A DNA stretch of 61,007 nucleotides from Erysipelotrichaceae bacterium (GCA_029101345.1 JAQXQU010000113.1:1-61007); one strand, 5' to 3'; numbered from the stretch's first letter, positions 1-61,007 are shown. Program-made: numbers and translations. The notes: generated by a model from the sequence alone, not told the origin.

Positions 1-75
1 ATTGATGCCAGCAACGATATCGAAACAGTCACCAGTGATTGCCTTAATGTCATAATGGGGCTCATCAATGGTTAA
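1..75 (+). CDS. tmk: Thymidylate kinase, C-terminal end (partial)
   Basis: An open frame enters from the left edge and stops at 73-75, giving 24 residues that begin IDAS and contain an I-E-x-V-T-x-D-C pattern. This resembles the extreme C-terminus of bacterial dTMP kinases (dTMP to dTDP). Gene order supports it, because tmk commonly precedes holB and ricT in Firmicutes. Its stop lies inside the start of holB (8-bp overlap), so the two are probably translationally coupled. With so few residues the call rests largely on context. Confidence 0.6.
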   Translation: MDASNDIETVTSDCLNVIMGLING

Positions 76-1051
76 GGAAGAAATCAAAAAGAAGGAAAGC
101 ATTGTCTATGCCACATTAAGAAATGCTCTGCTAAGTGATTCTGTTGCCCATAGCTATCTATTTGCCGGTGACCTTAATCCCCTAAAGACCAGGACTGCAA
201 TTCTTTTAGCGCAAAGCATTGTGGAAGGCAAGGGTGACTTTGCTTGTGAAACCTGCAAGACCTGCAACCGAATCAAGCAGGGCCTTTATTATGATGTCAG
301 ATATCTGGATGGCCGCAAGGAATCAATCAAGGATGAGCAGATTGAAGATCTGCTGAATGAGTTTTCCAGGACTGCTTTGGAAAAAAGCGGCAAGAAAATC
401 TATATCATTGACAATATCAACCATATGTCAAGCAAAGCTATGAACCATCTTTTGAAATTCATGGAAGAGCCAAGCAATGATAATACTTATGGCATCTTTA
501 TTACCGATGATATTGATGGCCTGCTTCCAACAATTGTCTCAAGATGCCAGACCATAACCTTTAAGACCCATGACTTTTCTGAAGCAAGGGAGCTTTATGA
601 AAATGCAGGTTTTGAAACAATTGATGCCTATCTTCTTGTTAATGTCTTCCACAGCTTCAATGAGGAAATCAAGACAGATGACAACAGCTATTTGCTGGCG
701 CTGGATGCCGTCAAAATGGTGATTGACCATCTGGACACCCCTTATGATCTTCCAGCCTTGTTATATAAGCAGTTCTATCTGCCTTTTGGAAGAGGCCGGG
801 AAAATGGCTTTATGGATGGCAGTGAATATTTCATGAAGATCTTCAGAACCATGCTTGAAGATGCCATTTCTGATAAGCGCCAGAATGATCATGAATATGA
901 TAGCTATTTATCAAACTTGCAAAGAAAGCAGCCAGTTGAACTCCTGGGCATTATTAATGACATTTACAGCCGTTTTTCCTCAAGTGCTGATCGCAAGCTG
1001 TTGTTTGACCAAATGGCTTTTGAAATAATATCATATACAAGTAGGTGCTAA
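68..1051 (+). CDS. holB: DNA polymerase III subunit delta'
   Basis: 327 residues, a normal length for the clamp-loader subunit delta'. It helps the gamma/tau complex load the beta clamp. The AAA+ N-terminal domain carries a zinc-binding cluster (CETCKTC, around residues 58-64), an I-x-x-I-D-x-x-x-x-M-S-x-x-A-x-N-x-L-L-K stretch near 115-130 and an SRC sensor motif (S-R-C-Q) near 158. The P-loop region is degenerate (no GKT), as expected for a non-hydrolysing clamp-loader subunit. It lies between tmk and ricT, the usual Firmicute order. The start overlaps the tmk end by 8 bp. Confidence 0.93.
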   Translation: MVKEEIKKKESIVYATLRNALLSDSVAHSYLFAGDLNPLKTRTAILLAQSIVEGKGDFACETCKTCNRIKQGLYYDVRYLDGRKESIKDEQIEDLLNEFSRTALEKSGKKIYIIDNINHMSSKAMNHLLKFMEEPSNDNTYGIFITDDIDGLLPTIVSRCQTITFKTHDFSEARELYENAGFETIDAYLLVNVFHSFNEEIKTDDNSYLLALDAVKMVIDHLDTPYDLPALLYKQFYLPFGRGRENGFMDGSEYFMKIFRTMLEDAISDKRQNDHEYDSYLSNLQRKQPVELLGIINDIYSRFSSSADRKLLFDQMAFEIISYTSRC

Positions 1052-1052
1052 T

Positions 1053-1904
1053 ATGGAAGAAAACTTAAAATATCTATCCGTCAAGTTTGAAACAACAAAC
1101 AAGACTTATACATTTTCAACTTTGGATAATTCAATCGCAAATGGTGACTATGTGGTAGTTGAGACCCAAAGAGGTCTTGAATATGCCAGGGTTGTCGCTG
1201 ATCCTTTTGATACGCCAAATGTTTCAATGGAAGTGAAGACGATCATCCGCAAAGCTGATGAACATGATGCGGCCAACTACCTTAAAAACAAGGAAGATGC
1301 CATCAAGGCCAAGGATATCTGCCAGAAGGAAAGCGATAAGCTGAAACTGGGCATGAATATCATCTCCGCTGAATATACGCTTGATCGGGCCAAGATCACT
1401 TTCATCTATGTCGCTGATGACAGAGTGGATTTCCGTGAATTATTGAAGGTTTTGGCTTCCATCTTCCATTGTCGCATTGATTTAAGGCAAGTTGGTACCA
1501 GAGACAAGGCCAAGATGGTTTCCGGCATTGGTGTCTGTGGAAGAGAGCTCTGTTGTACCCGATATCTCAATGACTTTGAAAGAATCTCCATTAATATGGC
1601 AAAAAACCAGCTTTTGGCTCTTAATATCCAGAAGCTCAGTGGCCAATGTGGCAATCTGATGTGCTGCCTAAGATATGAAGATGACACCTATAAGGAACTA
1701 AGAAAGGATCTGCCAAAGCTCAATAGCGTGGTAGAATTTGAAGGCAATCGCTATCGCATTACTTCCATTAATGTCATTGCCCGCAATTGCAAACTGGAAA
1801 ACCCTGACAATGCCTTATTTATTACTCTTGACGAACTATTAGCCAAGGGCAAATTCCAGAAGGCAAATGCCAAAAAAGAAGGGGAAGGCAAGGATGGTAA
1901 ATAA
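1053..1904 (+). CDS. ricT: PSP1-domain protein RicT (YaaT)
   Basis: 283 residues. RicT/YaaT family proteins work with RicA and RicF in a complex that influences RNase Y-dependent mRNA maturation, sporulation and competence in Bacillus. The diagnostic cysteine pairs are present: GVCGRELCC near residue 164 and GQCGNLMCC near 200, which in the family contribute to Fe-S cluster binding. The gene starts one base after the holB stop, and its end overlaps the most likely rsmI start by 11 bp, so tmk-holB-ricT-rsmI form one operon. Confidence 0.92.
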   Translation: MEENLKYLSVKFETTNKTYTFSTLDNSIANGDYVVVETQRGLEYARVVADPFDTPNVSMEVKTIIRKADEHDAANYLKNKEDAIKAKDICQKESDKLKLGMNIISAEYTLDRAKITFIYVADDRVDFRELLKVLASIFHCRIDLRQVGTRDKAKMVSGIGVCGRELCCTRYLNDFERISINMAKNQLLALNIQKLSGQCGNLMCCLRYEDDTYKELRKDLPKLNSVVEFEGNRYRITSINVIARNCKLENPDNALFITLDELLAKGKFQKANAKKEGEGKDGK

Positions 1905-2718
1905 GCCTACCCTCTATCTTGTTGCAACACCAATTGGCAATCTGAATGAAATAACGCCAAGAGCCCTGAAGGTCTTAAGCGAGGTTGAAGTCATTGCTTG
2001 TGAAGACACGAGGAATACTCTCAAGCTTTTAAGCCATTTTGCAATCCATAAAAGGCTTATTGCCTATCATAATTTCAATGAAGAGGACAGTACCAAGGGC
2101 ATTATGGAAATGCTTGAAAGCGGAAAGGATGTTGCCTTGGTTTCTGATGCTGGCTATCCTTTGATTTCTGATCCTGGCTATCTTCTTTGTGAGAAGGTCA
2201 TTGCCCAAGGCTTCAATATTGTGACTATTTCTGGTCCCAATGCCGGCATCAATGCCTTAGTAGCGTCAGGACTTGATACCAACCACTATCTCTTCTATGG
2301 CTTTTTGAATGCCAAGCCTGCAGCAGCTGAAAAGGAACTGCTGAAGCTCAAGGACTTTCCTTATACCATGATCTTCTATGAAGCCCCTCATCGCATTAAC
2401 CGGACTGTCAAGCTCGCACTTGCAACCTTAGGTGACCGCAAGGCAGTCATTGCCAGGGAATTGACTAAGATCCATGAGGAATATCTTAGAGGAAGGCTCT
2501 CTGAATTGGCTGAGCATGATAATCTCAAGGGTGAGATTGTCCTTTTGATTGAAGGCTGCCCAAGGGATACTAAAAAGGTTTCCTTTGATGATGTTTTGCC
2601 TGAAGCAATTGAACTTATCGATAATGGATTAAAGGCCAAGATGGCTATCAAGCAAGTTGCCAATAAGTATCAGCTTTCAGCAAATGAACTCTATGATTAC
2701 TATCTGAAGACCAAATAA
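1894..2718 (+). CDS. rsmI: 16S rRNA (cytidine(1402)-2'-O)-methyltransferase
   Basis: About 274 residues. RsmI 2'-O-methylates C1402 in the decoding centre of 16S rRNA using SAM. The tetrapyrrole-methylase fold is evident from LYLVATPIGNL at the N-terminus, CEDTRNT near residue 42, SDAGYPLISDPG near 82 and FYEAPHR near 160. A longer reading begins at 1867, but 1894 is preferred: the GGGGAAGG ribosome-binding stretch lies just before it, and homologues begin a few residues before LYLVATP. Last gene of the tmk operon, followed at once by a strong terminator. Confidence 0.93.
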   Translation: MVNKPTLYLVATPIGNLNEITPRALKVLSEVEVIACEDTRNTLKLLSHFAIHKRLIAYHNFNEEDSTKGIMEMLESGKDVALVSDAGYPLISDPGYLLCEKVIAQGFNIVTISGPNAGINALVASGLDTNHYLFYGFLNAKPAAAEKELLKLKDFPYTMIFYEAPHRINRTVKLALATLGDRKAVIARELTKIHEEYLRGRLSELAEHDNLKGEIVLLIEGCPRDTKKVSFDDVLPEAIELIDNGLKAKMAIKQVANKYQLSANELYDYYLKTK

Positions 2719-2746
2719 TTACAGGATTGGAAACAATCCTGTAATT
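2717..2746 (+). terminator. Rho-independent terminator after rsmI
   Basis: Perfect 13-bp inverted repeat (2717-2729 with 2734-2746) around a GAAA tetraloop, ending in a T-rich tract. It overlaps the rsmI stop codon and ends the tmk-holB-ricT-rsmI operon. Confidence 0.9.
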
Positions 2747-2805
2747 TTTATGTAAATGAAACCACATTCATTGAAAAAGGTGAAAAAAATGCAATGAAAA
2801 TGTAC

Positions 2806-2811
2806 TATAAT
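2806..2811 (+). promoter_or_regulatory. Probable -10 box of pyk
   Basis: A consensus TATAAT 32 bp before the pyk start. No good -35 hexamer lies at the right distance; TTGAAA at 2771 is too far upstream. The promoter call is therefore moderate. Confidence 0.5.
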
Positions 2812-2843
2812 TAACTAGAATTTTGTTTAGAGGAGGAAGCTTT

Positions 2844-4259
2844 ATGAACAAGCAGACCAAGATTGTTTGTACGATTGGACCTTCAAGCCAAAGCTATGAA
2901 ATGATCAAAAGACTGGCAAAGGAAGGCATGAATGTAGCACGTCTCAACTTCTCACATGGTTCTCATGAAGAACATGGTGCTAAGATAAAAACCATCAGAA
3001 AAGTCATGGCTGAAAATAACATGAATATCGGTATCATGCTTGATACATCCGGTCCGGAAATCCGTTTAGGTGATTTTGAAAAGGACAAGGAAGAATACCA
3101 GGCTGGTGATATCGTCACTGTCTGCAAGGAAGAAATCCTTGGAACGCATGACCGCTTTACCATCCGTTGCAAGGAACTGTTTGATGATATTAAGCCAGGC
3201 AACTATATTCTGGTCAATGATGGCAAGGAAAGACTGACAGTATTGGAAAACAACGGCGAAGAAATGAAGTGCCGTGTGGAAGTCAATGGCTATCTTTCAT
3301 CCCATAAGAACTGCAATGTACCGGGTGTCAAATTGACAATGCCATTCATTTCCAAGAAGGACTATGATGATATCGTCTTTGGCTGCGAAATGGATGTTGA
3401 CTATATTGCCGCATCTTTTACAAGAAGAGCTGAAGATGTTCAGGATATCCGTAAGATCATCACTCAGATGGGCAAGCCAAAAATCCAGATCATTGCCAAG
3501 ATTGAAAATGAAGAAGGGTATGAAAACCTTGATGAAATCCTGGAAGCAGCAGATGGCGTTATGGTGGCTCGTGGTGATTTCGGCATGGAAGTTGAAACGG
3601 CCAAGGTACCATTCTTCCAGAAGAAGATGATTGCTTTGGCTAACCATTATGGTAAGCCAGTAGTTACTGCTACCCAGATGCTTGATTCCATGATGGTCAA
3701 CCCAATGTGCACAAGAGCTGAAGCTTCGGATGTCTATAATGCCGTTCTTGATGGTTCAGATGCTGTGATGCTGTCAGGGGAAACTGCCGGTGGCAACTAT
3801 CCAGTTGAAGCTGTCAGGACGATGTCTTCAATTGTCATGGAAGCGGAAAAGCATGTACCATATTCTGAAAGGCTGGAAGCCGCAAAACGCAATGCCAAGA
3901 AGACAATCCAGGATGCCATTGCCATTTCCATTTCTGATGCAACATTGCAGCTTGATATTGCGGCTATTGTTGCCTTTACCCAGAGTGGCCAGAACTGCCA
4001 TAAGCTTTCTGAATACCGTCCTGATGTCCCAATCTATGCTGTTACCTTTGATCATTCTGTCCAATCCAAATTGCAATTATGCTGGGGTGTTGTCCCTCAA
4101 TATTCCAAGGTCAGAAATGACTTGAGCAATGAAGTTGAACTGGCATGTTCTGTTGCCAAATCCAATGGCATCAAGGAAGGTTCATTGATTATCATCTGTG
4201 CTGGTTATCCACAGGGCGTTGGTTCAACAAATACCATGAAAATTGTATCAGTTAAGTAA
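2844..4259 (+). CDS. pyk: Pyruvate kinase
   Basis: 471 residues. Converts phosphoenolpyruvate and ADP to pyruvate and ATP, the last step of glycolysis. Seen: KIVCTIGPSS at the N-terminus, NFSHGSHEEH near 38-47, the active-site IIAKIENEEG near residue 216, ARGDFGMEV near 242 and TRAEASDVYNAV near 290. It has no C-terminal PEP-utiliser extension, unlike some Bacillus enzymes. The start at 2844 is chosen because AGGAGG at 2831-2836 is correctly spaced and MNKQTKIVCTIGP is canonical; a start at 2823 would add seven residues with no ribosome site. Monocistronic, with its own terminator. Confidence 0.97.
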   Translation: MNKQTKIVCTIGPSSQSYEMIKRLAKEGMNVARLNFSHGSHEEHGAKIKTIRKVMAENNMNIGIMLDTSGPEIRLGDFEKDKEEYQAGDIVTVCKEEILGTHDRFTIRCKELFDDIKPGNYILVNDGKERLTVLENNGEEMKCRVEVNGYLSSHKNCNVPGVKLTMPFISKKDYDDIVFGCEMDVDYIAASFTRRAEDVQDIRKIITQMGKPKIQIIAKIENEEGYENLDEILEAADGVMVARGDFGMEVETAKVPFFQKKMIALANHYGKPVVTATQMLDSMMVNPMCTRAEASDVYNAVLDGSDAVMLSGETAGGNYPVEAVRTMSSIVMEAEKHVPYSERLEAAKRNAKKTIQDAIAISISDATLQLDIAAIVAFTQSGQNCHKLSEYRPDVPIYAVTFDHSVQSKLQLCWGVVPQYSKVRNDLSNEVELACSVAKSNGIKEGSLIIICAGYPQGVGSTNTMKIVSVK

Positions 4260-4280
4260 AGCCGAGGAAAAACTTGGCTT
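4259..4280 (+). terminator. Rho-independent terminator after pyk
   Basis: 8-bp stem (4259-4266 with 4273-4280, one G-T pair), 6-nt loop, then a T tract. Confidence 0.8.
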
Positions 4281-4319
4281 TTTCATTGATTATTAAGCAT
4301 TTGCCTGCACTAATAGGTT

Positions 4320-4325
4320 TATAAT
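4320..4325 (+). promoter_or_regulatory. Probable -10 box of the E2-like/mscL operon
   Basis: TATAAT 29 bp upstream of the start at 4355, after the pyk terminator. No convincing -35 box at 16-18 bp. An AGGGGAG ribosome site follows. Confidence 0.45.
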
Positions 4326-4354
4326 GTAAAAGATTTTAAGAATAAGGGGAGATT

Positions 4355-5200
4355 ATGGGGAAAAACAAGCGTTTTGATGCTGTAAGGATCAAGGATTTGG
4401 ATGGTTTTCATTCAATTGTTCCTTACATCATGCCAAAAAGATCGGAATCTGAGGTCTCTTTGACCCAGGAATTTGATATTACGGCATTAAATAAGTATAT
4501 TGAAGAGAGAAACAAGGAAGCAGGAACTAATCTCAAGCTCTTTCATTGCATTGCAACAGCAGTGGCCAAAACAATTTATCATCGTCCTTTGATGAATACC
4601 TTCATTGCTGGCAAATGCTTCTACAAGAGAAATGACATTACCTTATCATTTGTCGCTAAGCAGACCTTCAATGATGAAGCGCAGGAACTGCTGATGTTTA
4701 TCAAGGCTAAACCGGAAATGAATGTCAATGACTTCTCAAAGCTGATCCTGGGAGATGTCAAGACTGCTCGTAGCAAGAAGACCAATGATGTTGGCGATCT
4801 GATGGACAAGGTTGGCAAGCTCCCACGTTTCATTCTGGAAATATTCTTCTGGCTACTAAGAGTATTTGAATACTTTGGTATCTATCCGAAGTCATTGGCA
4901 GCTGGTGATCCCAACTATTCAACTGTACTGATGTCAAATCTAGGTTCCATTGGTTCCAATTCCTGCTATCATCATTTGTCAAACTTTGGCACTAATTCCA
5001 TCATGATGACGATTGGAACCATCAAGCATGATGAAATGACTGGCAAGGATAGTGTGGAAATGACATTCACACTTGACGAAAGAATTGCGGATGGCTTCTA
5101 TTTTGCCAAATCCCTAAGAATGTTCAGCTATGTCTTTGAAAATCCAACTGAACTAGCGGAACCTATTTCCAAGGAAGTGCCAGAAGATTTATTCAAATAA
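4355..5200 (+). CDS. Stand-alone 2-oxoacid dehydrogenase E2-like acyltransferase
   Basis: 281 residues matching the catalytic (CAT-like) domain of dihydrolipoamide acyltransferases: an N-terminal LTQEFDITAL strand, a central LFHCIATAVAKT helix and a C-terminal SNLGSIG...TIGTIK region. There is no lipoyl domain and no peripheral-subunit-binding domain, and no E1 or E3 gene nearby. The catalytic motif normally reads D-H-R-x-x-D-G; here residues 241-247 are DERIADG, so the catalytic His is Glu242. A classical E2 role is unlikely. It may acylate something by another mechanism or act non-catalytically. It shares a transcript with mscL, 11 bp downstream. Confidence 0.75.
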   Translation: MGKNKRFDAVRIKDLDGFHSIVPYIMPKRSESEVSLTQEFDITALNKYIEERNKEAGTNLKLFHCIATAVAKTIYHRPLMNTFIAGKCFYKRNDITLSFVAKQTFNDEAQELLMFIKAKPEMNVNDFSKLILGDVKTARSKKTNDVGDLMDKVGKLPRFILEIFFWLLRVFEYFGIYPKSLAAGDPNYSTVLMSNLGSIGSNSCYHHLSNFGTNSIMMTIGTIKHDEMTGKDSVEMTFTLDERIADGFYFAKSLRMFSYVFENPTELAEPISKEVPEDLFK

Positions 5201-5211
5201 GTGGAGGAAAT

Positions 5212-5604
5212 ATGAAAAAGTTCTTTAATGAATTCAAGGAATTCATTGCCCGTGGCAACGTAGTTGATATGGCCGTTGGTGTTGTTGTGGGTTCATCTTT
5301 TACAGCCATTGTTACATCGCTTGTCAATGACATCATCATGCCATTTGTTGGCATTGTCGTTGGTGGCATCTCATTTGCCGATCTTGCTTATACAACAGCC
5401 AATGGTGCAGTTCTAGCCTATGGCAATTTCATCCAGAATGTTGTCAATTTTCTGCTTGTAGCTTTTGTTCTCTTCTCGGTAGTAAGAGTGATGAACAGCC
5501 TAAAGCGCAAGAAGGAAGAACAGCCTGCTGTACCTGAAAAGAAGGGTCCAAGCACTGAGGAAATCCTTCTGGAAATCAGAGATTTGCTAAAAGATAGGAA
5601 ATAA
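5212..5604 (+). CDS. mscL: Large-conductance mechanosensitive channel
   Basis: 130 residues, standard MscL size. This homopentameric inner-membrane channel opens on membrane tension to release solutes during hypo-osmotic shock. It shows the amphipathic N-terminus (FKEFIARGNVVDMAVGVVVG), the first membrane helix with VGSSFTAIVTSLVNDIIMP, a periplasmic loop, a second helix near residues 70-95 and a charged cytoplasmic C-terminus (LKRKKEE...EILLEIRDLL). GTGGAGGA precedes the start. Probably co-transcribed with the E2-like gene. Confidence 0.96.
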   Translation: MKKFFNEFKEFIARGNVVDMAVGVVVGSSFTAIVTSLVNDIIMPFVGIVVGGISFADLAYTTANGAVLAYGNFIQNVVNFLLVAFVLFSVVRVMNSLKRKKEEQPAVPEKKGPSTEEILLEIRDLLKDRK

Positions 5605-5606
5605 GA

Positions 5607-5632
5607 AAATCAGCTCTTTAATGAGCTGATTT
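5607..5632. terminator. Bidirectional terminator between mscL and rsuA
   Basis: 10-bp perfect stem (5607-5616 with 5623-5632), with A-rich sequence on one side and T-rich on the other. It can end both the rightward mscL and the leftward rsuA transcripts; it overlaps the last codons of rsuA. Confidence 0.85.
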
Positions 5633-6293
5633 CTTCTTTTGTCAAAGGCCGATAACTGCCAAGGGGCAAATCTTCCAGTTTCAAGGGACCAAACTCGATT
5701 CTTTGAAGATAGATGACTTTGGTATCAAGTTTTTCAAACATGCGCTTGACCTGATGGAACTTGCCCTCAGCGATTGATAGATAGGCATGATGATCATCAA
5801 TGGCTTCATAGATGCCACCCTGGGTGATGAAGTCGCCTAAATCAAGTGGCTTCTCAAGAATCTCCTTGGCATTTTCAGGAAGGGGCTTGTCTACTTCAAC
5901 ATAATATTTCTTATAGACATGGCTTTTTGGTGAAAGCAGCTGGTGATTAAGCTCCCCATCATTGCAGATCAGCAAAAGCCCTTCTGTATCCTTGTCAAGA
6001 CGGCCAACAGGGAAGAGATCCTTTCTTTTTGATTTGATGAGTTCCATGACCGTTGGATCATATCTGTCTTCTGTAGCACTTAGATAGCCGGCTGGTTTAT
6101 TCAATAGGTAGTATTCATATTGCAGATAATTGACCTGTTGATCATCAAAGCTGATGACATCACCTTCCTTGGTCTTGTAGTCAGCTTTTTTAATGGGAAG
6201 TCCATTGACTTTGACACGGCCTTTTCTGATGTATTCCTTGACTTCATTGCGAGTACCGATGGACATATCGGCTAAGTACTTATCTAATCTCAT
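5610..6293 (-). CDS. rsuA: 16S rRNA pseudouridine(516) synthase family
   Basis: 227 residues. Family members isomerise U516 of 16S rRNA to pseudouridine. An N-terminal S4 RNA-binding domain begins MRLDKYLAD, and the catalytic domain carries GRLDKDTEGLLL with the catalytic Asp, plus HQVKRMFE near the C-terminus. An upstream extension to 6392 is open, but the family start is MRLDKYL at 6293. That ATG has no Shine-Dalgarno; a TATAAT box ends exactly 6 nt before it, so the mRNA is probably leaderless. RsuA versus RluB/E-type paralogue is not fully resolved. Confidence 0.88.
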   Translation of the reverse strand: MRLDKYLADMSIGTRNEVKEYIRKGRVKVNGLPIKKADYKTKEGDVISFDDQQVNYLQYEYYLLNKPAGYLSATEDRYDPTVMELIKSKRKDLFPVGRLDKDTEGLLLICNDGELNHQLLSPKSHVYKKYYVEVDKPLPENAKEILEKPLDLGDFITQGGIYEAIDDHHAYLSIAEGKFHQVKRMFEKLDTKVIYLQRIEFGPLKLEDLPLGSYRPLTKEEISSLKS

Positions 6294-6308
6294 AAAACAA
6301 TTATAGCA
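6294..6308 (-). promoter_or_regulatory. -10 promoter of a probably leaderless rsuA mRNA
   Basis: On the minus strand the order is TGC, TATAAT (6305-6300), six bases, ATG. The TGC makes an extended -10. Transcription would begin at or next to the A of the start codon, and no ribosome site exists. Confidence 0.65.
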
Positions 6309-6344
6309 TTTAGGAAAATGCCCATTTGCTGGCAATAAGTTAAT

Positions 6345-7496
6345 ATGAGATGCAAAAGATGTGGAAATGAAGATGAAAGCTATTTCTATCATGGCAAGGC
6401 TGGCACCTATTGCCGTAAATGTATACCTTTCAAAAGGCTGATGATTGAAGAAGAGCCAGCGCCAATTGCTTATGATATCAAAGGTGATGGTGATTATGAA
6501 TTGGGTTTTGAACTGACCAGATTTCAGAAAGAGGCTTCCAGGAAGTGCGTGGAGTATCTTAAGGAAAAGAATGTTTTGCTGGAGGCAGTCTGTGGAGCAG
6601 GCAAGAGCGAAATCATGGTTGAAGCCATGGCCTCCTATTTGAAGGAAGGCAAGAAGGTTTGTTTGGCAATTGCCAGAGTGGAAGTAGTCAAGGAACTAGC
6701 CATCCGCTATCAGCGCATTTTCCATAAACTCAAAGTGGTCAGTGTTTATGGGGGCCATAGTGCTGTTATCAGCGGTGATCTGATTATCTGTACAATTCAT
6801 CAGCTCTATCGCTATTATCAAAGCTTTGACTTGCTGGTAATCGATGAAGTTGATGCCTTCCCATTAAAGGATAATCTGACCTTGATGAATATTGCCATCT
6901 CTTCAGCTAGAGGCAGAATCATCTTCTCGACGGCGACCGTCAGCCCTTTTATTCTCAGTGTTTTGAAGAAAGGCGATTATGGTCATGTCAAACTCTTGGT
7001 CAGGCCCTCGCTTGTACCGATGGTGCTGCCAAAAGTCTATTATCTGCCCTGGCTGATTCTGCTAATGAGGCTGATAGTGATCATGAAGAAGACAAAAAGG
7101 CAGATGATCATCTTTACTGAAAGAAAGATGACGGCAAAGGTGCTTTATCATCTTTGCAAAAACTTCTTCAGCTGTACTTATGTCTATTCTGATTTACCTG
7201 AAAGAAATGAAAACATCAATGATTTTCGAAAGGGGAAATATCAGTTCATCTTCTCAACAGCAGTTCTAGAAAGAGGCATAACTATCAAAGGGGTTGAGGT
7301 AGCCTTGTTGATAAGATACAAGAGCTTTGATCAGGGATCAATTGTGCAGATGGTTGGCCGGGTTGGCCGGGATGTTGAAGATTTGGGAGGGGAAGCCTAC
7401 ATCCTAGCCACCTGTTACCATCAGGACATCAAAAAGGCCATTGACTACTTGAAGGAGGCGAACAGAGAACTTGAAATGTCTTTATTGCGATCATGA
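6345..7496 (+). CDS. comFA: ComFA-like DNA helicase (late competence)
   Basis: 383 residues. ComFA is the ATP-driven translocase that helps pull single-stranded DNA into competent cells. A four-cysteine zinc finger opens the protein (C3, C6, C23, C26), as in ComFA. The helicase core has Walker A AVCGAGKSE, Walker B VIDEVDAFP, STATVS motif III, and QMVGRVGRD motif VI near residue 338. Shorter than Bacillus ComFA (about 460), mainly in the N-terminal part. It overlaps comFC by 26 bp, so the pair is one operon. A complete competence apparatus cannot be judged from this window. Confidence 0.85.
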   Translation: MRCKRCGNEDESYFYHGKAGTYCRKCIPFKRLMIEEEPAPIAYDIKGDGDYELGFELTRFQKEASRKCVEYLKEKNVLLEAVCGAGKSEIMVEAMASYLKEGKKVCLAIARVEVVKELAIRYQRIFHKLKVVSVYGGHSAVISGDLIICTIHQLYRYYQSFDLLVIDEVDAFPLKDNLTLMNIAISSARGRIIFSTATVSPFILSVLKKGDYGHVKLLVRPSLVPMVLPKVYYLPWLILLMRLIVIMKKTKRQMIIFTERKMTAKVLYHLCKNFFSCTYVYSDLPERNENINDFRKGKYQFIFSTAVLERGITIKGVEVALLIRYKSFDQGSIVQMVGRVGRDVEDLGGEAYILATCYHQDIKKAIDYLKEANRELEMSLLRS

Positions 7497-8061
7497 AAAG
7501 AAGAAGGAGAGCCTCTTTTCACTTTTGATCAAAGAAGATCCCCTGTGTGTCAAATGCCGCAGGAGAATGAAATTCCATCATCAAAGGTTCAAGATTGATG
7601 GCAAGGATGCTGAGACCTTCTATGAATATGATTCCTTATTCAAGGATCTGCTTCTTCAATATAAGGAATGCGGTGATGAGGCATTGAAGGATGTCTTCCT
7701 ATATGGTCTATCTGATTACATCAAAGCTAAATACCATGGTTATCATCTCCTTTATGCACCATCGACTTTGGAAAAGAGGAAACAAAGGGGTTTTGATCAT
7801 CTGGAAGAGATTTATGGCGAATTGAAAATGGCCAAGGTCAATGGTCTCAGCATGAAAAATGAGCTTTCCCAATATGGCAAAAACGGAAGGGAAAGAGTGA
7901 AAATGTGCGATAATTATCGTTTTATTGGTGATTATGGAGGGAAGATACTGATAGCAGATGATGTCATTACAACCGGCAGTACCATTAAGGGAATCATCAA
8001 AGTGCTGCCAAAAACAGCTAAAATCAAAATTATAGCACTTGCCAGTGCAAAAAAGTATTGA
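7471..8061 (+). CDS. comFC: ComFC-like phosphoribosyltransferase-domain protein
   Basis: 196 residues, start TTG at 7471 preceded by AAGGAGG. ComFC/GntX family: an N-terminal zinc ribbon (C3, C6, then CVKC near residues 26-29) and a type I phosphoribosyltransferase domain with the PRPP loop ILIADDVITTGST near 170. In transformable Firmicutes ComFC acts with ComFA in DNA uptake, though its substrate is unclear. The gene begins inside comFA. Confidence 0.85.
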   Translation: MKCLYCDHEKKKESLFSLLIKEDPLCVKCRRRMKFHHQRFKIDGKDAETFYEYDSLFKDLLLQYKECGDEALKDVFLYGLSDYIKAKYHGYHLLYAPSTLEKRKQRGFDHLEEIYGELKMAKVNGLSMKNELSQYGKNGRERVKMCDNYRFIGDYGGKILIADDVITTGSTIKGIIKVLPKTAKIKIIALASAKKY

Positions 8062-8072
8062 AAACGCTTTCA
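8059..8072 (+). promoter_or_regulatory. cre-like (CcpA) operator upstream of the cold-shock gene
   Basis: TGAAAACGCTTTCA matches the 14-bp cre consensus (TGWNANCGNTNWCA) at every fixed position and is nearly palindromic. It overlaps the comFC stop codon and lies 50 bp before the cold-shock gene. The same bases could form a short hairpin, so operator function is inference. Confidence 0.5.
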
Positions 8073-8121
8073 ATTTGTATTTAAAAGTGATATAGTCATT
8101 TTAGTAAAAGGAGCTACTTGA

Positions 8122-8322
8122 ATGTTAGGTAAAGTTAAGCGTTTTAACAAGGTAAAGGGCTTTGGGTTTATCACTACTGATGAAGGCAACGACGTATTTT
8201 TCCATTATTCGCAGCTAGTGATGGACGGATACAAGACTATTGATGAGAATGCAAGAGTCGAGTTTGATGTCGTTGAATGCGATAAAGGCCCACAGGCTCG
8301 CAATATTAGGAATATCGGATAG
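8122..8322 (+). CDS. Cold-shock domain protein
   Basis: 66 residues, a single cold-shock domain (OB fold) of the CspA/CspB class, which binds single-stranded RNA and DNA and acts as an RNA chaperone. It begins LGKVKRFNKVKGFGFI with the RNP1 motif KGFGFI; RNP2 is DVFFHY instead of the more usual DVFVH. An AAAGGAG ribosome site precedes it and a terminator follows. Which csp paralogue it corresponds to cannot be decided. Confidence 0.95.
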   Translation: MLGKVKRFNKVKGFGFITTDEGNDVFFHYSQLVMDGYKTIDENARVEFDVVECDKGPQARNIRNIG

Positions 8323-8333
8323 TGTTGTTACCG

Positions 8334-8357
8334 AAAAAGGCTGCAGTCAGCCTTTTT
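8334..8357 (+). terminator. Rho-independent terminator after the cold-shock gene
   Basis: 10-bp perfect stem (8334-8343 with 8348-8357), loop CAGT, with the T tract built into the stem end. Confidence 0.85.
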
Positions 8358-8376
8358 ATTATGTAAGATTCTTATA

Positions 8377-8385
8377 TGTTATAAT
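8377..8385 (+). promoter_or_regulatory. Extended -10 promoter of secA-prfB
   Basis: TGTTATAAT, an extended -10, lies 23 bp before the secA start, with GGAGGT between them. There is no clear -35, as often with extended -10 promoters. Confidence 0.6.
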
Positions 8386-8407
8386 TGATATGTTTGGAGG
8401 TATATTA

Positions 8408-10747
8408 ATGGGAATTTTAGATAAATTGTTCAATAGTGATAAGAAAATCCTGAATGATATTGAAAAATCCGTTAAGCCCGTTGAGTCATTATCCAGAGAA
8501 ATGGAAAATCTCAGCGATGAGGATTTAAAGCATAAGACAGTTGAATTCAAAGAAAGATTAGCCAAAGGGGAAACCCTTGATGACATCATGTGTGAAGCCT
8601 TTGCAGTTGCCAGAGAAGCGGCTCGCCGTGTCATTGGTGAATATCCTTATTTCTGCCAGCTAGAAGGTGCAGCAGTCCTGCATCGAGGTGATATTGCCGA
8701 AATGAAGACTGGTGAGGGCAAGACCTTGACATCTGTTATGGCTGTCTATCTTAATGCCTTGGAAGGCAAAGGTGTTCATGTCATCACTGTCAATGAATAT
8801 TTGGCAGAAAGAGATGCCAACTGGATGGGTCAGATCCATAAGTTCCTGGGATTGACCGTTGGACTTAACCTAAGACAATTGACACCTGCCCAGAAGCGCA
8901 AAGCCTATGAATGTGATATTACCTATACAACCAATTCGGAAGTGGGCTTTGACTACTTAAGAGACAATATGGTCACAAGAGTTGAGGACAGGGTACTAAG
9001 ACCTCTGAATTATGCGTTGGTGGATGAAGTCGACTCCATTCTGATTGATGAATCAAGAACACCATTGATCATTTCCGGTGGAACCAAGGCAACGGCCAAT
9101 CTCTATCGGAACGCGGACAAATTTGTCAAGCGCTTAAAGGAAGATGAAGATTATGTCATTGATATCAAGGGTCGCAATATCCAATTGACAGAAGATGGTG
9201 TCAGAAAGGGTGAAAGCTTCTTTAAAGTGAATAATCTCTTTGACCCAGACAATGCTAGTCTTGTTCATTATGTCAATACCGCTTTAAAGGCCAACTATAT
9301 CATGCATCGTGATGTTGAATATGTTGTTGAAGAAGGTGAAATCATCATCGTTGACCAGAATACAGGTCGCAAGATGCCGGGCAGAGAATATTCTGATGGC
9401 TTGCATCAGGCTATCCAGGCTAAGGAAAACGTCGCTATCAAGCAGGAAACAGTGACAATGGCCACAATTACTTACCAGAATTTCTTCCGTCTTTATCATA
9501 AGTTGGCAGGTATGACTGGTACAGCTAAGACTGAAGAGGAAGAATTTCTTTCCATCTACAATATGCGTGTTGTTGAAATCCCAACTCATCGGGCTATTCA
9601 GCGTATAGATTATCCAGATCTGGTCTTTGGCACCAAGAGAGCAAAATTTGATGCCTTGGTCAGGGAAGTCAAGGAATTATATGATAAAGGACAGCCGGTA
9701 CTAGTTGGTACGATTTCGGTTGAAACTTCTGAACTGGTATCCCGCATGTTAAAGGGAGCACGAATCAAGCATGAAGTGCTCAATGCCAAAAACCATGCAC
9801 GTGAAGCTGAGATCATTGCCAAGGCTGGACGCAAGGGCGCTGTAACCATTGCCACCAATATGGCTGGCCGTGGTACCGATATCAAATTGACTGAAGAATC
9901 AAGAGCTTTGGGTGGCTTGGCAGTTTTGGGTTCAGAAAGGCATGAATCAAGACGTATTGATAATCAGCTAAGAGGACGTTCAGGTCGACAGGGTGATCCT
10001 GGCTATTCCAAATTCTTTGTCTCCTTGGAAGATGATCTGATGGTGAGATTTGGTTCTGAGCGCATGTCTGATCTCTTTGCCCAGATGGGTGATGAAGCTA
10101 TAGAAAACAAGATGGTTACCAAGGCTATTGCCTCAGCCCAGAAACGTGTTGAAGGAATGCATTTTGATGTTCGCAAGTCTTTGCTTGATTATGATGATGT
10201 CTTAAGACAGCAAAGGGAAACCATGTATGAACAGCGTAATTTCATCCTTGAACATGAAGATATCCATTCTGTCATTGAAAACATGTATGAGAGAGTCATT
10301 GAAAGCCATGTGGCTAATGGCACAACGGTTGAAGGCAAGAAGGAAAGCATTGATTATGATGCCATTTGCAAGTCTCTTAAGACAGTTGGTGGTCCACTTA
10401 TTGATTCGGAAAGCATCAGAGGTCTTGACAAGGAAGGATGCATTAGGAAAATCAAGGATATCATGTTTGGTGCTTATGAAAAGAAGGTTGAACCAGTCAA
10501 GATGCAGATCCATGCCCATGAGAAGAACATGGTCTTAAGACTGATGGATCGTGCCTGGACCAATCATATTGACATCATGTCCAAGCTCAGGGATGGCATT
10601 GGTTTAAGAAGCTATGCCCAGAATAATCCTCTGCAGGCTTATATTGAAGAAGGTTTCATGCTGTTTGAAGAAATGATGAATACCATTTCCAGTGATGTTG
10701 TAACTTTCTGCAATAATCTGCGAGTTATCATAAAGGAAGAAAGATAA
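8408..10747 (+). CDS. secA: Protein translocase ATPase SecA
   Basis: 779 residues. SecA drives preproteins through SecYEG by ATP hydrolysis. Walker A EMKTGEGKT near residue 100, ALVDEVDSILIDE near 205, MTGTAKTEEEEF near 370, ATNMAGRGTDI near 484 and QLRGRSGRQGD near 520 are present. The sequence ends at NLRVIIKEER, directly after the helical scaffold region; the C-terminal linker and CXCXSG zinc domain of many SecA proteins are absent. The start at 8408 follows GGAGGT; an open extension to 8240 runs through the terminator and is not real. prfB begins immediately after the stop. Confidence 0.97.
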   Translation: MGILDKLFNSDKKILNDIEKSVKPVESLSREMENLSDEDLKHKTVEFKERLAKGETLDDIMCEAFAVAREAARRVIGEYPYFCQLEGAAVLHRGDIAEMKTGEGKTLTSVMAVYLNALEGKGVHVITVNEYLAERDANWMGQIHKFLGLTVGLNLRQLTPAQKRKAYECDITYTTNSEVGFDYLRDNMVTRVEDRVLRPLNYALVDEVDSILIDESRTPLIISGGTKATANLYRNADKFVKRLKEDEDYVIDIKGRNIQLTEDGVRKGESFFKVNNLFDPDNASLVHYVNTALKANYIMHRDVEYVVEEGEIIIVDQNTGRKMPGREYSDGLHQAIQAKENVAIKQETVTMATITYQNFFRLYHKLAGMTGTAKTEEEEFLSIYNMRVVEIPTHRAIQRIDYPDLVFGTKRAKFDALVREVKELYDKGQPVLVGTISVETSELVSRMLKGARIKHEVLNAKNHAREAEIIAKAGRKGAVTIATNMAGRGTDIKLTEESRALGGLAVLGSERHESRRIDNQLRGRSGRQGDPGYSKFFVSLEDDLMVRFGSERMSDLFAQMGDEAIENKMVTKAIASAQKRVEGMHFDVRKSLLDYDDVLRQQRETMYEQRNFILEHEDIHSVIENMYERVIESHVANGTTVEGKKESIDYDAICKSLKTVGGPLIDSESIRGLDKEGCIRKIKDIMFGAYEKKVEPVKMQIHAHEKNMVLRLMDRAWTNHIDIMSKLRDGIGLRSYAQNNPLQAYIEEGFMLFEEMMNTISSDVVTFCNNLRVIIKEER

Positions 10748-11846
10748 ATGGAAATATATGAAATGAAACAAAGCCTAAACACTTCCCTAAGGAAGCTAAA
10801 AGATTTAGGCGACTCTCTTTGACTTAGCTCATTTAGAGAAGAAAATCAAAGAACTTGAAGAATTGCAGTCTGCTGCTGATTTTTGGAATGACCAAAAGAA
10901 AGCAAGACAGGTCATCTCTGAATACAATATGGACAAGGAACTCTATGCTCTCTACTTTTCCAACAAGGCTGCTATTGAGGATCTCCTTTCATCACTTGAT
11001 GACTTATCCAAGGACTTTGATCCGGAGATGTTTGAATTGGCTAATGAAATGTATGAGGAAACAGCTCATAACTTTGATGCCTTTGAAATCAAAGTGCTCT
11101 TATCCAATGATTACGACCATGCCAATGCAATCCTGGAAATCCACCCAGGTGCCGGTGGTACGGAATCCCAGGACTGGGCAGAAATGCTTTTCCGCATGTA
11201 TCAGCGCTATGCTCAGAAAAATGGCTATGGCTTTGAAGTCATCTCCTATGAAGAGGCAAGTGATGCCGGATTGAAATCCTGCTCTGTACTCATCAAAGGG
11301 GATTTGGCCTATGGCTATTTGAAAGGCGAAAGCGGTGTCCATCGTCTGGTGCGCATCTCACCATTTGATGCCTCAGGACGTCGTCATACTTCCTTTGCAT
11401 CGGTGGAAATTGTGCCGGAATTCAATGATGAAATTGAAATCAACATCGATGAAAAGGACCTTGAAATTGATACCATGCGAGCAAGTGGTGCCGGTGGTCA
11501 GCATATCAACAAGACCGATTCGGCAGTCCGCATCAAGCATCTGCCAACTGGCATTGTCGCTTTCTCCCAGACTGAGCGTTCACAGATCCTCAATCGGGAA
11601 AGATGCATGAATGTCTTAAAAGCCAAGCTCTACCAACTGGCTATTGAAGAAAGGGAAAATGAAAAAAGAGCCTTGAAAGGCGAACAGAAGAAGATTGAAT
11701 GGGGTTCCCAGATCAGATCATATGTCTTCTGCCCTTATACAATGGTCAAGGATCATCGTACTAATTATGAAGAAGGAAATATCAATAAGGTCATGGATGG
11801 CGATATTGGCAATTTCCTCTTTGCTTATTTGAAAGCACAAATCTAA
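10748..11846 (+). CDS. prfB: Peptide chain release factor 2, programmed +1 frameshift
   Basis: RF2 recognises UGA and UAA and triggers peptide release. The first reading frame (10748-10822) encodes 24 residues and ends in CTT TGA C; skipping the T at 10820 continues as D-L-A-H-L-E to 11846, giving about 365 residues. This is the conserved autoregulatory frameshift: when RF2 is scarce the ribosome slips. The SPF anticodon-like tripeptide (ISPFDASGRRHTSF) and the GGQ motif (ASGAGGQHIN) are intact. The upstream stimulatory Shine-Dalgarno-like element is weak (AGGCGA). The ATG directly abuts the secA stop codon. Confidence 0.96.
10817..10823 (+). other. Programmed +1 frameshift site of prfB
   Basis: CTT TGA C, codon 24 followed by the in-frame UGA and a C. 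This is the consensus RF2 slip site; TTTAGGCGAC just upstream supplies at best a weak anti-SD pairing. Confidence 0.95.
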
Positions 11847-11867
11847 GAGCAGCATTGCTGTTCTTTT
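11845..11867 (+). terminator. Terminator after prfB
   Basis: 9-bp stem with one G-T pair (11845-11853 with 11857-11865), 3-nt loop and a four-T tail. It overlaps the prfB stop and may only partly separate prfB from the transporter gene 28 bp downstream. Confidence 0.6.
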
Positions 11868-11874
11868 AAAAACC

Positions 11875-13092
11875 ATGAAATTCTTCAGTGAATACCAGGG
11901 ACTAGGAAAACCCATGTATATTCTTTTTATCGGGCGCATTGTTTCGGCAATGGGCTCTTTGGTGTGGTCCATGATGACACTGATTCTCTCAGGCAAGCTG
12001 AATTTTACACCAACGATGATAGCTACTGTCACTATCATTCTTTCTGCTTTGTCTATTCCGGTTTCCTTGCTGGGTGGTTTTTTATCTGATCGCTTTTCCC
12101 GCAAGAAGCTGATCATCATTTGTGACCTCTTCTCAGTCGGCCTCTATTATCTTATTGGCGTCAGGGAATTTGCTATCAGCTCATTATTCCTGTTTGCAGC
12201 TGCAGCTCTTTTCCAATTTGCTGAAGATCCAGCTTATACTTCATTAGTGGCGGACTTATCAAGTGCAGACAATCGGGAAAAGGCCTATAGCCTGACTTAT
12301 CTTGGAACCAATTTGGGCATGGTCCTTTCGCCTACTCTTGGTGGCATCCTCTATAAGAACCATTTGGGATTATTGTTTATTATCAATGGTTCCTCTATTC
12401 TGATTTCAACAATTCTGATTTTATTTTTCATTAAGGATGTCAAAGGAAATAATGAAGGCAATATCTATGAAAAGGAGATTGGCGAAGCATCGATCCTTCC
12501 TTATCTTAAAGCTCATAAGACCATCTTTCTCTATATAGCTGCCTGCTTTATCTATGAAGGGGTCTATGGCATGTATGGCTATCTTTTGCCATTGGAACTG
12601 GAAAGGCAATATCTTGATCTTGGCTCCATCATCTATGGCACCATGTCATCACTCAATTGTCTGGTTGTCATCATCTTTACATCCCTGATTACCCGTTATT
12701 TCTTCAAGACAAGAGATACAATCAAGCAATTGCTGGGAACATCATTAGTGGTATTGGGCCTTTTTGTCTTCAGGACTTTCATAGATCTGCCTTTTATGCC
12801 TTATGTGGCTATCATCATCTTTACCTGGGGTGAAATCTTCTCAGCCATTTCCTCTAGGCCATATATCACCAGAAGAATACCAGCCAATTATCGGGGTCGG
12901 CTGATTTCCGTCATTTCCATTGCGACTATGACCGGTTCATCCTGTTCAATCTTTCTGACCGGTCGCATCTATGACAGCTTTGGCTCCCTGATGGCCTGGG
13001 TCTATGTCATGGGACTTGGCTTAATCGGCATTATCATCAATCTGCTTGTAATCAGGCTTGATAAAACGGAATACTTGAATCTTTACAAATAG
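11875..13092 (+). CDS. Major facilitator superfamily transporter
   Basis: 405 residues with about 12 hydrophobic segments, a proton-coupled MFS fold. The signature GGFLSDRFSRKK loop lies between helices 2 and 3 (near residues 63-75), and DPAYTSLVADL near 118 resembles drug-efflux MFS proteins. Substrate unknown; a multidrug-type exporter is the nearest guess. No Shine-Dalgarno is visible at the chosen ATG. A later ATG at 11914 sits right before the first helix, but the 11875 reading gives the amphipathic N-terminus usual for the family. Confidence 0.8.
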   Translation: MKFFSEYQGLGKPMYILFIGRIVSAMGSLVWSMMTLILSGKLNFTPTMIATVTIILSALSIPVSLLGGFLSDRFSRKKLIIICDLFSVGLYYLIGVREFAISSLFLFAAAALFQFAEDPAYTSLVADLSSADNREKAYSLTYLGTNLGMVLSPTLGGILYKNHLGLLFIINGSSILISTILILFFIKDVKGNNEGNIYEKEIGEASILPYLKAHKTIFLYIAACFIYEGVYGMYGYLLPLELERQYLDLGSIIYGTMSSLNCLVVIIFTSLITRYFFKTRDTIKQLLGTSLVVLGLFVFRTFIDLPFMPYVAIIIFTWGEIFSAISSRPYITRRIPANYRGRLISVISIATMTGSSCSIFLTGRIYDSFGSLMAWVYVMGLGLIGIIINLLVIRLDKTEYLNLYK

Positions 13093-13102
13093 ATGTTATA
13101 AT
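13075..13102 (+). promoter_or_regulatory. Promoter of the metG T-box leader
   Basis: TTGAAT (13075-13080), 16 bp, TATAAT (13097-13102) with an upstream TGT giving an extended -10. The promoter overlaps the last codons of the MFS gene. Confidence 0.75.
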
Positions 13103-13107
13103 TCTTT

Positions 13108-13306
13108 TGAGCTTTGAAGGATAGAGTAAGCAGCTTAGGTGCAATAGAGAGTCTTCATTTGGTGCAAGAAGATGGCTGATACTGCTGAACATGGATCTGG
13201 AGCATTCATATCGATAAGTAGATATGGACGTTGACCGCGTTAAGGAATTAAGCAAGAAATTAAGGTGGTACCGCGCACTACGCGCCCTTTAGTACCACTT
13301 TTTTAT
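13108..13306 (+). promoter_or_regulatory. Methionine-specific T-box leader of metG
   Basis: The conserved T-box AAGGTGGTACCGCG is at 13262-13275. Stem I shows AGTAA opposite a specifier loop reading AAC-ATG-G, with the ATG (Met) codon at 13191-13193 followed by a purine. The terminator helix is GTGGTAC (13265-13271) with GTACCAC (13292-13298) and a T-run. Uncharged tRNA-Met pairing with the codon and the T-box bulge would favour the antiterminator and allow metG transcription. Confidence 0.93.
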
Positions 13307-13319
13307 TTTAGGAGGCAAT

Positions 13320-15221
13320 ATGGAAGAAAAGAAGACCTATTATGTAACAACCCCCATCTATTACCCAAGCGATAATTTTCATGTTGGCCATTGCTACACA
13401 ACCGTCATCGCTGACGCATTGGCCCGCTATAAGAAACTGCAGGGCTATGATGTCTTTTTTCTGACTGGTTCTGATGAACATGGACAGAAGATTGAAGACA
13501 GAGCCAAGAAGAAGGGCGTATCCCCCAAGGAATTCATTGACCCAATCATTGATAATGCCAAGGATCTTTGGCAAGCGCTTGATATTGAATATGACCGCTT
13601 TATCAGAACTACTGATGAAGATCATGTCAAGACAGTCCAGAAGGTCTTCCAGAAACTATATGATCAAGGTGATATCTACAAAGGTGCTTATGAAGGCTGG
13701 TATTGCACACCATGTGAATCATTCTGGACAGAGTCGCAGCTAATTGATGGCAAATGCCCAGACTGTGGCCGGGAAGTCAAATTAACTAAGGAAGATGCTT
13801 ATTTCTTCCGGCTTTCCAAATATCAGAAACAGCTGGAAGAATATTTGGCTAGCCATCGCGACTTGATGCAACCGGAATCAAGATACAATGAGATGGTCAA
13901 CAACTTCCTAAAGCCTGGCTTAAAGGATCTTTGCGTTTCCAGAAGCTCAGTCAAGTGGGGAATTCCGGTAACCTTTGATGAATCACAGACGGTCTATGTC
14001 TGGATTGATGCTTTGACAAACTATATTTCTGCCCTCGGCTATCTATCAGAAGATGATTCCTTATTCAGGAAGTACTGGCCAGCTGATCTTCATCTGGTTG
14101 GCAAGGAAATCTTCCGCTTCCATACTATTATCTGGCCTATCATGTTGATGGCTTTGGGTTTGCCGCTTCCAAAGAAAGTTTATGGCCATGGCTGGCTGAC
14201 TATGGGTGGTGGCAAAATTTCCAAATCCAAGGGCAACTACAAGGATCCACGTGTCTTTATCAAGGACTATGGCGTTGATACCATCAGATATTTCCTTCTA
14301 TCTGAAGTGCCATTTGGATCTGATGGCAATTTCTCAGAATTGCTGATGATTGAAAGAAGGAATTCTGATCTATGCAATGTCCTTGGCAATCTTGTCAATC
14401 GTACTATTTCCATGACCAATAAGTATTTTGGTGGTTCAGTCAGAAGAAATGAAAAGCCAACTGAACTTGATGAGGAAGTCATTGCCCTATTGAATGGCAT
14501 GAATGAAGATGTCAGCAAGCGCATGGATGATCTTAATGCTCCAGCTGCTTTGAAGGCCATTTTTGCTAGACTCGAAAGACTTAACAAATATATTGATGAA
14601 ACAGCTCCTTGGATCTTAGCCAAGAGCGAGGAAACCAAGCCACGTCTTAATGATGTCCTCTATACCATTTTGGAAGGCGTCAGAATGTGTGCTATTCAAC
14701 TGGAAGCTTTCATTCCAGCAACTACAAAACGCATTCTTGATCAGTTGGGTGTTGAAAGCGGTGGTTTTGACCAGCTGTCTTTTGGCCTAAGTGCTGATTT
14801 CGAGGTTACTGATAAGCCACAGATTCTCTTTGCCCGGATTGATGAGGCAGAACTGAAAGCCAGACTTGAAGCAGAGGAGACACCAAAGATTGAACATCTG
14901 CCAAATATCAGCTTTGATGATTTCTCCAAGACTGAGATGATGGTTGGTGAAATCCTTGAATGCAGAAAACATCCAAAGGCCGATAAGCTCCTGATATCAC
15001 AGATTGACTTTGGTGGTGAAGTCCGTCAGATTGTATCTGGCATTGCCCAGTTCTATAAGCCGGAAGAACTAAAGGGCAGGAAGGTTGTAGCTGTACTTAA
15101 TCTTGAACCACGGAAGATCAGAGGCGAAGAGTCCATGGGCATGCTGCTGTGTGCTGAAGACAAGGAAGGAAGAATTGAAGTATTGCAGTCAGAATTGCCT
15201 GCCGGTTCTAAAATCCGATAA
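13320..15221 (+). CDS. metG: Methionyl-tRNA synthetase
   Basis: 633 residues. Charges tRNA-Met with methionine. Class I signatures: HVGH (HIGH-type) near residue 21, zinc-binding CTPC...CPDC near 126-150, and GGKISKSKGN (KMSKS-type) near 298. The C-terminal ~100 residues form an EMAP/tRNA-binding OB fold (FDDFSKTEMMVGEIL onwards) that dimerises the enzyme and binds tRNA. The GGAGG at 13311 directs the start. Controlled by the upstream Met T-box and followed by a terminator. Confidence 0.97.
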   Translation: MEEKKTYYVTTPIYYPSDNFHVGHCYTTVIADALARYKKLQGYDVFFLTGSDEHGQKIEDRAKKKGVSPKEFIDPIIDNAKDLWQALDIEYDRFIRTTDEDHVKTVQKVFQKLYDQGDIYKGAYEGWYCTPCESFWTESQLIDGKCPDCGREVKLTKEDAYFFRLSKYQKQLEEYLASHRDLMQPESRYNEMVNNFLKPGLKDLCVSRSSVKWGIPVTFDESQTVYVWIDALTNYISALGYLSEDDSLFRKYWPADLHLVGKEIFRFHTIIWPIMLMALGLPLPKKVYGHGWLTMGGGKISKSKGNYKDPRVFIKDYGVDTIRYFLLSEVPFGSDGNFSELLMIERRNSDLCNVLGNLVNRTISMTNKYFGGSVRRNEKPTELDEEVIALLNGMNEDVSKRMDDLNAPAALKAIFARLERLNKYIDETAPWILAKSEETKPRLNDVLYTILEGVRMCAIQLEAFIPATTKRILDQLGVESGGFDQLSFGLSADFEVTDKPQILFARIDEAELKARLEAEETPKIEHLPNISFDDFSKTEMMVGEILECRKHPKADKLLISQIDFGGEVRQIVSGIAQFYKPEELKGRKVVAVLNLEPRKIRGEESMGMLLCAEDKEGRIEVLQSELPAGSKIR

Positions 15222-15225
15222 AAGA

Positions 15226-15243
15226 AGGCTCCATCAGGAGCCT
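15226..15243 (+). terminator. Terminator after metG
   Basis: 7-bp stem (15226-15232 with 15237-15243), loop ATCA, then CTTATTAT; the T tract is interrupted. Confidence 0.65.
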
Positions 15244-15250
15244 CTTATTA

Positions 15251-15256
15251 TACAAT
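15251..15256 (+). promoter_or_regulatory. -10 box of a probably leaderless murT mRNA
   Basis: TACAAT ends 6 nt before the murT ATG, with no Shine-Dalgarno in between. Same geometry as at rsuA, scpA, the DUF523 gene and rlmA. Confidence 0.45.
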
Positions 15257-15262
15257 TGTGTT

Positions 15263-16585
15263 ATGAGAAAACTATTAGCAATCATTACATGCAAAATCCT
15301 GCGTTTTGTGGGCAAAATGATCAAAAGGGGCTCTTCTTTGCCAGGCAAATATGCTTTGAAGATTGACCCTAATATCCTTAAGAAACTGAAGATGCCTGAA
15401 TATGTCATCGCCGTGACTGGTTCCAATGGCAAGACTTCCACAGTGGAGATGATTTATCAGGTCCTGGTCAAGGCTGGTTATTCAGTGGCTTATAACAAGG
15501 AGGGTTCCAATCAGATTGAAGGTGTGACCACCTTCCTTTTGGAAAACGCAACGCTGAGTGGACGAATCAGGAAGGATGTTGTCCTGATTGAAACTGATGA
15601 ACGCTATGCCCGTCATACTTTCAAGCACTTTGTGCCAACCCATTACATCATTACCAATCTCTATCGCGACCAATTGACAAGAAATGGCCATCCTGAATGG
15701 ATTTATGACATTATCAGGGATTCCATTCATGATGGTTCCAAACTGATTCTGAATGCCGATGAGCCTTTGATTGCGACTTATGGCATTGGTCATAAGAACA
15801 AGGTCTACTATTTTGGCGTTGATCAATATGAAGAAAAGGAAATGCCATCAGTCTATGATGATGGCAAATACTGTCCACTCTGCAAAGGCAGAATGGTCTA
15901 TGACTATCGTCATTTCAATCATGTAGGCAATTATCATTGCACCAAGTGTGGTTTCAAGCATCCGGAAGCCAATTATCGTGTGACTGAGGTTGATTTATCA
16001 GAAGGCTATCTTGTCCTTGATGATAAATACCGCATTGAACTGGCTCTTAAGTCCATCTATAATGCCTATAACATTCTGGCTGCTTATTCAATAGCCTTGA
16101 TCATGGGCATTGATGGTGAAACCGTCAAGGAAGCACTTAATGGCTATATCCTAAGGAATGGAAGGGTTGTGGAATTCATGGCTGGTGATAAGAAGGGCAC
16201 GCTTCTTACTTCTAAGCATGAGAATTCCATTTCCTATGACCAGTCATTAAGGGTTGCCAAAAGCTATGCTGGTGATGTCACGGTCTTTTTGATGGTTGAT
16301 GCCATTTCCCGGAAGTATTTTACATCTGAGACTTCCTGGCTTTGGGATATTGACTTTGAAATGCTCAACAGTCCAAATATCAAAAGAATTGTCATTGCTG
16401 GCCTTTATAGTTCTGATGTGGCAGAAAGGCTCTTGTATGCCGATGTTGATTTTGCCAAAGTCAAAGTTCTAAAGGAGATACCAGCAGCTATTGACTATCT
16501 GAAAAAGGAGGCAGTTGGCCATATCTATGCCATCACCTGCTTCTCTGATCAGGATAAGCTCTTAAGCAGAGTGGAGGTCTTATGA
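15263..16585 (+). CDS. murT: Mur ligase-like subunit MurT (lipid II amidation)
   Basis: 440 residues. MurT with GatD amidates the D-Glu alpha-carboxyl of lipid II to D-isoglutamine; MurT supplies the ATP-dependent activation. A P-loop VTGSNGKTST sits near residues 50-60, a Mur ligase middle domain follows, with the MurT four-cysteine zinc ribbon (C204, C207, C226, C229), then a DUF1727 C-terminal domain. In that domain the family's DGRDxSWxWD pattern reads TSETSWLWD, so the residue that helps the partner's active site may be altered. It overlaps gatD by 4 bp. Confidence 0.88.
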   Translation: MRKLLAIITCKILRFVGKMIKRGSSLPGKYALKIDPNILKKLKMPEYVIAVTGSNGKTSTVEMIYQVLVKAGYSVAYNKEGSNQIEGVTTFLLENATLSGRIRKDVVLIETDERYARHTFKHFVPTHYIITNLYRDQLTRNGHPEWIYDIIRDSIHDGSKLILNADEPLIATYGIGHKNKVYYFGVDQYEEKEMPSVYDDGKYCPLCKGRMVYDYRHFNHVGNYHCTKCGFKHPEANYRVTEVDLSEGYLVLDDKYRIELALKSIYNAYNILAAYSIALIMGIDGETVKEALNGYILRNGRVVEFMAGDKKGTLLTSKHENSISYDQSLRVAKSYAGDVTVFLMVDAISRKYFTSETSWLWDIDFEMLNSPNIKRIVIAGLYSSDVAERLLYADVDFAKVKVLKEIPAAIDYLKKEAVGHIYAITCFSDQDKLLSRVEVL

Positions 16586-17280
16586 TGAAGATATTGCATT
16601 GGTATTATGACTTTCTTAATCTCTATGGGGATTATGGCAATCTTGTTGTCTTGAAAAAGCATCTTCTTGATCAGGGCATTGAATGTGTGATTGAGCAAAA
16701 GACCATAGGTGATAAGATCAAGCTGTCTGATTATCAATTCATCTATCTTTCAGCTGGAAGTGAGAGAAACCAGAAAGTTGTCCTTCATGATCTAAGAAGT
16801 TGCAAAGATGAGTTGCAAGCCTATATCAATGCTGGTGGCTTAATGCTTTTGACAGGCAATTCAATGGAACTTTTGGGTCAGAAGATTGATGATGAAGAAG
16901 CGTTGGGGCTTGTAGAATTTTCAACCAAGCATACAGACAAGCGCTTTACAGGCGATGTCATCATGGATAGTGAATTTGGAAAGATTGTGGGCTTTATCAA
17001 TAAGTCAAGTCTCATCTTTAGCAATAATCCTTATCCTTTATTCAAATATCTATTTAAGGATGAAAATCTTCAGGACAATGAATTTGAAGGCTATCACTTC
17101 AATAATGTCATTGGTACAGAAATCATTGGTCCTATTCTTGTCAAGAATCCAAAGATGATGAAAGCCCTGGTCCAGAAGATCATGGCCAGCTATTATCCTG
17201 ATCTATCTTATCAAGAACTATCATATGAATATGAAGAAGACAGTTATCGGGTTACTCTTGAGGCCTTAAGCAAAAGATGA
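16582..17280 (+). CDS. gatD: GatD-like glutamine amidotransferase subunit, catalytic residues missing
   Basis: 232 residues, collinear with GatD: the N-terminal LNLYGDYGN pattern, a mid-protein RFTGDVIMDSEFGKIVGF block and a TxxxGPIL region. Canonical GatD releases ammonia from glutamine with a Cys-His pair. Here the nucleophile motif I-C-G-G-Y-Q-x-L-G aligns to T-G-N-S-M-E-L-L-G, putting Gly92 in place of Cys, and T-Y-L-H-G-P aligns to T-E-I-I-G-P, putting Ile182 in place of His. It is probably not a glutaminase. The frame is intact and coupled to murT (ATGA-type overlap), which argues for a maintained structural or altered role. Confidence 0.85.
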   Translation: MMKILHWYYDFLNLYGDYGNLVVLKKHLLDQGIECVIEQKTIGDKIKLSDYQFIYLSAGSERNQKVVLHDLRSCKDELQAYINAGGLMLLTGNSMELLGQKIDDEEALGLVEFSTKHTDKRFTGDVIMDSEFGKIVGFINKSSLIFSNNPYPLFKYLFKDENLQDNEFEGYHFNNVIGTEIIGPILVKNPKMMKALVQKIMASYYPDLSYQELSYEYEEDSYRVTLEALSKR

Positions 17281-17374
17281 AAATCGCGAAGTTGAGTGGA
17301 GGCTATTTGGATGGGCAGGAGATTTAGCATGATGGACTGAAATTCATTCATCCGATCTGACATTTTACAAATGG

Positions 17375-17399
17375 AAGGCGTGAATCAAAACCACGCCTT
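17375..17399 (+). terminator. Terminator after gatD
   Basis: 8-bp stem AAGGCGTG/CACGCCTT (17375-17382 with 17392-17399), 9-nt loop, T-rich tail. Confidence 0.8.
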
Positions 17400-17442
17400 T
17401 TCATCTTATTCAATAATCATAAATAATGCTTAGCCTTTGTTT

Positions 17443-17473
17443 TTAAGGTATTCTTAAGAAGAATGGCTATACT
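17443..17473 (+). promoter_or_regulatory. Response-regulator promoter with 11-bp-spaced TTAAG repeats
   Basis: TTAAG at 17443-17447 and 17454-17458 are exactly 11 bp apart, and a TATACT -10 box starts 9 bp after the second. This layout resembles PhoB/OmpR-family activator boxes that stand in for a -35 element. Autoregulation is inference. Confidence 0.5.
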
Positions 17474-17505
17474 GCAAGGCTAAAATATAGTTGGAGGGCT
17501 GAATT

Positions 17506-18207
17506 ATGTATTCAATACTGATTTGTGATGACGAAAAGGATATTGTCAAAGCTTTGACAATCTATCTTTCTAATGCGAATTACAATCTATTAAGTGCCAG
17601 TGATGGTGAAAAGGCCTTGGAAATCATGAAGGAACAGGAAGTGGACCTGGTCTTGCTTGATATTATGATGCCCAGGATGGATGGCTTGCAGGCACTAGTC
17701 AAGATTCGTGAGTTCAGCAATATACCGGTAATCCTCTTGACAGCCAAGAGTGAAGAAAGTGATATCATTCTTGGTTTGAATCTGGGAGCTGATGACTATA
17801 TTACCAAGCCTTTCAATCCTTTGGAGGTCTGTGCTCGTGTCAATTCCCAATTAAGACGTTACAAGAGCCTGGGTGCTGCCAAGAAGGAAAACGGCATCTA
17901 TGAAACAGGACCGATTGTTCTGGATGATAATGCCAAAAGAGTACTGGTTGATGGAGAGGAGATAGCTCTTACACCCAAGGAATTTGAAATACTGAAGCTA
18001 TTGATCAAGGAACCAGGAACGGTCTTCTCACCAAAGGACATCTATCGGGCAGTCTGGGGTGAGAATCCTCTTTATGGTTCTGATAATATCATTGCGGTTC
18101 ATATCCGCCATTTAAGGGAGAAGATTGAAATTGATCCCAATGAGCCACGTTATTTGACTGTTGTCTTTGGCCAGGGCTATAAGCTGGCAAAAGGAAGGGG
18201 GCAGTAA
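17506..18207 (+). CDS. OmpR/PhoB-family response regulator
   Basis: 233 residues. An N-terminal receiver has the acidic pair DDE, the phospho-acceptor in LVLLDIMMPRMDG (Asp near residue 52) and the TKPF lysine near 102. A C-terminal winged-helix DNA-binding domain carries LTPKEFEIL and RHLREKIE...VFGQGYKL. Cytoplasmic transcription factor phosphorylated by the adjacent histidine kinase, which starts directly after its stop codon. Similar regulators govern envelope stress or antimicrobial-peptide resistance, but the target here is unknown. Confidence 0.95.
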   Translation: MYSILICDDEKDIVKALTIYLSNANYNLLSASDGEKALEIMKEQEVDLVLLDIMMPRMDGLQALVKIREFSNIPVILLTAKSEESDIILGLNLGADDYITKPFNPLEVCARVNSQLRRYKSLGAAKKENGIYETGPIVLDDNAKRVLVDGEEIALTPKEFEILKLLIKEPGTVFSPKDIYRAVWGENPLYGSDNIIAVHIRHLREKIEIDPNEPRYLTVVFGQGYKLAKGRGQ

Positions 18208-20004
18208 ATGCGATTCTTCAAAAAAACCATTGGCAAATTCACCCTGATCGTCATGATTACCTTCTTTTCCTTGGTGAGCTTTGTCTCCATCTATGCCTTA
18301 ATTTATGGTACAGACCAAGGCTATGCCAATAAGACCAAAGCTGAAGTGGTTGATGACATCTATTGCGATTATCTGGCACCTTTTGCCCAGGACTTTCTGG
18401 ATGGCTATATGACAGATGCAATTCCTATCAGCAATTTCGCCAAGTTCCGTCTGCTTGATGATAATGGCGTTGTCTATGAAGACAAAGGCATTGATTTAAG
18501 CAAAAAGCACTATGACTTTTTAGCTGGAAAAAGTGGCGATCAGCTATGGGTCTATCAGACCTCAGATGTCATTGTCGTCAAGGATAAGATCTATACAATT
18601 GAAATATACACTGATTTGGATCTGAGCAATCGCTTTGATATGACGATGGCTAATATCAGCTATGATTTCTATGACTTCAGTCTTGTTTCATCAGTTGTTT
18701 CCATCTTGATAACCATCTATGGACTGGCTATTCTTTTGATTAATGCCGGGAAGGACGAAAATGGCTTATTGGATCATTCAATTGTTGATTATCTCCCATC
18801 TGATCTTCTGTCTTTTCTCTTCTTTACTTATCTGATCTGCGCTTTCCAGGAACCACATCCTGAACTCTTCCTAATCATGCCCTTATGCATTTCCCTCTAT
18901 CTAGGAATCATTGTCTCCCAGTTTTCTCGCAAGAAGCTGGTGGCTACCTCCCTTTTGAACTGGGCTTATCGTCTTATCAGGAAGTTTTTTGATGGTCTTC
19001 TTAATCTTTTCAAGGAGATGGCAATTGTGCCAAAGGTGTCCTTTGGACTGATGTTGCTGTTTATGCTGGAATTATTCTTCTTTGCAGCTGGTGGCAGTGA
19101 TGTTTATGTCTTCTTCTGGCTTGTGAGCCGGATTGTCATCTTCGTTCTGGCTGTTGGCAGCGCTGCATCTTTCAATAAGCTGCTGATTACTGGCAAAAGA
19201 CTGGCTGAAGGCGATTTGGAATATCAGTGTGATAGTTCAAGAATGCATTTTGAACTCAAGGAACACGCCGAAAACCTCTCAAGCATCAAGGAGGGCATCA
19301 ATAAGGCGGTCATTGACAAGACCAAGTCTGAACGCATGAAGACGGAACTGATTGCCAATGTCTCCCATGACATCAAGACTCCACTGACTTCCATCATCAA
19401 TTATGGCAATCTGATTGCTAGTGAGGTCAAGGATGATGAAAAGCTTAAGGACTATTGTGAAGTTTTGACGAGACAATCAGTCAAGCTCAAAAGGCTGCTG
19501 GAAGATCTGGTGGAATTGTCCAAAGCCAACAGTGGTGCGATCAAGATGGATATGCAGGACTATGATGTCAATATCTTTGTCTCCCAGATCATTGGCGAAT
19601 ATACTGACAAGTTTGCCTCGGCTGGTCTTCAGATTGTACCCGATATGCTGGAAGAGCCACTTTTTATCAAGACCGATAATCGCAAGATGCTAAGAGTCTT
19701 TGATAATCTTATGAACAATATTGCAAAATATGGTCAAAGTGGTACCAGAGTCTATATTACGACCAGGAGAAATGGCATCTATACGGAAATCTCCTTCAAG
19801 AATACATCAAGGGATCAATTGAATGTTTCAGCTGATGAATTGACCGAGCGTTTTGTCAGGGGCGATCATGCCCGCAGTTCTGAAGGTAATGGTCTAGGCC
19901 TTTCCATAGCCCGCAGCTTTACGGAACTGCAGGGCGGCAAGATGACTATCAGCATTGATGGCGATCTCTTCAAAGTCAAACTCTCCTTCCTCTCATCCCA
20001 CTAG
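18208..20004 (+). CDS. Membrane sensor histidine kinase
   Basis: 598 residues. One N-terminal membrane helix (about 11-33), an extracellular stretch of about 120 residues, then a cluster of hydrophobic segments (about 155-330) before the kinase core. The dimerisation/phospho-acceptor motif NVSHDIKTPLTSI places the phosphorylated His at 387. The ATPase domain has DNLMNNIAKY (N box) and GNGLGLSIA (G box). The multi-helix sensor suggests detection of a membrane or envelope signal. Partner of the response regulator immediately upstream; a terminator follows. Confidence 0.93.
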   Translation: MRFFKKTIGKFTLIVMITFFSLVSFVSIYALIYGTDQGYANKTKAEVVDDIYCDYLAPFAQDFLDGYMTDAIPISNFAKFRLLDDNGVVYEDKGIDLSKKHYDFLAGKSGDQLWVYQTSDVIVVKDKIYTIEIYTDLDLSNRFDMTMANISYDFYDFSLVSSVVSILITIYGLAILLINAGKDENGLLDHSIVDYLPSDLLSFLFFTYLICAFQEPHPELFLIMPLCISLYLGIIVSQFSRKKLVATSLLNWAYRLIRKFFDGLLNLFKEMAIVPKVSFGLMLLFMLELFFFAAGGSDVYVFFWLVSRIVIFVLAVGSAASFNKLLITGKRLAEGDLEYQCDSSRMHFELKEHAENLSSIKEGINKAVIDKTKSERMKTELIANVSHDIKTPLTSIINYGNLIASEVKDDEKLKDYCEVLTRQSVKLKRLLEDLVELSKANSGAIKMDMQDYDVNIFVSQIIGEYTDKFASAGLQIVPDMLEEPLFIKTDNRKMLRVFDNLMNNIAKYGQSGTRVYITTRRNGIYTEISFKNTSRDQLNVSADELTERFVRGDHARSSEGNGLGLSIARSFTELQGGKMTISIDGDLFKVKLSFLSSH

Positions 20005-20005
20005 C

Positions 20006-20029
20006 AAGGATATCCAAAAGGATATCCTT
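20006..20029 (+). terminator. Terminator after the histidine kinase gene
   Basis: 10-bp perfect stem AAGGATATCC/GGATATCCTT with AAAA loop, then TTTTTTC. Confidence 0.9.
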
Positions 20030-20034
20030 TTTTC

Positions 20035-20091
20035 TTAAGAACATCTTAAGGATTTTGCCACTACTTTCTTAAGGGAGCAGACTTTTATCAT
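20035..20091 (+). promoter_or_regulatory. TTAAG repeat cluster and promoter of the glycosyltransferase gene
   Basis: TTAAG occurs at 20035-20039, 20046-20050 (11 bp apart) and 20069-20073 (23 bp further). Two copies are in the longer context TTTCTTAAG. A TATCAT -10-like box lies at 20086-20091. The spacing equals that in front of the response-regulator gene, suggesting the same regulator acts at both. Confidence 0.5.
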
Positions 20092-20110
20092 AATGGCAGG
20101 AGGTGACATT

Positions 20111-21295
20111 ATGAATATCCGTCACATCAATTACATTACATCGTTGTTATTTACTATTTGCTATGCCTATCAGTTATTCTATATACCAGTATCCCTATTT
20201 TTGAAAAACCGCCGGGCAGTCAATGCAATAAACAAAAGATATGCTATTCTCATCTGTGCGCGCAATGAGGAAAATGTCATTGGTGATCTTGTCGACTCAA
20301 TTCATGAGCAGGATTATCCGCAAGATAAGATTGATGTCTATGTCATGGCGGATAATTGCACCGATGATACCTTTGAGATAGCAAAAAGCAAGGGGGCTTA
20401 TGCCTTTGAACGCCATAGCAGTATTGTTGGCAAAGGTTATGCTCTCCAGAAGCTTTTGGATAATATCAAAGAAGAATATGATGGCTATCTGGTCTTTGAT
20501 GCTGACAACATCTTAAGCAAAGACTATATCAAGGAAATCAATAAGTCGTTTGCTGATGATGTTGATGCCATTACAAGCTATCGCAATTCCAAGAATTATG
20601 GTTCCAACTGGGTCTCAGCAGGCTACGCCTTATGGTTCTTAAGAGAAAGCCAGTTTTTGAATAAAGCCCGGACAATTCTGAATACTTCAGCAGCTGTTTC
20701 GGGCACCGGTTTTATGATATCCAACAAGCTCCTGAAGGAAATGGGCGGTTGGAATTATCATCTTCTGACAGAAGACATCGAATTCTCAGTTGATCAGATT
20801 GCCAAAGGCAAGAAGATAATCTATTGCGAAAAGGCTGAATTCTTTGATGAACAGCCAACGGACTTCAAACAGTCCATTACTCAGCGCATTCGCTGGACCA
20901 AGGGCAACCTGCAGGTCTTTAGCCAATATGGTGGAAGACTCATTGAAGCCTTGTCAAAGGGTATCTTTGGTGCCTTTGACATGTTGATGGCAGCGATGCC
21001 AGCCTTCTTCCTTTCCATGATGTCCTTTGTCCTTAACCTCTTCTGTCTAAGCGATATCATGTCTTTTGCAGAACTGATTGGGAATGCCTATGCCATGATG
21101 TTCTTCCTGGGTCTGATTACCACGCTTAGTGAGTGGAAACATATTCGTTGCTCAACAGCAAAGAAGATTCTCTATCTCTTCACTTTCCCGCTCTTTATGG
21201 GTACTTATATCCCAATCTGTTTCCTATCACTATTCGCCAAAGCTGATTGGAAGCCAATCAAGCATCAATGCACAAGAAAGAACATGGGTTTCTAA
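20111..21295 (+). CDS. Membrane glycosyltransferase, family 2
   Basis: 394 residues. A first membrane helix (about 5-30), a cytoplasmic GT-A domain with CARNEENVI, DNCTDDT, FDADN (DxD metal site), TEDIEFS and QRIRWTKG, and several C-terminal helices. The QxxRW motif and topology fit processive or undecaprenyl-linked GT2 enzymes that build extracellular polysaccharide or modify envelope glycans. Start 20111 is set by AGGAGGT; an in-frame ATG at 20093 lacks a ribosome site. It follows the two-component genes and carries matching repeats, so envelope remodelling under their control is plausible. Confidence 0.88.
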   Translation: MNIRHINYITSLLFTICYAYQLFYIPVSLFLKNRRAVNAINKRYAILICARNEENVIGDLVDSIHEQDYPQDKIDVYVMADNCTDDTFEIAKSKGAYAFERHSSIVGKGYALQKLLDNIKEEYDGYLVFDADNILSKDYIKEINKSFADDVDAITSYRNSKNYGSNWVSAGYALWFLRESQFLNKARTILNTSAAVSGTGFMISNKLLKEMGGWNYHLLTEDIEFSVDQIAKGKKIIYCEKAEFFDEQPTDFKQSITQRIRWTKGNLQVFSQYGGRLIEALSKGIFGAFDMLMAAMPAFFLSMMSFVLNLFCLSDIMSFAELIGNAYAMMFFLGLITTLSEWKHIRCSTAKKILYLFTFPLFMGTYIPICFLSLFAKADWKPIKHQCTRKNMGF

Positions 21296-21299
21296 TAAA

Positions 21300-21320
21300 A
21301 AAGCAGGCAATGCCTGCTTT
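21300..21320. terminator. Bidirectional terminator between the GT2 gene and the CYTH/DJ-1 gene
   Basis: 9-bp stem AAAGCAGGC/GCCTGCTTT with a 3-nt loop, preceded by A-rich sequence (21296-21302) and followed by a single T, so the poly-U tract is better on the minus strand. Confidence 0.75.
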
Positions 21321-22372
21321 TAGTGATATTGGGTTTTCTTCATGATCTCTTCAGCTACATCTTCACCTCTTAAGACCTTGAGAATCTCATAGGCGAATTC
21401 AAATGTTGCGCCAACGCCTTTGCCTGTAATGATCTGACCATCACGATAGGCTTTGACATTTGCTGGCTTGAGACCACATTCAAAGCCAGGATGGCAGATG
21501 AAGTGCTCATCTTTCAATAGTCCCTTATGAGCTAGGATTGATGGAGCTGCACAGATGGCTGCGACATATTTGCCATTCTTGAGGAAGCTGTCAATCAGTT
21601 CCTGGACTCTTGGGCATGCTTCTAGATTTGGTGTACCTGGGATGCCACCTGGAAGTATTAGGCAATTGCATTCCTCCTCCCTGACATCTTCAATAAGGAG
21701 TTGGGGAATGATCTTGACATCATGGGATGAGATGATTTCCTCCTTGAGACCCACAAGCTTGACATCAACACCTGCTCGATAGAGCAGGTCATAGGTTAGA
21801 AGGGCTTCACATTCTTCAACACCGGGTGCTAATAGGATAATTGTTTTCATTTTATAATATTCCTCCATACAACGTCTGTATTTGCTAATGAGATTTGGCC
21901 GATAGCTGATCTGAAACTGATGCAAAAAGGCAATGAGCTCACTGTTATCAGCGGTATTGGCATCATAGAGTTCATATTCGATTTCATAGTCGATGATTCC
22001 AAGATAACAATTCTTATCAAGACTAATTTCACCCTGATCCAATTTAATGACAAGACGATCAGTAATCAGCTTTGCCATCAATGAATATGATGAAATATTG
22101 AATTGATTGAAAAGATCAAGGACCCTTTGATCATTGAAGGGATTATCCTTAATCACAAATTCATATTCATCATTATAGTCATCCTTCTTGGCTTTAAGGG
22201 TAAAGACAGTTTCATTTAGACGCTTTCTTGTTCGGAAAGCAGCTGTTTTGGAATTGCTTAGATAATAGGTATTGGTCTGCCTGATGGGCCTTTGATCAAA
22301 ATGATCAAGAATCATCTGGTATTCAGCCTCTTTCAGCAGCATCTTGTATTCTTTTTCTTTAAAGGCTTCCAT
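21320..22372 (-). CDS. CYTH domain fused to DJ-1/PfpI domain
   Basis: 350 residues. Residues 1-170 look like a CYTH phosphohydrolase domain: the N-terminal ExExK is E-K-E-Y-K, followed by FRTRKR, FTLKAKKDD, IKLDQGEISLD and the IDYEIEYEL strand; such enzymes hydrolyse tripolyphosphate or nucleoside triphosphates. Residues 175-350 are a DJ-1/PfpI domain with the nucleophile-elbow Cys in AAICAAPSIL, as in YajL/DJ-1 deglycase-like proteins. The join is unusual: an internal ATG at 21850 begins MKTIILLAPG, the normal DJ-1 start, and has GGAGG upstream encoded within the CYTH tail. The two domains may be made both fused and separately. Confidence 0.8.
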   Translation of the reverse strand: MEAFKEKEYKMLLKEAEYQMILDHFDQRPIRQTNTYYLSNSKTAAFRTRKRLNETVFTLKAKKDDYNDEYEFVIKDNPFNDQRVLDLFNQFNISSYSLMAKLITDRLVIKLDQGEISLDKNCYLGIIDYEIEYELYDANTADNSELIAFLHQFQISYRPNLISKYRRCMEEYYKMKTIILLAPGVEECEALLTYDLLYRAGVDVKLVGLKEEIISSHDVKIIPQLLIEDVREEECNCLILPGGIPGTPNLEACPRVQELIDSFLKNGKYVAAICAAPSILAHKGLLKDEHFICHPGFECGLKPANVKAYRDGQIITGKGVGATFEFAYEILKVLRGEDVAEEIMKKTQYH

Positions 22373-22397
22373 GTTTTTATTATAAATGGTTTTGTAG

Positions 22398-22403
22398 TAA
22401 AAT
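22398..22403 (+). promoter_or_regulatory. -10 box of a probably leaderless EIICB mRNA
   Basis: TAAAAT ends 7 nt before the ATG at 22411, with no Shine-Dalgarno between. Confidence 0.4.
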
Positions 22404-22410
22404 TAGACAT

Positions 22411-23955
22411 ATGAAAAGAATAATGCGCTTGTATGAAAGCTGTTCAACAGGTATCAGAGTAGCCTGTTTTGGCTTTGCACTTATAGCACTAGGATTTCTG
22501 ATTCAGAATGAAAGTGTCAATATCTTCTATACCATCAGGAATTCCTTTATCCTCTTTATTGGTGAATTCTCTTTAAGAACAGGTGAACTGATTATCCTGA
22601 ATCTTCCTTTGATCTTTATGGTCAATATGGTTTGCAAGAAGGCCAATAGTGGAATGCCGATCATGCTGGCACTAGTAGGCTATTTCTCCTTTATCGTCAC
22701 AACCATGATGTTTTCACCACAATCCATTGAAGGAGCAGCCTATTTAGGTGGAACTTCAATCAATTCCATCTTCAAGGATCTCCCTTTGAACAAACTGCCA
22801 ATTGATACTGGCTTTATTGGTTCAATATTGGTAGCTTTTGCGACCAGATTCTCCTTTACCCAATCCCGTCATCGCAGTTCCTATTCGATTCTCAATCTCT
22901 TTGATAAGGATACAGCGGCACTGCTTACCAATATCTTCATTTGCTTTGTTCTGGGACTTTTGGCATCCTATATCTTCCCGATCTTCTATTCATATCTGGG
23001 CATTCTGACCAAATATATCGCTCAGAATCTGATGGATCCCATCCGTATTGGCCTTTATGGCTTTTTGGAAAGAAGTCTCTCTATCATTGGCTTGGGTGAT
23101 GCTATCCGCACACCATTCTGGTACACATCAATGGGTGGTTCATTTACAAGTGCAATAACTGGCGAAACAGTCTTTGGTGATGTCAATATCTGGAACTATC
23201 TGGGTGAACTCAATGCCAGCTATGCCGGTGCTGGCCGCTTTATCACCCCTTATTACATCATCAACATCTTCCTTGTCCCAGGCATTCTTGCCGGTATGCT
23301 CATTTCAATGTCTGACAACAAGGAGAGATTAAAAAGTCTTGTGCCGATTGTCGGATTTAGCATCCTGTCAATTGTGGCAGGCAATCCTTTGCCACTTGAG
23401 CTCTATCTGCTATTAACTGCACCACTCTTGCTTGTAACATATCTTCTGATAGTAGCTCTGATTTTTGGACTCTTGTCCTATCTTAACCTCTTCCTTGGCT
23501 TTAGCTGCCATTCCGTCAGCACCATTACTGCTATGCCGGGATCATTCCCTGATTTCATTATCAATATCCGCAATGCCGTTTATGGCAAGACCATCATGAA
23601 TGTAGCCTTATTGGGCATTGTCTTCTTTGTTGTCGGCATCATCATCACTTATCTCTATTACCACTATTTCTCCTATGATCTCTTTGCGACTGGCAATAAG
23701 GAAAAGCTGGCCAAGCAGATTGCGCTTGCTGTTGGTGGCGAAGAAAATGTCAGCTCGGTAGGTACTGGCAATCTTCATCTGAATATCTATCTCAATGACC
23801 TTGAAAAGATTTCCTATGATGAACTAAGATCATTAGGAGCGAGCCATATTCTGGAAACCAGAGATTCGATTTCCATTGAATTTGGTTCTATCAGTGAAGT
23901 ATTGGCGATTGCCTTAAGAAACAGAGTCAAGAAGAAGACGGCAATCAAGAGCTAA
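22411..23955 (+). CDS. PTS EIIC-EIIB (glucose/GlcNAc-type) homologue lacking the IIB cysteine
   Basis: 514 residues. Residues 15-430 are a polytopic glucose-superfamily EIIC-like channel: GRFITPYYIINIFLVPG resembles the conserved GxFxxGxFPxMMFGLPA region only loosely, and LEFLFLF is replaced by LELYLLL. Residues 440-500 match a glucose-type IIB domain (IALAVGGEENVSSV...LRSLGAS...IEFG). The phosphorylated Cys of the C-I-T-R-L-R motif is missing: the aligned stretch is T-G-N-L-H-L, Gly453 replacing Cys. Classical PTS phosphotransfer is not possible on this domain. It could be a sugar facilitator, a sensor, or use another IIB. The start has no Shine-Dalgarno. Confidence 0.75.
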   Translation: MKRIMRLYESCSTGIRVACFGFALIALGFLIQNESVNIFYTIRNSFILFIGEFSLRTGELIILNLPLIFMVNMVCKKANSGMPIMLALVGYFSFIVTTMMFSPQSIEGAAYLGGTSINSIFKDLPLNKLPIDTGFIGSILVAFATRFSFTQSRHRSSYSILNLFDKDTAALLTNIFICFVLGLLASYIFPIFYSYLGILTKYIAQNLMDPIRIGLYGFLERSLSIIGLGDAIRTPFWYTSMGGSFTSAITGETVFGDVNIWNYLGELNASYAGAGRFITPYYIINIFLVPGILAGMLISMSDNKERLKSLVPIVGFSILSIVAGNPLPLELYLLLTAPLLLVTYLLIVALIFGLLSYLNLFLGFSCHSVSTITAMPGSFPDFIINIRNAVYGKTIMNVALLGIVFFVVGIIITYLYYHYFSYDLFATGNKEKLAKQIALAVGGEENVSSVGTGNLHLNIYLNDLEKISYDELRSLGASHILETRDSISIEFGSISEVLAIALRNRVKKKTAIKS

Positions 23956-23960
23956 GTTTA

Positions 23961-23989
23961 TTGACAAATGCCTCTTGTAAGTATATGAT
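23961..23989 (+). promoter_or_regulatory. Promoter of rpmH
   Basis: Consensus TTGACA (23961-23966), 17 bp, TATGAT (23984-23989). The strongest sigma-70/sigma-A type promoter in this part of the window. Confidence 0.85.
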
Positions 23990-24027
23990 TTAGTAGATAT
24001 TGCTAAAAAGAGAGGTGGCTAAAAAGT

Positions 24028-24162
24028 ATGAAAAGAACTTATCAACCAAGTAAAAGAAAACGCCAGAACGTGCACGGATTCAGAGCACGTATGAAGACTG
24101 TAGGTGGCCGCAAGGTAATCAACCGCCGTCGTGCAAAAGGTAGAAAAGTATTATCTGCTTAA
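24028..24162 (+). CDS. rpmH: Ribosomal protein bL34
   Basis: 44 residues, very basic. It begins [18 protein letters not shown] and continues [20 protein letters not shown], the invariant L34 pattern. Binds 23S rRNA in the large subunit. GAGGTGG precedes the ATG. It heads the conserved rpmH-rnpA-yidC-jag cluster; a terminator separates it from rnpA and probably sets the high L34 to RnpA ratio. Confidence 0.98.
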
Positions 24163-24169
24163 AAGAATG

Positions 24170-24187
24170 AAGCCACTGATGTGGCTT
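24170..24187 (+). terminator. Terminator/attenuator between rpmH and rnpA
   Basis: 7-bp stem AAGCCAC/GTGGCTT, loop TGAT, followed by TATTTTTTG. Since rnpA lacks an obvious promoter of its own, partial readthrough is likely. Confidence 0.8.
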
Positions 24188-24204
24188 TATTTTTTGTATC
24201 ATTT

Positions 24205-24534
24205 ATGAAAAAGGAATATAGAGTCAGAAAGAACGAAGAGTTCAATGCCATCATTGCCAAACGCCGCTCAGTAGCCAGTGGACGTTTTGTCATTTATAGC
24301 CGTAAGAAGGAACTTGAACATAGCCGGGTGGGCATCTCTGTTTCCAAGAAGCTCGGAAATGCAGTTGAAAGAAACAAGATCAAAAGACAGGTTCGCATGA
24401 TGATTCAGGAAACAGTTGACTTTGAGAACTGTCCTAAGGATCTCATTGTCATTATCAGGCCTAAATACAAGGAAAATGCCTATCTGGATAATAGAAATGA
24501 TTTGGAAAAGCTGATTAAAAAAGCTATAATATAA
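24205..24534 (+). CDS. rnpA: Ribonuclease P protein component
   Basis: 109 residues. The protein cofactor of RNase P, which removes tRNA 5' leaders. It has the RVRKNEEF start, and the RNR-type motif VGISVSKKLGNAVERNKIKRQVR around residues 45-65. The ATG at 24205 is chosen because MKKEYRVRK is the normal family start; an extension to 24181 would begin in the terminator. No clear ribosome site, which may keep its level low relative to bL34. Confidence 0.95.
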   Translation: MKKEYRVRKNEEFNAIIAKRRSVASGRFVIYSRKKELEHSRVGISVSKKLGNAVERNKIKRQVRMMIQETVDFENCPKDLIVIIRPKYKENAYLDNRNDLEKLIKKAII

Positions 24535-24558
24535 AAGTATGAATTTAAGGAGACATCC

Positions 24559-25422
24559 ATGAATAAAAAACGTTTACTGCTTGTATTGACCTTGTTGTTG
24601 GGATTATTCCTTCTTTCAGGATGTACAGTGCCAACTGATGAAAATGGCAATATCCAGCTCATCTATTCCACAACAACATTCAAGGAGATGCTTGATGAAG
24701 GCTTCTTCTCGGCAATTTTGGTTTATCCATTATCACAGGCTATCAACCTCCTGACACCTGCTGTTGGTGTTGGTCTGGCTATCGCTTTAGTCACTTTGAT
24801 ACTTAACGCCATTATTCTTGTCTGCACTTTCAAGTCCAATGTTTCAATGCAGAGAATGCAAGCCATTCAGCCGGAAGTTGCCCGCATTGAAAAGAAATAT
24901 GAAGGCAAGGATGATGACAATTCCAAGATGCGCAAGGCTCAGGAATTGCAGAGTCTTTATACCAAGAACAATATCAATCCACTTGGTTCTCTAGTTGCGA
25001 CCTTTATCCAATTCCCTGTACTGATTGCCATGTATAATGCCATCAGAAGATCTGATGCTGTTACTAACGGTGTTTTCATGGGCATGCACCTAAGTACAAC
25101 TCCATTGCAGGCTATCAAGGCTGGCACATGGGTCGGACTAGGCATTTATGTTATGATGCTGCTGCTGCAGATTCTTTCCATGAAGATTCCGCAGCTGGTA
25201 TCGGAAAGAAGAGCCAGGGCAGAAGCTGACAAGCATCATAAGACTTATCGCAAGCCAGAAACACCAAACAACTTCATGATGACATATGGTATGGTCATCT
25301 TCATTGGTATCATTATGATCAGCTGGCCAACAGGCTTGTCACTTTACTATTGCATCTATTCACTAGTCAATATCATCAAGACTATTGCTATTGACCAGTT
25401 AACTCATCGAGAAGGAAAGTAA
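24559..25422 (+). CDS. yidC: Membrane protein insertase YidC (SpoIIIJ/OxaA type), lipoprotein
   Basis: 287 residues. Inserts membrane proteins alone or with SecYEG. The lipoprotein signal peptide ends in LLSGC (Cys at 22), typical of Gram-positive YidC. Five membrane segments follow, with a charged cytoplasmic hairpin (near 95-130) and NPLGSLVATFIQFPVLIAMY. The basic C-terminal tail is short. Third gene of the rpmH-rnpA-yidC-jag cluster. Confidence 0.96.
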   Translation: MNKKRLLLVLTLLLGLFLLSGCTVPTDENGNIQLIYSTTTFKEMLDEGFFSAILVYPLSQAINLLTPAVGVGLAIALVTLILNAIILVCTFKSNVSMQRMQAIQPEVARIEKKYEGKDDDNSKMRKAQELQSLYTKNNINPLGSLVATFIQFPVLIAMYNAIRRSDAVTNGVFMGMHLSTTPLQAIKAGTWVGLGIYVMMLLLQILSMKIPQLVSERRARAEADKHHKTYRKPETPNNFMMTYGMVIFIGIIMISWPTGLSLYYCIYSLVNIIKTIAIDQLTHREGK

Positions 25423-25427
25423 TAAAT

Positions 25428-26075
25428 ATGAAGACTTATACTGCCAAAACATTGGATGAAGCATTGAAAAACATTGCTGCAAGCAACCAATGTGAAATCG
25501 AAGACATTGTCTATAATGTCATTGAAGAAAAGAAGTCATTGCTCGGCATGTTTGGCATTGGCAATTCTGTTACTGTTGAAGCTTATACGCCAAAGGATAT
25601 CAAGGATTTCATCTTTGACTATCTAGGAGCTTATTTCACCGAATTGAACCAAGCTGTATCCATTGAAATCATTGTCGATATCAATAAGGACAAGGACAAT
25701 GCCAAGGTTTATCGGGTCATTCTGGATGCCGAAAACAACGCTATTATCATTGGCCGTGGCGGTCAGACCTTAAGAGCGATTTCCACTGTTCTGAAAGCTG
25801 CTGTCAATGCGACATTCAAGAAGAGAATTCCTGTTGTCGTTGATGTCAACAACTATAAGGAAGACCGTTACAAGAAAATCAAGATGATGGCCAAAAGGGA
25901 AGCAATCAAGGTTGCCAAGAGCCATGTTGACTGTGAACTTGATCCAATGCCTAATGATGAAAGAAAGGTCATTCATCAGTATCTGCAGGATTTCAAGGGT
26001 GTTTCCACTATTTCAGTAGGAGAAGGAAACAAAAGACATCTGGTCATTAAATATCACAAGGAAGATGAGAAGTAA
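25428..26075 (+). CDS. jag: RNA-binding protein Jag/KhpB
   Basis: 215 residues. Jag-N domain at 1-50 (KTYTAKTLDEAL...KKSLLGMFGIG), KH domain near 85-145 with GRGGQTLRAIS in place of GxxG, and an R3H domain with the sequence PMPNDERKVIHQYL near 175-190. In streptococci KhpB partners KhpA to bind RNAs that affect cell elongation and division. Five bp downstream of yidC, with a terminator after it. Confidence 0.95.
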   Translation: MKTYTAKTLDEALKNIAASNQCEIEDIVYNVIEEKKSLLGMFGIGNSVTVEAYTPKDIKDFIFDYLGAYFTELNQAVSIEIIVDINKDKDNAKVYRVILDAENNAIIIGRGGQTLRAISTVLKAAVNATFKKRIPVVVDVNNYKEDRYKKIKMMAKREAIKVAKSHVDCELDPMPNDERKVIHQYLQDFKGVSTISVGEGNKRHLVIKYHKEDEK

Positions 26076-26085
26076 TTCTCATCTT
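26062..26085 (+). terminator. Terminator after jag
   Basis: 9-bp stem AAGATGAGA/TCTCATCTT overlapping the jag stop codon, followed by TTATT. Confidence 0.8.
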
Positions 26086-26102
26086 TTATTAGGGGGGTTT
26101 AT

Positions 26103-27269
26103 ATGTATACTTTGCTTTGCAAACTGTTCATCAAGGACTATCAGGAAACAGACAAGCCAGAAGTCAGGGAAAGCTATGGCACTATCATTTCCATCTTTTC
26201 CATTATCTGCAATATCCTGATGGTCATTTTCAAGCTGCTGGTTTCCATTGCAACGGGTTCTGTCTCTATCAGAGCTGATGCATTTAATAATCTGTCTGAT
26301 GTTGGATCCAATCTGGCATCGCTTTTTGGTTTCAAGATGGCCGGCAAGCATCCTGACCGTGATCATCCTTATGGACATGGCCGCATGGAATACATCTCAG
26401 GACTTATCATTGCCTTTTTGATTCTCTTCATGGGCTTTTCAGCTCTAAAGGATGCCGTCAGTGCCATTATTGCTGGCAGTAATCTTGATTTCAATCTGAT
26501 TGCTATTGTCGTACTGCTTGTTTCCATTGGCATCAAGATGGTCATGTGGCATGTCAATAGCCAAGCAGGCCAAGACATATCCTCTGATACCTTAAGCGCT
26601 GCTGGCCAGGATTCATTAAATGACGCCCTGATGACCTTATCAACCCTTGCCTGTCTATTGGTCTATCGCTTTTTCAAGATCAATATCGACGCTTATGTGG
26701 GTCTTGTGGTAGCAATTCTGGTCTTAAAGTCGGGGGCTGGCATTTTCATGGATGTCTCAGCGACTATTCTCGGCAAGGCGCCAGATGGGGAATTGGTCAA
26801 GGAAATAGAAAAGCTGACCATGTCCAAGGAACATGTGATCGGCATTCATGATCTGATTTTGCATGACTATGGTCCTGCCAACCAATTCATGACCTTCCAT
26901 GTTGAGGTGCCAGCTGATGAAGATCTTCTGATGTTGCACGATATGATTGATAATCTGGAAAAGGAAATCCTGGAGAAGTATGGCATATTGACTACAATCC
27001 ATCTTGATCCCGTTGATACGAGCGATGGATTGACCAAGGAACTAAAATCAATTGCCACCAGGGTAGTCAAGGAGATCAATAATGAATATGGTATTCACGA
27101 TTTCCGCATTGTCAAAGGACCAACTCATACCAACCTCATCTTTGATGTCCTTTTGCCGGCTGATGATCGCCGTGATGAAAGTGAACTGAAAAAGCTGATT
27201 GAAGAGGGAATCAGGAAAGAAAATGACACATATTACTGTGTCATTGAGATTGATCATTCATATGTTTAG
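26103..27269 (+). CDS. Cation diffusion facilitator (CDF) family transporter
   Basis: 388 residues. CDF antiporters export Zn, Mn, Fe, Co or Cd in exchange for protons. Six membrane helices lie between about residues 30 and 215; metal-site residues appear in RADAFNNLSDVGSN (helix 2), HPDRDHPYGHGRMEY (cytoplasmic loop) and DSLNDAL (helix 5, D-x-x-x-D). The cytoplasmic C-terminal domain (about 220-300) has the usual HDLxxxxYGP pattern, followed by an extra ~85-residue tail (from LTKELKSIA) absent from short CDF proteins. AGGGGGG precedes the start. Its 3' end overlaps the oppositely oriented lysozyme gene by 29 bp. Confidence 0.9.
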   Translation: MYTLLCKLFIKDYQETDKPEVRESYGTIISIFSIICNILMVIFKLLVSIATGSVSIRADAFNNLSDVGSNLASLFGFKMAGKHPDRDHPYGHGRMEYISGLIIAFLILFMGFSALKDAVSAIIAGSNLDFNLIAIVVLLVSIGIKMVMWHVNSQAGQDISSDTLSAAGQDSLNDALMTLSTLACLLVYRFFKINIDAYVGLVVAILVLKSGAGIFMDVSATILGKAPDGELVKEIEKLTMSKEHVIGIHDLILHDYGPANQFMTFHVEVPADEDLLMLHDMIDNLEKEILEKYGILTTIHLDPVDTSDGLTKELKSIATRVVKEINNEYGIHDFRIVKGPTHTNLIFDVLLPADDRRDESELKKLIEEGIRKENDTYYCVIEIDHSYV

Positions 27270-28092
27270 GGATGAAACGGACGTTGAGATCGACATCTTC
27301 ATTGATGCCATCAAGATGTCCGTTTTCACTATATTGCCAGATTTTGTAGGCATAAACGACTTCTGGCTCTTGGTAGTATTGGGCATACCAAAGGCCATAG
27401 TTGAGAATCTTGGACATGTCATAGACATGATAGATCCAATCAAGATTGGCATAGATCATCGGCTTATAGCCATAGGTCATAATTGCAGTCGCAAAGCTTA
27501 AGGCATTCAATGTATATTGACTCTTTTCAAGATTTCTGATTCTTGATTCTTCTGGCATCTCATAGTCGTAGACAACTTCCAGATCAATTTCAAGATCCTT
27601 GATCATCTGATGGACAAATTCGGCTTCTTCCCTGGCTTCTTCTTCATTTATTGCTTGGGAAAAGAAATAGACACCTACTTTGATGCCATTTTCCTTGGCA
27701 CCCTTGTAATTATCATAGAAGCAATGGTCTTCATGGAGACCACCAATGCTGTAGCCGCGAAAGCCTGCTCGAAGATAGGCGAATTCAATGCCAGCTTCCT
27801 TGACTTTCTGCCAATCAATCACACCCTGATGTTCAGAGACATCAATACCGGCCATTGAATAGTAGTTGTCATCCTCATAGGACAATAATCCATTTTCATC
27901 CTGATAAAAATGATCAAGGGCATAGTCATTGACAGGGAGAAGAGAGAGGGAATCAGGGTAGGGTATATATTCCTTTTCAAATTTAATCCTGATTGCAGCA
28001 GTAACCAGGATGATGATGACAAAAACCATTGCCAGACCCTTGAGGGCAACAGCTATTTCCCTTTTGGTTTTTCTATTCATGTTAATCGGCAT
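27241..28092 (-). CDS. GH25 lysozyme-like muramidase, membrane-anchored
   Basis: 283 residues. One N-terminal membrane helix (about 19-40), then a GH25 domain: GIDVSEHQGVIDWQKVK near 85, FAYLRAGFRGY, KVGVYFFSQA and the acidic VVYDYEMPEE near 180, ending with YKIWQYSENGHLDGINEDVDLN. GH25 enzymes cleave the MurNAc-GlcNAc bond of peptidoglycan; membrane anchoring suggests wall remodelling by the cell itself. The start is uncertain: ATG at 28092 overlaps the upstream gene by 11 bp, while an ATG at 28080 lies just after its stop. No terminator follows; the gene runs tail-to-tail into the CDF gene. Confidence 0.87.
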   Translation of the reverse strand: MPINMNRKTKREIAVALKGLAMVFVIIILVTAAIRIKFEKEYIPYPDSLSLLPVNDYALDHFYQDENGLLSYEDDNYYSMAGIDVSEHQGVIDWQKVKEAGIEFAYLRAGFRGYSIGGLHEDHCFYDNYKGAKENGIKVGVYFFSQAINEEEAREEAEFVHQMIKDLEIDLEVVYDYEMPEESRIRNLEKSQYTLNALSFATAIMTYGYKPMIYANLDWIYHVYDMSKILNYGLWYAQYYQEPEVVYAYKIWQYSENGHLDGINEDVDLNVRFIPKHMNDQSQ

Positions 28093-28516
28093 TATCCATC
28101 AGTTCCAATTTGACTATGCCATCAAGATTGGACAATCGGTATTTTTTGGAATCATGTGTAAAGAAGTCAACTAGAACATCACATTCATGATGATAGTTTT
28201 CCAATATCTCCTTTATAAGATCAGAAATATTGGCGTAATTGACTAAAGAGTAGAGTTCTGTGATGGTAACAAAGCGGGCATTTCTATTTTCAGTGCCATC
28301 AAAGTCATAGAAGATGGTCTTGCCAATATTCTTGAAGGAATAGATGACATCTTCGCTAGTGAAAAGATAACGGATGAATTCATAGTTGGCGGCTTTGCTT
28401 GAAGATATGATTGAAAGCTTGAGATAGACGACAACGTCAAGTGGAAGAAGGGCCATATCCTCATCATTTGGTTCAAAATCAATCATCTGTCTTAATTTCA
28501 TATTGCTCGTCAGCAT
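28082..28516 (-). CDS. Hypothetical protein upstream of the GH25 gene
   Basis: 144 residues, family not recognised. Acidic and mixed alpha/beta in appearance, no membrane helix or signal. AAGGAGGG lies 8 bp before the ATG, a strong ribosome site. Its stop overlaps or abuts the GH25 start, so the two are an operon. Repeated aromatic-acidic strands (IFYDFDG, VLVDFFTHDSKKYRL) suggest a small globular domain; no function is proposed. Confidence 0.7.
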   Translation of the reverse strand: MLTSNMKLRQMIDFEPNDEDMALLPLDVVVYLKLSIISSSKAANYEFIRYLFTSEDVIYSFKNIGKTIFYDFDGTENRNARFVTITELYSLVNYANISDLIKEILENYHHECDVLVDFFTHDSKKYRLSNLDGIVKLELMDNAD

Positions 28517-28581
28517 CTTTTGCCCTCCTTACCATGCATATGTAAAAATGATATCATAAATTAATAACAAAGGAGATTACC

Positions 28582-30426
28582 ATGAAAAAACTGATAGTTC
28601 TTCTGTTGGTCCTGATGCTAGCAGGCTGTACAGGAATTGGAAATGTTTCCAAAGTTGAAGATATCCATGCCGAATATGACAGGATTGGTGTTGAATATCT
28701 TAAAAAGCTGGAAAACTATGAAGTAAGAAAGAAAAGCACCAGCAATACTGATAATGAAGAATTTGATGAATTCCTCAATTCCATCTTTGTTGATGCAATG
28801 GAAGACAGCTATGTCAATATGCACTTTACGGTAGTAGACTATAAGAGCTTTGGCATTGAAAAGCCGGATGTTGAATGGGGCGAAGCTGAATATGGCAATA
28901 TGGATCATATTGATGATTATCTTAAACAGCTTGATGAATTGCAGAAATTTGACTTTGACAGTTTATCAAATCGCCAGCAATATGATTATGAAGCCTTGGA
29001 ATATTCCTTATATGAATCCATTGCTTTAGGCTGTTTTGAAAGATATAGCCTCTTATTCAGTGGTGGTACTGACATTCTTTCCAATATTGTCTCCAGCTTG
29101 TCTGACTTCTCGTTCTATGACAAGGAAAGCCTTGATGATTATGTCATTCTAATCAATGATACGGGCAATTATCTTGATTCAGCCCTTGAATATACTGCTC
29201 AGCAGGCCAAAGAAGGCATTTATTTGACGGATTATTCAATCAACCAGGCAATTGACTATATCGATGGTTTTGTTTCATATCAGGATGATAACGCAATTAT
29301 CGTCGCAACAAGCCGCTCTATTGATGCCTTGGACTTCCTGAGTGCTAGTGAAAAGGAAAGCTATAAGAAGGAGATCAAGGATGCTGTTAAGAATGTAGTC
29401 ATTCCGGCCTACAACAAGGTCAAGGAAGAGCTCAATGCCTATTATGGCAAGACTACTGATGAAAAGAATGCTTTAGTAAGTCTCAATCCTGACTATGCGC
29501 TTATCAAATATTATCTGGCAGCTTCTGATAATTCACCTATTGATGAAATCTACAATGACGGAAGAGAAATCATGGACAGGATTCTTGACAATGCAATTGT
29601 AGCTGTCAGTGATGAAAACTATGATATCCTGGTCAGTGAGCTTGATGCCATTGACTATGGCAAGATTGGAGTTTTTGGCAGAGATTATCAGACAATTCTT
29701 GACTATCTGATGGATAATCTCAAGGCCTATTATCCAGACTTGGGTGTTGTTGATTATAATGTTGAGGACTTGTCGGGTTCTGCTGGTTCTGATAATATTC
29801 TGGCTTATTATTATCGGGCACCGATCGATGATCTCAATCAGAATATCATCCGTGTCAATCCCGAAACCATGTCCACCGATCCGATTGAGACCTTTACAAC
29901 CCTATCACATGAAGGCTTCCCTGGCCATCTCTACCAGCATGTCTTCTATCATCAGTCTGAACCTTCTACGATGCGTTCGGTTATTGGCTTTAGCGGCTAC
30001 ACTGAAGGCTATGCCATTCAGGCTGAAGATGATGCTTTGCATTTTTCTGGAATTGAAAACTGGCAAACCATTGACTATTTGCTTTATACAACCGTTTATC
30101 CATATATTGTCCTTTCCTGTGCTGATTTAGGTGTCAATTATTATGGCTGGAGTCTAGATGAACTGAAGTCCTATATTGAAGAAACTTCGTATTATGATCC
30201 TAGTGCTAGTGATATCATCTATCAGATGATGGTTGATATGCCGGGCACATACTGCTACTATGGCTTGGGCTATGTCAATTTCCAGAAATTAAGAGAAAAG
30301 GCTATGGCTTGGCAGTCAGGGATGGATTTTGACTACATAGAATACAATCGGGTAATCCTCAGCAATGGCGAGCTTCCTTTCAATATTCTTGAAGGGGCAG
30401 TAAAGGAGTATTACAGCAGTAAATAA
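28582..30426 (+). CDS. DUF885 lipoprotein, predicted metallopeptidase-like
   Basis: 614 residues. The signal peptide ends in LMLAGC (Cys near 16), so it is anchored outside the membrane. The body matches DUF885: Y-D-Y-E-A-L-E-Y near 135 and the hallmark SHEGFPGHLYQH near 455, a metallopeptidase-like H-E-x-x-x-x-H arrangement. Several DUF885 proteins act as peptidases, but no substrate is assigned here. An AAAGGAGA ribosome site precedes the ATG; the gene is monocistronic, diverging from the 144-residue gene. Confidence 0.85.
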   Translation: MKKLIVLLLVLMLAGCTGIGNVSKVEDIHAEYDRIGVEYLKKLENYEVRKKSTSNTDNEEFDEFLNSIFVDAMEDSYVNMHFTVVDYKSFGIEKPDVEWGEAEYGNMDHIDDYLKQLDELQKFDFDSLSNRQQYDYEALEYSLYESIALGCFERYSLLFSGGTDILSNIVSSLSDFSFYDKESLDDYVILINDTGNYLDSALEYTAQQAKEGIYLTDYSINQAIDYIDGFVSYQDDNAIIVATSRSIDALDFLSASEKESYKKEIKDAVKNVVIPAYNKVKEELNAYYGKTTDEKNALVSLNPDYALIKYYLAASDNSPIDEIYNDGREIMDRILDNAIVAVSDENYDILVSELDAIDYGKIGVFGRDYQTILDYLMDNLKAYYPDLGVVDYNVEDLSGSAGSDNILAYYYRAPIDDLNQNIIRVNPETMSTDPIETFTTLSHEGFPGHLYQHVFYHQSEPSTMRSVIGFSGYTEGYAIQAEDDALHFSGIENWQTIDYLLYTTVYPYIVLSCADLGVNYYGWSLDELKSYIEETSYYDPSASDIIYQMMVDMPGTYCYYGLGYVNFQKLREKAMAWQSGMDFDYIEYNRVILSNGELPFNILEGAVKEYYSSK

Positions 30427-30449
30427 CGGCTCAATAAGAGCCGTTATTT
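30421..30449 (+). terminator. Terminator after the DUF885 gene
   Basis: 12-bp perfect inverted repeat (30421-30432 with 30438-30449) overlapping the stop codon. The stem itself ends in TTATTT; only one further T follows, so efficiency may be partial. Confidence 0.7.
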
Positions 30450-30467
30450 GCAATAATGGAAGAAGAT

Positions 30468-31574
30468 ATGGCAAAAAGAAATGTAACGGAAATTGTCAAG
30501 GAATATTTAACAGCTATTGGATTAAGGAAAGTCAAAAGGGAAGAGCTTGATGAAGCTTTTCTTGCCCAATGGCAAAGATTGCAGAATTATGAACATTTTA
30601 ATGGCAGTCAGGATGAAGTCTATCGTCTTTTGCATCAGGACGTGGGAACTTCATTAAAGGCTTTTGGCTATATTGACTATGACTTCTACCTTTATTGCCT
30701 TAAGGAACTCTATTATGAAGACTTTGAAGGTGAAGTATTGGATGTCGGCTGTGGCAATGGCATCTTGACCTGCTTTATTGCCAAGATGAATCCGGAGGCT
30801 TTTGTTTTAGGCATTGATCAAAACCGGGAGGCAATCGAAGTTGCCAGAAGTCTGGCATCATCTTTGAAACTTGACAATATAGCTTTTGAAAACAAAGAGA
30901 TGAGTGAAATAAGCGATAAATATGACCATGTCCTATCAATCAGGACTGTGCACGAAAACATCGGCTTCCTATCATCGGATATCGCTTATTATCCCTTTGC
31001 CAAGCAGCTTTTGGCATATAAGGAGATCTATGGTGATTATGGTCAGTTTTTTGCTGGAATTCTCAAGGAAGAAGGAGAGCTTGTTTCAATTGAAAGAAGC
31101 GGCTTCAATGCTAGTTACCTTTCCTATTTGCTAAGCCTTGGCTCGTATCTTTTAATTGCCGAAGACAGCCTTGAGTCAAGAGAAATCAAGGAAGGGAATA
31201 ATGTTGGCCATTTCCAGCAGATTAAAGCAAAAAAGGAAAACGGCAGGATTGATATCCTGAATCTTTGGCTTGACCATTATGATGAAATTGATAACAGGAA
31301 GGATAAGAGATCTCTATGTGATCATGAATTATCAATCAAAGCCAGGAAGCTTTTGGAAGGCTATGAAACAATTGATGACCAAGGTCATATTGTGGCTAAA
31401 AGATGCCTTTATGAAGGAAATAAAGGGGAGCTCTTGCTGTTTCAGGCCAATAATGACATTCACCAGCTTCTGGAATATCCAATGACAAGAATAAACGAAG
31501 GGAAAAGCCTTTTGAAAAGGACGGAGGCAGATGATATTGCTCAAGGATATAAGACTAGAAGAGCTGTAGAATAG
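30468..31574 (+). CDS. SAM-dependent methyltransferase
   Basis: About 368 residues. A class I methyltransferase fold with motif I VLDVGCGNGILTCF near residue 88 and the acidic loop GIDQNREAIEVA near 112. An N-terminal ~80-residue and a long C-terminal region surround the core; no known substrate domain is seen. Start 30468 follows GGAAGAAG; an ATG at 30456 lies only 6 bp after the terminator stem. Probably transcribed by readthrough or from a weak local promoter. Target molecule unknown. Confidence 0.75.
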   Translation: MAKRNVTEIVKEYLTAIGLRKVKREELDEAFLAQWQRLQNYEHFNGSQDEVYRLLHQDVGTSLKAFGYIDYDFYLYCLKELYYEDFEGEVLDVGCGNGILTCFIAKMNPEAFVLGIDQNREAIEVARSLASSLKLDNIAFENKEMSEISDKYDHVLSIRTVHENIGFLSSDIAYYPFAKQLLAYKEIYGDYGQFFAGILKEEGELVSIERSGFNASYLSYLLSLGSYLLIAEDSLESREIKEGNNVGHFQQIKAKKENGRIDILNLWLDHYDEIDNRKDKRSLCDHELSIKARKLLEGYETIDDQGHIVAKRCLYEGNKGELLLFQANNDIHQLLEYPMTRINEGKSLLKRTEADDIAQGYKTRRAVE

Positions 31575-31786
31575 GGGATATTGTGCAGTTTTCCACAATT
31601 TTGATGTGGAAAAGAGCCTTGCGGTGATAATAAAGTGATAAAGAATATCCGGTTATATAATAGTAGAATAGGAACAGATGGAAACATCTGTTTGCCAAAA
31701 TCTAATGCATTAATGACATGTGGGTAAGAATTGGGACATATGAACAATAAATCCTGGCATATACTGACTGCAAGGAGGAAAAGCAT
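31575..31786 (+). other. Intergenic region with inverted DnaA-box-like repeat and a promoter
   Basis: Contains TTTTCCACA and its exact inverse TGTGGAAAA (31589-31597 and 31605-31613), a TATAAT at 31656-31661 and an 8-bp hairpin (31673-31680 with 31685-31692, loop GAAA) without a T tract. The TATAAT may serve the two downstream small genes, leaving a long leader. Confidence 0.5.
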
Positions 31787-31975
31787 ATGAAAAGCCAATT
31801 GGAATTCGAAACCGTCAATGGCATCATCTATATTGGAGAATCCAGAGATCTCTTCCTATTGAAGGAGTCTGATAATAACTATCAGGTAGGAATCAAGGGT
31901 TATCCAATGAAATATCTTGTAGATAGTGAAAATGCATCAAAGATAATGGAATATAAGGGAGACCACAATTTATGA
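31787..31975 (+). CDS. Small hypothetical protein (62 aa)
   Basis: 62 residues with no recognised family. Mostly beta-type pattern (FETVNGIIYIGE, YQVGIKGYPMKYLV), soluble. AAGGAGGAAAAG precedes the ATG, and its last codons overlap the next gene by 4 bp (ATGA), which strongly supports expression and coupling to the SseB-like protein. Confidence 0.7.
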   Translation: MKSQLEFETVNGIIYIGESRDLFLLKESDNNYQVGIKGYPMKYLVDSENASKIMEYKGDHNL

Positions 31976-32364
31976 TTGAAGAATTGAAAAGACTGCTCAG
32001 CCAGTTCAGTCTTGATACAAGTGAGGAAATGTTCAAGGAAGTAATAGAATTTCTGCCGGCATTTCTGGAAAAAAACGAAATGCTCTATGTTGCAGGCACA
32101 AAGGAAAGTGATGGCTTTGCCTTTGTCCAGGTTGAAAACGGGGACAAAAACTACTTCCTTTGCTTTACTGATCCAGCGGAGTCAGACACTGATGTCTTGG
32201 GCTTTGAAGCCGGCAAGCTCTTCAAGGCTGTAGAGGAAGATGTAGAAGCCGAAGGATTGATCATCAATCCTCATAGTGATTGCTTTGTTGTTGACAGCAA
32301 GCTCTTATCCCTGCTTCTGGATTTAACTCTTTATCGTACAACACCGCCAGCCATGATGAATTAA
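31972..32364 (+). CDS. SseB-like domain protein
   Basis: 130 residues. The pattern F-L-C-F-T-D-P-A-E near 62 followed by a hydrophobic stretch and E-G-L-I-I-N-P-H-S near 98 fits the SseB N-terminal domain, a small domain of uncertain function widespread in Firmicutes. Translationally coupled to the preceding 62-residue gene. Confidence 0.55.
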   Translation: MIEELKRLLSQFSLDTSEEMFKEVIEFLPAFLEKNEMLYVAGTKESDGFAFVQVENGDKNYFLCFTDPAESDTDVLGFEAGKLFKAVEEDVEAEGLIINPHSDCFVVDSKLLSLLLDLTLYRTTPPAMMN

Positions 32365-32392
32365 AAAAACTTATGGGAGACCATAAGTTTTT
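32365..32392. terminator. Bidirectional terminator between the SseB-like and esterase genes
   Basis: 12-bp perfect stem AAAAACTTATGG/CCATAAGTTTTT with GAGA loop, flanked by A- and T-rich tracts on both sides. Confidence 0.9.
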
Positions 32393-33152
32393 AAATAAAG
32401 AATTGAATGAAATATGGAATCTGACGACGCCAGAATGGCCAATCATGATCAGTATCATAGCCCCAGTAATCGATAAAGGCATTAACACCTAAGCGTTTGA
32501 ATTGATCTTCTACCAGTCGAGTATCGGCAATGGCTTCATCTTCCCAACGGCCTTGGCCGACACAAAGGACAATCTTGGAATTGCGATAGAGGTCGACATA
32601 AGGATGATCATAAGGCAGATTTGGCAAGTAGTCAGTGATGGAATTGTCATAGATGCGCGGATCCTGATAATTAGGGAAGAAGAAGGTCGCATGATAGACA
32701 CCGCTGAGGGCAATGACACCATGATAGAGGTCAGGCCTTCTTAAGAAGAAGTTCAGGGCATGGGTAGCACCCATGGAACAGCCGGTAGTAAAGATGTTGA
32801 CATAACCATCATTTCCTAGATCCTGATAGTAGATGGAATGAATCTTTGGTGTCAGTTCATCGGTGATGTAATGGAAGTAGGCTTCTTGCAAGCCAATGCG
32901 CCAGCCTTCATCACCACCTAGTGCACTCCATGATTCTTCATCAATGGAATCACAGGCAACAACAATCAGCCTTCCTTCATCAATATAGCATTCAAGTCCT
33001 TCCAACATACCGTTATTGGCATAATCGTAGTAGCGGCCATTCTGAGAAGGAAATGTCAGCATGATGGCACCGGCGTGGCCATAGACCAGAAATTCCATAT
33101 CCCTACTTAGGCAATGTGAATATTCCTTATAATGAGCTATCCGCATTGACAT
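32391..33152 (-). CDS. Putative esterase, alpha/beta hydrolase fold
   Basis: 253 residues, cytoplasmic. The nucleophile elbow is T-T-G-C-S-M-G-A (Ser near residue 123, GxSxG type), and a late His lies in DTDHDWPFW; the arrangement resembles the esterase D/feruloyl-esterase superfamily. It overlaps the upstream ATP-grasp gene by 26 bp, so the two are co-translated. A ligase followed by an esterase suggests a small peptide or amide product, but no substrate is evident. Confidence 0.78.
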   Translation of the reverse strand: MSMRIAHYKEYSHCLSRDMEFLVYGHAGAIMLTFPSQNGRYYDYANNGMLEGLECYIDEGRLIVVACDSIDEESWSALGGDEGWRIGLQEAYFHYITDELTPKIHSIYYQDLGNDGYVNIFTTGCSMGATHALNFFLRRPDLYHGVIALSGVYHATFFFPNYQDPRIYDNSITDYLPNLPYDHPYVDLYRNSKIVLCVGQGRWEDEAIADTRLVEDQFKRLGVNAFIDYWGYDTDHDWPFWRRQIPYFIQFFI

Positions 33153-34338
33153 AATCTCCTAGGCACATCTTGACATAAGGCGTGATGTCTTCACGATTTT
33201 CAAATCTTGCGACTATCATGTGATCACCCATAGCTCCGGCAATAATTGGTGCGACATCCCTTTCCATGACAATATTCTTGCCATAACGGTTACGGATATC
33301 TTCCAAAGAATATTCATAATCATGTTCTTTGCGTCTTCCACAATAGGCAACAAAGTACTTAGGCTTGGTTGAAGGATATGGGCATGGACGATCAGCGAGC
33401 ATTCTTGCCCAAATGCGATAGACGTCAATATCAGCAGCGTAATTGCTCATATCAGGTGTTGGACCACCTGGTGTACGCATGTTGACTTCAAGGCCAATAA
33501 CATCACCTTTCTTGCCTAAGCCTTCCTTGTCATTCTTGAGAACAAAGAATTCCAGATGGAAGTAGCGTCTCTGGCTTGGGAAAGCCTTGAGAACCTTGCG
33601 ACCAGCTTCTTCAAGGTCAGCAGGGATTTCCTTTCTTGAATAATAGAAGCAGTCGCCTTTTTCGTTGACAATTTCGGCAACGGGATTTGGGAAGACATGA
33701 GATGTCATATAGACAGGTTCCCGATTGCCATCAGCTAATCCATCAAAGGATACAAGATGGCCGTCAATATATTCTTCCATGATCATCTGTGAAGGATACT
33801 TGTTGGCATGGAATGCTTTCAGTTCATCTTCATTTTTGATCTTGAAAGACAAGGATGCACCAACGCCATCATCAGGCTTGACAAAGAGCGGATAGCCAAC
33901 TTTCTTGGCAAATTCCAAGCTCTTTTCGAAGGTGTCAACAAGAATGTAGCGAGCAGTAGGAACCTTGGCCTTTTCGTAAAGGGCCTTCATTTCTGATTTG
34001 TATTTGATGAAGCGGATTTCATCAGACTTGACACCGCTGCAGATATTGAAGTCTGTACGCAGCTTGGCATCCTGAATCAGCCAGTATTCATTATTTGATT
34101 CCAGATAGTCGATGCGACCATACTTATTGATAATATAACCCATTGCCCGATAGACTTCATCGTAGTTTTCCAGGGAATGGACATAGACATATTCAGTCAT
34201 GGAGTTTTTGACATGGTTTTCCAGCTGGTTGTAAGGCTCATCACCAATGCCGATTGTGTTATAGCCTTCGTCTTTCAATGCTCTAGTGAAGTTATAGAAG
34301 TTGAAAGGGAAGTGTGGTGAAATAAAGACAACATTCAT
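33127..34338 (-). CDS. ATP-grasp carboxylate-amine ligase
   Basis: 403 residues. An N-terminal Rossmann-like domain (VVFISPHFPFNFYNF), a lysine-bearing PLFVKPDDGVGASL near residue 147, an E-E-Y-I-D-G-H-x-V-S-F-D-G strand near 188, and the metal site GLEVNMRTPGGPTP near 285. Members ligate a carboxylate to an amine or amino acid at ATP cost. GGGAGAG precedes the ATG. Substrates cannot be deduced. Coupled with the esterase gene downstream. Confidence 0.82.
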   Translation of the reverse strand: MNVVFISPHFPFNFYNFTRALKDEGYNTIGIGDEPYNQLENHVKNSMTEYVYVHSLENYDEVYRAMGYIINKYGRIDYLESNNEYWLIQDAKLRTDFNICSGVKSDEIRFIKYKSEMKALYEKAKVPTARYILVDTFEKSLEFAKKVGYPLFVKPDDGVGASLSFKIKNEDELKAFHANKYPSQMIMEEYIDGHLVSFDGLADGNREPVYMTSHVFPNPVAEIVNEKGDCFYYSRKEIPADLEEAGRKVLKAFPSQRRYFHLEFFVLKNDKEGLGKKGDVIGLEVNMRTPGGPTPDMSNYAADIDVYRIWARMLADRPCPYPSTKPKYFVAYCGRRKEHDYEYSLEDIRNRYGKNIVMERDVAPIIAGAMGDHMIVARFENREDITPYVKMCLGDYVNADSSL

Positions 34339-34373
34339 AGCATATTCTCTCCCATTTATTGTTTTATTTTACA

Positions 34374-34401
34374 AAAAAGTGCGCATTTATGCACACTTTT
34401 T
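34374..34401 (-). terminator. Terminator after the ABC transporter operon
   Basis: Imperfect stem (34374-34381 with 34394-34401, continued by 34383-34386 with 34389-34392), followed on the minus strand by a T tract. Lies between the ABC ATPase stop and the ATP-grasp start. Confidence 0.75.
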
Positions 34402-35125
34402 ACAATACTTTGCTTAAGAAATCCTTGGTTCTTTCATTAATTGGATTAGCGAAGAATTCCTTTGGCGTGTTTTCTTCAATGATTTTCCCTTCATCCATAA
34501 AGACAATACGGGTCGCAACTTCCTTGGCAAAGCCCATTTCATGGGTGACAACAATCATTGTCATATTCTCTTTGGCCAGCTCACGCATGACATCAAGGAC
34601 TTCCTTGACCATTTCAGGATCAAGGGCACTGGTTGGTTCATCAAACAGCATGACTTCCGGTTTCATGCATAAGGCTCGGACAATGGCCACTCTTTGTTTC
34701 TGACCGCCGGAAAGCTTATTGACATGTTCGTTGGCCTTGGCTTTAAGACCAACTCTATCAAGAAGAGCCATAGCCTCATTCCTGGCTTCTTCTTCACTGA
34801 TGCCAAGAACCTTTATTGGTCCTAAGGTCAGATTTTCAAGAACGGTTAGATGAGGGAAGAGATTGAAATGCTGGAAGACAAAGCCCATCTTGGTCCGGAC
34901 TTTGCACATTTTCTTTTCATCATGCGGATCAATGATTTCATCATCAATGGCAATTGAACCTTCATCAGGGATTTCAAGGCCGTTGATCGATCTTAATAAT
35001 GTTGATTTGCCAGAACCGGAAGGTCCAATCAGACAGAGAACTTCATTCTTTTCTACTTCCAGACAGACATCGTCCAGGGCAATGACATTGGGAAATTTCT
35101 TTTTCAGATGGCTGATCTTAATCAC
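34400..35125 (-). CDS. Polar amino-acid ABC transporter, ATP-binding protein
   Basis: 241 residues. Walker [12 protein letters not shown] near residue 35, [11 protein letters not shown] signature near 134, Walker [15 protein letters not shown] near 155 and the H-loop TH near 194. GlnQ/ArtP type. Its start overlaps the end of the permease gene by 8 bp. Energises uptake through the adjacent permease and binding protein; the upstream T-box points to arginine. Confidence 0.95.
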
Positions 35126-35810
35126 TTTCAGCTAACCTCCTTTCCATGATGCTGGTGAGTTTGGAGGTAATCAGTGTCAAAGTCAAATAGACAATGGCTG
35201 TACCAATCATTGGGACAAAGTAGTTGTAGTATTTGGTACCAAGAATCGTTGAGGATTTCATCAGATCAACAACGCCAATTGTTGATACCAATGATGAATC
35301 CTTGATTAAAACAATGAATTCATTGGCCAATGGAGGCAGAATGCGTTTGAAGGACTGAGGGAGGATGATTTCCTTCATGATTTCATTGCGGGAAAGACCA
35401 ATTGACATGCCGGCTTCCCATTGGCCCTTATCAATGGAATTGATAGCCGATCTGATCAGTTCACAGCTATAGGCACCGGAGTTGATGGCAATGGCAACAA
35501 TGCCAACCAGCAATGCTGGAGCTGACCAGTAATTGCCGGTCAGTTGCTGATAAAGGGCGGGAACTCCAAGATAGAAGAAACTTAATTGCAGTAACATTGG
35601 CGTACCTCTGATGATTTCGACATAGAGACCACCAATCAGATTGAGGAATCTGTTACGTGAGATCTTTAGTATAGCTGCTATGACACCAAGAACAATGCCC
35701 ATGCCGGTGCCACAGATGGCAATCAGCAGCGATATCCTGGCGCCTTTTAGCATGAACAGGATATTCTCAGTGGTAAAGATCTTGATGAAGGCTTCAATAA
35801 TTGAGGACAT
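35118..35810 (-). CDS. Polar amino-acid ABC transporter, permease
   Basis: About 230 residues. His/Glu/Gln/Arg-type permease with several membrane helices, an RGTPMLLQL motif near 70 and the ATPase-coupling EAMSIGLS-like loop (here [21 protein letters not shown]). Start 35810 (MSSIIEAF) is chosen: it lies 4 nt after the binding-protein stop, while the open extension to 35894 runs backwards through that gene in another frame. Confidence 0.92.
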
Positions 35811-35814
35811 CTTC

Positions 35815-36603
35815 TTAGCCAAGACCCCACTTGTCCAGCAGTGCTTTGTAGGCATCTGTTTGCATATAGGCTTCAACAGCCTGGTTGACGGCATCAGCTA
35901 AGACAGTATTGCCAGTCTTGATGATGATTGACATGTCTTCATTGACTAATGCTTCTTCCAGTTTGACAAATCCTTTGGCAGCGACATAGTTGTCACCAAC
36001 AGCTTCATCACAGATAACAGCATCCAGCTGTCCAGCACCTAAGGCTTCAAACATGAAAGTATAATCGCCTGGATACTGGATGTTTTCTTCACCGATGATA
36101 GCACCTAAGGCTTCAGCACCAGTTGTACCTAAGCCAGCAGCACATTTCTTGCCAACAAGATCACTTGCCTGCTTGATTTCAGAATCTGCTGCAACAACGA
36201 TGACCTGCTTTGATAATAGATGTGGAGTAGCGAAGATGCAGTCTCTTTCAGGATTATATGTAAAGCCTGATAAGCCGATATCAACCTGTCCCATCTGCAG
36301 GGCAGTGATGATGTTGGAGAAGTCCATCTGCTTGAATTCAATTTCATAGTTGCTGGACTGCTGGGTGTTAAGCAGGTCGATGACATCCTTGATCATATCG
36401 ATTTCAAAGCCTTCAAGTTCACCCTGAGCACTTAATGATTCAAATGGTGGGGAGTCAGGCGATGTGCCGATGATGATCTTGTTTGATGTAATCAAAGCTT
36501 CATCTAAGGCAGTCATTTCACTGTCACTGTTTTCCTTGGCAGAACAGCCAACTAGAGCAAACATGAGCAGCAATGATAGTAATGCAACTGATAACTTTTT
36601 CAT
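35815..36603 (-). CDS. Amino-acid ABC transporter substrate-binding lipoprotein
   Basis: 262 residues. Lipoprotein signal with ALVGC (Cys near 20). A type II periplasmic-binding-protein fold (family 3) is shown by IIIGTSPDSPPFE, LEGFEIDMIKDV and VDIGLSGFTYNPERD, typical of polar amino-acid receptors; the Arg in PERD is positioned like the residue that binds the ligand carboxylate. It begins 3 nt after the hydrolase stop and belongs to the same T-box-controlled operon. Confidence 0.94.
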   Translation of the reverse strand: MKKLSVALLSLLLMFALVGCSAKENSDSEMTALDEALITSNKIIIGTSPDSPPFESLSAQGELEGFEIDMIKDVIDLLNTQQSSNYEIEFKQMDFSNIITALQMGQVDIGLSGFTYNPERDCIFATPHLLSKQVIVVAADSEIKQASDLVGKKCAAGLGTTGAEALGAIIGEENIQYPGDYTFMFEALGAGQLDAVICDEAVGDNYVAAKGFVKLEEALVNEDMSIIIKTGNTVLADAVNQAVEAYMQTDAYKALLDKWGLG

Positions 36604-36606
36604 TTT

Positions 36607-37449
36607 TTATACCTCTTTCTTCTTAATCAGTGAAAAATCTTCATTTTCATATAGTTCTCTTGTGCCTAAATCCTTGCTAGGCAAGAGCTTTTTGTTTTTG
36701 ATAGCCATAAAGCCATTGGCCACTTCAACAAGTTTAAAGCCTGGCCGATATGGTTCATTATGGGATGTAACCAGGAGATAGTCCTTATATTGCTTGGCAA
36801 GCTTTTGCATAGTGAGAAGATATTCATCAAAGGTATCTTCAAAGCAATAAAGGGGAGCAGGATAATAGGTATCACCAGTAAAGAGCAGCTTGTTTTCTTC
36901 ATCAACCAGCATGATGGCATCTTTGGCATGGCCCGGTGTAGCTATAACCTTAAGTCGTCGTCGCCCTAGATTGAAGATATGCCCCTCTTCAACAGTTTGG
37001 AAACTGATGGGATGATAGACATATTCATGGCTCTTGATCGGGGCCTCATCAGCAAACTGGTCAGGAGCAAAGTTTTCTTTGACATAATCTGATGCCAGCG
37101 GCTTGCTTAAGGCGTTGATCATCTCTTGGTGGTCATAGACATAAAGCCGATCATTGAAGAGATAATCGCCAAGGATATGGTCAAAATGATGATGGCTATT
37201 GAAGACAAGGTAATCGCCCTTGTAGATTTCTTCCACACATCGTCGCATATGACCGATGCCTAGACCAGTATCCAGCAGCAAGGCCTTGTCTTGGCCAAGA
37301 ATCAGATAGGAGATGACTTCCTGGAAATGATATGGCTCATAGATGGCGATGATGTCATGGCCAATATCATAGACTTCAAACCATGGCTGGCTTTGGTCAA
37401 TTTTCTGGAAAGATGCATATTGCAATCTTTTCTTTTCCCAATCTTTCAT
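36607..37449 (-). CDS. Metallo-beta-lactamase-fold hydrolase
   Basis: 280 residues. The zinc motif is N-S-H-H-H-F-D-H near residue 83, with VIATPGHAKDAIML near 165 and LLFTGDTYY near 188. A glyoxalase II/lactonase-type soluble hydrolase. AAGGAGGA precedes the ATG. It is the first gene after the T-box leader, ahead of the amino-acid transporter, so its expression should rise with amino-acid starvation. Its substrate is unknown; an amide, lactone or peptide tied to the transported amino acid is a possibility only. Confidence 0.85.
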   Translation of the reverse strand: MKDWEKKRLQYASFQKIDQSQPWFEVYDIGHDIIAIYEPYHFQEVISYLILGQDKALLLDTGLGIGHMRRCVEEIYKGDYLVFNSHHHFDHILGDYLFNDRLYVYDHQEMINALSKPLASDYVKENFAPDQFADEAPIKSHEYVYHPISFQTVEEGHIFNLGRRRLKVIATPGHAKDAIMLVDEENKLLFTGDTYYPAPLYCFEDTFDEYLLTMQKLAKQYKDYLLVTSHNEPYRPGFKLVEVANGFMAIKNKKLLPSKDLGTRELYENEDFSLIKKKEV

Positions 37450-37467
37450 ATATCCTCCTTAATAAAA

Positions 37468-37685
37468 AAGACGTCCTTTGATCTAAGGACGTCAATAACG
37501 CGGTACCACCCTAGTTGTTGCAATAAATGCAACCACTTGAAACCTTAATGCGGTCAACATTGCTGCCTCAAAAGTCGACAGCACACTCAATGGACACGTT
37601 CGGGAACGACTTGCGATGATTTGCACCAGACATCATCTCTCTTAGGCAAAGCTAAGCTCCTTACTACTTCCAATCAACGTTTATG
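37468..37685 (-). promoter_or_regulatory. T-box leader, probably arginine-specific
   Basis: The T-box AGGGTGGTACCGCG is at 37512-37499 on the minus strand, followed by a terminator GACGTCCTT/AAGGACGTC with TTTTTT. In stem I the 3' side of the specifier loop reads GAA-CGT-G, flanked by helix UGGA/UCCA below. Aligning this with the leuS leader in the same window (GAA-CTC-G) makes CGT (Arg, at 37598-37596) the specifier; a one-base shift would give GTG (Val), but then a pyrimidine follows. The operon it controls is a hydrolase plus a polar amino-acid transporter, which suits arginine. Confidence 0.8.
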
Positions 37686-37690
37686 ACATT

Positions 37691-37718
37691 ATCATACACT
37701 AGAATGTAAGATTGTCAA
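37691..37718 (-). promoter_or_regulatory. Promoter of the arginine T-box operon
   Basis: On the minus strand TTGACA (37718-37713), 16 bp, TATGAT (37696-37691), just upstream of stem I. Confidence 0.8.
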
Positions 37719-37763
37719 CAGAATTTTCTGAAAATTTTATCATTTTTTATCAGTTTCTTTTTG

Positions 37764-37792
37764 TTGAAATAATGCCATAAAATCAGTAACAT
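37764..37792 (+). promoter_or_regulatory. Probable promoter of the leuS leader
   Basis: TTGAAA (37764-37769), 17 bp, TAACAT (37787-37792). The -10 has two mismatches. Confidence 0.5.
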
Positions 37793-37798
37793 AGAAAT

Positions 37799-37980
37799 GT
37801 AATCTTCAGAAGCAGTAGTCCTTAAGACTGGATAGAGAGCCATTGCTTGGTGGAAAATGGTCAGGGATAGGGATGAACTCGTCTGATCCAAGCGATTAAA
37901 CGTGGGCTCGCGATAAGGGCATTGGAGTTAGAAACTAAGGTGGTACCGCGCAATAGCGCCCTTTGTGTATCACCTTTTAT
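37799..37980 (+). promoter_or_regulatory. Leucine-specific T-box leader of leuS
   Basis: T-box AAGGTGGTACCGCG at 37937-37950. Stem I has AGTA opposite GAA-CTC-G, with the CTC (Leu) specifier at 37878-37880 and helices TCAGA/TCTGA below and GTCC/GGAT above. The terminator pairs GGTGGTAC with GTATCACC before TTTTATTTTT. Uncharged tRNA-Leu would promote readthrough into leuS. Confidence 0.92.
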
Positions 37981-37994
37981 TTTTAGGGGGAATT

Positions 37995-40388
37995 ATGGCA
38001 TACAATTACCAGGAAATTGAAAAGAAATGGCAGAAATTCTGGGAAGAAAACGAGACATTCAAGACCGATGTCCATGACTTCTCAAAGCCAAAATACTATG
38101 TATTGGATATGTTTCCATATCCGTCAGGCGTAGGTCTGCATGCAGGCCATCCAGAAGGTTATACTGCAACGGATATAGTCGCTCGTTATAAGCGCATGCA
38201 AGGTTTCAATGTCCTTCATCCAATGGGCTTTGACTCCTTTGGTCTTCCGGCCGAACAATATGCAATCCAGACTGGCAATCATCCAGCTGGCTTTACTGAG
38301 CGCAATATTGATCACTTCATCGATCAGCTCAAGGGCCTGGGCTTCTCCTATGATTGGAGCAAGAAGACATCTACCTCCGATCCTGAATTCTACAAATGGA
38401 CCCAATGGATCTTCAAGCAGCTTTTCTTGGATGGCTATGCCAGATGCGTAGAAATGCCTGTCAACTGGTGCGAAGAACTGGGCACAGTTCTGGCTAATGA
38501 TGAAGTCATTGATGGCAAGTCGGAAAGAGGCGGCTATCCCGTTGTCCGCAAGAATATGAAGCAATGGATCATGGACATTCCAGCCTTTGCCGAAAGGCTT
38601 TTGGCTAATCTTGATGGTCTTGACTGGCCGGAATCCACCAAGGAAATGCAGAGAAACTGGATTGGCAAGTCCATTGGTGCAGAAGTTGATTTCAAGGTCG
38701 CTGATACTGATGAGAAATTCACGGTCTTTACAACCAGATGTGATACCCTCTTTGGAGCTACCTATTGTGTTCTTTCACCAGAACATCCGCTGATTGATAA
38801 GATTACCAGTGCTGATAAAAAGGAAGAAGTCAAGGCTTATCAGCATGCATGTTCCATGAAGTCAGATATGGAAAGAACTGAGCTTAACAAGGATAAGACC
38901 GGTGTCTTTACTGGTGCTTATGCCATTAATCCCATCAATGGCAAGAAGATTCCAATCTGGATTTCAGACTATGTTCTGATGTCTTATGGAACAGGTGCCA
39001 TCATGGCTGTTCCTGCCCATGATGAAAGAGACTATGCTTTTGCCAAGAAGTTTTCCATTGACATTATCCAGGTTCTTGAGGGTGGTGACATCAGCAAGGA
39101 AGCTTATACCGGTGATGGATTGCATATCAATTCCGGTTTCATCAACGGTCTAGGCAAGCAGGAAGCAATCGATGCTGTTATTGCCTGGCTTGAAAAGGAG
39201 GGCCTTGGCAAGAAGAAAGTCAACTATAAGATCCGTGAATGGATCTTTGCCCGCCAGCGCTATTGGGGTGAACCAATTCCTGTCATCCACTATGAAGATG
39301 GCACAATTGGTGTCTTGGATGATGAGCAACTGCCGCTGATTCTGCCAGAACTTGATGATTATGGTCCATCAAAGACCGGTGCGCCACTTGATAAGGCTAC
39401 TGATTGGGTCAATGTGGAAGTTGATGGCAAAAAGGGCAAACGTGAAACTTCGACGATGCCTGGTTCAGCTGGCTCTTCCTGGTACTTCCTCAGATATATT
39501 GATCCACATAATGACAATTGTCTGGCTGATAAAGAGCTCCTGAAGCATTGGATGCCAGTAGACCTTTATGTTGGCGGTCCTGAACATGCTGTCGGCCATC
39601 TGCTTTATTCCAGAATGTGGAACAACTACCTCTATGACAAAGGCATTTCACCAGTAGCTGAACCATTTCAGAAGCTTGTGCATCAGGGTTATATTCTTGG
39701 TTCCAATGGCATCAAGATGGGCAAGCGCTATCCAGAATATGTTGTCAATCCTTCAGATATCGTCAGAGACTATGGTGCTGATACCCTAAGGCTTTATGAA
39801 ATGTTCATGGGTCCTTTGGAGGCTGATAAGCCATGGTCAACCCAGGGCATTGAAGGAGCCAAGCGATGGCTTGACCGTGTCTGGCGTCTTGTTGTTGAAT
39901 CTGGCAAGCTCTCTGAGGAGAATGATGGGAAACTTGACTATGTTTATAACTTCACAGTCAAGAAGGTCACTAATGATATTGAATCATTGAACCTCAATAC
40001 CGCTATCTCCCAGATGATGATCTTCATCAATGAATGCTACAAGGCAGAAAAGGTCTATAAGCCATATATCATTGACTTTGTCCAGCTGCTTTCCGTCTAT
40101 AGTCCGCATATTGGTCTTGAGATGTATGAAATCCTGACTGGAAAGAATGATCTTGACTATCGTCCATGGCCTAAATATGATGAATCCAAGCTTTCACTTG
40201 CCAGCAAGGAAGTTGTTGTCCAGGTTAATGGCAAGGTCAGAGCTAAATTCATTGCACCAAGTGACATCAGTGATGATGAATTATACCAAATGGCTTTGAA
40301 ACAGGAGAATACAATGCGCTTTATTGAGGGAAAGGAAATCAGGAAACACTTTGTAATCAAGGGCAAAGTCATCAATATCGTTGTCTAA
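37995..40388 (+). CDS. leuS: Leucyl-tRNA synthetase
   Basis: 797 residues. Charges tRNA-Leu. HAGH (HIGH-type) near residue 49, editing-domain [12 protein letters not shown] near 240 and [10 protein letters not shown] near 335, and the catalytic loop near 574. That loop reads [10 protein letters not shown] instead of KMSKSKGN, a divergent form of the signature that still keeps the first Lys. The start at 37995 follows AGGGGG; the open extension to 37965 lies in the T-box terminator. A terminator follows. Confidence 0.97.
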
Positions 40389-40393
40389 TAAGC

Positions 40394-40417
40394 AAGGCTT
40401 TCAAAAATGAAAGCCTT
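40394..40417 (+). terminator. Terminator after leuS
   Basis: 10-bp perfect stem AAGGCTTTCA/TGAAAGCCTT, loop AAAA, then TTTT. Confidence 0.9.
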
Positions 40418-40490
40418 TTTTAAAAAAGTTATAGAAAATGGCTTAGTGGAGTAATATCATTGAGTTATGTGTTTTAATTGACAATCATGA

Positions 40491-42112
<1,622 letters not shown>

Positions 42113-42124
42113 TTTTAAAAAGAA

Positions 42125-42143
42125 AAGACCTCAGTGAGGTCTT
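42125..42143 (-). terminator. Terminator after rpiB
   Basis: 8-bp stem AAGACCTC/GAGGTCTT, followed on the minus strand by TTCTTTTT. Overlaps the rpiB stop codon. Confidence 0.75.
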
Positions 42144-42597
42144 AAGCTTTGTATTGCCTGTTTTCGATGTCTGTGATCATGTCAATTCTTCTTTGATGTC
42201 TTTCATCATGGGTAAATGATGTTTCAAGGAAGGTATCAACAAGATCCTTAGCCAATTCTTCACCAACGATACGGGCACCAAAGCAGATGATATTGGCATT
42301 GTTATGAAGTCTTGTCAGCTTAGCGCTGGTGGTATCTGAACAGACGCAGGCTCTGATTCCCTTAACCTTGTTGCAGGCAATGGAGATGCCAACACCTGTA
42401 CCACAGATGGCAATGCCAAATTCCACTTCGCCACTGGCTACCGCATTAGCCAAGGTTTCCGCTGCAACAGGATAGTCAAAGCTTTCAAGGGAATTGGTGC
42501 CGAAATTGACAACCTCATAGCCCTCACCCTGCAAGTATTCCATAATGGTGTTTTTCAGTTGCGTTGCCGCATGATCATTTGCAATTCCGATTTTCAT
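42142..42597 (-). CDS. rpiB: Ribose-5-phosphate isomerase B (RpiB/LacAB family)
   Basis: 151 residues. Interconverts ribose-5-P and ribulose-5-P in the pentose phosphate pathway. It begins MKIGIANDHAA and holds the catalytic Cys in ICGTGVGISIACNKVKGIRA near 66 and HNNANIICFGAR. Start 42597 follows AGAGGTAG; an open extension to 42849 has no support and would run antisense into scpA. The LacA/LacB relatives are possible, but no lac genes are near. Confidence 0.92.
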   Translation of the reverse strand: MKIGIANDHAATQLKNTIMEYLQGEGYEVVNFGTNSLESFDYPVAAETLANAVASGEVEFGIAICGTGVGISIACNKVKGIRACVCSDTTSAKLTRLHNNANIICFGARIVGEELAKDLVDTFLETSFTHDERHQRRIDMITDIENRQYKA

Positions 42598-42644
42598 TTG
42601 TACTACCTCTAGAGATAATTTTATCATATCAAAAACAAATAAGT

Positions 42645-42650
42645 TATAAT
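42645..42650 (+). promoter_or_regulatory. -10 box of a probably leaderless scpA mRNA
   Basis: TATAAT ends exactly 6 nt before the scpA ATG, and the gap (TAAGCC) contains no ribosome site. Confidence 0.6.
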
Positions 42651-42656
42651 TAAGCC

Positions 42657-43379
42657 ATGGGTTTTGAAGTTGAGACAATGAAGTTTGAAGGTCCTTTGGA
42701 TTTGATGCTTCATCTGATACAGGAACAGAAGCTGGATATTTTTGATCTGGATATGGCGGTATTAGCTGACCAGTATCTATCCTATCTGCATAAAATGGAA
42801 AGTCTGCAGCTGGAAATTGAAAGCGAATATCTGGTTGAACTATCAACACTGGTGGAATACAAGTCCAAGAAGCTTTTGCCTAAGAAAAAGGATGAGGAAG
42901 ATGAGGAACTTGATCCCAAGGTCAGACTGGTGGAAAGATTATTGGAGTATCAAAGGTATAAGGATGCGGCAAGCTTTTTGAATGAGTCTTTTTTAGCAAG
43001 ACAGGATGAATATGCCAAACCTTTGTCCATGATTGAACTTGAAGATGACGAAGAACAGGCCCGTTATGAAGGCGACCCCTTTGATCTTCTGAAGGCCATG
43101 AACAAGGTCTTAAGAAGAAGGCAATTAAGCCAGCCAATGAGTGTCAGGCTTGCCACCAGGGAAGTTTCAACAGAGGATCGCATTTTGCAAATCAAAGCTC
43201 GATTAATTGATTTGCCAGATGTCTTCAGTTTTGATAAGCTCCTTGATGATTGCAAGGACATTATCGATTACATTGTCACTTTCCTGGCAGTTCTAGACAT
43301 GACTAAGAACCACTATCTGACTTTCAGTCTTGATGAAAATGACAATATCTACTTTGGAAGAGGAACTAACAATGAGTGA
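42657..43379 (+). CDS. scpA: Segregation and condensation protein A
   Basis: 240 residues, the kleisin subunit that bridges SMC heads in the SMC-ScpAB condensin. The N-terminal EVETMKFEGPLDLMLHLIQEQKLDIFDLDMA pattern (helical SMC-neck binding region, residues 3-30) and LVELSTLVEYKSKKLLPKK near 57 are canonical. The mRNA seems to start at or beside the ATG. It overlaps scpB by 8 bp, so the complex subunits are coupled. Confidence 0.95.
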   Translation: MGFEVETMKFEGPLDLMLHLIQEQKLDIFDLDMAVLADQYLSYLHKMESLQLEIESEYLVELSTLVEYKSKKLLPKKKDEEDEELDPKVRLVERLLEYQRYKDAASFLNESFLARQDEYAKPLSMIELEDDEEQARYEGDPFDLLKAMNKVLRRRQLSQPMSVRLATREVSTEDRILQIKARLIDLPDVFSFDKLLDDCKDIIDYIVTFLAVLDMTKNHYLTFSLDENDNIYFGRGTNNE

Positions 43380-43926
43380 GCTAAGGGAAATTGATTATGA
43401 GGCGGTAGTTGAAAGCCTCTTGTATGTGGCGGGTGATGAAGGAGTAAAGCCTGAGACCATTGCCTATGTCATAGACAAAACCAAGGAAGATGTCATGGCC
43501 TTGCTTGTCAATCTGACACATCGATATGAATCCGAGCATTCAGGATTGGAACTGGTCAACTATGGAGGATCCTATAAGCTTGTGACCAAACAGCTGATGG
43601 CTCCTTTTGTCAAAAAGCTGCTGCATGAAGAAAAGAACAATGCCTTATCACAATCAGCCCTGGAGACTTTGGCAATCATTGCCTACAAGCAGCCCATTAC
43701 CAGAGTTGAAATTGAGGAATTAAGAGGTGTTGGGGCAGAAATGATGCTAAAGAAGCTCTTGGCCAAAGGCCTGATCAAGGAAGCAGGGCGTTCTGAAGCA
43801 CCAGGAAGACCAATTCTTTATGAAGTAACCGAGGAGTTTATGGATTCCTTCAAGCTGGAAAACCTTGATGAATTGCCGGATTTGCCACAATACTCCAAAA
43901 AAGACAACGAAAGCCTGTTTGATTAG
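43372..43926 (+). CDS. scpB: Segregation and condensation protein B
   Basis: 184 residues. ScpB dimerises and binds the centre of ScpA in the SMC condensin. Two winged-helix domains: VVESLLYVAGDEGVKPETIAYVI at 10-32 and SQSALETLAIIAYKQPITRVEIEELRGV near 98-125, then GRSEAPGRPILYEVT. Start 43372 (MSELREID) follows GGAAGAGGAAC; an earlier in-frame ATG at 43330 is less likely. Confidence 0.95.
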   Translation: MSELREIDYEAVVESLLYVAGDEGVKPETIAYVIDKTKEDVMALLVNLTHRYESEHSGLELVNYGGSYKLVTKQLMAPFVKKLLHEEKNNALSQSALETLAIIAYKQPITRVEIEELRGVGAEMMLKKLLAKGLIKEAGRSEAPGRPILYEVTEEFMDSFKLENLDELPDLPQYSKKDNESLFD

Positions 43927-43934
43927 CAGGCTTT
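43910..43934 (+). terminator. Terminator after scpB
   Basis: 8-bp stem AAAGCCTG/CAGGCTTT with a 9-nt loop containing the stop codon, then TTATTT. Confidence 0.8.
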
Positions 43935-44004
43935 TTATTTACAATTAAGATAGAGGGAAGCATTAAATAATTCATATTGCCATTTATTGGCAAAAGGAGG
44001 AAAT

Positions 44005-44616
44005 ATGAAGGAATATCTTAACAGTGTCAAGTGGAATATGGTTGTCATATCCCTGGCACTTATTGTCTTTGGCTTTTTCCTGGCTTTCAAACCTGATACT
44101 TCATCTATTATCATCTGCAATGTCCTTGGCTGGGCATGCATAGCCTTGGGCGTCTTCTGTGTCATCAGATATCTGATTCAGGATATCAAGGTCTCTCTTG
44201 ATCGTAATGACTTCATGATCGGCGTCATTCTGATTGTCATTGGCATAGAAATCATGATCAGAAAAGATGACTTCTTAAATCTTTTGCCAGTCTTCTTTGG
44301 CATTATAGTCATGACATCCGGCTTATCAAAACTGCAGGATGGCATTGATTGTGCAAGGCTGGGCAACCCCCGTTCCATGATCTATCTGATTTTAGCAGCT
44401 ATTTCACTGGTACTTGGTGTTGTAATCATTTCTGTCAACTTTGATATTCGCAAGACCATGTTCATTGTCTCAGGAGCTTCTCTTATCTATTGTGGCCTTT
44501 CCGATCTGGCCGCAACATTCCTGCTTTCCAGCAGCATCATTCAAGCCAATCATCCAAAAGAGGAAAAAGAAGAAACAGAAACACCTGATGCAAACAAGGA
44601 AAATGAAGAAGCATAA
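44005..44616 (+). CDS. DUF308/HdeD-like membrane protein
   Basis: 203 residues, six short membrane segments between about 12 and 175, with a charged, glutamate/lysine-rich C-terminal tail. The N-terminal WNMVVISLALIVFGFFLAFKPD and the repeated L-G-x-x-x-I-x-G layout fit DUF308 (HdeD family), which in E. coli is linked to acid resistance; function here is unknown. AAAGGAGG at 43993 sets the start at 44005. It ends at a shared terminator with the convergent DUF523 gene. Confidence 0.75.
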   Translation: MKEYLNSVKWNMVVISLALIVFGFFLAFKPDTSSIIICNVLGWACIALGVFCVIRYLIQDIKVSLDRNDFMIGVILIVIGIEIMIRKDDFLNLLPVFFGIIVMTSGLSKLQDGIDCARLGNPRSMIYLILAAISLVLGVVIISVNFDIRKTMFIVSGASLIYCGLSDLAATFLLSSSIIQANHPKEEKEETETPDANKENEEA

Positions 44617-44670
44617 TCCTTTTGCATAAAGAACGGCTGATTGTTCAAAAGAAGGTGATTATTGTCTATC

Positions 44671-44699
44671 AAAAACAGACATCAATGATGTCTGTTTTT
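44671..44699. terminator. Bidirectional terminator between DUF308 and DUF523 genes
   Basis: 13-bp perfect stem (44671-44683 with 44687-44699), A-rich left arm and T-rich right arm. Confidence 0.9.
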
Positions 44700-45154
44700 T
44701 AGCTATGAGCATATTCTTCAATGGCAAATAATTCCGTATCTGAGAAGACCTTGAATCCTTCATCCAATAACATCTGGGCAGTAATGCCATTTCCTTCTAC
44801 AAGCTTGCCACTGAAGGAACCGTCATATTTCTGATAAAGACCACATGCAGGTGATTTGGATTTGAGAATGACGGCATCAACACCATATTTCTTCATATTC
44901 TCAATGGCTAGGCGTGCACCCTTCTGATAGTTTTCTGTTACATCCTTGCCATTTTTGGTCATGACCTTATTGCCAATGATTTCCGCTGGATCTCTTGGTG
45001 TTGATAGTCCGCCTAAAGTTTCAGGGCAGATGCTCAGAATATTATGACCGTAAAGGATGCCTAATAGATCAGCATTCAGCTTGTCGCTGCCATCGTATCG
45101 GACTTTATGGCCTAAAAGGCAAGCCGATACGGCAAATGTCTTGATAGTTCCCAT
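44699..45154 (-). CDS. DUF523 family protein
   Basis: 151 residues. DUF523 hallmarks: SACLLGHKVRYDG near residue 10, CPETLGGLSTPRDPAEI near 42 and LKSKSPACG near 97, with conserved cysteines suggesting metal or redox binding. Biochemical role unsettled. No Shine-Dalgarno; a TATAAT box ends exactly 6 nt before the ATG. Divergent from the Mrp/ApbC gene. Confidence 0.88.
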   Translation of the reverse strand: MGTIKTFAVSACLLGHKVRYDGSDKLNADLLGILYGHNILSICPETLGGLSTPRDPAEIIGNKVMTKNGKDVTENYQKGARLAIENMKKYGVDAVILKSKSPACGLYQKYDGSFSGKLVEGNGITAQMLLDEGFKVFSDTELFAIEEYAHS

Positions 45155-45160
45155 GGGTCA

Positions 45161-45169
45161 ATTATAGCA
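45161..45169 (-). promoter_or_regulatory. -10 promoter of a probably leaderless DUF523 mRNA
   Basis: Minus-strand TGCTATAAT (extended -10, 45169-45161), then six bases, then the ATG. Confidence 0.65.
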
Positions 45170-45209
45170 CAGCCAATTCAATGTGCTATCATATTGGTGG
45201 AGGTTTCTT

Positions 45210-46031
45210 ATGTCTGATTGCAATCATAACTGTTCATCATGCAGCTCAAACTGCTCTTCACGCCAGGCTCCGCAGATCAAGCCGCTTGATGACGTAAATA
45301 TTACAAAAATCATTGGTGTCCTTTCGGGCAAGGGTGGTGTAGGCAAATCCATGGCCAGTGCCTTGCTGGCAATTGAACTTGCACGCAAGGGCTATCGTGT
45401 TGGCATTATGGATGCCGATATTACAGGTCCTTCCATTCCGAAGATGTTTGGCGCCAATGTTCGCTTGGCTGGTGATGAAAAGGGCATCATCCCTTATGAA
45501 ACACCACTTGGTATCAGAACTGTTTCCATCAATATGATGCTTGACAGTGAAGATACACCAGTCATTTGGCGTGGTCCGGTTCTTGGCAGCATTATTCGCC
45601 AGTTCTATACCGAAGTCCATTGGGGAGATCTGGATTATCTTGTCATTGACATGCCACCAGGAACTGGTGATGTTGCTTTATCAGTTGTCCAGGATATTCC
45701 AATTGATGGTTTCCTGATGGTTACATCACCATCAAAACTTGTTTCCATGGTAGTATCAAAGGCCATCAATTTTTCTGATGTTGCTAAAACACCGGTTCTA
45801 GGTCTTATTGAGAATATGGCTTATGTCAAATGTGATAGCTGTGGCCATGATATTGTCATCTATCGGAATGATGATACACAGAATGTCGCTGATAAATTTG
45901 GCCTTGATGTCTTGGCAAAACTGCCAATTGATCCATTATTGGCTAATTTGGCTGATGAAGGCTTTATTGAAGATTATGAAGGAAACTATTTGCATAAGGC
46001 AGTGGTTCAAATCGAAAAACTTGATGACTAG
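45210..46031 (+). CDS. Mrp/ApbC-type P-loop Fe-S carrier ATPase
   Basis: 273 residues. Family members bind and transfer [4Fe-4S] clusters. Cysteine-rich N-terminus (CNHNCSSCSSNCSS), deviant Walker A GVLSGKGGVGKS near residue 38, DADITGPSIPKM near 62, DMPPGTGDVA near 142 and a C-terminal CDSCG (CxxC cluster site) near 212. Start 45210 follows GGAGG; an upstream in-frame ATG at 45183 would add nine residues over the promoter. It could feed clusters to the Fe-S enzymes of the 49-54 kb operon, as inference. Confidence 0.93.
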   Translation: MSDCNHNCSSCSSNCSSRQAPQIKPLDDVNITKIIGVLSGKGGVGKSMASALLAIELARKGYRVGIMDADITGPSIPKMFGANVRLAGDEKGIIPYETPLGIRTVSINMMLDSEDTPVIWRGPVLGSIIRQFYTEVHWGDLDYLVIDMPPGTGDVALSVVQDIPIDGFLMVTSPSKLVSMVVSKAINFSDVAKTPVLGLIENMAYVKCDSCGHDIVIYRNDDTQNVADKFGLDVLAKLPIDPLLANLADEGFIEDYEGNYLHKAVVQIEKLDD

Positions 46032-46032
46032 G

Positions 46033-46053
46033 AAAGGCCCAATTCGGGCTTTT
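46033..46053 (+). terminator. Terminator after the Mrp/ApbC gene
   Basis: 8-bp stem with one G-T pair (46033-46040 with 46046-46053), followed by CTTT. Confidence 0.7.
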
Positions 46054-46424
46054 TCTTTAGGATCCTGATACCAAAGCGGAATAGTGATTAAGCCTAGAAG
46101 GCAGCAGGCGTAAATGAAAGGAGTATTCCAAAATCAAGTAAAAATTGGCATGTTACATAAAGAGCCGCAATGCATTGCTGATACTTTACATTTTTTCTGT
46201 GAAACAGAGAAAATGAAACAATTTTGGAAATATCATGACAGAACATATATAATAGTTTGTAAGAATTAACGTATTTGCTGTGTTCGTACATTTTTATTCA
46301 CAAAGGTATATTTGAAATAATAATTGCAATCGACACGGATAAAGGGATTTTATTGTTCCTAATACCTGACTACCCAACAGGCAAAAGAGTGGAATCCTGC
46401 TTTAAAGAATCAGGTGGCGAAATA
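46054..46424 (+). other. Non-coding or decayed stretch before the HTH remnant
   Basis: No convincing gene. A 51-codon frame (46114-46269) with a fair AAAGGAG only after its start, and weak open frames on the minus strand, are not supported. A promoter-like pair lies at 46224-46253. The stretch looks like the left flank of an acquired patch. Confidence 0.5.
46224..46253 (+). promoter_or_regulatory. Probable promoter of the HTH-lipoprotein patch
   Basis: TTGGAA (46224-46229), 18 bp, TATAAT (46248-46253), about 170 bp before the HTH remnant. Confidence 0.5.
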
Positions 46425-46609
46425 ATGGCTTTAAAAGGAACGCATGTCACACAGCAGGAAAAGATGTGGCAGCTGTATCAAGATGGAAACAGCTTTGCCA
46501 AGATCAAAAAGAAGTTGCACCATAGCCCGAAACCGTTTCCCGCTATGTGCATGAACATGAAGCCGCTGTAAATGCGGTGCGCGTTGTAATTGATGCGCAG
46601 AATACATAA
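46425..46609 (+). pseudogene. Frameshifted small helix-turn-helix protein
   Basis: The first frame from ATG 46425 gives MALKGTHVTQQEKMWQLYQDG, then SFAKIKKKLHHSP, an HTH beginning. It then loses sense (PFPAMCMNMKPL, stop at 46570). From about 46535 a shifted frame restores VSRYVHEHEAAVNAVRVV and ends at 46607-46609. Joined, the reading is a simple HTH of resolvase/terminase-like style (K-K-L-H-x-S-P-x-T-V-S-R-Y-V). One missing base near 46531-46535 explains it. GC and codon use differ from the neighbours, as in the lipoprotein 19 bp downstream. Either a true lesion or a sequencing error. Confidence 0.7.
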
Positions 46610-46628
46610 AAGAAAGAGGCAAAACACA

Positions 46629-47291
46629 ATGAAAAAATGGATTGCGCTGCTTTTGGCGGCGGCACTGTGCCTGATCCTTACGGCTTGCGGCGATGACAAG
46701 ACGGAAGAAAATCCGGGCACAGTCCAAGAACAGACCACTGCTGATTCCCTGCAGGATACAGGCACATCGAGCAGTGCCGAGTTAACGGAGCAGACCGTTG
46801 AAATCACCTTGGATAACTGGCAGGATTATTTTGAATTTCGCCCTGATGTACATGTACTCAAAGACTCTAATAATGAAATTAGGGGAATGCAGGTGATTTT
46901 TAAGTTTTTTCCCAAGGAAGCTATTGCAGAAAATATCGTCGATGTCGGAGAGGATGATGAGCGAATTGTATTCGATGCGCAGTATATCGACCCCTATGCT
47001 TGTGTCTTCAGCTACGATTTGAATACACAAAAGTTGACGATCGGTGAATATGCAGAGGATAGTTCCACTTATAGTGCAGACGATTTATTACCGTCTGAGG
47101 ACTGGAGTGGAACATACGACAGCATTTATAACGGTGCTTATTTCCCGACAGATGGGTTTAGGCTAAATATGTATCCGCTGAACAAATATGACGACTGCAC
47201 AGTAACGGACGCTATCATTGAATCTTACGGATACGCGTATTCGTCCGTTGAAATTACCCGAATTAAAGGTACTGTAACGATTCTAAAGTGA
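46629..47291 (+). CDS. Hypothetical lipoprotein, compositionally foreign
   Basis: 220 residues. Lipoprotein signal with LILTAC (Cys at 20), then a low-complexity Thr/Ser/Glu/Gln linker (about 25-55) and a soluble domain starting ITLDNWQDYFEF. The domain is not assigned a function. Codon use (GCG, CGC, CTG, ACG) is unlike the flanking genes, suggesting recent transfer from a higher-GC relative such as a clostridial gut bacterium. AGAAAGAGG sets the start; an earlier ATG at 46590 is inside the HTH remnant. Ends at a strong terminator. Confidence 0.8.
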   Translation: MKKWIALLLAAALCLILTACGDDKTEENPGTVQEQTTADSLQDTGTSSSAELTEQTVEITLDNWQDYFEFRPDVHVLKDSNNEIRGMQVIFKFFPKEAIAENIVDVGEDDERIVFDAQYIDPYACVFSYDLNTQKLTIGEYAEDSSTYSADDLLPSEDWSGTYDSIYNGAYFPTDGFRLNMYPLNKYDDCTVTDAIIESYGYAYSSVEITRIKGTVTILK

Positions 47292-47297
47292 ATACAG

Positions 47298-47321
47298 GGA
47301 GCGGGGCGTATGTCCCGCTCC
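47298..47321 (+). terminator. Terminator after the lipoprotein gene
   Basis: 8-bp GC-rich stem GGAGCGGG/CCCGCTCC, 8-nt loop, TTTTCC tail. Its GC richness matches the foreign patch. Confidence 0.85.
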
Positions 47322-47591
47322 TTTTCCTATCTGTTTCATTGGGGTATGGCCTATTGGTTAACAGTGGTTGAAGCTGCCTGCCATCTTCTTTTCCTTGGTG
47401 GTAAGCCTTTAGGCAATCATCATAGGTCCTTGACTATTTGATGAGATAACTATTTGCATCATTTATACGCAAAGCATTTTCATTATTCAAATGCCATCTA
47501 AAAAAATCCTCCAGATCTTATGCAGATGCTTGGAGGATATGATGGATAACAAAGGTTTTTATTTCCTTGAAAGGGTTAACTCCAAAGGACT
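47322..47591. other. Intergenic region with no gene, ending the foreign patch
   Basis: No supported coding frame. It contains the minus-strand terminator at 47506-47538 and otherwise featureless AT-rich sequence. Confidence 0.6.
47506..47538 (-). terminator. Terminator of the minus-strand 254-residue gene
   Basis: 8-bp outer stem (47506-47513 with 47531-47538), an inner partly paired loop, and a seven-T tract on the minus strand. It is 54 bp beyond the stop codon. Confidence 0.75.
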
Positions 47592-48356
47592 TTATTTGTT
47601 GTAATAGGAGTGTTCCTTGGTTGAAAGGTCGGCATTGATATAAGCATACATTTCAATGACGTCGCCAACTGCAGGCACTTTTGGAAGAAGTGAAGAGGCT
47701 AAGACCGCAGTAAGTTCCAAATCGCCAACCATTGTCTTCATGATGACAATTGGTATTTCCTTTTCAGCCAGATTTATGGTGTGGTAATTAATGCTTTTGA
47801 TCTTCCCGATGACATAGGTGTAGACATCATGATCACCAAAAAGGGAACTAGGGGCAGTGAAGTTGTCTTTGAATTTGATGCTATCCAAACCCTTTTCCTT
47901 ATTGAGAGCTTCAATGTTGTCATGGATTTCAATATCAAAAGGGAAAGCGGTCATGGAGACATCATAGCTTCCGCCAACAAGCTTTCCTTTGATGACTGTG
48001 CAATTGACAGTTTCAATTTCAAAGTGATGGCCACTATTGTCCATCACATCATAATATGATGTGATATTGCGATCGCCAATGCGATAATCAAAACTCAAAT
48101 GATTCTTGGAAGCATAAAGGGAAGTGACATCTATATCAAGTATCTCGACAAAGTCCTCATGCATCTGCATGGAAAGGACAATGCCCAAAACCCTTTTATT
48201 GTCACTGTCATTGAGTTCAGCTGTCAAATGGATGATCTTCTTGTCATCGGAAGCGAAGATGTGCTTGGCATTCTCTTCGACATAGTCAATCAACGAGGAG
48301 AGGATGTCACCTGATTCATCTTCACAGATTCCAAATGATTCAAAATGGATTGGCAT
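47592..48356 (-). CDS. Hypothetical protein (254 aa)
   Basis: 254 residues, acidic, no signal or membrane helix, family not recognised. The second half (about 180-245) has alternating strands (VYTYVIGKIKSINY, IPIVIMKTMVGDLELTAVL, VGDVIEMYAYI) like a beta-barrel or OB-type domain. The ATG has no ribosome site; a TAATAT/GATAAT box lies 6-8 nt upstream, so this may be another leaderless mRNA. Confidence 0.7.
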   Translation of the reverse strand: MPIHFESFGICEDESGDILSSLIDYVEENAKHIFASDDKKIIHLTAELNDSDNKRVLGIVLSMQMHEDFVEILDIDVTSLYASKNHLSFDYRIGDRNITSYYDVMDNSGHHFEIETVNCTVIKGKLVGGSYDVSMTAFPFDIEIHDNIEALNKEKGLDSIKFKDNFTAPSSLFGDHDVYTYVIGKIKSINYHTINLAEKEIPIVIMKTMVGDLELTAVLASSLLPKVPAVGDVIEMYAYINADLSTKEHSYYNK

Positions 48357-48362
48357 AAGAAC

Positions 48363-48370
48363 ATATTATC
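48363..48370 (-). promoter_or_regulatory. -10 region of the 254-residue gene
   Basis: Minus-strand GATAATAT (48370-48363) ends 6 nt before the ATG. Either GATAAT or TAATAT could be the hexamer. Confidence 0.4.
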
Positions 48371-48418
48371 ACAAATGATTAGGAAAGCGCTTGAAAAAGG
48401 CAATAATCAGCATAAGAA

Positions 48419-48438
48419 AAGCCCTTGAACAAGGGCTT
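48419..48438 (-). terminator. Terminator after tRNA-Gln
   Basis: 8-bp perfect stem AAGCCCTT/AAGGGCTT with a 4-nt loop, then TTCTTATG on the minus strand. Confidence 0.85.
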
Positions 48439-48449
48439 GTTTTCATCTA

Positions 48450-48525
48450 TGGCTGGGGTAGAAGGATTCGAACCTTCGAAATGACGGATTCAGAGTCCGT
48501 TGCCTTACCGCTTGGCTATACCCCA
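48450..48525 (-). tRNA. tRNA-Gln (anticodon CUG)
   Basis: 76 nt including an encoded CCA. Acceptor TGGGGTA/TACCCCA, anticodon stem ACGGA/TCCGT with loop CTCTGAA giving anticodon CTG, T-arm with GGTTCGAATCC. The U1-A72 pair is a glutamine identity feature. It decodes CAG. It stands alone, not in a tRNA array. Confidence 0.95.
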
Positions 48526-48541
48526 ATATTAGTGCTTATTT

Positions 48542-48550
48542 ATTCTAGCA
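48542..48550 (-). promoter_or_regulatory. Extended -10 promoter of tRNA-Gln
   Basis: Minus-strand TGCTAGAAT (48550-48542), placing the transcription start about 10 nt before the tRNA. Readthrough from rlmA is also possible, since no terminator is seen between. Confidence 0.5.
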
Positions 48551-48576
48551 CAAAATATTAAAAAATAAAGGATTTT

Positions 48577-49353
48577 TTACATCTTTTTATAGATGGTGAT
48601 GATAAAGGAAAAGGTGACAGCCAAATCATCCAGCTTATCAAGCTTTTCAATATCACTTCTGGCTGTCTTATGAGAGTAGGGCGTCATCATGAAAAGCTCC
48701 TTGATGGTTTCATTATCAAGAATCCTTTTATCATTTATTTCATAGCTCTTGAAAACATCAAAACCGGCAATTTCATCAATCTCTTCCTTATTAAGATAAG
48801 CCTTGTCATAAACAGCTTCCTTCAGTTCGAAAAGATGTCTGGCACCTGGCTTGATGAAGATGAAAATGCCATCCTTCTTTAAAAGTCTTCCAACTTCTTC
48901 CTTGGCCAAAGGCGCAAAGCAGGTGAGGATGCTGTCTGCGCAATGATCTTCAAGACAGGTATTGAAGATGGAAGCAAGCAGATAGAAGGAGGACTTGTCT
49001 TTTTTGGCAGCCAGTTTCAAGCCTTCTTTTGACAGGTCAATGCCGATCTTGTCTTTGACATGGAAATATGATGTGTAATAGCCTTCACCACAAGCCAAGT
49101 CAATAAGCTGCTGAGAGTTATTGCTAACAAGTATTTGATCGATTTCCCTTTTAAGGAAAGCGTAGCAGTCCTTGTTAAGAAAATGGCTGCGGGCTCTGAT
49201 CATTTGCTTCTCATCACCGGAATTCTTGCTGGGATGGGTATTGAGGTTGAGATAGCCCTCCTTGGAAAGGTCATAGGAGTGCCTGTTGATGCATTTATAG
49301 CAAGTGTTTTCCTTTATTAGGGGATTCTTGCAGATAGGACAGAGGATATTCAT
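48577..49353 (-). CDS. rlmA: 23S rRNA (guanine-N1)-methyltransferase RlmA family
   Basis: 258 residues. The N-terminal zinc finger CPICKNPL...CYKC and HSYDLSKEGYLNL are typical of RlmA, which methylates G745 or G748 of 23S rRNA; the SAM motif is LIDLACGEGYY near residue 80, followed by GIDLSKEGLKLAAK. Some paralogues give macrolide tolerance (TlrB type); position specificity cannot be told from sequence alone. No Shine-Dalgarno; TATAAT ends exactly 6 nt before the ATG. Confidence 0.9.
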   Translation of the reverse strand: MNILCPICKNPLIKENTCYKCINRHSYDLSKEGYLNLNTHPSKNSGDEKQMIRARSHFLNKDCYAFLKREIDQILVSNNSQQLIDLACGEGYYTSYFHVKDKIGIDLSKEGLKLAAKKDKSSFYLLASIFNTCLEDHCADSILTCFAPLAKEEVGRLLKKDGIFIFIKPGARHLFELKEAVYDKAYLNKEEIDEIAGFDVFKSYEINDKRILDNETIKELFMMTPYSHKTARSDIEKLDKLDDLAVTFSFIITIYKKM

Positions 49354-49359
49354 GTATAA

Positions 49360-49365
49360 ATTATA
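49360..49365 (-). promoter_or_regulatory. -10 box of a probably leaderless rlmA mRNA
   Basis: Minus-strand TATAAT (49365-49360), six bases, ATG at 49353. Confidence 0.6.
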
Positions 49366-49396
49366 GCTGGAAGGGCTAAGAAATGTCCTTGTTTCT

Positions 49397-49405
49397 TGCT
49401 ATAAT
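49397..49405 (+). promoter_or_regulatory. Extended -10 promoter of the CooC/2-HAD operon
   Basis: TGCTATAAT ends 35 bp before the first gene, leaving a short leader with GAGG. It lies back-to-back with the rlmA promoter. Confidence 0.6.
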
Positions 49406-49440
49406 ATTGTCATTAGCAGTAGAAATGAGGTTTTACAATA

Positions 49441-50211
49441 ATGGAAAATGGAGCAAAGATCATTGCACTTTGCGGAAAAGGCGGTGTCGGCAAGACATCC
49501 CTTTCGGCAGCAATCATCAAAACTCTGCTGGATGCTCACCCTGACAAAAGAGTTCTGGCAATTGACGCCGATCCTTCTGTTGGACTAGCAACAGCACTAG
49601 GTGTCAAGGAGAATGGTACAATCAATGACATTCGCGAAGAGTTCATCCAAATGGCGGATAGTGGCAGTGAAGATAATGCCTTGGCCATGTTGGCAAGAGC
49701 TAAATCCATGATTCTTGATGAACTGGTGGAGGAAGGCAATCTGGCTTTTTTGGCTATTGGCCGTCCTGAGTCTGCGGGCTGCTATTGCAGTGTCAATGAT
49801 TATCTGCGTGATTTGATAACAATGGTTGCGGACAAATTCGATTTTGTTGTCATTGATGGGGAAGCTGGCATTGAACAGATCAATCGCCGGGTTATGGACA
49901 AGGTCAATTATCTGCTTCTTGTTTCTGATGCATCAAGGAAGGGTCTTGATGTCATCAGCAAGATCAAGGATGTTGGTGACAAGCTGCTGGAATATGAAAA
50001 ATGCGGGGCAGTCATCAATCGCCTGGATGATTTGTCAGTTGCTGAAAGGATTGAGACAGGCAAGATGGAAATCCTGACGGTTATTGGCAGTGATAATGAA
50101 TTGGCACGCTATGATATTGAAGGCAAATCAATCCTTGAACTCCCTGCTGATGCCAAGATCATCAAGGGTGCTAAGGAAATATTAAGGAAAATGGATATCG
50201 AGGTAGCATAA
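49441..50211 (+). CDS. CooC-like nickel/Fe-S maturation ATPase
   Basis: 256 residues of the SIMIBI/MinD class. Deviant Walker A LCGKGGVGKTSLS at residues 10-22, DADPSVGLATALG near 41 and the CooC signature GRPESAGCYCSVNDYLR near 103, where a CxC pair binds metal across the dimer, then VVIDGEAGIEQINR near 136. CooC proteins load nickel or aid cluster assembly in carbon monoxide dehydrogenase/acetyl-CoA synthase. No CODH gene is here, so the client is probably in this operon. It shares one base with the next start (TAATG). Confidence 0.88.
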   Translation: MENGAKIIALCGKGGVGKTSLSAAIIKTLLDAHPDKRVLAIDADPSVGLATALGVKENGTINDIREEFIQMADSGSEDNALAMLARAKSMILDELVEEGNLAFLAIGRPESAGCYCSVNDYLRDLITMVADKFDFVVIDGEAGIEQINRRVMDKVNYLLLVSDASRKGLDVISKIKDVGDKLLEYEKCGAVINRLDDLSVAERIETGKMEILTVIGSDNELARYDIEGKSILELPADAKIIKGAKEILRKMDIEVA

Positions 50212-51395
50212 TGAAAGATCTGAAACACCTGTATTATTTTGAAAAGCTTCTGGAAGATGCCGATAACGAACTGGTAAGAAAAGGCAAGGATGAGGGACTC
50301 AAATGCATTGCCACCACCTGTGAGAATGTACCGGAACCTCTGATCAATCTGCCTGGTACTTTCTCAGTACGCCTAAGGGCGCCAAGAAGCTCTTCACTTG
50401 AGATGGGAACTTATTATATGACAAGCTTCCTATGCGAATATTCAAGAGCTCTGCTTGAAAGGGCAATTGAAGGTGGTTTTGAATTTACGGATTGCATTAT
50501 CTGTCCTGATGGCTGTTCGATGATCAACCGCTGTGTTGAGAATATGGAACTATTGAAGACCATGTCTGGCAAGGATTTCTTCTATGAATATATGGAAATC
50601 CCAATGAAAGCTGATGATAATGGACTATTCCTCTATAAGATCCAATGTGAAAACCACATCCTGAAACCTTTGAAGGAGAAGTTTGGCATTGATGTCTCAG
50701 ATCAGGCAATCAGGGAAGCTGTCAAACAGCACAATCGCATATGTGAACTGATAAGGGAAATAGGTGAATACCGCAAGGAAGAAAAGCCAAGAATCACTGG
50801 TTATGAATATCATATTCTGACGATGGCAACCTATGTAGCTCCGAAACATCTTCTGATTGAAAAGCTGGAAGAAACTTTGGAAGAAGTCAAAAACCGGATT
50901 CCTGATGACAAGGCCTTTCGGGCAAGAGTGGTACTGGTGGGCTCAGAAGTTGATGATGTTGATGTTGTCAAGCTGATAGAGGATTCTGGTGCCTATGTCT
51001 GTGCTGACCGCTTCTGTTATGGTTCTTTCCCAGGAAGAGATGTCATTGAACTGAATGACGATGAAGACGCACTAACCCAGCTCTGTCGCCAATATATGAA
51101 TCGAGGCCAATGCCCACGTTATATGAATCAGGCCAAGATGGTAGGAAGAAGAGCCTATGTCGCTGCTCTGGCCAAAGAGTACAAAGCCGATGGCATCATC
51201 TATGAACAGATGAAATTCTGTGATCCATGGGCTTATGAAAGAATGATGGGAACAGCCATCCTGCGTGATGATTACCATTATCCGGTTCTTTCAGTTGATC
51301 GTCCTTATTCAGTAGGAACTTCAGGTCAGCTCAGGACCAGAGTCCAGGCTTTTGTAGAAAGCATTGAAATCAAGAAGATCCAAGGAGGCAAATAA
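50211..51395 (+). CDS. 2-hydroxyacyl-CoA dehydratase-family subunit (HgdB/DCCP-like)
   Basis: 394 residues. The dehydratase D-component fold is indicated by CENVPEPLI near residue 37, a CIICPDGCSMINRC cluster region near 95-108, VGSEVDDVD near 244, ADRFCYGS near 266 and EQMKFCDPWAYER near 333. In this family three cysteines hold a [4Fe-4S] cluster (or a double-cubane cluster in DCCP) reduced by an ATP-driven activase. More cysteines occur near 95-108 than the usual C-D-x-x, so the cluster type is uncertain. Overlaps both neighbours by one base. Confidence 0.85.
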   Translation: MKDLKHLYYFEKLLEDADNELVRKGKDEGLKCIATTCENVPEPLINLPGTFSVRLRAPRSSSLEMGTYYMTSFLCEYSRALLERAIEGGFEFTDCIICPDGCSMINRCVENMELLKTMSGKDFFYEYMEIPMKADDNGLFLYKIQCENHILKPLKEKFGIDVSDQAIREAVKQHNRICELIREIGEYRKEEKPRITGYEYHILTMATYVAPKHLLIEKLEETLEEVKNRIPDDKAFRARVVLVGSEVDDVDVVKLIEDSGAYVCADRFCYGSFPGRDVIELNDDEDALTQLCRQYMNRGQCPRYMNQAKMVGRRAYVAALAKEYKADGIIYEQMKFCDPWAYERMMGTAILRDDYHYPVLSVDRPYSVGTSGQLRTRVQAFVESIEIKKIQGGK

Positions 51396-52969
51396 TGCAA
51401 GTAGCAAGTGAAAACAAGATTGGCGCTGATAATCTTGGACGTTTCTATACTGACGGCAAGGTACGCAATCGCCGGGAATGGCGTGGTCTTAAGGATACCT
51501 TATATGATTATTGGAAGTGGTTGGGAATCATGAAGATTCTGGCTGGTTTTATAATCAAGCCTCGCAATATCAAAGCCTTCTTCCGTTATCGCTGGATGGC
51601 CAATTACCTTGGTGTTCCAATGATGGTTGACCGTCATACCCAAGGCTTAAGAGGGCCATATCTGCGTATTGCCCATACTGAATTTGATCTGGTAGTAGCC
51701 GATGTCGCCAAACTGTTGGACAATCTGTTTAGAGGCGACCGTCATGTCGGCAATGATAAAGAATTCTCCAAAAAAGTGGTTCTGGAAGATGAAAATGAAA
51801 TGACTGTCTTCATGATGGGCTTTCCTGATCTCAAGGGCTTATCAAGAGAAACGCCGGCTGTCTATGTTTCAGTTCTTTTGAATCAGCATGCGGCTGAACA
51901 TTATATAGATACTGCCCAGGAATTTGGCTTGGCAGGTGATGTCTGTCCAATGCCGGAAGCAGAAGCCGGTGTCTCCATTGAGGATGATTTCCCAGTTCTT
52001 GGAGCCTGTGCCGTCCAATGCAATACCACTTGTGATGGTTCCCTGATGGGCAATGGTGTCATTTCCAAGCGTTTGGAACTTGAAGAAGGCATTCCTTGTT
52101 TCCAGCTGGCTACGCCGCTTCGCCATCGTGAAGATGATGTCCAGCAATATGCAGCTAATGAAATGGCTAACTGCATCCGTTTCATCGAAGAGAATACAGG
52201 ATCCAAATGGGATTGGGACTACTATTTTGAATGTGCTAAGCGTGTCAATGAATCAACCAGACATCGTCAATACTGGCTGGAGATGAACAAGAGCGATTAT
52301 CCTCAGGTCTTTGGCTCAAATCTTGCCTTATATACAGAAACCAACTATATGGCCATTTGTGGAAAGATTCCGGACTTTGTGGAAGCTGACCGCAAGATTA
52401 CTGCTATTGCTGAAAAGGCCTACCAGGAAAAGAAGATGGCTGTCAAGGAATATCGCCATCGGGCAATTGTCTGGGGTGTCCAGTCCCACTTCTACTTTGA
52501 TTTCCTCATCTGGTTGCAGAACTGCTGGGGCATCATTCCTTTGACTGATATGCTGTCAATGGTTTCAACCAGAGTCCTTTGTGAAGAAAATACCCCTGAA
52601 GGTAGAGAAAAGGCCATGCTTGATATGGCATGGCTGAATGAAAACATGATCATGCGCAATCGTACTCATGGTGGCTATAAGGTTCTTCTTGATGAATTGT
52701 TTGAGTTCTGCGAGGAATTCAGAGCTGATACTGTCATTCTTTGGGAACATATGGCCTGCAAGGCACTGGATGGCATGCATGGACAGTTTGAAGAAAAAGC
52801 CAGACAGAAGGGCATTCATCTGATTTGGGTTGGTCATGATCTTTTTGATCCAAGAATCATTTCCCGTCAAGGAGTCAGAGACCAGGTCAATAACTATATG
52901 CGTTCAGTCATGCGTGAAGAACCGCTTGATCCAAGTCTGGAAGTATTGAATGATGAGAATTCATGGTAA
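51395..52969 (+). CDS. 2-hydroxyacyl-CoA dehydratase-family subunit, large
   Basis: 524 residues, longer than classical HgdA/FldB (about 400-480). Family features are the DVCPMPEAE...GACAVQCNTTCDGS cysteine region near 190-215 and the C-terminal EHMACKALDGM near 450, plus HLIWVGHDLFDP. An N-terminal ~100-residue basic region (IMKILAGFIIKPRNIKAFFRYRW) is not in the classical subunits. With the upstream subunit it probably forms a heterodimer. Fifteen bases separate it from the activase gene. Substrate unknown; no acyl-CoA ligase or transferase is near. Confidence 0.85.
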   Translation: MQVASENKIGADNLGRFYTDGKVRNRREWRGLKDTLYDYWKWLGIMKILAGFIIKPRNIKAFFRYRWMANYLGVPMMVDRHTQGLRGPYLRIAHTEFDLVVADVAKLLDNLFRGDRHVGNDKEFSKKVVLEDENEMTVFMMGFPDLKGLSRETPAVYVSVLLNQHAAEHYIDTAQEFGLAGDVCPMPEAEAGVSIEDDFPVLGACAVQCNTTCDGSLMGNGVISKRLELEEGIPCFQLATPLRHREDDVQQYAANEMANCIRFIEENTGSKWDWDYYFECAKRVNESTRHRQYWLEMNKSDYPQVFGSNLALYTETNYMAICGKIPDFVEADRKITAIAEKAYQEKKMAVKEYRHRAIVWGVQSHFYFDFLIWLQNCWGIIPLTDMLSMVSTRVLCEENTPEGREKAMLDMAWLNENMIMRNRTHGGYKVLLDELFEFCEEFRADTVILWEHMACKALDGMHGQFEEKARQKGIHLIWVGHDLFDPRIISRQGVRDQVNNYMRSVMREEPLDPSLEVLNDENSW

Positions 52970-52984
52970 GAGAGGTAGAATAAT

Positions 52985-53779
52985 ATGAAATATTTTGGTG
53001 GATGTGATTCCGGCAGTACTTATACAAAATGTGTCATTATTGATGAAAATGGCAGGATGGTAGCCAATGTGACTTTAAAAAGCCGCATCAATTCAGTCCT
53101 TTCAGCCAAGGAATCGCTTGAGATGGCCGTTAGCCAGGTTGAAGACTTGAAGAGTGCTGAAGATCTGGCATATCTTGTTGGTACAGGCTATGGTCGAAAC
53201 AAGGTACCATTTGCGGATGAGAACATTTCGGAAATCAGCTGTCATGCCATGGGTGTGCATGTGGCTGATCCAAAAGTCAAGGCCATCATTGATATCGGTG
53301 GCCAGGATGTCAAGGGCATTAATGTCGATAGTGACGGAACAGTCTTGAACTTTGCCATGAATGACAAGTGTTCAGCTGGTACCGGCCGCTTCTTTGAAGC
53401 AATGGCCAGAGCCTTTGAAATGGATCTTGATGAATTCTCCAAGCTTTCACTTAAAGCAAAGAATATCATCCCTATTACTGCCCAATGTACAGTTTTTGCC
53501 GAATCGGAAGTCATCTCACTTGTTGGCGAAGGCAAGCCAATGGATGAAATAGCTGCAGGCATTGAATTGTCAGTTGCCAAGCGTTGCTTTGTCATGGCTA
53601 AGAAGGCTGGAGCAGTTGACAATGTGGCTTTGACTGGCGGTTGTGCCAAGAATGATGGCTTGAAGGCTGCAATTGAAAAGGTATTGAAGCTCAAGGTCAT
53701 TGATTTGCCAATTGATCCACAGCTGATGGGTGCCTTAGGGGCAGCTGAATTTGCAAGGCAGAAAGGAATGGATAAATAA
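52985..53779 (+). CDS. 2-hydroxyacyl-CoA dehydratase activase (HgdC-like)
   Basis: 264 residues of the ASKHA (actin-like) ATPase fold. FGGCDSGSTYTKCVII at the start binds phosphate; VGTGYGRNKV, IDIGGQDVKGI; NDKCSAGTGRFFE with Cys129 and AQCTVFAESEVISL with Cys168, the pair that would hold one [4Fe-4S] across the homodimer; and LTGGCAKNDG near 218. It injects electrons at very low potential into the two-subunit partner by ATP hydrolysis. Overlaps the small membrane-protein gene by one base. Confidence 0.93.
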   Translation: MKYFGGCDSGSTYTKCVIIDENGRMVANVTLKSRINSVLSAKESLEMAVSQVEDLKSAEDLAYLVGTGYGRNKVPFADENISEISCHAMGVHVADPKVKAIIDIGGQDVKGINVDSDGTVLNFAMNDKCSAGTGRFFEAMARAFEMDLDEFSKLSLKAKNIIPITAQCTVFAESEVISLVGEGKPMDEIAAGIELSVAKRCFVMAKKAGAVDNVALTGGCAKNDGLKAAIEKVLKLKVIDLPIDPQLMGALGAAEFARQKGMDK

Positions 53780-53946
53780 TGGGTATCTTATTATCAATCA
53801 TCAAATGGCTCATCATTATTCTGGTCATCCTGTTTGTCCTTACCTTTACAGCCTATTTCTTCAATCTCGATATGAAACTGACAGCTGCTCTTCAACCGCT
53901 CTTTGAAAAGTGGTATGACAGGCTTGAAAGAGACAAGAGACTTTAA
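53779..53946 (+). CDS. Small membrane protein (55 aa) in the 2-HAD operon
   Basis: 55 residues. One hydrophobic helix covers about residues 3-30 (ILLSIIKWLIIILVILFVLT), followed by an amphipathic, charged tail ending RLERDKRL. It overlaps the activase stop (TAATG) and the next start (TAATG), each by one base, which indicates obligatory coupling. No family recognised. It may anchor the complex at the membrane or link it to an electron donor; this is inference. Confidence 0.8.
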   Translation: MGILLSIIKWLIIILVILFVLTFTAYFFNLDMKLTAALQPLFEKWYDRLERDKRL

Positions 53947-54662
53947 TGATGGATCTTCATGACTTGCAAATCAAAGCCATCAACGATCTGTTGAAGGACA
54001 TTGATTTCAAGAGCATTCCCATCAAGGAAAGCACTTGGCCAGATGTTGGCAAGAACAACTTCATCTTAAGCAAGGAAAGCGCCTATGAACTTGGCTATCG
54101 GCAGGGGCTGATGATCAATCTTGTCACCAGTTCTGATATCGGGGAAGATGGCATCTATCTTTACGGACAGGACCTTTCTGATCTGAAGGAAGCTGACAGC
54201 TATTTGCGTATAGCCCTTGTTAAAATCAGGGATGAAGAACTGGAAGGCGAGAAGCTCTTTGAGCAGATCAAGCAGATTGGCTATAGCCGCTATCGGGTGA
54301 ATCCTGAAGGCTTCATGTTAAAAGTGACAGGTGTTGGCGATATTGAAAAGGTTCGCCTTAGCAAAGAAGCAATTCGAAAGGGCATATCCTTTGCCGATGT
54401 CGGCAATCTATATCTTAAGGCCTATCAGAAGCTTCCTTATGTTGAAAAGGTCAGGATGTATTTTCTGACAGCAGATATTGATTTCAAGGCCTTTGAAGAA
54501 ATATCCTTAAGGACAGGAGAGATTACAAAAGCCATTGACCATATCACTAAGACAGTGCTTGATGATTGTGGGTCCTGTAGTGTAAAGACAATCTGCGATA
54601 GTGTACAAAGCATGCGGCTTTTGCATAAGAAAGAAGACAAGCAGGGTTTTTCTTCTGAGTAA
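53946..54662 (+). CDS. CX2CX5C protein of the 2-HAD operon, ACS-beta-like tail
   Basis: 238 residues, soluble. The C-terminal motif is D-D-C-G-S-C-S-V-K-T-I-C-D with Cys at about 208, 211 and 217, followed by S-V-x-S-M-R-x-L-H. A similar DCGSC...ICDxVxxM pattern is, to my recollection, found in proteins annotated as CO dehydrogenase/acetyl-CoA synthase-related; I could not check this. The N-terminal two-thirds (LGYRQGLMINL, EELEGEKLFEQIKQIGYSRYR) show no A-cluster ligand set. It may be a cluster-bearing accessory protein served by the CooC-like ATPase. ATG 53946 or 53949 is possible. Confidence 0.65.
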   Translation: MMDLHDLQIKAINDLLKDIDFKSIPIKESTWPDVGKNNFILSKESAYELGYRQGLMINLVTSSDIGEDGIYLYGQDLSDLKEADSYLRIALVKIRDEELEGEKLFEQIKQIGYSRYRVNPEGFMLKVTGVGDIEKVRLSKEAIRKGISFADVGNLYLKAYQKLPYVEKVRMYFLTADIDFKAFEEISLRTGEITKAIDHITKTVLDDCGSCSVKTICDSVQSMRLLHKKEDKQGFSSE

Positions 54663-54666
54663 GCAT

Positions 54667-54694
54667 TGAAATGCTTTGATGTTGTGATATAATA
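54667..54694 (+). promoter_or_regulatory. Promoter of the rpsF operon
   Basis: TTGAAA (54667-54672), 16 bp, TATAAT (54689-54694) with TGA giving an extended -10. Confidence 0.8.
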
Positions 54695-54699
54695 TTTGA

Positions 54700-54758
54700 G
54701 CGAATAGAACAACTATTCCTTGCCTAGCGATAGGCCGTTAGTCCAAAAGGAGGTAAAA
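54700..54758 (+). promoter_or_regulatory. Probable S6:S18 autoregulatory leader of rpsF
   Basis: The leader has a perfect hairpin GCCTA-GCGA-TAGGC followed by CCGTTAGTCC that can pair with the earlier AACTATTCC-type strand, then AAAAGGAGG. This layout agrees with the S6:S18-binding motif known upstream of bacterial rpsF. The precise pairing is not proved here. Confidence 0.6.
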
Positions 54759-54760
54759 GA

Positions 54761-55060
54761 ATGAAACAGTACGAGACTATGTATATCATCAAGTCTAGCC
54801 TTGACGAAGCTGCCAGAAATGCAGTTATCGAAGAGATGCACGGTATCATTACTTCTCATGGTGGCACAATCGACAATGTTGATGATTGGGGCTTAAGAGA
54901 TTTTGCATACCGCATTGATGATATGACAAAGGGACACTACGTTGTTGTCAAGTTCTCAAGTGATGTTGAAGGATTGAATGAATTCAGCAGATTGATGGGC
55001 ATTAACAACAATATCGTCCGTTCAATGACAATCTGTGAAGATGAAAAGCACGGTAAGTAA
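54761..55060 (+). CDS. rpsF: Ribosomal protein bS6
   Basis: 99 residues. MKQYETMYIIKSSLDE...WGLRDFAYRIDDMTKGHYVVVKF...LNEFSRLMGINNNIVRSM is canonical bS6 apart from a short C-terminus. Binds 16S rRNA with bS18. AAGGAGG precedes it. First gene of rpsF-ssb-rpsR; it ends 2 bp before ssb. Confidence 0.98.
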   Translation: MKQYETMYIIKSSLDEAARNAVIEEMHGIITSHGGTIDNVDDWGLRDFAYRIDDMTKGHYVVVKFSSDVEGLNEFSRLMGINNNIVRSMTICEDEKHGK

Positions 55061-55062
55061 TA

Positions 55063-55527
55063 ATGATTAACCGTGTTGTACTTGTCGGTCGTTTGACCAA
55101 AGACATTGAGCTTCGCAAAACTGCCAGCAACCTCTCAGTTGCCCAGTTTACTTTGGCTTGTGACAAAAGAATCAAACCAAAGACCGCAGGAGCACCAACA
55201 GCTGATTTCATCCCTTGTGTGGCTTGGAGGCAATCCGCAGAATTCTTGGCACAATATGCTAAGAAGGGACAGATCGTTGGTGTTGAAGGATCAATTAGCA
55301 CAAGAAACTATCAGGACAATACAGGTGCTACCCGCTATGTTACTGAAGTGACCTGTGATAATGTCCGTTTGATTGGAAGTGCTCCACGAAGCGAAAGCCC
55401 AGCAGTTGCCCAGGATTATAATCGAACTTATACGCCGGCAGCTGAATCACATTTTGGAAATGCGGATGACGATTTTGCAAATACGCCATCATATGATGTT
55501 TCCAGCGATGATTTACCATTTTATTAA
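55063..55527 (+). CDS. ssb: Single-stranded DNA-binding protein
   Basis: 154 residues. MINRVVLVGRLTKDIELRKT opens the OB fold; FIPCVAWRQSAEFLAQYAKKG is conserved. The acidic C-terminal tip, which recruits partner proteins, is SSDDLPFY, with a Tyr after the usual terminal Phe. Tetrameric, coats ssDNA during replication and repair. Lies between rpsF and rpsR as in other Firmicutes. Confidence 0.97.
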   Translation: MINRVVLVGRLTKDIELRKTASNLSVAQFTLACDKRIKPKTAGAPTADFIPCVAWRQSAEFLAQYAKKGQIVGVEGSISTRNYQDNTGATRYVTEVTCDNVRLIGSAPRSESPAVAQDYNRTYTPAAESHFGNADDDFANTPSYDVSSDDLPFY

Positions 55528-55542
55528 TAGAAAGGATTAAAC

Positions 55543-55773
55543 ATGGCTTTTAGAAAACAGAGAACTGGCTACAGGAAGGTCTGCTATTTCACAAAGAACA
55601 AGATCACATATATTGACTATAAGGATGTTGAACTTTTAAAGAAATTCATTTCGCCAAATGGCAAGATCACTCCACGCCGTGTAACTGGAACAAGCGCCAA
55701 GTATCAGAGAATGCTCGCTACAGCTATCAAGAGAGCACGCCAGATGGCACTTCTTCCTTATATTGCTGACTAA
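55543..55773 (+). CDS. rpsR: Ribosomal protein bS18
   Basis: 76 residues, basic. [39 protein letters not shown] is the bS18 signature, with the Cys in VCYF. Binds S6 in the small-subunit platform. Terminator immediately downstream. Confidence 0.98.
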
Positions 55774-55780
55774 ATGAAAC

Positions 55781-55806
55781 AAGCCTCCACTTTTTTGTGG
55801 AGGCTT
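55781..55806 (+). terminator. Terminator after rpsR
   Basis: 10-bp perfect stem AAGCCTCCAC/GTGGAGGCTT with a T6 loop, then TCTTTATA. Confidence 0.85.
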
Positions 55807-55826
55807 TCTTTATACCCGAGGTGCTT

Positions 55827-56762
55827 ATGAACAAAACCAAGAAAATAACCCAAGGTTCCATGATGCTGGCCATCATTGGTGCCCTGATGCTAATAGATAG
55901 GCAATTGTCATATCTTTTCAGTGATATCCTGCTTCTTTTGATGCCAATTGTCATAATCATCTATTCAACTATGCATACAATCAAGGATGGATTGATCCTG
56001 CTTTTTGGATTAGGTGTCCTGACCATCCTTTTTGGTACACCGACTGTCCACTATATCTATTTCCCAATTGAAGCTATTGTTGGCATTGGCTATGCCTTGG
56101 CAATTAAGAGAAATCTTGATAAAAGGGCCTTGCTGTTTATTGCAATAGGACTGTTTGTCGCTGGTGAATTGACAGTCTATTTCGTTATCTTCCCGCTTAT
56201 CGGCATAGATTTGAAAACCCAGCTTGAACAGTCAAAACTGCTCTATGATACTATGATTGCCAATTATCCTACCGGTACAATGGCTGTACTTGAAACCATC
56301 AATGTCAATGTCATTCTGATGTCCTGTCTTGTTGTCTCAACCATTCTGATGGGTGTCATGGAAGGCTTTATCATTCATATGCTATCGGTCTTTCTATTGA
56401 AGCGTCTAAAAGTCAAAGATCTTGGCAATACTTCCCTTTATGATATGAAGGTCAAGCCTCTATTGGCCTACTTGTCAATTATTGCCTTTTCCATGATCTT
56501 TTTGCTGCAATACATCAAAAATGACCTGATGCTGGCTCTCGCTGTCGTTTTATGCTCAGCAGGTGCTATCATATTAGTATACTTGGGCTACGTCTTTGCC
56601 ATTCTTTATGGCAGAATTGTCCTAAGGAGGAATATTGGCATTTTTGTCTTATTGTTCCTATTCCTCTTTATGCCTTTCTCCATCTTTATCATTGCCATCA
56701 TGGGTTTTATGTATGGAGCAGGCCCACTGAGATCATTTCTTGAAAGGAAAGTTGAAGGTTGA
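55827..56762 (+). CDS. yybS: DUF2232 membrane protein YybS
   Basis: 311 residues with about eight membrane helices, the DUF2232/YybS family usually found just before gdpP. It opens with KITQGSMMLAIIGALMLIDRQ, the family's N-terminal pattern, and has F-G-T-P-x-x-x-Y-I-Y-F-P-I-E near residue 74. Function unknown; co-conservation with gdpP hints at a role with cyclic-di-AMP homeostasis. Start 55827 follows GAGGTG; an extension to 55797 begins in the terminator. Overlaps gdpP by 4 bp. Confidence 0.85.
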   Translation: MNKTKKITQGSMMLAIIGALMLIDRQLSYLFSDILLLLMPIVIIIYSTMHTIKDGLILLFGLGVLTILFGTPTVHYIYFPIEAIVGIGYALAIKRNLDKRALLFIAIGLFVAGELTVYFVIFPLIGIDLKTQLEQSKLLYDTMIANYPTGTMAVLETINVNVILMSCLVVSTILMGVMEGFIIHMLSVFLLKRLKVKDLGNTSLYDMKVKPLLAYLSIIAFSMIFLLQYIKNDLMLALAVVLCSAGAIILVYLGYVFAILYGRIVLRRNIGIFVLLFLFLFMPFSIFIIAIMGFMYGAGPLRSFLERKVEG

Positions 56763-58726
56763 AGAAAAAAAGGAGCTTAATACTGGGTGTTGCCATTGTC
56801 GTTGTTCTGACGGCATTAGCGCTTGTAGCCTATCATCTGATCTTTAAAGCCGATGTATCACTGGCTATGGTGGTCTTGGCTGTTTTTGGCTTTCTATTGT
56901 TCATTGTCTTTGTGGCTGAAGAATCATTCCAGGATGAAAATAACCGGACGATTGCCTCTAACATCAATAAGAGCATCACTTCTGCTCTTGCCATCTCCAA
57001 TTCAGGTCTTCTTGTCTATGATGATAACAATCGCATTGTCTGGATGTCGGAACTGTTCAGAGAGCGTCATCTGGACCATCAGGGTGAAAAACTGACTGCT
57101 TGGCTGCCAGAACTGCGTGATCTATTGCAGGGCAGTGTTGATGTGAGTGTTGTTGTCATCAATGATGAAAAATTTGAGGTGAGCAGACAGGGCGATGACC
57201 GCATCATTCTGTTCAAAGACATTACTGAGATTTATGATATGAAGAAATCAGTAGTTGATGGAGCTTATGTTCTAGGCCTTGTCAGCTATGACAACTATGA
57301 TGAATCAATGGAGAACGAGGATGATATTTCCTATGTCAATTCCAATATCAAGCTGCCAGTCATCGACTATTTCAAGAAATTCCATATTACCTATAAGACC
57401 TTAAGAAACAACAGGCTCTTTCTGATCATGAATGAGAAGCAGTTCAATCTCATGCATGAAGACCGCTTTTCCATTCTCAATACTGTCCGAAGAGAAGCCA
57501 AGAAGGGTGAAATTGATGTTACTTTGTCAATGGCTTTTGCCAGAGGATCAAATGATCTGAATGAACTTGATGAGATGGCCCAATCATTAATTGAACTGGC
57601 TTCATCAAGAGGTGGTGACCAGGTCGTTGTCCGTAAAGTAGGAGAAGAAGCTGTCTTCTTTGGCGGTTCGTCAGAAGCCAGGGAAAAACAGTCCAAGATC
57701 AAGGTCAGAACCATGACCAATACCATTCGCAATCTGATCAGCCGTTCAAGCAATGTCATCATTGCTGGCCATCTGGAAATGGATGCCGATTGCATTGGTG
57801 CAGCTTTATGCATGTCCGTCTTTGCCAAGACCATTGGCAAGGAAGCCTGCATTGTAACCAAGTCGGGTGGTGTTGAACCGATGATAGCTGATGTCATGAA
57901 GAAATATGCCAGTATTTTGGAAAGCAGGCATGACTTTGTCTCAGAAAATGAAGCACTTAATCGTCTTGATGATAATACATTGGTCATCCTTGTTGACCAT
58001 CATCAGGCCATTACTTCCAATGCGCCAGCAGTCTTAAGAAATGCTTCGAGAATAGCAGTTATTGACCACCATCGCCGAGCAGCTGATCTTGATATCAGAC
58101 CAGTGCTCTTCTATCTTGAAGCAGCAGCTTCCTCAACAACAGAAATGACCGTTGAATTATTGCCATATCTTAAGAAGCGCTATGATATCCTATCAGAGGA
58201 GGCCAATATCATGTATCTTGGCATCATGATTGATACCAACCGTTTTGTCAAACGGACCGGTTCACGAACCTTTGATGTTGCCAAGGCCTTAAGGCAGATG
58301 GGCGCAGATCCTGTTGTCTGCAATGAATTGGCACAGGAACCATATGATCTGGTTATCAAGAGATCAAAAATCATTGATAGTGGCAGTGTCTATCGTGATA
58401 ATATTGTCATCGCAGCTGTTGAAGATGAGACAATTCCTCGAAGCATTGCCTCCCAAGCAGCTGATGCCATATTGAATATCAAGGGCATCGATGCCGCTTA
58501 TGTTGTTGTAAATACCAAGGACGACACAATCATCACTGCCCGTTCAAATGGCAAGATCAATGTCCAAGTCATTATGGAGCTTATGAAGGGTGGTGGCCAT
58601 ATGAGTGCTGCTGGACTTCAAAGAAAAGATACAACTGTTCAGGAACTTAAGAAGGAACTGATTGGTGTACTGGATGATTACTATAGCAAGGAGAAGATTG
58701 AAGATGAAAGTAATATTGCTGAGTGA
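56759..58726 (+). CDS. gdpP: Cyclic-di-AMP phosphodiesterase GdpP
   Basis: 655 residues with TTG start in TTGA overlapping the yybS stop; AAGG lies just before. Two N-terminal helices (about 8-55), a PAS-like domain (about 75-145), a degenerate GGDEF domain (about 165-295, no GGDEF catalytic motif) and the DHH/DHHA1 catalytic region: [11 protein letters not shown] near 340, VDHHQA near 415, IDHHRRA near 440, then DHHA1 with GGGHMSAAG near 610. It hydrolyses c-di-AMP to pApA and so tunes osmolyte uptake and wall stress. Ends inside the rplI start region. Confidence 0.95.
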
Positions 58727-59144
58727 TGTCAATAAAGTTGGCAAAAAAGGTGAAATCAAGGAAGTCAGTGATGGTTATGCCAGAAACTTCCTGATTGCTA
58801 GAAAACTGGCTGTTGTAGCTACTGAAGCTAGCTGCAATGTTCTAAAGAAGCAGAATGAAGAAGCTGCCAAGCTGGATGAAGAATCAAGAAAGAAGGCTCA
58901 GGCCTTGGCACTTGAGCTCGCGAAGAGGGAATTTGTCTTCAAGGTCAATGCCAAGAATGGCAATGTTTTCAATTCCGTATCTACAAAAGCCATAGCTGAA
59001 GAACTCAAGAAGAATGGCATTACAATTGACAAGAGAAAGATTGTTGATACCAAACCTTTGACAACTCTTGGCTACAACAATGTCCGTGTTGAACTCTATA
59101 AGGATGTTGTTGCGACTATCAAGTGCAAGCTTGTTGAAGAATAG
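58704..59144 (+). CDS. rplI: Ribosomal protein bL9
   Basis: 146 residues. [30 protein letters not shown] is the conserved L9 N-domain, followed by a long connecting helix and a C-domain with the pattern I-D-K-R-K-I-V. Binds domain V of 23S rRNA. The start at 58704 lies within gdpP (23-bp overlap) after AAGGAGAAG; the longer frame from 58662 is not used. Confidence 0.97.
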
Positions 59145-59149
59145 GGGAA

Positions 59150-60502
59150 ATGATGAATAGCAAGACAATGCCTTACAGCATCGAAGCTGAAGAGACATTA
59201 TTGGGCAATATCATACTCTATCCCAAAGCAATGAAGGAAGCCAGTGAAGCTGGTGTTCTTTCAAGTGACTTCTATGTCAGCAAGCATCGGGAAATCTATT
59301 CCATCATGGCTTCCATGCAGGAAAACCATGAAAAGATTGATACCATATCCCTGGCTAACAAGCTTAAGGATTTTGATATTCTTGAAAAGATTGGTGGCTT
59401 GGACTTTTTAGCATATCTTACTGGTTTAACCATTTCCGCCGCCAATACCAAGGAATATATTCGCATTATCAAAAACAAGTCACTAGCAAGACAGGTCATC
59501 AAAGCTGGCGAAGATATTGCAAGCGAGGGCTATGATGGCTCTGTTGATATTGATGAAGTGCTGGCAAAAGCTGAAAAGACCATTTTGAATATCACCAGAA
59601 GCCGGACTGATTCCGACTTCAAGATTGGGGCTGAGGTCTTTGAAGAGGCTATCAAGCATATGGAAAGCATTCAGGCTGCCGGTAGCAGCATTACCGGCAT
59701 CAGAACCCTCTATTCCGATTTTGATCGGATGACAGCCGGTCTTCAGAGATCGGATCTGATCATTCTCGCTGCCCGTCCTTCCATGGGAAAGACGGCTTTT
59801 GCCTTGAATGTTGCCCTTAATGCCGCAACAGTCAGCCAGGGGGCAATTGCCATTTTCTCTTTGGAAATGCCAGCTCAGCAATTGGCTAATCGTATGTTTT
59901 CAGCCAAGTCCAAGGTTGATGGCTCTTTGATCAGGACCGGCAATCTATCGGATTCTGACTGGTCAAAGATCAATGAAGCCAACCAGGAACTTAAAAGACA
60001 GAAGTTCTTCATTGATGATACACCGGGCATCAAAGTCTCCGATATGCACGCCAAAGCAAGAAAGCTCAAGCAGGATCATGGTCTGGCTTTGATCATCATT
60101 GACTATATCCAGCTGATATCTGGAAATGGCAGTACCGAAAGCCGTCAGCAGGAAGTATCAGAGATTTCCCGTCGTCTTAAGGAAATGGCCAGAGAGCTCG
60201 ATGTGCCAATCATTGCCTTGTCCCAGCTTTCAAGATCGGTTGAAAAAAGAGAAGACAAGCGGCCAATGATGTCAGATCTTAGGGAATCAGGCGCCCTTGA
60301 ACAGGATGCTGATCTTGTTCTTTTCCTCTACCGAGATGAATACTACAAGCGCAATGAAGAGGCTGTTCAGGTGGAAAGGGAAGATGTTGAACTGATTGTT
60401 GCCAAGCATCGTAATGGTCCAACAGGTACAGTCAAATTGGCTTTTGAAAGAAATATCAATGCCTTCTATGGCATCAAGAATGGTTTGGAGGCTCCTCGAT
60501 GA
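59150..60502 (+). CDS. dnaB: Replicative DNA helicase
   Basis: 450 residues. The hexameric replicative helicase (called dnaC in Bacillus). The N-terminal domain begins MPYSIEAEETLLGNII; the RecA core has Walker A ARPSMGKTAFAL near 203, FSLEMPAQQL near 240 and Walker B LIIIDYIQLIS near 315, with HRNGPTGTVKLAF at the end. AGGGGA precedes the tandem ATG ATG (59150/59153). Overlaps the next gene by 3 bp (ATGA). Confidence 0.97.
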   Translation: MMNSKTMPYSIEAEETLLGNIILYPKAMKEASEAGVLSSDFYVSKHREIYSIMASMQENHEKIDTISLANKLKDFDILEKIGGLDFLAYLTGLTISAANTKEYIRIIKNKSLARQVIKAGEDIASEGYDGSVDIDEVLAKAEKTILNITRSRTDSDFKIGAEVFEEAIKHMESIQAAGSSITGIRTLYSDFDRMTAGLQRSDLIILAARPSMGKTAFALNVALNAATVSQGAIAIFSLEMPAQQLANRMFSAKSKVDGSLIRTGNLSDSDWSKINEANQELKRQKFFIDDTPGIKVSDMHAKARKLKQDHGLALIIIDYIQLISGNGSTESRQQEVSEISRRLKEMARELDVPIIALSQLSRSVEKREDKRPMMSDLRESGALEQDADLVLFLYRDEYYKRNEEAVQVEREDVELIVAKHRNGPTGTVKLAFERNINAFYGIKNGLEAPR

Positions 60503-61007
60503 AAAGGATTATCCTTCTGTTTGCAGGATTAGCCTTATCCATTGGCATTGTCTTTGGCCTATCATATTTTGAAAAGACCAATGGTGTTGAAGCAATTGAT
60601 GTTGCAACCGAAATAAAAGGATCAATCATTTCCCAGGATGTCCTCTCCTATGAAAAAGAGGAAATTGCGGTTAACAAGCTTTATTATCAGGGCAGGCTTT
60701 TGGCAGTTGTCAGTGATATGGATAAGATCAACGCCTTCATTGACAGTGAATATGAGAACTACAAGGAAGATTTTCCTGATACATCCTTAGGTCTGACTGA
60801 TGATTTTTACATTGCCAATGAGTTGACCTATGCTCGTTTCAGTGATGTTGATGACAAGATCATTTCCTATCTCAAGGACAATCACTACTTGGGCATCAAG
60901 GCCATTGAAGTTGATTTTTCAACTGATGAGGGCATCTTTGATATCATCTATGTCAAATCAATTGATGATTTCTATGAAGCTCGTGACAGTTTTCTTTTGA
61001 ACTTCAT
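60499..61007 (+). CDS. Membrane-anchored protein of unknown function (truncated by window)
   Basis: At least 169 residues, continuing past the right edge. Residues 4-22 are hydrophobic (IILLFAGLALSIGIVFGLS), either a signal or an anchor; the rest is acidic and extracytoplasmic in style. Overlaps dnaB by 4 bases, so it belongs to the rpsF/dnaB side transcript. A cell-wall hydrolase with such an N-terminal region would fit its place, but no catalytic domain is visible in this part. Confidence 0.7.
   Translation, partial: MKRIILLFAGLALSIGIVFGLSYFEKTNGVEAIDVATEIKGSIISQDVLSYEKEEIAVNKLYYQGRLLAVVSDMDKINAFIDSEYENYKEDFPDTSLGLTDDFYIANELTYARFSDVDDKIISYLKDNHYLGIKAIEVDFSTDEGIFDIIYVKSIDDFYEARDSFLLNF

Follow-up and report, generated by a model that had tools for sequence, protein, structure and literature searches.

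A conserved gene block joining a predicted double-cubane reductase pair to a CooC-type ATPase and an acetyl-CoA synthase middle domain

Closest described systems

BzdNO (PDB 8s02; PMC11971306) is a heterodimer that carries a double-cubane cluster and a three-cysteine [4Fe-4S] cluster and is served by two activases of the BadFG type. Its [8Fe-9S] cluster is held by Cys36, Cys73, Cys100, Cys263, Cys293 and Cys327 of BzdN (PMC11971306). The six-gene block described here, from a gut-dwelling Erysipelotrichaceae bacterium, shares with BzdNO the predicted heterodimer, the activase type and all nine ligand cysteines, but has a single activase gene, a long N-terminal extension on gene 3 and no catalytic His131, and it adds CooC, ACS-domain and membrane proteins. 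The double-cubane cluster proteins DCCP and DCCP-R (6eno, 7yyl) are alike in fold, in the double-cubane ligands found in gene 2 and in having a single type of activase; they differ in that the block would form a heterodimer with the double-cubane set in one subunit only, and in the accompanying CooC, ACS and CooT genes. HadBC and its activase, the (R)-2-hydroxyisocaproyl-CoA dehydratase, share the fold, the activase type and the three-cysteine cluster in the alpha-like subunit, whereas the block carries every double-cubane ligand, and CoA-transferase or ETF genes were not noticed near it.

Acetyl-CoA synthase (ACS; AcsB/CdhC) is the classic client of CooC/AcsF-type ATPases. Gene 6 of the block corresponds to the ACS middle domain, after which come the first three cysteines of the A-cluster type, but lacks the N-terminal domain, the A-cluster C-terminal domain, the fourth cysteine and the CGC. 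The CooC–CooT–CooJ set for CODH maturation has in common with the block a CooC-type ATPase with a CxC motif and, in some relatives, CooT and a small His-rich protein; here, in contrast, there is no CODH and the genes lie in a block that encodes a 2-HAD-type complex. CooC of R. rubrum binds nickel weakly (PMC6006190), so CooC-like proteins need not carry nickel. The isr cluster, encoding a putative isoprene reductase (PMC10134865), is related in that IsrA-like and HypA genes adjoin the block in relatives and are present, unlinked to it, in the genome studied here, but the IsrA-like protein is a separate flavin/Fe-S reductase, a neighbour rather than a member of the block. Few types of nickel enzyme are known. 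We found no description of the combination of CooC, an ACS domain and a 2-HAD complex in the open-access literature searched (subscription journals were outside the scope).

Gene content and predicted metal ligands

The window (the whole stretch of DNA analyzed, 61,007 nucleotides) is an entire contig. Six co-oriented ORFs occupy positions 49441–54662 on the + strand; four of their junctions are one-base overlaps (at 50211, 51395, 53779 and 53946) and the fifth is a 15-base gap. The initial annotation had described a six-gene block with four such overlaps, which was confirmed, as were the identities that it gave to genes 1–4 (by Pfam and NCBIfam) and to the membrane protein of gene 5. Its label for gene 6, a "CX2CX5C protein", was incomplete, having missed the CdhC/ACS middle domain described below.

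Gene 2 (50211–51395, + strand; 394 aa) encodes a BzdN/DCCP-like subunit predicted to bind an [8Fe-9S] double cubane, and gene 3 (51395–52969, + strand; 524 aa) a divergent BzdO/HadB-like subunit, predicted to be catalytic, with a helical extension of ≈90 aa at its N terminus. Both exceeded the 28.4-bit cut-off of the HGD-D family (PF06050), at 294 and 113 bits, respectively, and met the criteria for the BCR-I/HAD/DCCP superfamily. Narrower memberships were not met: NF040772 (double-cubane anaerobic reductase, equivalog) scored 147 bits against a curated cut-off of 350, NCBIfam bzdN 93 bits against 453.8 (with one activase gene, not two), and the HadC-type profile of fermentation (R)-2-hydroxyacyl-CoA dehydratases 88 bits against 700. 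In profile comparison, gene 2 matched BzdN with E = 2e-35, and its residues C37, C75, C102, C269, C301 and C337 align with all six double-cubane ligands of BzdN. They are conserved in 100% of 52 sequences, except for C37 (94%). This complete ligand set marks gene 2 as the double-cubane-binding subunit, an assignment that, like the cluster itself, is inferred from sequence alone.

The gene 3 profile matched DCCP, MbdO, BzdO and HadB, and its AlphaFold2 model (pLDDT 84) gave VIA Z scores of 25–26 to HadBC, BzdO and DCCP. Profile alignment equated Cys184 (codon 51944–51946), Cys213 (52031–52033) and Cys455 (52757–52759, all on the + strand) with the [4Fe-4S] ligands Cys95, Cys128 and Cys380 of BzdO, respectively. 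All three are invariant, Desulfobacterota copies included, while the position of the catalytic His131 of BzdO is taken by Ser216 in the window copy and by Gly in the Desulfobacterota copies. The cysteine set of the gene 2–3 pair differs from that of an ordinary HAD. The initial annotation proposed that the block encodes an ATP-driven reductase not described before, carrying a complex metal cluster and related to the double-cubane cluster proteins. The complete ligand sets of genes 2 and 3 support this (PMC11971306); the finding that would have refuted it, a cysteine set like that of an ordinary dehydratase, was not obtained, the full double-cubane set being present.

Gene 4 (52985–53779, + strand; 264 aa) encodes an ATP-driven activase of the HgdC/BadFG type, scoring 219 bits against TIGR00241 (NCBIfam CoA_E_activ; cut-off 125) and 192 bits against BcrAD_BadFG (PF01869). 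Gene 5 (53779–53946, + strand) encodes a hydrophobic, single-span membrane protein of 55 aa with a conserved Y..NLD.K...D pattern. It is present in 80 related sequences, tends to accompany the gene 2–3 pair, and is kept with some of the extra 2–3 pairs described below.

Gene 1 (49441–50211, + strand; 256 aa) is a MinD/CooC-type P-loop ATPase by Pfam, and its best PDB match is CooC1 (3kje; phmmer E = 8e-13). A CYC motif (49780–49788, + strand) aligns with Cys112 and Cys114 of CooC1, which bind Zn/Ni at the dimer interface (PMC6006190). With the deviant Walker A motif GKGGVGKT and the CxC metal site, both invariant among 33 aligned sequences, gene 1 meets the criteria for a CooC-type ATPase; nickel binding by it is inferred.

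Gene 6 (53946–54662, + strand; 238 aa) encodes an ACS middle-domain protein with a C-terminal CX2CX5C motif. It falls within the CdhC family (ACS beta subunit; PF03598, for which it scored 30.9 bits and the cut-off is 24), its profile matched ACS with E = 1e-8, and its AlphaFold2 model (pLDDT 90) gave a VIA Z score of 17.1 over 163–168 residues to ACS residues ≈316–495, the middle domain. The CX2CX5C motif (54567–54596, + strand) lies where ACS carries the A-cluster motif CX2CX8CX9C. ACS from three carrier genomes has CX2CX8CX9C soon after the middle domain and CGC further along; gene 6 has only CX2CX5C before the protein ends and does not meet the complete A-cluster ligand set. Since both the fourth cluster cysteine and the nickel-binding CGC are missing, no ready-made nickel site is visible. 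(The search pattern for the gene 6 tail, used below, itself demanded the three cysteines, R223 and H226, which biases their conservation in the large set. The apparent invariance of R223 and H226 was rejected as an artefact of that pattern; Desulfobacterota copies, located through gene 3 and not by motif, keep the three cysteines and lack H226.)

Recurrence, neighbours and proposed function

The gene 6 tail pattern was scanned over 84,980 species genomes and returned at least 120 stretches. Among these, at least 105 loci carried gene 6 together with one or more further genes of the set, mostly in the same order, and the block is therefore not a chance arrangement. The loci belong to anaerobes: Lachnospiraceae, other Clostridia, Spirochaetota and Desulfobacterota, and fall into three main layouts: CooC-2-3-activase-5-6, in many cases with an IsrA-like gene and HypA next; this order with CooT and/or an OYE-family gene after it; and CooC-6-HisRich-CooT-activase-2-3-5. 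OYE, IsrA-like, CooT, His-rich and HypA genes are the recurring neighbours. Pairwise distances of the block genes correlate (r 0.72–0.93); transfer of the whole operon would equally yield high gene-to-gene correlations. Among bacteria of the gut and rumen the block is common. Family membership, cluster ligands, the ACS-domain gene and conserved co-location are well supported, the ligands and the domain resting on sequence or structure prediction.

Gene 3 was found in 18 of 200 sampled Lachnospiraceae species, some of which have two to four copies. Extra 2–3 pairs without an adjoining CooC, activase or gene 6 occur at loci L180, L185 and L192, and divergent pairs at L091, L098/L183 and L131. 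One maturation and activation set may therefore serve several enzymes. The genes probably form two modules, an enzyme (genes 2, 3 and 5) and a maturation/activation set (genes 1, 4 and 6, CooT and the His-rich protein), although this division is inferred.

A CooC client without CODH, as raised in the initial annotation, is supported: TIGR01702 (CODH) had no match in the window's genome, so that the CooS criterion for a CODH operon was not met there, and was absent from 18 of 26 carriers, while CooT and the His-rich protein are embedded in the block elsewhere. The corrinoid Fe-S protein (CFeSP) was clearly present in only four of 25 carriers. Because CODH and CFeSP are absent from most carriers, neither CODH nor a Wood–Ljungdahl ACS can be the general client of this CooC, and we rejected the idea that CooC is a leftover CODH maturase. 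Strain 1XD21-13 has CODH/ACS; its two CooC genes adjacent to ACS/CODH scored 184 and 91 bits against a profile of the block CooC, whereas most CooC genes inside Lachnospiraceae blocks scored about 384–423 bits. The block thus has its own CooC subfamily, whose client is most simply sought in the block.

These data also bear on the possibility that the block is an ATP-driven substitute for CODH/ACS, making acetyl-CoA or CO without the canonical complex. In its favour, gene 6 is ACS-derived and CooC is present, and such a substitute could account for the acetogenic labelling in "Ca. Galacturonibacter soehngenii", a Lachnospiraceae acetogen without canonical CODH/ACS that has CO dehydrogenase activity (PMC7000372), although the block has not been shown there. 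Against it, CFeSP was not clear in 21 of the 25 carriers, neither the nickel CGC nor the C-terminal ACS domain is present in gene 6, and Butyrivibrio and Pseudobutyrivibrio, which form butyrate, commonly have the block. We consider this explanation very unlikely, and a role in acetogenesis was rejected with CFeSP and CODH mostly absent from carriers.

In Desulfobacterota, the block adjoins another BCR-like pair, which comes with two activases, and nearby genes encode an ADP-forming acyl-CoA ligase, an enoyl-CoA hydratase, an SDR, an amidohydrolase and an EFR1 ferredoxin. This neighbourhood favours acyl-CoA substrates in this group, and the earlier statement that no acyl-CoA ligase accompanies the block needs amendment for these relatives. 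No acyl-CoA genes flank the window copy. A fermentation neighbourhood with acyl-CoA transferase and ETF genes, which would have spoken against a novel enzyme, was not noticed among the recurring neighbours, although no systematic or genome-wide search was made. The partners that recur in gut Firmicutes are reductases of the OYE type (BaiCD/bilirubin-reductase-like) and IsrA-like ones, both of which would be expected to reduce C=C bonds. Sixteen loci have an IsrA-like gene next to the block, usually together with HypA, and 17 have an OYE gene; many loci have neither. In the window's genome, HypB, IsrA and HypA genes lie together on another contig (HypB read from its translation); the IsrA-like protein shares 68% identity with the Pseudobutyrivibrio one encoded next to the block, and its two CxC motifs are separated by 74 residues, as they are in IsrA.

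Such neighbours admit the reading that the module is not itself a metabolic enzyme but serves to mature, or to activate by reduction, a second nickel enzyme, the IsrA-like or OYE neighbour. Both partners' positions beside the block, and the HypB–IsrA–HypA set elsewhere in the window's genome, speak for this, and there is a precedent in the ATP-driven, double-cubane-like proteins that activate methyl-coenzyme M reductase (PMC12176620). We consider it unlikely: many loci have neither partner, the Desulfobacterota blocks sit with acyl-CoA genes, and the several paralogous 2–3 pairs per genome resemble enzymes with different substrates.

CooT was identified within the block of relatives as a PF10133 match (E = 2.7e-17); the His-rich protein had no Pfam match. 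Both sit inside the block in 10 loci, which indicates nickel. Near the block, CooT occurs in 17 and the His-rich protein in 13 of 105 loci, and CooT is missing from most type A loci. Where CooT lies near OYE, or HypA near IsrA-like genes, its client could be that neighbour rather than the block. HypA, a known neighbour of IsrA homologues (PMC10134865), was set aside as evidence for nickel in the complex. In the absence of metal analysis, nickel in the enzyme is inferred and, although it seems likely, unproven.

A functional model can be based on what sequence and structure prediction show: the family to which the proteins belong, their cysteine sets, the homology of gene 6 to an ACS domain, the conservation of the operon and its co-location with nickel chaperones. 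We propose, with no better than an equal chance of being right, that the block encodes an ATP-driven reductase of very low potential, belonging to the benzoyl-CoA reductase/2-hydroxyacyl-CoA dehydratase/double-cubane superfamily, with a dedicated metal-maturation set. The activase (gene 4) would hydrolyse ATP and inject electrons, which the gene 2 subunit would store on its putative [8Fe-9S] double cubane and hand to the three-cysteine cluster of gene 3, where an acyl-CoA or similar unsaturated substrate would be reduced. Gene 5 may anchor the pair in the membrane. CooC (gene 1) would load nickel, aided in some relatives by CooT and the His-rich protein, and the ACS remnant (gene 6) would most likely receive it directly, as a nickel/Fe-S carrier or a docking subunit for the pair. 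Inferred in this model are the double cubane, the nickel content, the role of gene 6, the membrane anchor, the electron flow and the substrate. A bolder version, to which we give rather less credence, is that of a nickel-iron-sulfur reductase: an ATP-fed, nickel-dependent member of the superfamily in which CooC (with CooT in relatives) would deliver nickel to a truncated ACS subunit.

It remains possible that this is a plain Fe-S enzyme without nickel, with genes 2–5 forming a BzdNO/HAD-like acyl-CoA reductase or dehydratase, gene 1 acting as an ATPase for Fe-S cluster building and gene 6 as a CoA-binding or electron-transfer subunit. The ligands for a double cubane plus a [4Fe-4S] cluster are fully supplied by the cysteine sets, an interaction of the ACS middle domain with CoA has been reported (PMC12289521), acyl-CoA genes lie near Desulfobacterota blocks, and CooT is absent from the window's genome. 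However, the CxC metal site of CooC is invariant, ten loci have CooT and the His-rich protein within the block, and, to our knowledge, no HAD, BCR or DCCP system has been described with CooC or ACS parts.

If the nickel-dependent reading is correct, the block would represent a new type of nickel enzyme, joining nickel-insertion genes and a piece of ACS to the strongest ATP-driven biological reductants, and CooC and CooT would gain a client other than CODH. The block also gives a defined set of genes to test for low-potential reductions in the gut and rumen that have so far gone unexplained.

Genome context

Genes 2 and 3 are the only HGD-D genes in the window's genome, and gene 6 is its sole CdhC-domain match; there is no second CdhC-domain gene. 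(Matches to PF03598 in two 1.1-Mb genomes of the same class were short, weak and in 149-aa frames, and were judged to be chance.) Searches for gene 3 found nothing in viral contigs, in plasmids or in a sample of the phylum, and the gene is absent from the other 35 genomes of the organism's genus. The window copy nests with sequences from Lachnospiraceae and Treponemataceae and is distant from two of the copies labelled Erysipelotrichaceae, and the GC content of the block is slightly raised (44.0%, where stretches of equal length in the window average 41.6%). Together, the nesting, the absence from the genus and the raised GC content suggest horizontal acquisition. The ORFs immediately 3' of the block, read from their translations, encode ribosomal protein S6, single-strand binding protein and S18, and the block is therefore chromosomal.

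Additional gene pairs and a Desulfobacterota cluster

Additional copies of the gene 2–gene 3 pair, which encodes the two HGD-D subunits, were present at four Lachnospiraceae loci (L180, L185, L192 and L183), where they were either unaccompanied or divergent, and the copy number of gene 3 reached four in one Lachnospiraceae genome (G854). These extra pairs are paralogous enzymes that probably share one maturation set (genes 1, 4 and 6, CooT and the His-rich protein). At the Desulfobacterota loci L164, L166, L167 and L168, the block was adjoined by a second, different benzoyl-CoA reductase-like pair and two activases, together with acyl-CoA ligase/hydratase genes, probably representing an acyl-CoA degradation cluster not yet described.

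A gene 6-like stretch and a nickel-linked cluster

Another genome of the window's genus contained a short, decayed stretch (G008:C55, L004:1492-1653, minus strand) that resembled the C-terminal end of gene 6, with 44% identity over 50 aa and stops present. This stretch had a GGDEF gene on one side and a CsoR-like gene on the other, and may be the remnant of a lost block. Not linked to the window, the window's own genome (G000) encodes consecutive HypB, IsrA-like and HypA proteins (G000:C17:24406-27617; locus L201:5721-9624), a nickel-linked cluster of the "putative isoprene reductase" type, in which the IsrA-like protein has 970 aa and two CxC motifs.

Other neighbors of the block

An Mrp/NBP35-type iron-sulfur carrier ATPase gene (window positions 45183-46031, plus strand) sits a few kb upstream of the block, to which it is probably unrelated. 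In L020, L034 and L125, an HtpG (Hsp90) gene immediately adjoins the block, along with CooT and the His-rich gene.
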